Position numbers and translations under genes: made by a program
The notes under the pieces: model-generated
What the model saw: the letters and a program-made list of their open reading frames with translations, nothing else
Database searches by the model: none
Told to the model about the DNA's origin: nothing
Virus record (IMG/VR): IMGVR_UViG_3300027899_000085
Span: 1-20,786 of that record
Length of the DNA: 20,786 nt
Source: a virus
Direction: 5' to 3' (one strand)
Shown here: positions 1 to 20,786 of the stretch, piece after piece
Numbering within the stretch: the first letter of the stretch is position 1
Layout of the letters: every line of letters begins with the position of its first letter

Positions 1-21
1 TTTTTTAATTGCTGTCGCCAT
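1..21 (-). CDS. Start of an unidentified gene, cut by the window edge
   Basis: Only the first seven codons (MATAIKK) are in the window, so no function can be given. The start is supported by a strong ribosome-binding site, GAGGTGAAAG directly before the ATG. That site lies inside the end of the preceding 49-residue gene, which this gene overlaps by 17 nt in another frame. Such overlap fits the tight packing of the rest of the strand. Without the downstream sequence it could still be a chance ATG. Confidence 0.5.
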
Positions 22-154
22 CTTTCACCTCATCTTTTGTTTTAGAATTATCTTGTTTTTTCTTATTAAATATAGCATCCCAATTATCATCAAACTTCTT
101 TCTATCTGAAATAGGTCTTGGTTTACTACCTTTACCGCCTTGCCAGTTACTCAT
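5..154 (-). CDS. Small basic conserved phage protein (49 aa)
   Basis: This 49-residue protein begins MSNWQGGKGSKPRP and continues with a charged stretch rich in Lys and Asp. Proteins with this W-x-GG-K-G-x-x-x-RP opening are, from memory, common small hypotheticals in marine T4-like phages; no function is known to me. The ATG sits directly after the TAA of the glycosyltransferase-like gene, so the two are read as one unit. The protein has no membrane segment or cysteine. The composition suggests a mostly unstructured nucleic-acid- or protein-binding peptide, which is inference only. Confidence 0.7.
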   Translation of the reverse strand: MSNWQGGKGSKPRPISDRKKFDDNWDAIFNKKKQDNSKTKDEVKDGDSN

Positions 155-985
155 TTAATTTACTAATCCTCCATTAGAGTATTTTGCTAAAGCTCCAATA
201 CTACCTGAAAATGCATAACTTCCGGTATGTGTAGTGTTAGTAAATGGAGCGTACCAAATATCAATACCTATTTTTCTGCACATATAACAGAACCTATAAT
301 CTTCTCCCATATTTACTTTTTGGATTTCACCACCATCATCTACCTCGGTAATACCTACATTAAAATATGAATAAGATAATTGAATCTGTTTTGCTTCACC
401 TTTTAATTGGTATGAATCTATATCAGGTGTATAATAATACTCTGGATATGCTTCACAGAACTGTTTAAATACATCTCGTTCAATAATCATTAAACCAGTA
501 CCAGTTCCTTTAACTTTCATGATATCGGCAGAACTATATTCTGCAGTTGTATCAATAGGAATAATAGGAAATGCACCTGTTATTGAAGGTAATAAACTTG
601 GATCAATATCAGGATTCTTTAATATAACATCTTTAACATTGTTCCAGTTAATGATTTTTCTTGGATACGCTCCGCCAATTACTTGTTTACCTGTAGCCAA
701 CATAGCAATTACTTCAATTGCCTTAAAACCTACATCAGCATCAATGAATAATAAATGGGTATATTCAGTTTCTAAGAATTGATTGACAATATGATTACGT
801 GCTTCTTGTACTAAACTAATATTAGATGCGCTAATTAGTTTAATAGGAATTTCATATTGTAAACATAAATGTTGTAACTCTAATAACCCATGGAGATACT
901 CATGGTAACATTGTCCACCATACATTGGGGTACCAACTAATAGACTTTTGCCACCCAGAGTTTCTTTATTTAATTGGATATCCAT
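155..985 (-). CDS. Glycosyltransferase-like protein (GT-A fold, DxD motif)
   Basis: The 276-residue protein looks like a family 2-type glycosyltransferase, which moves a sugar from a nucleotide-sugar donor. Residues 14-21 form a first beta strand (LLVGTPMY). Residues 59-70 carry LVQEARNHIVNQF, and residues 78-87 carry HLLFIDADVGF, the hydrophobic strand plus D82-A-D84 expected to hold the donor's metal ion. The C-terminal half has a G-T-G-T-G-L-M-I-I-E-R-D-V-F stretch and a conserved G-E-D-Y-R-F-C sequence that fits an acceptor-side acidic residue. Phage enzymes of this kind modify DNA bases, virion proteins or host surface glycans; the substrate cannot be told from sequence. It follows groES by 1 nt without a strong Shine-Dalgarno, so translation may be coupled. 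GT-A fold is fairly secure, exact family less so. Confidence 0.7.
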   Translation of the reverse strand: MDIQLNKETLGGKSLLVGTPMYGGQCYHEYLHGLLELQHLCLQYEIPIKLISASNISLVQEARNHIVNQFLETEYTHLLFIDADVGFKAIEVIAMLATGKQVIGGAYPRKIINWNNVKDVILKNPDIDPSLLPSITGAFPIIPIDTTAEYSSADIMKVKGTGTGLMIIERDVFKQFCEAYPEYYYTPDIDSYQLKGEAKQIQLSYSYFNVGITEVDDGGEIQKVNMGEDYRFCYMCRKIGIDIWYAPFTNTTHTGSYAFSGSIGALAKYSNGGLVN

Positions 986-986
986 A

Positions 987-1256
987 TTATCGTTCTAATA
1001 CAGCAATAATGAATTCTTCTTTGATAACAACCCTTTGTTCACCATCAATAGTAACAGGATTACCTTTTGACCAATCTAATAATATTTCATCACCAACTTT
1101 AACCTCAGTTACTTCAGTACCAATTGCTAATACTCTTGCAGTTTCATTATCAGATACAGATCTAGCACCTTCAATAATAATCCCGCCTGATGATACTGTT
1201 TTTCTTGCGATTTGAGCCACAAGAACTTGTTTTCTGATCGGGGTAACTTCACTCAT
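987..1256 (-). CDS. groES: GroES-like co-chaperonin (Cpn10)
   Basis: The 89-residue protein has the Cpn10 layout. An N-terminal strand (PIRKQVLVAQI) is followed by a mobile-loop sequence at about residues 20-30 (TVSSGGIIIEGA, compare the SxGGIxLxG loop of bacterial GroES). A core strand A-R-V-L-A-I-G-T-E-V then leads to the V-G-D-E-I-L barrel strand, and the protein ends EEFIIAVLER. Cpn10 caps the host GroEL ring and sets the folding cycle; T4 makes gp31 for this role because its capsid protein needs an enlarged cage. This protein is nearer to ordinary GroES length than to gp31. A good Shine-Dalgarno (AGGAAAGTGAA) precedes the ATG, just after the tRNA-Gly gene. It is likely to act on the phage's own capsid protein. 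Confidence 0.9.
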   Translation of the reverse strand: MSEVTPIRKQVLVAQIARKTVSSGGIIIEGARSVSDNETARVLAIGTEVTEVKVGDEILLDWSKGNPVTIDGEQRVVIKEEFIIAVLER

Positions 1257-1280
1257 TTCACTTTCCTATTGTTATAAAAT

Positions 1281-1354
1281 TGGAGCGGGATAACGGAATC
1301 GAACCGATGACTCTAGTTTGGAAAACTAGGGTAATACCATTTTACGAACCCCGC
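1281..1354 (-). tRNA. tRNA-Gly (anticodon TCC)
   Basis: The minus strand folds into a full cloverleaf. The acceptor is GCGGGGT/ATCCCGC with one G-T pair, the D arm is GTAA/TTAC with GG in the loop, and the anticodon stem is CTAGT/ACTAG around TTTCCAA. The T loop TTCGATT has one T-T mismatch in its stem. The 3' CCA is encoded. It reads GGA, the kind of A-ending codon an AT-rich phage uses heavily. Confidence 0.93.
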
Positions 1355-1358
1355 AAAT

Positions 1359-1435
1359 TGGTCTCCTATGAAGGATTTGAACCTCCGACCCTTCCGCCCC
1401 AAACGGAATGCGCTACCAGACTGCGCTAATAGGAG
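1359..1435 (-). tRNA. tRNA-Pro (anticodon TGG)
   Basis: A clean cloverleaf: acceptor CTCCTAT/ATAGGAG, discriminator A, encoded CCA, anticodon stem TTCCG/CGGAA with loop TTTGGGG, and T loop TTCAAAT. It reads CCA. It lies 4 nt from the tRNA-Gly gene, so the two are surely processed from one precursor. Confidence 0.95.
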
Positions 1436-1441
1436 AAAAAT

Positions 1442-1517
1442 TGGTGAACCGAAAGAGATTTGAACTCCTATCTTACATCTTATGAGGATGGAGCATTAAC
1501 CATTATGCTATCGGTCC
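1442..1517 (-). tRNA. tRNA with CAT anticodon, probably Ile2 (reads ATA)
   Basis: The cloverleaf has acceptor GGACCGA/TCGGTTC, discriminator A, encoded CCA, D stem GCAT/ATGC and anticodon loop CTCATAA, with one C-T mismatch at the top of the anticodon stem. CAT could be elongator Met or the Ile2 type, whose C34 is changed to lysidine by TilS so that it reads ATA. Pairs 4-69 and 5-68 are both C-G, which I recall as the acceptor-stem features TilS favours in tRNA-Ile2. ATA is common here: six of the eight isoleucine codons in the 12993-13106 gene. Ile2 is therefore preferred, but not proven. Confidence 0.85.
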
Positions 1518-1524
1518 TATATGT

Positions 1525-1607
1525 TTTTGCCGCAGCGAACCCAACTGCTGCTTTAATTTTCTTGACTTCTCGGTTCTAGAAACCTTACGTCTGGGGCGTT
1601 AGCAAAA
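1525..1607 (-). ncRNA. Cloverleaf-like structured spacer between two tRNAs
   Basis: This 83-nt spacer lies between the Thr and CAT-anticodon tRNAs. It closes with a 7-bp stem TTTTGCT/GGCAAAA whose last pair is U-G on the minus strand. Inside are ACG/CGT with a 7-nt loop, GGTT/AACC around TCTAG, a 20-nt single-stranded stretch, and a perfect 5-bp GCAGC/GCTGC hairpin (1532-1536/1547-1551) abutting the closing stem, as a T arm would. It lacks the tRNA signatures (no TTCRA T loop, no GG in the D loop, no CCA). It could be a decayed tRNA or a separate structured RNA. Confidence 0.4.
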
Positions 1608-1608
1608 T

Positions 1609-1682
1609 TGGAGCCACTCCGCAGAATCAAACTGCGATCTAGAGATTACAAGTCAATTGTATTATCATTATACTAGAGTGGC
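1609..1682 (-). tRNA. tRNA-Thr (anticodon TGT), weak anticodon stem
   Basis: The acceptor stem GCCACTC/GAGTGGC is perfect, CCA is encoded, the D stem is GTAT/ATAC, and the T arm is CGCAG/CTGCG with loop TTTGATT. The anticodon loop CTTGTAA gives TGT, reading ACA. The anticodon stem ATTGA/TCTCT pairs at only three of five positions (T-C and T-T mismatches), and the variable loop is short. It may be a decaying gene or work with a relaxed stem. Confidence 0.8.
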
Positions 1683-1690
1683 ATTATTAA

Positions 1691-1815
1691 AATTTTAAAA
1701 AACATACTTAATATTCATTTATTCTGACAAATAAACTTTTCGCAGTGTGTCAGCACCACCAATTATCCCGTACTAAGTTGTACTAGAATAACTGTCAAAT
1801 ATGTTTTTTAAAATT
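1691..1815 (-). ncRNA. Structured RNA module A (21-bp closing stem)
   Basis: Positions 1691-1711 pair with 1795-1815 over 21 consecutive positions: 16 perfect Watson-Crick pairs (1691-1706/1800-1815) followed by five more, two of which are G-U only in the minus-strand RNA. Inside, 1719-1723 pairs with 1787-1791, 1724-1729 (CTGACA) with 1748-1753 (TGTCAG), and 1770-1773 with 1780-1783, giving a three-way junction. The block lies just before the tRNA-Thr gene. No open reading frame is visible in it, and I recognise no known RNA family. Confidence 0.55.
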
Positions 1816-1934
1816 AGGGACATATTTAAGGACTCTTACCCCACCATTTTACCAGTCCCATGCCAGACTGAAGTGTTTACTTTTGGTTAAAAACTTCACA
1901 ACCGATAAATCTATTCAAAAACAGTAAACGTTTA
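1816..1934 (-). ncRNA. Non-coding spacer with nested hairpins after the 68-aa gene
   Basis: There is no convincing gene here. On the minus strand GTTTACT (1923-1929) pairs perfectly with AGTAAAC (1875-1881) and encloses a GGTT/AACC hairpin (1885-1888/1900-1903). A second hairpin, 1852-1857/1866-1871, is a 5-bp CAGTC/GACTG stem extended by one G-U pair. It runs straight into module A and is probably the leader or first domain of the same RNA. The individual stems are short, so support is weaker than for modules A-D. Confidence 0.3.
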
Positions 1935-2141
1935 TTATTTGTCAAACAACTTTTCCATAGCGTACCTTTCTTCATTATTAAATTCAGCTTCAAGTTCTTC
2001 TTGATCCAAAGAAGACCAACCTGAATAATCATCATATACTTCAAACGAAATGCCCGTATAACCATTATCAGTTAAGCGATAAGACTTATCGTTAAATTTA
2101 ACTCTAAGCATTTTGTACATTATAACAGGAGCATTAATCAT
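1935..2141 (-). CDS. Small acidic protein of unknown function (68 aa)
   Basis: I do not recognise this 68-residue protein. It is acidic in its C-terminal half (D-Q-E-E-L-E-A-E-F-N-N-E-E-R-Y) and has an aromatic middle (YTGISFEVYDDYSGW), so it is probably a folded small cytosolic protein. There is no signal peptide, membrane segment or cysteine. The gene is supported by its own early promoter (2174-2201) and by GAGGAAATAAA before the ATG, exactly as for two other early genes in the window. It sits alone between blocks of structured non-coding sequence. Early phage genes of this size often act on host machinery, but nothing here says which. Confidence 0.75.
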   Translation of the reverse strand: MINAPVIMYKMLRVKFNDKSYRLTDNGYTGISFEVYDDYSGWSSLDQEELEAEFNNEERYAMEKLFDK

Positions 2142-2149
2142 TTTATTTC

Positions 2150-2201
2150 CTCATTTATTTAATTTATGAGTCTATTATAACACTTTTTCTGATAATGTAA
2201 A
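2150..2201 (-). promoter_or_regulatory. Early promoter with leader inverted repeat, copy 1
   Basis: On the minus strand, -35 TTTACA (2196-2201) and -10 TATAAT (2174-2179) are 16 bp apart, within a GTTTACAT context like T4 early promoters. Immediately downstream, CTCAT (from 2170) and ATGAG (ending 2150) form an inverted repeat around an A/T loop. Its second arm contains the GAGG ribosome-binding site. The 33 nt from the -10 box onward recur at 3216 and 7961 with one difference in all. Confidence 0.85.
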
Positions 2202-2221
2202 CGTTTATTTTCACTTATTTT

Positions 2222-2299
2222 AAAGTATTTCAACACACATCGTCCACTGTGACCTTAAAGTGTGCAAAGGTTAATTGATACAATCAACCCAAATACTTT
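2222..2299 (-). ncRNA. Structured RNA module D (three-way junction)
   Basis: AAAGTATTT at 2222-2230 pairs with AAATACTTT at 2291-2299. Inside, 2269-2277 pairs with 2281-2289 in a 9-bp hairpin with a 3-nt loop; the one non-Watson-Crick pair is G-U on the minus strand and A-C on the plus strand. A second arm, 2233-2238/2260-2265 (GCACAC with GTGTGT), again has its terminal G-U only on the minus strand. No coding potential is seen. The right arm overlaps the left arm of module B by 2 nt. Confidence 0.5.
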
Positions 2300-2389
2300 T
2301 AATAAAACACACTATAGAATAGTTTTAGTCGCCTCTATTCTTAACGAGTAAGCGAATTTATATAAACTCGATTAATGTGTTTTATTAAA
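2298..2389 (-). ncRNA. Structured RNA module B (17-bp closing stem)
   Basis: A 14-bp perfect stem, 2298-2311 with 2376-2389, extends inward by three pairs to 2314/2373, the first a U-G on the minus strand. Two hairpins lie inside: 2316-2322/2335-2341 (7 bp) and CGAGT/ACTCG at 2345-2349/2366-2370. The three-helix junction plan matches modules C and D although the sequence differs. Confidence 0.55.
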
Positions 2390-2390
2390 T

Positions 2391-2488
2391 ACTTTTAAGA
2401 ATATACTGATTCGCATTAACACTGCGATTCGACACATTTTACCTTGCCCTTGCGGTCATGCTCCGCAGCTCAATATATTCTTAAAAGT
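2391..2488 (-). ncRNA. Structured RNA module C (19-bp closing stem)
   Basis: Positions 2391-2409 pair with 2470-2488: 15 perfect pairs, then a U-G (minus strand only) and three more. Two inner hairpins each have 5 bp and a 7-nt loop: TGCGG/CCGCA at 2451-2455/2463-2467 and TCGCA/TGCGA at 2411-2415/2423-2427. Those dimensions recall tRNA arms, but the tRNA consensus bases are missing. Between modules C and the tRNA-like gene, GCCG (2489-2492) and CGGC (2527-2530) close a further small domain. Confidence 0.55.
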
Positions 2489-2538
2489 GCCGTCTTTGAC
2501 TTCCGCTATGCAGTTGTCCCATCTTTCGGCATTGAAGT

Positions 2539-2610
2539 TATCACTAGAGTGAGTTGAACACTCATTCCCCGTATCTTTAGTACAGGATCCTACCATTAGA
2601 AGATAGCGAT
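2539..2610 (-). tRNA. tRNA-like gene, anticodon AAA (Phe?), no encoded CCA
   Basis: This 72-nt cloverleaf has acceptor ATCGCTA/TAGTGAT (one G-T), D stem TTCT/AGGA with AATGGT loop, anticodon stem CTGTA/TACGG with loop CTAAAGA, and variable loop GGAAT. Its perfect T arm is GAGTG/CACTC around TTCAACT, which fits the TTCRANY rule. U8, U33 and the loop GG are in place. The anticodon would be AAA, reading TTT (Phe), which is very unusual because Phe tRNAs carry GAA. CCA is not encoded, unlike the other tRNAs here. It lies 4 nt from tRNA-Asn. It may be a functional odd tRNA, a tRNA-like decoy or a pseudogene. Confidence 0.55.
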
Positions 2611-2614
2611 AATT

Positions 2615-2689
2615 TGGCTCCCGAAGAAGGATTCGAACCTCCGACCAAATGATTAACAGTCACCTATTCTACCGCTGAACTATTCGGGA
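2615..2689 (-). tRNA. tRNA-Asn (anticodon GTT)
   Basis: A clean cloverleaf: acceptor TCCCGAA/TTCGGGA, discriminator G as expected for Asn, encoded CCA, D stem GTTC/GAAT, anticodon stem GGTGA/TCATT around CTGTTAA, and T loop TTCGAAT. It reads AAC/AAT. It is the first tRNA after the lipoprotein gene on this transcript. Confidence 0.95.
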
Positions 2690-2697
2690 TTAAACCT

Positions 2698-2937
2698 TTA
2701 CTTAGTCATTGATTTCTTAAACAAAGAATCCAATTTATCGTTCATTTCTTTATCACTTTTGTCACAATGAGCAGTGCACATTGAACCAGCTTTCATTGTA
2801 GATGCTTCAATCTGAACCGCAGTAGAAGTTTTCAATAAATCTACTTGTGATTGAAGATCCGCAACATCACCATTACTTGCGCAACCTGCTACAGTCAGTA
2901 ATATAACCACTGGTGCTAATAACATTTTTAATTTCAT
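2698..2937 (-). CDS. Small outer-membrane lipoprotein resembling Braun's lipoprotein (Lpp)
   Basis: The 79-residue product has a short basic start (MKLKM), a hydrophobic stretch, and a lipobox V-A-G-C with the lipidated cysteine at residue 19. A helical segment (NGDVADLQSQVDLLKTS) follows, with hydrophobic residues at heptad-like spacing. Length, lipobox position, the short heptad helix and a terminal lysine (K79) all recall Braun's lipoprotein, which forms trimers and can be joined to peptidoglycan through its last lysine. Unlike Lpp it has a C-x3-C pair (54, 58) and a looser helix. I set the start at 2937, not at an upstream ATG, because AAAGGA lies 7 nt before it. In a phage it could alter the envelope or block superinfection; both are inference. 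Confidence 0.65.
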   Translation of the reverse strand: MKLKMLLAPVVILLTVAGCASNGDVADLQSQVDLLKTSTAVQIEASTMKAGSMCTAHCDKSDKEMNDKLDSLFKKSMTK

Positions 2938-2938
2938 T

Positions 2939-3205
2939 TCATTTTCCTTTATAATTGGTTGTGGATCTGTTATGTATGTATACATCATAACGAACAGCAT
3001 CTGCTAAAGCTATAGTAACAATACCCATATTTTTATATTTAACAGCCGCTGGATTATTCTTTCCTAATCTACCTTTAACAGATACTCTAAAAGATTGTTT
3101 ATTAATCTTATTAAGAGTTTTAACTGTGGCTCTAATAGAAGCTAATTGAGCCATTTCAACGGTAGATTTAGGATCTATTGTCATAACATAATTTTCTGTT
3201 CTCAT
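2939..3205 (-). CDS. Unidentified early protein (88 aa)
   Basis: I do not recognise this protein. It is small and basic, with a likely alpha/beta core: an N-terminal MRTENYVMTIDP strand, a helix (EMAQLASIRATVKTLNKIN), a strand (SFRVSVKGRLG) and a hydrophobic segment (MGIVTIALADAVRYDVYI). That pattern would fit a small nucleic-acid-binding fold, but I see no diagnostic motif. An in-frame ATG at 3220 is rejected as the start because it falls inside the leader inverted repeat. The ATG at 3205 has GAGG 11-12 nt upstream. It is the first gene after early promoter copy 2 and runs into the lipoprotein gene with 1 nt between. Confidence 0.75.
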   Translation of the reverse strand: MRTENYVMTIDPKSTVEMAQLASIRATVKTLNKINKQSFRVSVKGRLGKNNPAAVKYKNMGIVTIALADAVRYDVYIHNRSTTNYKGK

Positions 3206-3215
3206 AATATAATTC

Positions 3216-3267
3216 CTCATTTATTTAATTTATGAGTCTATTATATACAGTTTTCAGAAAATGTATA
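3216..3267 (-). promoter_or_regulatory. Early promoter with leader inverted repeat, copy 2
   Basis: -35 TATACA (3262-3267) and -10 TATAAT (3240-3245) lie 16 bp apart on the minus strand. The CTCAT/ATGAG inverted repeat (3216-3236) and the GAGGAA that follows are identical to copy 1, and the upstream GTGAAAATAAA is also shared. It drives the 88-residue protein, the lipoprotein and probably the tRNA-Asn cluster. Confidence 0.85.
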
Positions 3268-3292
3268 CATTTATTTTCACTTTTTTTATCTT

Positions 3293-3766
3293 TTATTCGG
3301 TTTCTGGCGAGTCTACCTGACCAGTCTTCACCGACTTTTTTCTTTCTTTTTTCACCTTTTCCACAGGCGCTATAGAAACTAAACCATTATCAAATGCAAA
3401 TTTATGACTTAAATTTTTATATAATGGAGTCAAATCCTGATCCTTTACTGCAAGAATTAACTTAGCTTCTGTAGGATGTAGTCCTTCTAATAATTGGACA
3501 AAAATAGACTCTCTACGTAATGCTGTTAAATCCGTTCTACAAAATATGTATAACTTTTTTACTTCCATCATTAAATTGCCTGGAGTCATACCAATTGGAG
3601 CCACATCTTCCTTATAAGGAGGAACTCCTTCAGGTAATACCATCTTTTTTGCTGGATCATAGGCATAATCAAACAATAATTTTAATGCACCATTTTCTCT
3701 ATACTTAGGCAACACTGATGCATCATTATTAATTTCAGCCAACATTTCAGTTAAATATTTACTCAC
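3293..3766 (-). CDS. Conserved marine-phage protein, probably DUF6433 family
   Basis: The 157-residue protein has a body of charged helices: LTEMLAEIN at the start, then ALKLLFDYAYDPAKK, a proline-rich V-L-P-E-G-V-P-P-Y-K, LYIFCRTDLTALRRES, LLEGLHPTEAKLILAVKDQ, and DLTPLYKNLSHKFAFDNGL. The order NGALKLL, LPEGxPP, R-T-D-L, RRE, LEGLHPxEA and KDQxLxxLY matches proteins I remember as DUF6433 in T4-like marine phages; no function is known to me. The C-terminal 30 residues are basic and low in complexity. Its ATG overlaps the stop of rnh, so it belongs to the replication unit and may work with the exonuclease or replisome, by position only. Confidence 0.7.
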   Translation of the reverse strand: MSKYLTEMLAEINNDASVLPKYRENGALKLLFDYAYDPAKKMVLPEGVPPYKEDVAPIGMTPGNLMMEVKKLYIFCRTDLTALRRESIFVQLLEGLHPTEAKLILAVKDQDLTPLYKNLSHKFAFDNGLVSIAPVEKVKKERKKSVKTGQVDSPETE

Positions 3767-4665
3767 TAGAATTCCTCAATTTTATCTAATAGCAATTTGC
3801 ATCTGTTTTGAATGAGATAATTCAGTATCCGCATTCTATCCATTTTTGGTTTACTTGATATATATTCACTAATAATTTCTTCTCTTATATCAACAGGGAT
3901 CTTTTCAAATGATATTAATTGTTCATTTCTATCCCAATTACGGATTTCAGTATCATTTTTACATGCAGCTTTTCCTAATTCGATAAATTCAGCAAGGCGC
4001 TTTGCTGAAACTGAGGTTTGTCGAACACCTTCAGTGACTATAGCATCATCTGCACTTAGTATATTTGGTATTCCATCGTCACTGGCTTTTACTATATGAG
4101 TGATATACTTCTCATAAAGATCACGTTTTGACATCTTTAATTGTTTTTTAATTATAGGTGAGAATTGATAAATGTTATCCCATTTTTGTAACTGTAAAAA
4201 GTCATGATCAGAACTAATAATCATTACTTTCTGTGGTTCCTCGTATAAACCTGTTGATGCTAGCGCATTTGTTTGAGTCCATTCAGATAGTATTGCAATG
4301 ATATCATCTGCTTCAGCTCTATCAATATGCATAACTTTGTATGGAAAATATTCTTTAATATCCTCACGGATGCTAGTCATACAATCAAATATTAGTTTCC
4401 AGTTAAGGTCAGACTTTTCACGACTTTTCTTTCTATCTCCTTTATAATAAGGAAATACTTCTTTGCGCCAATAGTTTCTACCATCCGCGGCGATTACTAC
4501 TTCACCGTATTCTTTGCTATACTTATTTTTATAAGACAATATAGTATTCAATATAGCATGTCTAACAATATTCTTAACTTGAGTTTCATCACCCGTTAAT
4601 AGTGGTTTGAATTCACTGTTAGTTATAACAGACATGGCTATCTGCGAATAATCTAATATAATCAT
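3766..4665 (-). CDS. rnh: RNase H / 5'-3' exonuclease, T4 Rnh type
   Basis: At 299 residues this is almost the length of T4 Rnh, a FEN/5'-nuclease relative that removes RNA primers and some adjacent DNA from lagging-strand fragments. The metal-binding acidic residues are in the family's order: D5 in MIILDYS, D61 in AADGRNYWRK, E118-x-D120-D121 in RAEADD, D153 and D155 in SSDHDF, and D196-D197 in KASDDGIPN, which begins the helix-hairpin-helix DNA-binding part. Y-W-R-K and P-Y-Y-K-G-x-R-K fit the helical arch region. The catalytic set looks complete. It is the middle gene of a three-gene early unit, with its ATG next to the stop of the 384-residue gene. In T4 the rnh and dsbA genes are also neighbours, although here a mobile element and another gene separate them. 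Confidence 0.92.
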   Translation of the reverse strand: MIILDYSQIAMSVITNSEFKPLLTGDETQVKNIVRHAILNTILSYKNKYSKEYGEVVIAADGRNYWRKEVFPYYKGDRKKSREKSDLNWKLIFDCMTSIREDIKEYFPYKVMHIDRAEADDIIAILSEWTQTNALASTGLYEEPQKVMIISSDHDFLQLQKWDNIYQFSPIIKKQLKMSKRDLYEKYITHIVKASDDGIPNILSADDAIVTEGVRQTSVSAKRLAEFIELGKAACKNDTEIRNWDRNEQLISFEKIPVDIREEIISEYISSKPKMDRMRILNYLIQNRCKLLLDKIEEF

Positions 4666-5820
4666 TTAGAATGCTCCCAATAATATTGTATCTTCATTTA
4701 ATCTTCCATTTGGAGTGACTGTTTTTGCATTCATAGTTTTTACGCCCACACTTAAAGCTTTCTTTGCGATTGCAGTAGTATTAAAGAATTCTTCTGGTTT
4801 CCTAAGCATAATTTGTATAGACTCAGTTATGTCAAAACCTTGAATTGCGGTACCTTTAATAGTCAACTTAGTATCTTTAACTGCTTTGTATACTGCAAGT
4901 TTTCTGTACTTGGTATTATACGTCCATATTTCATTACTATCAACTAAGGATGTAGGCGCAATAGATTTAAGTTTGAGATCTACAAACTCTTTAAGATACT
5001 TAACCTTTGCAACTATTTTAGCCGCGGGCACAGGTTTATTAACCTTTGGTTTAGATACCTTTGCTGAAACAATACGTTGATTACATCCATTAACTATAGA
5101 AGAAACAAATGAAATGAACTTCTTCATTTGGGATTTAGTGAAGTTACTATATCCTTCTTGAAGATCTAGATCAGTCTCTACTTCTTCAAGTTCTTTTAAT
5201 AGTTCATTATAATATGAACCTATATCTTTAGCTACAGGCCCTGTGATCTCACGAGCTTTTAAATAGCTAGTGATATCAAAGTCAGATTTTTTATTTTTGA
5301 CAAAATCATCAATAGCACCTTCAATATCTTCAGAATACTGAATTGCTAACTCACGAGTCTTATCTACCTTTATCTTAGGTTCTACCTTAACATCCGGTAA
5401 AACTTCAAGTTCATTAGCAACAAGGTACTTATCAAGTAAATTTTTAATTGTATCTTCAATATATCTTGAATGAACATCTTCAAGATATTCATCTCTAAGT
5501 TTTAAACGACTTAAAACTCCAAGTGATTTTATTTCAATGTCAGAAGCTTTATTAATAGTACCTACTATTTTCTTTCTATTAGTTGAAATAAGATAATCAT
5601 GAATATAAGTGCGAGCTTGCTTAAAGTCTATATTAAGATTATACCAATTAGTTGCTTGAACTAATGATAATTTATAATTGAATGGATCTATTGATGGTTC
5701 ATCTCCACCTTTAAATTTCGATTCGATTTGGCGAACCTTTTCACGTCTTTTCTCAGCTTTTGCTTTTTTACTTTCAACAAAAGCTTCTGATTTGTCTATT
5801 TTTTTCGTAGAGATTGCCAT
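4666..5820 (-). CDS. Conserved phage protein of unknown function (384 aa)
   Basis: I do not recognise a catalytic motif. The N-terminus is highly charged and probably helical (E-S-K-K-A-K-A-E-K-R-R-E-K). A tract with W-Y-N-L-N follows, then ARTYIHDYLISTNRKK. The middle, about residues 150-240, is rich in E, D and K and is probably coiled coil. A basic KVSKPKVNKPVPAAKI linker leads to a C-terminal domain (from about residue 270) with a Y-N-T-K-Y-R-K-L-A-V-Y segment and a glycine-containing strand. The layout suggests a multidomain scaffold or nucleic-acid-binding protein. Similar-sized hypotheticals beside rnh occur in marine T4-like phages as I recall. It is the first gene after an early promoter (5860-5888), with GGAG before the ATG. 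Confidence 0.8.
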   Translation of the reverse strand: MAISTKKIDKSEAFVESKKAKAEKRREKVRQIESKFKGGDEPSIDPFNYKLSLVQATNWYNLNIDFKQARTYIHDYLISTNRKKIVGTINKASDIEIKSLGVLSRLKLRDEYLEDVHSRYIEDTIKNLLDKYLVANELEVLPDVKVEPKIKVDKTRELAIQYSEDIEGAIDDFVKNKKSDFDITSYLKAREITGPVAKDIGSYYNELLKELEEVETDLDLQEGYSNFTKSQMKKFISFVSSIVNGCNQRIVSAKVSKPKVNKPVPAAKIVAKVKYLKEFVDLKLKSIAPTSLVDSNEIWTYNTKYRKLAVYKAVKDTKLTIKGTAIQGFDITESIQIMLRKPEEFFNTTAIAKKALSVGVKTMNAKTVTPNGRLNEDTILLGAF

Positions 5821-5848
5821 AATAACTCCATAGTGAAATTTGATTTTG

Positions 5849-5856
5849 TATAAATA
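5849..5856 (+). promoter_or_regulatory. Late-promoter-like box for the homing endonuclease
   Basis: TATAAATA on the plus strand is the T4 late-promoter consensus. It is 101 bp upstream of the plus-strand GIY-YIG gene and no other plus-strand promoter is evident. In AT-rich DNA several chance copies of this 8-mer are expected in the window, so position is the main support. Confidence 0.4.
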
Positions 5857-5859
5857 ACT

Positions 5860-5888
5860 ATTATATAATAAAAACTGTTATATGTAAA
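5860..5888 (-). promoter_or_regulatory. Early promoter of the 384-aa gene / rnh unit
   Basis: -35 TTTACA (5883-5888) and a perfect -10 TATAAT (5860-5865) have a 17-bp spacer on the minus strand, 40 bp upstream of the ATG at 5820. It lacks the leader inverted repeat found at other early promoters here. Confidence 0.85.
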
Positions 5889-5890
5889 CA

Positions 5891-5928
5891 TAAAAAATGC
5901 CAATCACGATCCTGGCAGATCTATTGGC
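5891..5928 (-). terminator. Rho-independent-type terminator on the minus strand
   Basis: GCCAAT and ATTGGC (5923-5928 with 5899-5904) form a 6-bp stem with an inner GATC/GATC pairing. It is followed on the minus strand by ATTTTTTA. It would stop minus-strand transcripts coming from the dsbA unit antisense to the endonuclease gene, just before the next promoter. On the plus strand the same stem lies in the endonuclease leader, without a T tract. Confidence 0.55.
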
Positions 5929-5956
5929 TCTAATCATTCTTCAGTAAGGAACTACC

Positions 5957-6583
5957 ATGACCAGCACAACTATTTATACCCCAATTACCCCTACCTATCT
6001 CTATATCAAAAAACATACAATTACAGGTCTAAAATATTTTGGTAAAACCATCAATGATCCCTATAAATATAAAGGATCTGGAGTTTATTGGAATCGTCAT
6101 ATAAAATTACATGGTAAAGAACATATAGTTACCTTATGGGTATCTGAGTTATATTATGATACTTCAATAGTTGAACCTGCATTGCATTTTTCAGAAGAAA
6201 ATAATATAGTTAAATCAACTGACTGGGCCAACCTAAAACCTGAAAATGGTTTAGATGGGGGAGGCGCACTATCAGAAGAAACTAAAGCTAAAATATCTGC
6301 AAGTGGAAAAGGTATAAAGAAAAAACATTTTTCAAAAAAAATTAAAGTTAACAATCTTAAACTTAGTAATAAACAAATTAAGACAAGAGAGTCATTTGCA
6401 AATAACATAATACAACTTCAATTAGATAAAAAAGAACGTAAAAGAGAATTAAATTTATGTTATAATGATTATTATAAATTTCTAGTTAAACGATATTATA
6501 ATTATAAATTACTACCCAAACCAAAAAAACATAATTTACAAATAATGCGCAAACTTATAGATAAAAAGTTATATAATTTGTAA
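5957..6583 (+). CDS. GIY-YIG homing endonuclease with NUMOD3-type DNA-binding repeat
   Basis: This 208-residue protein is the only plus-strand gene. Residues 14-29 (YLYIKKH...KYFGK) match the GIY-YIG core in the Y-L-Y ... Y-F-G form. E73 in VEPALHFSEEN suits the metal-binding glutamate, and N-L-K-P-E-N-G-L-D-G-G-G is typical of phage and organelle members. Residues 105-118 (LSEETKAKISASGKG) form a NUMOD3-like DNA-contact motif. The remainder is very basic. It is free-standing, not intron-encoded, and lies between two early units in reverse orientation, so it is most likely a mobile gene that spreads by cutting phage genomes lacking it. TAAGGA precedes the ATG. The C-terminus is unusually rich in Lys/Tyr/Asn and AT-rich codons, suggesting recent arrival or relaxed constraint. 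Confidence 0.85.
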   Translation: MTSTTIYTPITPTYLYIKKHTITGLKYFGKTINDPYKYKGSGVYWNRHIKLHGKEHIVTLWVSELYYDTSIVEPALHFSEENNIVKSTDWANLKPENGLDGGGALSEETKAKISASGKGIKKKHFSKKIKVNNLKLSNKQIKTRESFANNIIQLQLDKKERKRELNLCYNDYYKFLVKRYYNYKLLPKPKKHNLQIMRKLIDKKLYNL

Positions 6584-6591
6584 AATCATCA

Positions 6592-6662
6592 TAAGTTATT
6601 GATTTATATATAAAAATTAGTATTTTGTAAGATATAAAAATATTAATTAAATCAATAACTTA
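6592..6662. repeat. 15-bp inverted repeat behind the homing endonuclease, third partial copy at 6759
   Basis: 6592-6606 is the exact reverse complement of 6648-6662, around a 41-nt A/T-rich loop. The right arm core AATCAATAACTTA recurs at 6759-6771 as a direct repeat beside the end of dsbA. The repeats bracket the 3' flank of the homing endonuclease and may mark its insertion boundary or work as a terminator. The rest of 6584-6774 holds only the next hairpin. Confidence 0.6.
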
Positions 6663-6708
6663 GATATTTATGTGTTTAAATATTAGAAAATGGTATTCCT
6701 ATCACCCT

Positions 6709-6750
6709 TAAAATAAAAAAGTGTGCACAGAACGCATTATTTTTATTTTA
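6709..6750. terminator. Bidirectional terminator-like hairpin between convergent genes
   Basis: TAAAATAAAAA (6709-6719) and TTTTTATTTTA (6740-6750) are perfect reverse complements around a 20-nt loop that contains TGC/GCA. The stem has no G-C pair but supplies a T-rich 3' arm on both strands. It lies between the plus-strand endonuclease and the minus-strand dsbA, where a two-way terminator is expected. Confidence 0.45.
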
Positions 6751-6774
6751 TAGAATAGAATCAATAACTTAAGA

Positions 6775-7035
6775 TCATTCAGTCTCAAGTAAAGATTCAT
6801 ATAAATGTTGAAATTCTTCAGAGTCGGTAACTTGTTCATTATAGTTTTGCTTATGATATGCACGTGCAATTTTATTGATATGTTTCTTAGGTAATTCAAA
6901 TTTGTCGGCTAAATCCTCAACAATATCTTTAATGAGTTCTTTCTCAGCATCAATTCTAGTATATGAATTACTGATCTCAAATAAGGCATCTTTAATTTTC
7001 TTTTTATCTACTGGATTGCTCACTACTAATGTCAT
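6775..7035 (-). CDS. dsbA: DsbA-like double-stranded DNA-binding protein
   Basis: The 86-residue protein matches the layout of T4 DsbA (89 residues), a double-stranded DNA-binding protein that helps late transcription. Shared features as I recall the T4 protein are the central E-L-I-K-D-I motif (here residues 37-42, KELIKDIVEDLADKF), a helix ending in A-x-x-Y-H-K (here IARAYHKQNYNEQ), and an acidic helical tail (EEFQHLYESLLETE). The protein is helical throughout, acidic at the C-terminus, and without cysteines. It is the last gene of the small-gene early unit, 1 nt after a membrane-protein gene, and has AGGA before the ATG. It has no link to the disulfide oxidoreductase also named DsbA. Confidence 0.75.
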   Translation of the reverse strand: MTLVVSNPVDKKKIKDALFEISNSYTRIDAEKELIKDIVEDLADKFELPKKHINKIARAYHKQNYNEQVTDSEEFQHLYESLLETE

Positions 7036-7036
7036 A

Positions 7037-7222
7037 TTATTTTCCTGATTGGGTTGTTGATAGTTTAAAAATTAAAATTAGTACCCATGCCGCAAGATAA
7101 TTTTCTAATGAAGAATCTATTGCCAAACTTGGGAACAAAGTATTCAAAGCCCATATTAATGATATGGGCGCAATTGATAATAATACTATTATAATTATTA
7201 TTAAAGTTGCTGTTAATCTCAT
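7037..7222 (-). CDS. Small two-segment membrane protein (61 aa)
   Basis: The product has two hydrophobic segments: about residues 3-26 (a run of isoleucines, then LLSIAPISLIWAL) and about 42-54 (YLAAWVLILIF), separated by a short polar loop (S-S-L-E-N). It ends in a polar KLSTTQSGK tail. I do not recognise a family. Its ATG overlaps the stop of the ArfA-like gene by ATGA, so translation is coupled, and dsbA follows 1 nt later. Phage membrane proteins of this size act as holins, antiholins or envelope modifiers; its early position argues against a holin. Confidence 0.65.
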   Translation of the reverse strand: MRLTATLIIIIIVLLSIAPISLIWALNTLFPSLAIDSSLENYLAAWVLILIFKLSTTQSGK

Positions 7223-7320
7223 GATATTTTCACGCCTTTTCGACTATAAAGTTTTTTGGATTTTACGATTTGCATCTTGAACCTTGGGGTTCTTAATGCC
7301 TTCGCTACTGGACTTTTCAT
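7219..7320 (-). CDS. Very small basic protein resembling ribosome-rescue factor ArfA (33 aa)
   Basis: The 33-residue product contains VAKALRTPRFKMQIVKSKKL followed by YSRKGVKIS. Bacterial ArfA, which releases ribosomes stalled on broken mRNA by recruiting RF2, has a core of the form A-L-x-x-P-x-F-R-x-R-V-x-K-x-K-K-x-(G/K)n-Y-x-R-K-G-K. The order of AL, P-x-F, KxKK, Y-x-RKG and K is shared here with a gap of about three residues, and the basic tail would suit the mRNA channel. Similar short basic proteins are frequent in T4-like phages. The gene overlaps both neighbours by ATGA, which argues that it is truly translated. The ArfA link is a motif-level suggestion only. Confidence 0.6.
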   Translation of the reverse strand: MKSPVAKALRTPRFKMQIVKSKKLYSRKGVKIS

Positions 7321-7433
7321 TTTTTAAACCTTAATAATTTGATTGAAACCCAATCAAGTACATCGATTAGTGTTAATGTTACTAAACTCATTACACATGC
7401 AATTACAACGAAATATTGAATGAATTGTAACAT
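7317..7433 (-). CDS. Small membrane protein (38 aa)
   Basis: The product MLQFIQYFVVIACVMSLVTL and following residues form one membrane helix (about residues 4-24) with a short polar tail ending L-R-F-K-K, consistent with N-out/C-in insertion. No family is recognised. It starts 1 nt after the stop of the 68-residue gene and its stop overlaps the next start by ATGA. The tight tandem overlaps are the best evidence that it is a gene. Confidence 0.55.
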   Translation of the reverse strand: MLQFIQYFVVIACVMSLVTLTLIDVLDWVSIKLLRFKK

Positions 7434-7434
7434 G

Positions 7435-7641
7435 TTATGATCCAAATGTAATTTCAGGTTCGGCCAATTCTTTTAGACATTGTTCAAGTTTATTAATTCT
7501 TTCGCATAGTTTATAGTAACCTGCATAAGATAAAGCCATCTCATAAGAACCATCTTGGCAAGATTTCCAATTGCTATTACTGCTATGGATATATTCAGCT
7601 TTTATTTTCATTTCTTCTAACGTCATTTCATCTAAGTTCAT
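7435..7641 (-). CDS. Small acidic protein with C-terminal helix (68 aa)
   Basis: I do not recognise this 68-residue protein. It starts MNLDEMTLEEMKIKAEYIHS, an acidic helix, followed by a polar stretch with N-W-K-S-C-Q-D-G-S-Y. It ends with a predicted coiled helix YYKLCERINKLEQCLKELAE carrying two of its three cysteines. It may form a small helical hairpin. The ATG overlaps the stop of the upstream gene (TAATG). It is the third of seven small genes in this early unit. Confidence 0.65.
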   Translation of the reverse strand: MNLDEMTLEEMKIKAEYIHSSNSNWKSCQDGSYEMALSYAGYYKLCERINKLEQCLKELAEPEITFGS

Positions 7642-7808
7642 TATTTAACCTCTTTCACTTTAATTTTTTTAAAATCAGATACTGTATATCCGCATTGTTT
7701 AGCATTTTCAATAGCAAAAGTTTTTGCTCTTAATTCGCAAGTAGCTTCAATATCAGTGACTGAAAATGTACCATTTGGTTTTAAACTAAAATCGACGGTG
7801 TATTTCAT
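7641..7808 (-). CDS. Small basic protein of unknown function (55 aa)
   Basis: The 55-residue sequence begins MKYTVDFSLKPNGTFSVTDI, a beta hairpin with a glycine turn. A helix (EATCELRAKTFAIENAKQ) follows, then a strand-like end YTVSDFKKIKVKEVK. The beta-beta-alpha-beta order suggests a small compact domain; the lysine-rich end could touch nucleic acid. No known family is recognised. It overlaps the upstream gene by ATGA and the downstream gene by TAATG. Confidence 0.65.
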   Translation of the reverse strand: MKYTVDFSLKPNGTFSVTDIEATCELRAKTFAIENAKQCGYTVSDFKKIKVKEVK

Positions 7809-7948
7809 AATATATCCATTTCCTCAATTTCTACAGTTACATCATTACAAAGTTCCCAAATAGATTGGATTTCCATGGCTTCTTTATAAGGTACGCAATA
7901 TTCAGTTATAATGCCTTTATTTGTTACTTTCACGTAATACATTTTCAT
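7805..7948 (-). CDS. Small protein at the head of the early unit (47 aa)
   Basis: The 47-residue product begins MKMYYVKVTNKGIITEYCVP, a beta hairpin, and continues with a helix (YKEAMEIQSIWELCND) and an acidic strand (VTVEIEEMD). The fold order is like that of its neighbour at 7641-7808, which suggests the two could be diverged copies. It is the first gene after early promoter copy 3. The GAGGAA ribosome site is somewhat far (about 11 nt) from the ATG. Function unknown. Confidence 0.6.
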   Translation of the reverse strand: MKMYYVKVTNKGIITEYCVPYKEAMEIQSIWELCNDVTVEIEEMDIL

Positions 7949-7960
7949 AATCTGGAATTC

Positions 7961-8012
7961 CTCATTTATTTAATTTATGAGACTATTATATACTAGTTTA
8001 CAATAATGTAAA
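7961..8012 (-). promoter_or_regulatory. Early promoter with leader inverted repeat, copy 3
   Basis: -35 TTTACA (8007-8012) and -10 TATAAT (7985-7990) have a 16-bp spacer on the minus strand. The CTCAT/ATGAG inverted repeat (7961-7981) with GAGGAA is the same as in copies 1 and 2, and AATAAACGTTTACATTAT matches copy 1. It starts the seven-gene unit ending in dsbA. Confidence 0.85.
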
Positions 8013-8029
8013 CGTTTATTTTTAACCTA

Positions 8030-8065
8030 AAATGAAATAGACTGTTTACTCAGGAGAAACTATTT
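8030..8065 (-). terminator. Possible weak terminator after the GIY-YIG nuclease gene
   Basis: AAATAG (8060-8065) and CTATTT (8035-8040) pair on the minus strand around an inner GTTT/AAAC pairing, and are followed by CATTTT. The first arm includes the TAG stop of the 139-residue gene. The stem is A/T-rich and the T run short, so it may be chance, but it sits between the nrd operon and the next promoter. Confidence 0.25.
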
Positions 8066-8479
8066 TAAATGATTTCTATGAACTTTAATTTGGATTATAC
8101 CATTATACCATAACGCAGGGTTTTCCAATACTTTATGATAAAATTGGAGTTCTGCCTCTCGATAAGAAAGGTTACCTTTGGAGTGACAGTACAAAAGAAT
8201 CTCACGGGTAAATTTATCTTCACCCATCTCTTTTACGTCATTTTGAAGTTCAGTAGAACTAGACCAGTATGTTCTCCAGTCTGATTCAACTAATGTTTTG
8301 ACTTTCTTTTTCTTCTTAATTCCAGACTTCAATAATACATTTTTAGTTGAAGTCTTTGTAAAATGAGATAGCTTTTTACCTATGTAGGCTCTACCTGTAG
8401 AAGTGTTGGTTATCTTATATACAAAACCAACACATTCAGGTAACTCAATTATTTCAGCATCCTTGTAATACCAAACCAT
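8060..8479 (-). CDS. GIY-YIG family nuclease (139 aa)
   Basis: Residues 18-34 carry the GIY-YIG signature as G-F-V-Y ... A-Y-I-G, followed by K-K. R92 in FTREILLYC and an acidic residue in the SYREAELQF helix (E108/E110) fit the catalytic Arg and the metal-binding Glu. N126 in WYNGII matches the conserved late Asn. A lysine-rich insertion (residues 51-61) follows the YIG strand. This compact single-domain type is common in T4-like phages. It lacks NUMOD repeats, so it may be a homing endonuclease of the Seg type or a DNA-processing nuclease for the phage itself. It is translated from the operon that carries nrdA, with its ATG overlapping the zinc-ribbon stop. Confidence 0.8.
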   Translation of the reverse strand: MVWYYKDAEIIELPECVGFVYKITNTSTGRAYIGKKLSHFTKTSTKNVLLKSGIKKKKKVKTLVESDWRTYWSSSTELQNDVKEMGEDKFTREILLYCHSKGNLSYREAELQFYHKVLENPALWYNGIIQIKVHRNHLK

Positions 8480-8625
8480 TAATAATCATCCGCATCGTCT
8501 TCTAATATATCTGCACCGCATACCGGACAATATACAATTTCTGCTAAACCTATATCTTCTGTTCTGATTATGATTTTGCCTTCAGTTTCACATGATTTAC
8601 ATTCAAACGTTTTACTTGTTGCCAT
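8479..8625 (-). CDS. Small zinc-ribbon protein (48 aa)
   Basis: The 48-residue product has C-x2-C near the N-terminus (ECKSCET) and C-x2-C after about 20 residues (YCPVCGAD), the four ligands of a zinc ribbon, followed by an acidic tail (E-D-D-A-D-D-Y). Such knuckles bind nucleic acid or protein; no partner is clear. It overlaps the stop of the HNH gene and the start of the GIY-YIG gene (TAATG at both), so it is part of the nrd operon. Similar minimal zinc ribbons are frequent in phage nucleotide-metabolism regions. Confidence 0.75.
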   Translation of the reverse strand: MATSKTFECKSCETEGKIIIRTEDIGLAEIVYCPVCGADILEDDADDY

Positions 8626-9065
8626 TACTTTTCCTGGTTGCATCCTTTCGGATCTATGTATGCTTCATATCCTTTTTCCCAATTGTTGTAAAGAATATCC
8701 TGCGCTATTGAAACTTTGATTTTCTTTTTACAAATTAAAGCACGAAATCTTACTTCTAATTTATCTTTATCCCTTGCATTGCAACTACCTGAATATGGTT
8801 GCAATTTTAAATTAGTAATATCATTAGAACCTCCTGAACTAAGCGCAATTCTATGATCTACTTCATTTTCTTTAGTTTTTGTTAAATCTCCGCCATCTCT
8901 AATATAAACTTGTTTTTTTACAGATTGAGGAACATTCCTAATTGTACTTGTTAATGTAGTACAAATGCTTTTAACACTGGTAGTTCGCAATGCAGATCTA
9001 GGTACACTTGCAGCTGCGTCACATATCATCATTGATATTAATAATAAAGTGTATAATAATTTCAT
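8625..9065 (-). CDS. Secreted or periplasmic HNH nuclease
   Basis: The 146-residue protein starts with a clear signal peptide (MKLLYTLLLISMMICDAAAS), with likely cleavage at the A-A-A-S region. The mature part contains S-T-I-R-N-V-P-Q-S-V-K-K-Q-V-Y, then E-V-D-H-R-I-A-L-S-S-G-G-S-N-D-I-T-N-L, then C-N-A-R-D-K-D-K-L-E. This is the D-H ... G-G-S-N-x-x-x-N-L ... N-A-x-x-K-D-x-L-E pattern of an HNH family found in exported bacterial proteins. A signal peptide is odd for a phage homing enzyme. The protein may degrade incoming DNA in the periplasm (excluding rival phages) or be a captured host gene. AGGA is placed well before the ATG. It sits directly behind nrdA. Confidence 0.8.
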   Translation of the reverse strand: MKLLYTLLLISMMICDAAASVPRSALRTTSVKSICTTLTSTIRNVPQSVKKQVYIRDGGDLTKTKENEVDHRIALSSGGSNDITNLKLQPYSGSCNARDKDKLEVRFRALICKKKIKVSIAQDILYNNWEKGYEAYIDPKGCNQEK

Positions 9066-9077
9066 GTTTATCCTAAT

Positions 9078-10784
9078 TTATCCATGGCAACTAGTACATT
9101 CGCCTTTACTTACGTTTACTCCTGATTCACTACGTATATAATATAGACTCTTTATATATGGATCCAAGAAAGCCATTTTATGTACTTCACTTATATATTC
9201 TTCGTTTTCATCGGCACTGAAGAACAAATTAATACTTTGTGCTTGATCTATATATCTTTGTCTACCAGAAGCTAACCGAATAATTTGTTTTTGATCAATT
9301 TCAAATGCAGTTTTAAATACGGCTTTCTCATCATCAGTTAACCAATCAACATGCTGTACTGAACCATTCTGGCTAATAATATCTTTTATAGTTTCTTGGG
9401 AATACACATCTTTATCTTTCATAACCTTTAATAATGATGGATTAACTCGCTCCATTTTGCCAGCAGATGTATTTTGTACATACGCATTTTTATAGATTGG
9501 TTCAATACCTTGACTAACAGAACCGCAGATCAATGCAGAAGATAAGTTAGGTGCTATTGCAATTCTATGAGTATTTCTAACTCCATATCCATTGCACCAT
9601 TCTGGTTCACCAAATTCTTGAGCCATCCAATGGGTTGCTCGTTTAGTTTCAAAATCTAAATGTTGGAATATTTCGATATTCTTATAATATGCTTCCATTG
9701 ATTCAAATGCAATCATATTGTCTTGTAAGTAGGTATGAAATCCTAATAAACCTAAACCTAAAGCTCTACTTTTCTCGGCAAATCTTACTACCTTTTCCAT
9801 TCCTGGAGTAACTTTACCTATTTGAATCAAATCAGAATTAACACAATCTAAAAATACTGTAGCATCAAATACTGCATCAGTATCTTTCCACTCATCATAT
9901 AGACTAGCATTCATTGAAGATAATACACAAGAAAAGGTATGTTCTTCATCTGAAAAAAGTGCAATCTCCGAGCATAAATTTGAAGCTTTAACTGTCAGGT
10001 TTTTATCTTTGTACATTTGAGGATTTTGCTTATTCACCTTATCAATGAAATTAAAATATCCTTTACCTGTAACCATTTTTAACTTTAATGCTTTTTGATA
10101 TCTCTCTATTGCATCTTTATCACCTGTTTCTAATCTAGCGATAAATGCGTCTGAAATATTCCAACCAATATTAGCATCATCAGGATTCTTATTAATATAG
10201 TTAACTAGTTCATAGAAATCATTATGATCTATTTCAATATATCCTGCCCAGGCTCCACGTCTTTGGCTACCTTGACTAATATCTCTAGACATTTGAACAA
10301 AGTCTTTAAATACTGGTAATACTCCAGAAGCTGCACCTTTAATGCCAGCTATCCTAGCACCTCTAGGTCTTATTGCTCCTAGATAACCGGATGTACCAAA
10401 TCCATTTTTTGATAGAACTGCGGCTTCTTGTTGAGCGCCATAAAATGAATAAACAGAATCTTCTATAAATCCACCCGAGCAACTCACGGGACAACCAATT
10501 CCAGTACCCATATTTGATAATACTGGAGTAGATGCTGCAAGATAACCTTTCCATAATAGATTAAAGAATTTATTTTCCCATAATACTTGATTTGATGTAT
10601 ATCTTGCCGCATGTGCAGCTACACGGGTATAGACAGACTTTAAATCTGGATATTCTTTTGAGAGATAATTCTCTTTTAACATCTGATAGGCAGGTGTAGT
10701 TACCCATTCAGGCAACTTACCTTCAGATTGTAGTTGTCTACGTTCTTCTCCTAATTCATCGTATATACTTTTAAATTTTACCAT
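9078..10784 (-). CDS. nrdA: Ribonucleotide reductase class I large subunit, no ATP cone
   Basis: NrdA reduces ribonucleoside diphosphates to deoxyribonucleotides with a radical supplied by NrdB. The 568-residue product has the expected residues in order: C102 (in CPVSCSGG) for the redox pair, N269-L-C271-S-E273 as the active-site Asn, thiyl Cys and Glu, C286 as second redox Cys, Y548-Y549 for radical transfer, and a C-terminal C563-x2-C566 that reloads electrons. It is about 190 residues shorter than E. coli NrdA (about 760). The N-terminus starts almost directly in the ten-stranded-barrel domain, so the ATP-cone that lets dATP shut the enzyme off is absent. The small 49-aa gene's stop overlaps the ATG. 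It is read with nrdB and thyX as one dNTP-supply operon. Confidence 0.95.
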   Translation of the reverse strand: MVKFKSIYDELGEERRQLQSEGKLPEWVTTPAYQMLKENYLSKEYPDLKSVYTRVAAHAARYTSNQVLWENKFFNLLWKGYLAASTPVLSNMGTGIGCPVSCSGGFIEDSVYSFYGAQQEAAVLSKNGFGTSGYLGAIRPRGARIAGIKGAASGVLPVFKDFVQMSRDISQGSQRRGAWAGYIEIDHNDFYELVNYINKNPDDANIGWNISDAFIARLETGDKDAIERYQKALKLKMVTGKGYFNFIDKVNKQNPQMYKDKNLTVKASNLCSEIALFSDEEHTFSCVLSSMNASLYDEWKDTDAVFDATVFLDCVNSDLIQIGKVTPGMEKVVRFAEKSRALGLGLLGFHTYLQDNMIAFESMEAYYKNIEIFQHLDFETKRATHWMAQEFGEPEWCNGYGVRNTHRIAIAPNLSSALICGSVSQGIEPIYKNAYVQNTSAGKMERVNPSLLKVMKDKDVYSQETIKDIISQNGSVQHVDWLTDDEKAVFKTAFEIDQKQIIRLASGRQRYIDQAQSINLFFSADENEEYISEVHKMAFLDPYIKSLYYIRSESGVNVSKGECTSCHG

Positions 10785-10933
10785 TATTCTGCCAACAAAG
10801 ATTGCTTTTCACTAATTTCACTTAAACCTTCTTCTACTAAGTCTAATTGTTCCTTTAATTCTTGTCTTCGCTTTGGATCAGTTGCTCTTGCTAATTCCAT
10901 TCTTAAATATCTTACTTGTGCGTCTTCTATCAT
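10784..10933 (-). CDS. Short coiled-coil protein between nrdB and nrdA (49 aa)
   Basis: The product MIEDAQVRYLRMELARATDP followed by KRRQELKEQLDLVEEGLSEI is one long charged helix with heptad-like leucines, probably a coiled coil or helical hairpin broken at D-P. I choose the ATG at 10933 over one at 10975 inside nrdB because CGGAG lies 9 nt upstream. Its stop overlaps the nrdA ATG, so it may couple the two translations or bind one of the subunits, but that is inference. No family is recognised. Confidence 0.65.
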   Translation of the reverse strand: MIEDAQVRYLRMELARATDPKRRQELKEQLDLVEEGLSEISEKQSLLAE

Positions 10934-10947
10934 TTTTAATTGCTCCG

Positions 10948-11940
10948 TTACCAGGTGAATTTGCCTTCTGACCATGCTCTATTATAATCATTGCCTGTAG
11001 ATGAAAAGAAATCATGTAATGTGCTTGATTCTAAATCTCTGTAAAACCATTCTGCTATAGGATTATACGATGGTTTAAATATCATTTTATATCCTAGATT
11101 CTTAAGACACGTATCTAGTCTTGATTCAACAAAGTTTTTTAATTGATTCTCAGTAATACCTTTGATATGACCTTTTTCGAATATCTTATCTATAATAATA
11201 GTTTCATGTTCTAAAACTACTTTTGCAGTATCTTCAAGTTCAGTTCTTAATTCTAACAATGCTTCTTCTGCTATAACACCTGCATCAATTGCTTCTTTCA
11301 ATAAAGTCCTAAATAACCATGCACCTGCCTGACTATGTAGTGTTTCATCTATAGCAGAAAAATTGATACCTGCATTTATGTTTATTAACTTATTCTTGCC
11401 AACATTATTAAAATGTTTTAGAAAGGCAAATGAACTATATAATATAGCACCTTCAATCATTGAGAAAATACCAATTGACTTAAGAATGTCATATACAGAA
11501 TCGTGTTTTTCTGTTCTTTTACCTATCCAAGCCATTCTATTCTTTAACACATCATCATTTAAATAATCATTATAAAATTCGTCAGTATCTAGACCTAGAA
11601 TTTCATTAATCTTATTGTAGAATGGCGCGTGAACTCCAATTTCCATAAATGCAAATGTTGTAGCCATTCTTTGGATATCCGGTCTTTGGAATATTTTACC
11701 AACATAATTTTGCCAATAATCATTACCTACCGATAATTCATAAATTGTAAACAATTTCAAAGTAGATATAACACCATGATATTCTGCCTCTGTGAAATTA
11801 GTCTTTAAATCATGAAGATCTTTTTCAACTTCAATCTCGTCAGGTAGCCAAAATATCTCTGCTTGTTGCTTTGCAAATTCTATTGCTGTTGGGTAGTCTA
11901 TTGTATATGAAGACTTTTTCTCTAACAGTCTTATCGACAT
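10948..11940 (-). CDS. nrdB: Ribonucleotide reductase class I small subunit
   Basis: NrdB carries the metal cofactor and tyrosyl radical. The 330-residue protein has the helical ferritin-like core with the ligands in order: E in FTIYELSVGNDYW, E and H in FMEIGVHAPFY (Tyr four after His as the radical site), E in SMIEGAILYSSFAFL, and E and H in AIDETLHSQAG. The C-terminal peptide ends G-K-F-T-W, expected to bind NrdA. In the second ligand helix the Glu and His are four positions apart instead of the three I know from E. coli (E-T-I-H). AAAGGA precedes the ATG, which overlaps the thyX stop. The subtype differs from T4 NrdB and looks like the short NrdB of marine phages. Confidence 0.93.
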   Translation of the reverse strand: MSIRLLEKKSSYTIDYPTAIEFAKQQAEIFWLPDEIEVEKDLHDLKTNFTEAEYHGVISTLKLFTIYELSVGNDYWQNYVGKIFQRPDIQRMATTFAFMEIGVHAPFYNKINEILGLDTDEFYNDYLNDDVLKNRMAWIGKRTEKHDSVYDILKSIGIFSMIEGAILYSSFAFLKHFNNVGKNKLININAGINFSAIDETLHSQAGAWLFRTLLKEAIDAGVIAEEALLELRTELEDTAKVVLEHETIIIDKIFEKGHIKGITENQLKNFVESRLDTCLKNLGYKMIFKPSYNPIAEWFYRDLESSTLHDFFSSTGNDYNRAWSEGKFTW

Positions 11941-12776
11941 TATTTATTTCCTTTATTATGTATGTTATCTTCTACATCAACTCTGTGTTGAGTCCATCCT
12001 CTAAAATTCTTATTAAATACACCAGAATACATTGCAGTTGCTTGATGTTCTGTTGGACTAGCATGTAATGGTATTGATCCAACTAGATCATTAAATAATT
12101 TTAAATCTTTTTCTATTTCTGGTATTTGTTTATCATGAGTAAAATAAGATACTCGTGCACATCTTGCAGTAGATATCTGCATTAATCGTCCGGGGGTATT
12201 GTCATATCCCAAAGCAATACGGTCAGAATCAGTGATATAAGGAAGGTGGTAAATCCGTTCAACAGGATTAGATTTGTCCATTGCATTTTTCATTTCTCGT
12301 GCTAGTTCTTGTATTTCTGGTTGAGCATCTGGATGATTTCTTAATTCAAAGAAATTATCCCATTCTGTAGATGTTACTATCACAGATATATATTGCCAAG
12401 GTTCCAGCAACCGGTTAAATACTTGTTTATGTGGACTACTAATTTTATTAGTTAACCATACTAAACAACATACTATTTTTCCTGTGGTTTTCCACATAAA
12501 TTGAGCAAACCATTTCTTAAATCCTGTTAATTCAGTTCTTGCTTTCATTCCTGGTTGATTTGCTCCCCAATGAACAGGAGTTGCAGGATTATTCCAAACC
12601 TGTTTAAGAAATGTAGAAACTGGAATTGCTCTAGAACTAGAAGCATTTCGACTAAATACTCGATGGGTCATGAATTCCGCGTGAATACCTCTCCAATATC
12701 TCAATTGTAATGTAGTTATTCTTATCTTATTATAAGGATTTAGACTATCCTCAATTACTTTTACTTCACATGTCAT
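11940..12776 (-). CDS. thyX: Flavin-dependent thymidylate synthase ThyX
   Basis: ThyX makes dTMP from dUMP with methylene-tetrahydrofolate and FAD. The signature is at residues 38-49 (HRVFSRNASSSR), the ThyX motif in the form T-H-R-x-x-S-R-N-A-S-S-S-R. The first Arg of the classic R-H-R-x7-S is a Thr here, as in other members of this sub-family I recall. R-N-H-P-D-A-Q-P-E-I-Q-E-L-A follows in the flavin region, and the dUMP-binding T-A-R-C-A-R-V-S-Y and N-F-R-G-W-T-Q-H-R come near the end. The 278-residue length is long for the family because of inserts around 85-120. It precedes nrdB and nrdA, placing dTMP and dNDP synthesis together. AGGAG is well spaced before the ATG. Confidence 0.93.
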   Translation of the reverse strand: MTCEVKVIEDSLNPYNKIRITTLQLRYWRGIHAEFMTHRVFSRNASSSRAIPVSTFLKQVWNNPATPVHWGANQPGMKARTELTGFKKWFAQFMWKTTGKIVCCLVWLTNKISSPHKQVFNRLLEPWQYISVIVTSTEWDNFFELRNHPDAQPEIQELAREMKNAMDKSNPVERIYHLPYITDSDRIALGYDNTPGRLMQISTARCARVSYFTHDKQIPEIEKDLKLFNDLVGSIPLHASPTEHQATAMYSGVFNKNFRGWTQHRVDVEDNIHNKGNK

Positions 12777-12790
12777 TATTTTCTCCTTAA

Positions 12791-12985
12791 TTATATAAAA
12801 TTATGTACGCCAAAATATATTAATGCAATTATAACACCAATTACTATAATGATAGAACCTGCACCTATGAATAATGTAATAATAAAACCAATAACTGCTG
12901 CAAAAATCCTCGTACTTAGAAGTGCCATTAATACTAAAACAAATGCACCTAATGTATATAATATTTCTAATGTTTCTGGACTCAT
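12791..12985 (-). CDS. Small two-helix membrane protein (64 aa)
   Basis: Almost the whole product is hydrophobic: helix one at about residues 8-23 and a long segment 26-60 (AAVIGFIITLFIGAGSIIIV and on) that could be one or two passes, with T-R at residues 25-26 as the only charged spot between. No family is recognised. It lies between the primase fragment unit and thyX in an early operon, so a lysis role is unlikely; an inner-membrane modifier or exclusion protein is possible. A GTGAG ribosome site precedes the ATG. Confidence 0.6.
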   Translation of the reverse strand: MSPETLEILYTLGAFVLVLMALLSTRIFAAVIGFIITLFIGAGSIIIVIGVIIALIYFGVHNFI

Positions 12986-12992
12986 AAATTTC

Positions 12993-13106
12993 TCACTTAA
13001 AATAATTTAATATGCTCATAATAATTATCAATGGTCCAAAACCAACCACCATTGACATAGTTGTAGATACTATCAATAATATTATATAGTAAAATATAAA
13101 TTTCAT
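12993..13106 (-). CDS. Very small membrane protein (37 aa)
   Basis: MKFIFYYIILLIVSTTMSMV and the rest form one or two hydrophobic helices broken by G-F-G-P, ending N-Y-F-K. The ATG overlaps the stop of the primase zinc-finger gene as ATGA, so it would be translated by coupling. Six of its eight isoleucine codons are ATA. No family is recognised; the gene call rests on the overlap and on filling the gap to the next gene. Confidence 0.5.
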   Translation of the reverse strand: MKFIFYYIILLIVSTTMSMVVGFGPLIIIMSILNYFK

Positions 13107-13423
13107 AAATTTAAAACTTTTGCAATGTCTGTATGCGGTAAATTATCATTACCAGTTTTATATCTTTCTATGACATATAATTTATACAATTCTGCATTAA
13201 CCTTTTCTAAAAAAGATCCAATAGAACTACTATATTGACAATTATGACATTTTACAAATAGACTGGTGAATCTTTTGTAAATGAATAAACGGGCTTTTTT
13301 GGGGTTCTTTTTTGAGTCACCACATAAACAACATCTTGAATTCCAAACAAATTCAGATTTTTGTTTACCATTCTGTAATTGGGGGATTATTAAATTTGCG
13401 TACTTGACATCTATTTCAATCAT
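13103..13423 (-). CDS. Primase zinc-finger domain, truncated gp61-like primase
   Basis: This 106-residue protein matches the N-terminal zinc-finger domain of T4 gp61 primase: C-x2-C-G-D-S-K-x5-K-A-R (residues 32-45), then K-C-H-N-C (C-x2-C, residues 59-62) followed by S-S-I-G-S-F-L and E-L-Y-K-L-Y-V-I-E-R. That is the gp61 order C-x2-C-G-D-S-K ... A-R ... C-x2-C ... I-G-x-x-L ... L-Y-x-x-Y. In T4 the protein goes on for over 200 more residues with the catalytic Toprim-type part. Here a stop follows at once and the next genes are membrane proteins. Either the catalytic part is a separate gene elsewhere or this is a remnant. It is first in the nrd/thyX operon behind an early promoter. Confidence 0.8.
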   Translation of the reverse strand: MIEIDVKYANLIIPQLQNGKQKSEFVWNSRCCLCGDSKKNPKKARLFIYKRFTSLFVKCHNCQYSSSIGSFLEKVNAELYKLYVIERYKTGNDNLPHTDIAKVLNL

Positions 13424-13432
13424 AATGAATTA

Positions 13433-13482
13433 CCTATTTAGTTAATAGGGATTATTATATCATTATGATTGAATTTTGTAAA
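13433..13482 (-). promoter_or_regulatory. Early promoter of the primase/thyX/nrd operon
   Basis: -35 TTTACA (13477-13482) and -10 TATAAT (13454-13459) have a 17-bp spacer on the minus strand. Downstream CCTATT and AATAGG (13433-13438/13444-13449) form a perfect 6-bp inverted repeat with a 5-nt loop, its second arm holding the AGG of the ribosome site. The layout matches the cassettes at 2150, 3216 and 7961 although the stem sequence differs. Confidence 0.85.
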
Positions 13483-13505
13483 TAAAAATATTTTTTATTT
13501 TACTG

Positions 13506-13545
13506 TTTACAACTGTTTACTTTTGTGATATACTGGTTATACCAG
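13506..13545 (+). promoter_or_regulatory. Plus-strand promoter overlapping a palindromic operator-like site
   Basis: TTTACA (13506-13511), a 17-bp spacer and TATACT (13529-13534) make a good sigma70-type promoter on the plus strand, where no gene follows. CTGGT-TAT-ACCAG (13533-13545) overlaps the -10 box and is followed by GTTTTTC. It could be a repressor site, or a promoter for a very short or antisense RNA stopped at this hairpin. Confidence 0.4.
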
Positions 13546-13562
13546 GTTTTTCTAGGTTAATG

Positions 13563-13964
13563 TTACTTAAATAATTCTAAATGATTCAATAAAAAACCTA
13601 TAGCCATAGCACTACCTATAACCATCCATTTCCAGTTTTCTAGTATTGATAGTCTATCAGAGATAGATTTATGTTGGGCGATGGATTTATCAGAATGCTC
13701 TTTTAATTTAAGTTCGATCCTTTCTTCCATGTCTTCTAGTTTTTCAACTATTTCCTTAGTATCTTCATTCATTTTCTTATACAGGTCTCTAACATCTGAT
13801 GAAGTTTCTTTATTACCAAATTCTAAATTACCTAAACGTGAATCATGAACTGCTAATAATCTGGTAACTTCAGTAGAGGATTTTGCTATTTCAGCAACAG
13901 TGTTATCTATTTTATAAACTACTGATTGTAGAACTGCCACAGTAGTACTTAATTCATTAATCAT
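13563..13964 (-). CDS. Coiled-coil protein with C-terminal membrane anchor
   Basis: The 133-residue protein is a long helix with heptads (from about residue 5 to 105, for example ETSSDVRDLYKKMNEDTKEI and IERIELKLKE-type repeats). It ends in a single membrane segment (WKWMVIGSAMAIGFLLNHL, residues 110-128) and a short tail. The coiled coil plus C-terminal anchor layout resembles hemolysin XhlA-like and holin-accessory proteins. It follows the spanin genes by an 8-nt overlap, so it is probably part of the lysis cassette. It could also be an inner-membrane structural protein. No holin or endolysin is otherwise visible in the window. Confidence 0.7.
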   Translation of the reverse strand: MINELSTTVAVLQSVVYKIDNTVAEIAKSSTEVTRLLAVHDSRLGNLEFGNKETSSDVRDLYKKMNEDTKEIVEKLEDMEERIELKLKEHSDKSIAQHKSISDRLSILENWKWMVIGSAMAIGFLLNHLELFK

Positions 13965-14550
13965 TACTCAATTCCCTTTGTTTCATAATCCAATCTTGTA
14001 GCGAGGTTAATTGTTCTGCTACTTGATAATAAGTTCCGTTGTTTTGACTGACTACGGTTGCGACTTCAGATAGTTTAACTTTGGAGGCTCCTTCATTAAT
14101 ATCTCTGGAGGTGTAGGGAACGTCTGTTTGATTGGCACTGGCGTTGAACACGCTGACAAACCCATTATTAATAATACATTGATCATCAGATTCTTTAGTG
14201 ATATACACAGGTACTTTTTTAATAATTTCATGGGTTTTTCCTTCAACGATTTTAACTCTATCAACATATTTAGTTATAACTTCATGACTAATCTGTTCTG
14301 CTTCTAATCCTTTCTTAGCAATTTCAACTTCCATCTGTTTAATTTTTAATTGCCATTCTGCTTGATTAGATATACCACCTATAAAGAATGTACCTGCAAC
14401 TAACAGAAATATAGATAAAATCTGTAATCCTAATTTATATGGTAATGGTATAATAATGCCAAATACCATTACAAAAACTGTTCCTATAACTCCAACAAAA
14501 GATGAAGCATAAAATACCCAATCCGGTAAAATGTTTAATAAGAATATCAT
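13957..14550 (-). CDS. i-spanin (Rz-like inner-membrane lysis protein)
   Basis: The inner-membrane half of a spanin complex, which joins inner and outer membranes at the end of lysis. The 197-residue product has N-terminal membrane helices (about 12-34 and 39-59), then a charged helical region (EWQLKIKQMEVEIAKKGLEA) as periplasmic coiled coil. The C-terminal part (D-D-Q-C-I-I-N-N-G-F-V-S-V-F-N-A-S-A-N ... L-T-S-L-Q-D-W-I) is the pattern C-x-I-x-x-G-F-V ... N-A-A ... L-x-x-W seen in phage Rz proteins. Two membrane segments are one more than the classic single-pass i-spanin. The outer-membrane partner gene is nested within it in another frame. Its start overlaps the stop of the 184-residue gene by ATGA. 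Confidence 0.8.
   Translation of the reverse strand: MIFLLNILPDWVFYASSFVGVIGTVFVMVFGIIIPLPYKLGLQILSIFLLVAGTFFIGGISNQAEWQLKIKQMEVEIAKKGLEAEQISHEVITKYVDRVKIVEGKTHEIIKKVPVYITKESDDQCIINNGFVSVFNASANQTDVPYTSRDINEGASKVKLSEVATVVSQNNGTYYQVAEQLTSLQDWIMKQRELSND
14052..14231 (-). CDS. o-spanin (Rz1-like lipoprotein), nested in the i-spanin gene
   Basis: The 59-residue product lies wholly inside the i-spanin gene in a different frame on the same strand. It has a basic start (MKLLKKYL), a hydrophobic segment (NLMINVLLIMG) and a lipobox L-S-A-C with lipidated C28. The 31 residues after that cysteine are short and proline-rich (eight prolines, STPVPIKQTFPTPPEILMKE). A prolipoprotein of this size embedded in an Rz-type gene is the hallmark of Rz1 o-spanin. 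I place the start at 14231 rather than the longer ATG at 14267 because AAGGA lies 7-8 nt before it. It anchors in the inner leaflet of the outer membrane and pairs with the i-spanin C-terminus. Confidence 0.85.
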   Translation of the reverse strand: MKLLKKYLCISLKNLMINVLLIMGLSACSTPVPIKQTFPTPPEILMKEPPKLNYLKSQP

Positions 14551-15101
14551 AATGTTTTTTGATTTATATCAATAGCAATTTGTTTCATTGATTGCCTTTT
14601 TACAATCGGTGGTTTTTTCTTTCTAATAACTGGTTCTTGTGTTGAAACAGGACCTGTTGATTTATTAGTTGGCTCTGTAGAAGGAGTAACTTGTCCTTGT
14701 CCAGTTAATGCTCCGCCACCTTCACCTTCTTCATATATCCTTACCTGTAATGTCTCTTCTGCAAGAATAACATTAAGGTTTAAAATTCTGTGTAATTCAT
14801 GTTCTGAAATAGTTTCCAATTCAGATTTAGAATTCAATTGCTCTTTGATTAAAAACAAGGCAGCTACTATATTTTTTAATTTAGCATCTCCGCCAGGAAG
14901 TTTGTTTATCAATTTTTTCATATTAAAGGTCAATCGACTTAGGTAATCATAAGAATCCTTTTCTTCTTCAGTCTTAGGATCTCTTATTTTTTTACCAGTT
15001 TTATCAATTATACCAAACTTGAATGCTTCTGTTTCAGGAAACGGTTTAACAAGCATCGTTAATACACGAAATGCTATAAGATTATCAACAATGCGAGACA
15101 T
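14547..15101 (-). CDS. Conserved marine-phage protein of unknown function (184 aa)
   Basis: The N-terminal two thirds are well ordered: IVDNLIAFRVLTMLVKPFPE, then TEAFKFGIIDKTGKKIRD, then DYLSRLTFNMKKLINKLPGG and a helical A-A-L-F-L-I-K-E-Q stretch. I recall the order FxLL(V)xPFxETxAFKxGIID ... R-x-x-x-N-x-K-x-L-x-x-x-L-P-G-G as a very widespread unnamed protein of T4-like marine phages, next to structural genes. The last 55 residues are low complexity (Gly, Thr, Ser, Pro) and end in a basic KKPPIVKRQ tail. A head or tail assembly role is likely from position and conservation, but no function is established to my knowledge. TAATG links it to the upstream gene. Confidence 0.8.
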   Translation of the reverse strand: MSRIVDNLIAFRVLTMLVKPFPETEAFKFGIIDKTGKKIRDPKTEEEKDSYDYLSRLTFNMKKLINKLPGGDAKLKNIVAALFLIKEQLNSKSELETISEHELHRILNLNVILAEETLQVRIYEEGEGGGALTGQGQVTPSTEPTNKSTGPVSTQEPVIRKKKPPIVKRQSMKQIAIDINQKTL

Positions 15102-15481
15102 TAAATTTTCCTTAGGTGTGAAACAATATATTCGTCAAGTAAATAATTAGATGTGATGATACCATACTGAGGTAATGTATCAGGCATCCTATTTAAATAT
15201 ATTAAAAATGTAATTAAAATATTCCAATATTCTTTTTCTAATTTATAAAATAGTATATTTACAATAGCATCATTAAATAAATTAAAGAGAACGATAAGAT
15301 GGTTTAATATCAATCGTTCTCTTAATTCATCTTTATTATTTATATATCGCGTCAATAATTTCTGAAGATATAAAATCCTATTCAAATCCTCCTCAAACTC
15401 CCTTACAGAAGTACACTGAGGATTATCATAATGTTTCATACAATAAAGTATAAAATTATCTTTATTTAATATTTCAATCAT
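15101..15481 (-). CDS. Conserved phage protein of unknown function (126 aa)
   Basis: The 126-residue product is helical and starts MIEILNKDNFILYCMKHYDN, followed by C-T-S-V-R-E-F-E-E-D-L-N-R-I and a long run of leucine/isoleucine-rich helices (LYLQKLLTRY, LNHLIVLFNLFND). The HYDNxxC-x8-EDLNRI ... LNHLIVLFNLF ... LxRMPD order is one I recall from unnamed proteins beside T4-like structural genes. There is no clear Shine-Dalgarno. A terminator-like hairpin (15486-15505) ends 4 nt before the ATG, so how translation starts is unclear. Confidence 0.75.
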   Translation of the reverse strand: MIEILNKDNFILYCMKHYDNPQCTSVREFEEDLNRILYLQKLLTRYINNKDELRERLILNHLIVLFNLFNDAIVNILFYKLEKEYWNILITFLIYLNRMPDTLPQYGIITSNYLLDEYIVSHLRKI

Positions 15482-15485
15482 AAAA

Positions 15486-15505
15486 TGGGGTATATTTCAA
15501 CCCCA
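15486..15505 (-). terminator. Terminator-like hairpin directly before a start codon
   Basis: TGGGGT and ACCCCA (15500-15505 with 15486-15491) form a G-C-rich 6-bp stem with an 8-nt loop on the minus strand, followed by TTTT and then ATG. It is the strongest short hairpin in the virion region and may end transcripts of the Ig-domain gene or cap the mRNA of the next gene. Confidence 0.5.
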
Positions 15506-15512
15506 ATATTTG

Positions 15513-16310
15513 TTATGGCGCAGCAGATACAAATGTTAGTACAGCAGCATTAGAAGTTATTGCCACTGCACCTTGCGTAGTAGAACCAAGCAACACTCTG
15601 TATCTATCACCAGTATTAGCAGCAGTTTGTCCTGAAAGAACAAGTGAAGAACTTGTAGCGCCAGAAACTGCAGCAAATTTGGTAGAACCAACAACAGATT
15701 TTTGCCATTGATATGTAACTGCTCCGCCACCGGTAACTGCAGCAGTTACAGAGAAAGTAGCAGCACCTAAAGTGATAGGTTGAGTAGCAGGTTGTACAGA
15801 GATAGAAAGAACCGCTTCAACATCAGGTACAGTTAAATCGTCGGCAGCATCGCCAGAAACCGCGTTAAGGACATCTATAGCAACTAATAATTCAGTTTTA
15901 TGTCTTGGATTACCATCAGAATCTGTATATTCGTTAATCTTCCACCAACCTGCGCCATTAATACCTTTATTATGGTTGGTTGTAAGTAAAGCTTCTTCTT
16001 CAGATACAAAGAAAACATATTGCAAATCTTCTTGAAGAATATACTTAGGAGTATCTGCACCTTTAAGATTTGTATTTAATACAGTAGCAGTAGTACCTGC
16101 AAAGTTAACAACTAAAGTTAATACTGTGGCTGAATCAATTTTAAAAATTTTATACTTAACACCGGTAATAACAATTGTATCACCTTCTTGAAAGTCTGTT
16201 AAGAATGTAGTAGGTGTAGCACCATTGCTAGTAACAGTAGGTGAACCATTTACTACACTAACGCTTGTACCTGTAATTGAGAATGAATCTCTGTTGCCCC
16301 AAAGTGCCAT
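15513..16310 (-). CDS. Virion protein with C-terminal Ig-like domain
   Basis: The 265-residue product has an N-terminal beta-rich part (MALWGNRDSFSITGTSVSVV ... G-D-T-I-V-I-T-G-V-K-Y-K-I). The middle contains G-W-W-K-I-N-E-Y-T-D and R-H-K-T-E-L-L-V-A. An Ig-like domain spans about residues 165-263 (S-V-Q-P ... V-T-Y-Q-W-Q-K-S ... T-G-D-R-Y-R-V-L ... S-N-A-A-V-L-T-F). Ig folds on phage particles decorate heads or tails and bind surfaces weakly. Neighbouring virion genes and a late-promoter-like box 30 nt upstream support a structural role. Exact position on the particle is unknown. Confidence 0.75.
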   Translation of the reverse strand: MALWGNRDSFSITGTSVSVVNGSPTVTSNGATPTTFLTDFQEGDTIVITGVKYKIFKIDSATVLTLVVNFAGTTATVLNTNLKGADTPKYILQEDLQYVFFVSEEEALLTTNHNKGINGAGWWKINEYTDSDGNPRHKTELLVAIDVLNAVSGDAADDLTVPDVEAVLSISVQPATQPITLGAATFSVTAAVTGGGAVTYQWQKSVVGSTKFAAVSGATSSSLVLSGQTAANTGDRYRVLLGSTTQGAVAITSNAAVLTFVSAAP

Positions 16311-16338
16311 TTGTTTATTCCTTATTTAAGTTTATTAG

Positions 16339-16653
16339 TTATTTATTCTTTTCTCGTTTTGCTGCTAAACATGCAGCAACACCCATAATTCTACGTTTTT
16401 CCGGTGATTTGCCTTTAAATTGAGGTGCATCACTCTTCTTAAAATCTTTTATATATTCGCCAGCACCCATAGAAGGATCTAATTTTTCATCAAGTTCAAC
16501 TTCTTCTTTCATTGAACAATCTTCTTTAGTTGATTGTTTTTTCTTTCTTAATAACTTAAAATCATTGGCATCAAGTTTGCCATTGTTATTAGCATCTAAT
16601 TTTTTATGATTAGGATGCACAAACCCTTCCATAAATTCTTTATAACTTTTCAT
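16339..16653 (-). CDS. EF-hand-like small protein with capsid-targeting-like start
   Basis: The 104-residue protein begins MKSYKEFMEG, close to the T4 capsid-targeting peptide (M-K-T-Y-Q-E-F-I-A-E as I recall) that sends internal proteins into the prohead and is then cut by the gp21 protease. Residues 20-31 form an EF-hand-type loop (D-A-N-N-N-G-K-L-D-A-N-D: acidic or amide ligands at 1, 3, 5, 9 and 12). The C-terminal part S-P-E-K-R-R-I-M-G-V-A-A-C-L-A-A-K-R is basic. It may be an internal head protein, perhaps calcium-binding. It lies between the Dps and Ig-protein genes in the late block. Confidence 0.7.
   Translation of the reverse strand: MKSYKEFMEGFVHPNHKKLDANNNGKLDANDFKLLRKKKQSTKEDCSMKEEVELDEKLDPSMGAGEYIKDFKKSDAPQFKGKSPEKRRIMGVAACLAAKREKNK
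16340..16347 (-). promoter_or_regulatory. Late-promoter-like box of the Ig-domain virion gene
   Basis: AATAAATA on the minus strand differs from the T4 late consensus TATAAATA only in its first base. It is 30 nt upstream of the ATG at 16310, the same distance as the perfect box at 19356 is from its gene. Confidence 0.5.
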
Positions 16654-16656
16654 TTA

Positions 16657-17097
16657 TTAACCTTTTGATAGCGATTTTAATTGCCAATTATGTTTAGCAT
16701 GAACGTCTAACCGATCTGCTAAGAAATTACATAAACCTTGTTTCTTTGCGTATGTCGCAAGATCAAATGCTCTATTTAAACTTTCGATTACTAAATCATT
16801 AGCATCAATAAGATTTAAAAACATTTGATTTGTTAATACTACTAGTGAAGCATCGTCTGAAACCGTTTTAGCATCATAAAGATCTGAAAGACCTACTGGT
16901 GCGTATTGATCAATAGCACGAATATGTTCTGCTATAGGATCTATTGCACTATGTAATTCGTCATATAATCCACCAAAATAACCATGGTAATCATTGAAGT
17001 TAGGTCCTTCAATATTCCAATGATATGAATGACTCTTAAAATACATTACAAACGTGTTTGCTAAGGCAATTTTCAATGCCGCGGATAATTCATTCAT
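16657..17097 (-). CDS. Dps-like ferritin
   Basis: The 146-residue protein is a four-helix ferritin of the Dps type, which oxidises and stores iron and can protect DNA. H26, H38, D53 and E57 have exactly the spacing (12, 15, 4) of the ferroxidase ligands in E. coli Dps, within the sequence YHWNIEGPNF, H-G-Y-F-G-G-L-Y-D-E-L and D-P-I-A-E-H-I-R-A. It lacks the lysine-rich N-terminal tail that E. coli Dps uses to bind DNA. It sits among late virion genes, between the 739-residue and EF-hand-like genes, so it may be a virion component or protect packaged DNA. Related genes occur in other marine phages from memory. Confidence 0.85.
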   Translation of the reverse strand: MNELSAALKIALANTFVMYFKSHSYHWNIEGPNFNDYHGYFGGLYDELHSAIDPIAEHIRAIDQYAPVGLSDLYDAKTVSDDASLVVLTNQMFLNLIDANDLVIESLNRAFDLATYAKKQGLCNFLADRLDVHAKHNWQLKSLSKG

Positions 17098-17106
17098 TAT
17101 TATTTC

Positions 17107-19326
17107 CTAGTGATGTGATAATCTTTCTTTTTCTGTTTGGCGAACTCTTGAAGTAAGTTTCATAGCCAAACGACTTATGTTCGATTTTTTCTTTTCAAGA
17201 GCTCTTTCAATTCTTTCTCTTTCAGATGTAGATAATGTTGAAGGATCTCTACCCTTCAACATCTTTGTCTTCATAATATTAATCGCTAAATGCCTTGCTC
17301 TCTTATTTATCTTTTTAGAGTCTGAATGGGTTCTCATAGCAATTTTACGTTTTGCACTTAACTTAGGAGCATATTTTGCCATTCTAAGTTTTGCTTTCAT
17401 CCTTTCCATTTTAGAAAGAACTTCCATAAGAGCTTCTTCACTTACAGGAACTTCAAGTTCTACTTCATTACCTTCTTCATCAATAACAATAAACTCATCA
17501 TCATCGTATGCCTCGAAAATATCTTCTTCTGAAAGTGAATCTATTATTTCATCAATTTCTTCTTCAGTAAGGTCAAAGTCTTCATCTAAATCCAATTCTT
17601 CTTCTTTCATATACTTGACTTTCATTCTGTCAATAGTATCTGTACCTTTTGGGCCAGGAGTTAAATTTGCGCCAACATGTGTAAGTTCAGATTGATCAAC
17701 TCCATGTCGCTTAGTATTTAAAGTTGTATGTCCGGTAGCAGCAAGATTTTCAATCTTTTCAGCATCATCCTTTGGTAAAGATTTAATTGTTTTATTAATT
17801 TTAGCTTCATTAACCCAAGCAGTATCAATAGGATTAGGGAAACGTCTTCCATAACGCCCTGCCCGCTCAGTAGCTAATTGAAATTGTTCTTCAGTTAAAT
17901 TGCTTTTTGAGATATTTTTAATTGCTTTCTTATCATAGTTAATACCTACTTCATCGGCAAGTTTTAACATTTTAGAAACAATTTTCAATGAATCTTTATT
18001 TAATGTTTTAGTTTTACGTAATGCATTATTTACTAATACTTCGGCATTACTTGATTTCTCAGCATCATCAAAACCTAAAATAGTTGCAATCATTCTAGCA
18101 ACTTTAAGTTTATCATTAGTTTTAAGAGTTTTGTCTGTTAATTCTTCAGTCATTCCGTTCGCCGTTGATGCTCTAAATTGATTAATCATTAGTTCTATTT
18201 CAGTTCCATGCATATGCCAATAATCTAAATGGTGTATGAAATCTCCAGTTCTTTCTAAAGCATTTTTAGCTTTTAGATGTGCATCTTCCCATTGATTTAA
18301 ATCTTTTTCATCAGGAACTTTTCCTTGTTCAAGGTGTGTATCATTAATACCCATGTAGATATCTGTTGCTTTTAAAGCATTTAAAACAGATACTGGATCA
18401 TGATCACCTGATATTTTTATAGTTTGTACAAATGCTCTAATAGCATCTTCTGAATGATGAAGATTTTTGGTTGTATAACCTTTGAATGTAATTTCAGAAG
18501 GTATATATCCAGGTTGAATATCTTCAAATAAAGTTTGTTCTGACATTACTACGTCCTGTATCCATTTTTTACTAGTTTCACCAATTGAGTTTACAACAAC
18601 AAGATAATTACTACCTCTGTCTAATATCTCAAATGATTCGTTATTTGATTCTACAATATCGCCGAGGTTGAATATTTCTTTTTTAAAATATTTTTCTCTA
18701 AGTTCATCAACATTCAATTTCATTTGTTCTTTAATGATATCAAGACCCATTCCTTGTCTAACATCATTCATTAATAGTTTACCATCAATATCACGCAATG
18801 TAGAAGGTAAACCCTTTTTAAAGATTTGGTAATCACCTTCAGAAGCTGCTGATCTCATCTTAGTACCAGACATGCCAGAAGCATCATCAGCATCTGGATC
18901 TCTTTCGCCGGCTGAAATTACTTGAATAGAATCATAATTGTACTCTTTACCATTATACTGGTTAAGTAATTTTTCAAAAGCATCAACACGATCAGAACCT
19001 GCAATCATGACAAGATTTTTATATTTAGAGTTTAATGCTTTCGCAACCTCTATTGGAGTGCGTTCTATATCAGATGCAGGTTTGAAATTTGTACCAGGAA
19101 ACATTAGATTCAAATAATGAATCTTTTTATCCACTGACAATGGATTCTTCTTTTTATCTTGAGTTCTAGAAGCATAGATTACATAATCTGCTTTATTACT
19201 AGATGCAAACTTTTTAACTACTTTAATAAGCAGCCCATGACCTGTGGTCGGAGGAGAAAATCTGCCAAAAGCAAATACAATTGTTTTGGCAGGCATTTCC
19301 TTTAGGAATTGTCTATACTGTTTCAT
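17107..19326 (-). CDS. Multidomain virion-type protein with N-terminal nucleotidyltransferase domain
   Basis: This 739-residue protein starts MKQYRQFLKE-M, a close match to the T4 capsid-targeting peptide with an L-x-E cut site. Residues 16-170 form a nucleotidyltransferase (HIGH-type) fold: F-A-F-G-R-F-S-P-P-T-T-G-H (18-30) for ATP binding, G-S-D-R-V-D-A-F (110-117), and S-G-T-K-M-R (153-158) as the ISSTxxR-like loop. Residues of about 210-265 hold an SH3/KOW-like strand set ending W-I-Q-D-V. A helical middle, an extremely acidic stretch (D-L-D-E-D-F-D-L-T-E-E-E) and a lysine/arginine-rich C-terminus (E-R-E-R-I-E-R-A-L-E-K-K-K) follow. It is probably packaged in the head, possibly with proteolytic processing, and could act on NAD or nucleotides in the new host. 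A late promoter lies 30 nt upstream. Confidence 0.8.
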   Translation of the reverse strand: MKQYRQFLKEMPAKTIVFAFGRFSPPTTGHGLLIKVVKKFASSNKADYVIYASRTQDKKKNPLSVDKKIHYLNLMFPGTNFKPASDIERTPIEVAKALNSKYKNLVMIAGSDRVDAFEKLLNQYNGKEYNYDSIQVISAGERDPDADDASGMSGTKMRSAASEGDYQIFKKGLPSTLRDIDGKLLMNDVRQGMGLDIIKEQMKLNVDELREKYFKKEIFNLGDIVESNNESFEILDRGSNYLVVVNSIGETSKKWIQDVVMSEQTLFEDIQPGYIPSEITFKGYTTKNLHHSEDAIRAFVQTIKISGDHDPVSVLNALKATDIYMGINDTHLEQGKVPDEKDLNQWEDAHLKAKNALERTGDFIHHLDYWHMHGTEIELMINQFRASTANGMTEELTDKTLKTNDKLKVARMIATILGFDDAEKSSNAEVLVNNALRKTKTLNKDSLKIVSKMLKLADEVGINYDKKAIKNISKSNLTEEQFQLATERAGRYGRRFPNPIDTAWVNEAKINKTIKSLPKDDAEKIENLAATGHTTLNTKRHGVDQSELTHVGANLTPGPKGTDTIDRMKVKYMKEEELDLDEDFDLTEEEIDEIIDSLSEEDIFEAYDDDEFIVIDEEGNEVELEVPVSEEALMEVLSKMERMKAKLRMAKYAPKLSAKRKIAMRTHSDSKKINKRARHLAINIMKTKMLKGRDPSTLSTSERERIERALEKKKSNISRLAMKLTSRVRQTEKERLSHH

Positions 19327-19355
19327 TTGGTCCCATCTATAAAATAACTGTATAT

Positions 19356-19363
19356 TATTTATA
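19356..19363 (-). promoter_or_regulatory. T4-type late promoter of the 739-aa gene
   Basis: A perfect TATAAATA on the minus strand is 30 nt upstream of the ATG at 19326, giving a short leader with GATGGGA as ribosome-binding site. It lies in a non-coding gap between two virion genes, which supports it beyond base composition. Confidence 0.7.
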
Positions 19364-19381
19364 CTTTATAAAATTTTGGAA

Positions 19382-20716
19382 TTAAGTTGACTCTTCCCAA
19401 TTAAAACTAGCCCAAGCCGTTTGGTTAGCACCAGAACATTCTAAACAAATTATAAACTCAGTTGCATTAGCTGTAAAACTATTTCTTTCCAATTGATATT
19501 TAAATGGTAAATTTGCCAAAGAAGGAGATACAGATGATTGATTTGAATTTATTATATAACCCATTTCTAATTGAGGAACACTTGTCATGCTTGTAGCAGT
19601 TAAATTATATTCTACAGAAGAATTAGAACCTACGTCTATCCAAGTACCACCAGTAGTTACTGCTCCTTTTACTATCATCCATCTATAATTAACATTTCCA
19701 GTAACAGATAATCCAAATGTTTTAGGTAAAACCAAACCGTCTAATCTATTACTTTTTAGCCGCATCGAAAAAATAGGGTATAATGTATTTGCGGAATGTA
19801 CATCATATCCAGCACCTATACTATGTCCAACCGCTGTAGCTCTTCCAGATTCATTATAACCACCTTCAGAAATTACAGTAGAACATATTAATTTCATAGT
19901 TGAAGCACTATTTGTAATACCGGTATTTTCTATTTCCATTCTAATAGGCAATACTGCTGTGCCCATATAAGTAGTATTCATCGCTAAAGTTGTTATAGGA
20001 TCTATTGTATTAGCATGATTAAAGGTGTGACAATGTATAAATTCTCCATTTATAACAAATCCACATCTAACAGAACCTACTCCCAGCCATTCTATATCCA
20101 TCCAAAATATTTGAGTGCGATCTATATACAAAGTTGAAGAACCACTTACGATCATGGAATTTACATTCCAATCTGCTTGATTTACTCTGTATTCTTGTAC
20201 AGTGCCACCAGATTTTGTTCTACGAACCAATGATAATACTGTACCATTTTGTTCTAAAAATATACCATTATCAATACTAAAATAACCTATACGCTGTCTC
20301 AAATTTACTTTAGGTGTATTCATTACAAAAGTGTTTAAAACTTGTAAACTTTTTCCAGGTTGATATGCAAAAACCTTATTTGTTTCTCGTTTAACATAAC
20401 TTCCATTCGTAGTATTAACGCTCATACTAATTGTACTGGCATTACTATTTTGAGAAGTTGTCCCACCAGAAGCGGTAGAATCACTGAATAACCCATTATC
20501 CTGATACCTATGAAAACTATCAAATAATGTATATGGTTCACTAACCCTAAGACGACCAAACGCATCCGATTGTATTGGGTCAAAAAAACTAGAATCTGAA
20601 GTTCCTTTTACAAAAATAGGATTGCTATCTGAATTAATATCTGTATTTTTTGATACAGATATTGGATTCCCAAGTTCATTCTTAATTTCTTGGTCATTTG
20701 TAAAAAGATATGTCAC
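19382..20716 (-). CDS. Large virion protein of T4-like marine phages (GTG start)
   Basis: The 444-residue product is beta-rich and shows the sequence F-D-P-I-Q-S-D-A-F-G-R-L-R-V-S-E-P-Y-T-L-F-D-S, then RYQDNGLFSD, Y-Q-P-G-K-S, N-L-R-Q-R-I-G-Y-F and a long strand-rich region with W-M-D-I-E-W-L-G-V-G-S-V-R-C-G-F. I recall the A-F-G-R-L-R-V-S-E/x-P-x-T-L-F-D-S start as a very common structural protein of marine T4-like phages, often repeated and probably an adhesin or head/neck fibre. No enzyme motif is visible. The start is GTG at 20716, with GGAG 6 nt upstream. It overlaps the end of the upstream gene by 4 nt. Confidence 0.85.
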   Translation of the reverse strand: MTYLFTNDQEIKNELGNPISVSKNTDINSDSNPIFVKGTSDSSFFDPIQSDAFGRLRVSEPYTLFDSFHRYQDNGLFSDSTASGGTTSQNSNASTISMSVNTTNGSYVKRETNKVFAYQPGKSLQVLNTFVMNTPKVNLRQRIGYFSIDNGIFLEQNGTVLSLVRRTKSGGTVQEYRVNQADWNVNSMIVSGSSTLYIDRTQIFWMDIEWLGVGSVRCGFVINGEFIHCHTFNHANTIDPITTLAMNTTYMGTAVLPIRMEIENTGITNSASTMKLICSTVISEGGYNESGRATAVGHSIGAGYDVHSANTLYPIFSMRLKSNRLDGLVLPKTFGLSVTGNVNYRWMIVKGAVTTGGTWIDVGSNSSVEYNLTATSMTSVPQLEMGYIINSNQSSVSPSLANLPFKYQLERNSFTANATEFIICLECSGANQTAWASFNWEEST

Positions 20717-20786
20717 ACTATTCTCCAGCCATTTCTATAAATCATTTGTATTCCACCGTTATCTAATTGTATTATAAATCCACCTG
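20713..20786 (-). CDS. C-terminal end of a probable virion protein (partial)
   Basis: Only the last 23 residues are in the window (GGFIIQLDNGGIQMIYRNGW then RIV), followed by TGA. The strand-rich end with Q-L-D-N-G and Q-M-I-Y-x-N-x-W-R is typical of the C-termini of phage structural proteins. The stop overlaps the GTG of the next gene by 4 nt. Nothing more can be said without the upstream sequence. Confidence 0.6.
   Translation of the reverse strand, partial: GGFIIQLDNGGIQMIYRNGWRIV

Follow-up and report, generated by a model that had tools for sequence, protein, structure and literature searches.

Organization of the tRNA cluster

The window analysed here, a 20.8-kb IMG/VR fragment of an uncultured phage (20,786 nt in full), carries a cluster of tRNA genes interspersed with further small units (Table 1). 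In a preliminary description, made from the sequence alone, the interval 1691-2610 had been regarded as a chain of long-stemmed RNA modules. The tRNA gene at one end of this run, there taken for tRNA-Thr, is tRNA-Tyr(GTA). The four modules A to D of that description were borne out, but the same interval also holds E, PK and P, which it had not listed as modules; unit F lies just outside it. Modules D, B and C, the tRNA-like gene and tRNA-Asn indeed follow each other end to end, over 467 nt (2223-2689). Modules A to D are encoded between the phage tRNA genes and on the same strand, and this is likewise the case for all relatives found with the strict search pattern given below.

Table 1. Features of the tRNA cluster and of the units located within it
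Feature	Position	Strand	Remarks
tRNA-Gly	1281-1354	minus	CCA encoded; ARAGORN and Rfam RF00005
tRNA-Pro	1359-1435	minus	CCA encoded; ARAGORN and Rfam RF00005
tRNA-Met	1442-1517	minus	CCA encoded; ARAGORN and Rfam RF00005
Unit F	1518-1608	minus	exactly fills the gap between tRNA-Tyr and tRNA-Met
tRNA-Tyr (GTA)	1609-1682	minus	
Module A	1691-1815	minus	21-bp closing stem (1691-1711/1795-1815), three hairpins
Unit E	1816-1914	minus	conserved GGUGGGGUAAGAGUCC hairpin; remainder variable
68-aa ORF	1935-2141	minus	no PHROG match
Promoter of the 68-aa gene	2174-2201	minus	TTTACA-16-TATAAT, inside a repeated cassette
Module D	2223-2298	minus	8-9-bp closing stem (2223-2230/2291-2298), two hairpins
Module B	2298-2389	minus	17-bp closing stem (2298-2314/2373-2389), two hairpins
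Module C	2391-2488	minus	19-bp closing stem (2391-2409/2470-2488), three hairpins
Unit PK	2488-2538	minus	H-type pseudoknot; links the tRNA-like gene and module C
Unit P, tRNA-like	2537-2611	minus	called tRNA-Phe(AAA); without CCA
tRNA-Asn (GTT)	2615-2689	minus	CCA encoded

The 68-residue gene inside the run has a promoter of its own, as had been suggested, and is found 97% identical in two IMG/VR contigs. Its promoter is part of a promoter-leader cassette that is repeated on the minus strand at 2144-2222, 3210-3288 and 7958-8022 (about 88% identical), combines sigma-70-like TTTACA/TATAAT elements with a Shine-Dalgarno sequence and has many copies in relatives. Elsewhere in the window, two ORFs (5957-6583, plus strand; 8060-8479, minus strand) resemble GIY-YIG endonucleases on reading by hand and are candidates for homing genes. 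A coding explanation for modules A to D was rejected, as the ORFs overlapping them are short and mechanical.

Closing stems and folding

Modules A to D are structured RNAs on the minus, that is the tRNA, strand. Their closing stems lie where they had been placed and have the expected lengths, although that of D is short. Compared with 200 dinucleotide shuffles each, the minus strand folds better than shuffled sequence in all four cases, with z-scores of -7.6 for A, -6.0 for C, -4.7 for B and -2.9 for D. The folding energies of the plus versus the minus strand are -22 vs -40.5 kcal/mol for A, -29.4 vs -34.9 for C, -19.3 vs -23.4 for B and -12.4 vs -21.7 for D. A stem scan over the 932 nt from 1683 to 2614 gave 41, 40 and 35 as the strongest scores; in 100 shuffles of this interval the maximum was 38 and none reached 40. 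The five base pairs by which the preliminary description had assigned the strand form G-U pairs when the minus strand is transcribed, whereas plus-strand RNA would have C opposite A. Its common junction plan holds as a similarity, but not as an identity, since inner hairpins number three in A and C and two in B and D.

The remaining units are less uniform. Unit F, with a closing UUUUGC/GCAAAA helix and an inner GCAGC/GCUGC hairpin, is near-identical in two other contigs (L004 and L040), but it folds no better than shuffled sequence (z -0.6), so that the evidence for it is weak. The window copy of unit E likewise folds no better than shuffled sequence (z +0.7 over 1816-1935); the unit has a T-arm-like 7-nt loop, UAAGAGU, occurs in up to three copies per relative, and in an alignment of 11 distinct copies only 8 consensus pairs are supported. 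In unit PK the two helices are ACUUC/GAAGU and UGCCG/CGGCA, the first of which has two broken pairs in the window copy.

Several units contain loops that are complementary to each other. In module A the loops CUGACA and UGUCAG match in 6 of 6 positions, as kissing loops would (P 0.006 versus shuffled loops); in module B these are UCGCUU/AGGCGA (P 0.017) and in module C AGCAU/GUGUU. Together with a T-arm-bearing type seen in relatives, the T type, the complementarity within units A, B and C has P values from 0.0025 to 0.017 against shuffled loops. In D and F, kissing loops were not significant in this test or not seen on reading by hand. As these loops are invariant within their families, covariation is not informative on their pairing.

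Selection on the RNA

Among relatives, the pairs of module C are kept in 98.4% of all pair cells, with five pairs changed on both sides and a covariation score reached in 0/500 shuffles. For module A again 98.4% of the cells are paired, four pairs are changed on both sides and the score was reached in 1/500 shuffles; for unit PK, with five relatives, the corresponding values are 94%, three pairs and 2/500. One pair is changed on both sides in module D (7 relatives) and two in the T type. Since these alignments hold five to seven sequences per family and the shuffles do not remove relatedness, we consider the covariation to be good but not final evidence for selection on the RNA. The earlier claim that selection acts at the RNA level agrees with the compensatory changes in A, C and PK and with the strand-specific G-U pairs. 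The modules are compact structured RNAs, with sizes in the range of about 75-170 nt, and appear to be under such selection.

Occurrence in other phages and database searches

In addition to the window, about 25 contigs that carry a tRNA cluster were obtained from IMG/VR by searching with proteins and with stem patterns. The strict pattern TAATAAARCACATT..AGTGTGTTTTMTTA was found only within tRNA clusters, and there only on the tRNA strand. A looser control pattern lacking the CACATT part also gave many chance matches in contigs without tRNAs, demonstrating the specificity of the full stem. Of the distinct stems scoring at least 40, 28 lay near tRNAs and 2 elsewhere, the latter both in a simple repeat.

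Outside of this material the search remained negative. A blastn search of 50,697 isolate phages, made with three different module sequences, gave no match, and the terminal stem pattern is absent from the bacterial and archaeal genome set. No Rfam family matched modules A to D; beyond the tRNAs, permissive E-values gave only chance matches. The tRNA model RF00005 finds unit P (2537-2611, 42 bits) and none of the modules A to D. The earlier suggestion of a structured phage RNA is supported by the covariation, by the lack of an Rfam family and by the lack of a similar sequence in isolate phages. One relative with modules A to D (L050) also carries a permuted tmRNA (RF04321, 7532-7790) and a Polynucleobacter-1 RNA (RF01718, 2634-2778), both on the minus strand, which hints at a freshwater betaproteobacterial host.

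Exchange of cassettes and flush packing

The modules and their relatives form a family of RNA cassettes. In about 20 IMG/VR contigs, and there without exception within tRNA clusters, the same terminal stem, TTAATAAAACACATT/AGTGTGTTTTATTAA, closes interiors of six unrelated kinds, which amount to 16 distinct sequences. The modules are separate units of 75-135 nt that are reshuffled independently of each other and may stand single, as in L005. In two contigs (L041/L063) whose exonuclease and GroES-like genes are only 69% and 71% identical to those of the window, modules B and C match the window copies at 100% identity; B, including its loops, is 100% identical in seven other contigs, that is in eight in total. 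Such identity next to genes of about 70% means either that each module is passed on whole or that its sequence tolerates hardly any change; in both cases the modules resemble the surrounding tRNA genes in their behaviour.

Mobile DNA elements could likewise produce many interiors on one terminal repeat and modules much more similar than the genes beside them; the stems would then be terminal inverted repeats, and the cassette, of MITE-like or integron-like type, would move as DNA. We consider this very unlikely. The units are restricted to tRNA clusters and to the tRNA strand, their arms are imperfect in a strand-specific manner (G-U in tRNA-sense RNA, C/A in the other strand), neither target-site duplications nor a recombinase were noted, and the covarying inner hairpins require selection on RNA. 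Exchange may nevertheless use the stems as homology.

The units are packed flush. A tRNA lies downstream of 32 distinct modules; the distance from the module end to this tRNA is -3 to +8 nt for 16 of them, and others adjoin another module. In L044, the terminal CCA of the tRNA-Leu located upstream is part of the stem.

Likeness to tRNA

Some of the units resemble tRNAs themselves. In unit P the acceptor pairing extends to 9 bp, and its counterpart in L009 has a shortened anticodon region. The T type combines the T-arm with a long variable arm and a D-like loop that is complementary to its own T-loop. A tRNA-Asn(GUU) of L057 (2906-3015, minus of the stored locus) has the complete cloverleaf but lacks CCA, and its acceptor stem is 20 bp long; it is apparently an intermediate between a tRNA and a module. 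A path from tRNA to module by lengthening of the acceptor stem seems plausible. A different observation comes from L044, where the interior of a 169-nt unit (291-459, minus of the stored locus) contains the reverse complement of a tRNA T-arm plus CCA end (GGAGTTCGATTCTCCTCATAAGCCA on the opposite strand).

Relation to GOLLD and ROOL

GOLLD and ROOL are structured RNAs of unknown function located close to phage tRNA islands, and GOLLD is one RNA of often more than 800 nt (PMC12286853). In these respects, structure and setting, they are like the modules, and they had been proposed as the nearest known kind, although a match to either could not be made. The Rfam models agree with the latter point, as neither GOLLD (RF02032) nor ROOL was matched in the window. 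The former was not supported: instead of one large ornate RNA, as in GOLLD, we find independent units of 75-135 nt. The association of the two is not empty, however, because GOLLD adjoins stem-closed units in some relatives. In a second group of relatives it was found in L049 (10548-11012), L079 (9716-10183, minus) and L061 (484-951), each time with an internal tRNA match and ending 3-4 nt 5' of a stem-closed unit, with tRNA-Val next after this unit. GOLLD and stem-closed units thus occur in common clusters. A scan of the larger relative records, in which the positive control did not respond, found no GOLLD.

This neighbourhood, and the complementary loops in A, B, C and the T type, might suggest a multimeric scaffold of the GOLLD/ROOL type with parts joined by kissing loops. 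We regard such an assembly as most improbable in view of the missing Rfam match in the window and of units that stand single (L005) or in changed order. Moreover, the complementary loops lie inside one unit, for which intramolecular pairing is the simpler explanation.

Comparison with the stable RNAs of phages T5 and T4

The nearest known kind are the small stable RNAs in the tRNA clusters of T5 and T4. In the T5 record (GenBank AY543070), RNAI, RNAIII, RNAIV, RNA1, RNA2, RNA2H and RNA3 are annotated between the tRNAs as stable or tRNA-like, under the label 'stable RNA with unknown functions', and no Rfam family covers them. In a blind stem scan of T5, RNAIII came out enclosed by a stem of 20 bp and RNAIV by one of 22 bp. 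Like the window modules, they are small, lie among phage tRNA genes and are encoded on the same strand as these. Their closing stems of about 20 bp are comparable with those of B (17 bp), C (19 bp) and A (21 bp), whereas D has only 8-9 bp. The interior hairpins covary in both, in A and C as in RNAIV, for whose family seven pairs are changed on both sides (0/500 shuffles). Further parallels are the mixture of stem-closed and tRNA-like members and the exchange of interiors within a constant outer stem: at the position of RNAIII, S113-like phages share the outer stem with T5, but their interior is unrelated.

The ends of the T5 RNAs are instructive. RNAIII ends exactly at the 5' end of tRNA-His, so that one unit is flush with a tRNA in T5, too; this end is probably an RNase P site. 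A 2-nt 3' overhang of RNAIII might suggest RNase III alone; this was rejected, because the 3' end coincides with the start of tRNA-His and is more simply explained by RNase P. The ends of RNAIV, which is distant from any tRNA, are staggered within its own stem with an offset of one nt, as expected for an RNase III-type cut.

There are also differences. The window has AU-rich stems, one stem serves many interiors, four stem-closed units lie close together where those of T5 are single, and sequence similarity is lacking. A covariance model of T5 RNAIV (R1) found T5 and S113 only and had no match in the window or its relatives; the window units therefore belong to the kind, not to the T5 sequence family. 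Judged by their sequences, the window modules are new families of an old kind.

T4 RNAC and RNAD (species 1 and 2 RNA), of 139 and 119 nt, are likewise small stable RNAs within a tRNA cluster; they are expressed late and their function is unknown (PMC9697503, PMC3014915). RNAC carries a T-arm. Unlike modules A, B and C, both are without a closing stem of at least 17 bp, and they have no sequence similarity to the window modules.

The comparison brought up one more, unannotated stem-closed unit in T5 itself (AY543070 35533-35427; L104 7428-7534, minus), with a stem of 20 bp and a length of 107 nt. It fills the space from promoter P14a to the 5' end of tRNA-Tyr and is 95% identical to a unit of S113 (L093 2983-3089). 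Studies using the T5-type tRNA-Tyr promoter region may contain this unit.

Proposed processing and possible function

We consider it probable that the window holds an array of separate small structured RNAs among tRNAs, made within one minus-strand tRNA transcript and belonging to the stable-RNA kind of T5 and T4. For the units of the window we infer transcription and excision, along the following lines. The cluster would be transcribed as one or few RNAs, each unit being an RNA cassette that is either folded like a tRNA or closed by a terminal helix of about 17-26 bp, in which case complementary hairpin loops are part of its compact interior. The RNase P cut at the 5' end of the next tRNA would free the flush units along with the tRNAs, and units that abut each other would be separated by RNase III-type cuts within the long stems. 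The remaining helix and the compact interior would then protect against exonucleases and give a stable RNA. In evolution, the outer stems would act as shared ends by which recombination swaps interiors between phages.

Another reading would stop at processing, with the stems serving as RNase III/RNase P punctuation or as protective leaders for the neighbouring tRNAs and the interiors without a job after release. The flush packing on tRNA 5' ends and the T5 unit that makes up the entire leader from P14a to tRNA-Tyr would fit to this. Yet the interiors are strongly conserved, up to the complete identity of B and its loops in eight contigs, the inner hairpins of A, C and RNAIV covary, loops are complementary, and in these clusters most tRNAs mature in the absence of a unit of this type. 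Hence, we regard processing as the sole role as rather unlikely.

If stable RNAs are released, as we favour, their setting points to a possible task. T5 tRNA-Tyr counters the retron-Eco7, and phage tRNAs act against tRNA-cleaving defences (PMC11555353, PMC10264068). The modules lie in the same kind of gene cluster, have tRNA-like members and plausibly share this pressure. Unlike those tRNAs they lack CCA and mostly also an anticodon arm, so that they cannot replace a cleaved tRNA. The location of the units, the resemblance of some of them to tRNAs, the rapid turnover of their interiors and the anti-defence use of the cluster hint at a possible role as decoy or in protein binding, in defence or translation control. 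Tentatively, the released units might be tRNA-like decoys that bind host tRNA-handling proteins or tRNA-attacking nucleases in defence. Somewhat more speculative is the idea that the terminal stem is a standard chassis for excision and stability, on which unrelated effector interiors, some of them acceptor-lengthened tRNAs, are swapped by recombination against tRNA-targeting defences.

By their anatomy, T4 RNAC and RNAD and the stable RNAs of T5 become linked to a wider set of stem-closed cassettes in uncultured phages, none of which is in Rfam. The mode of their evolution is a constant terminal stem with exchanged interiors, and a route for their excision is probable. Since T5 and the S113-like phages, which infect E. 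coli and Salmonella, share this architecture, the old question for the function of these RNAs becomes testable.
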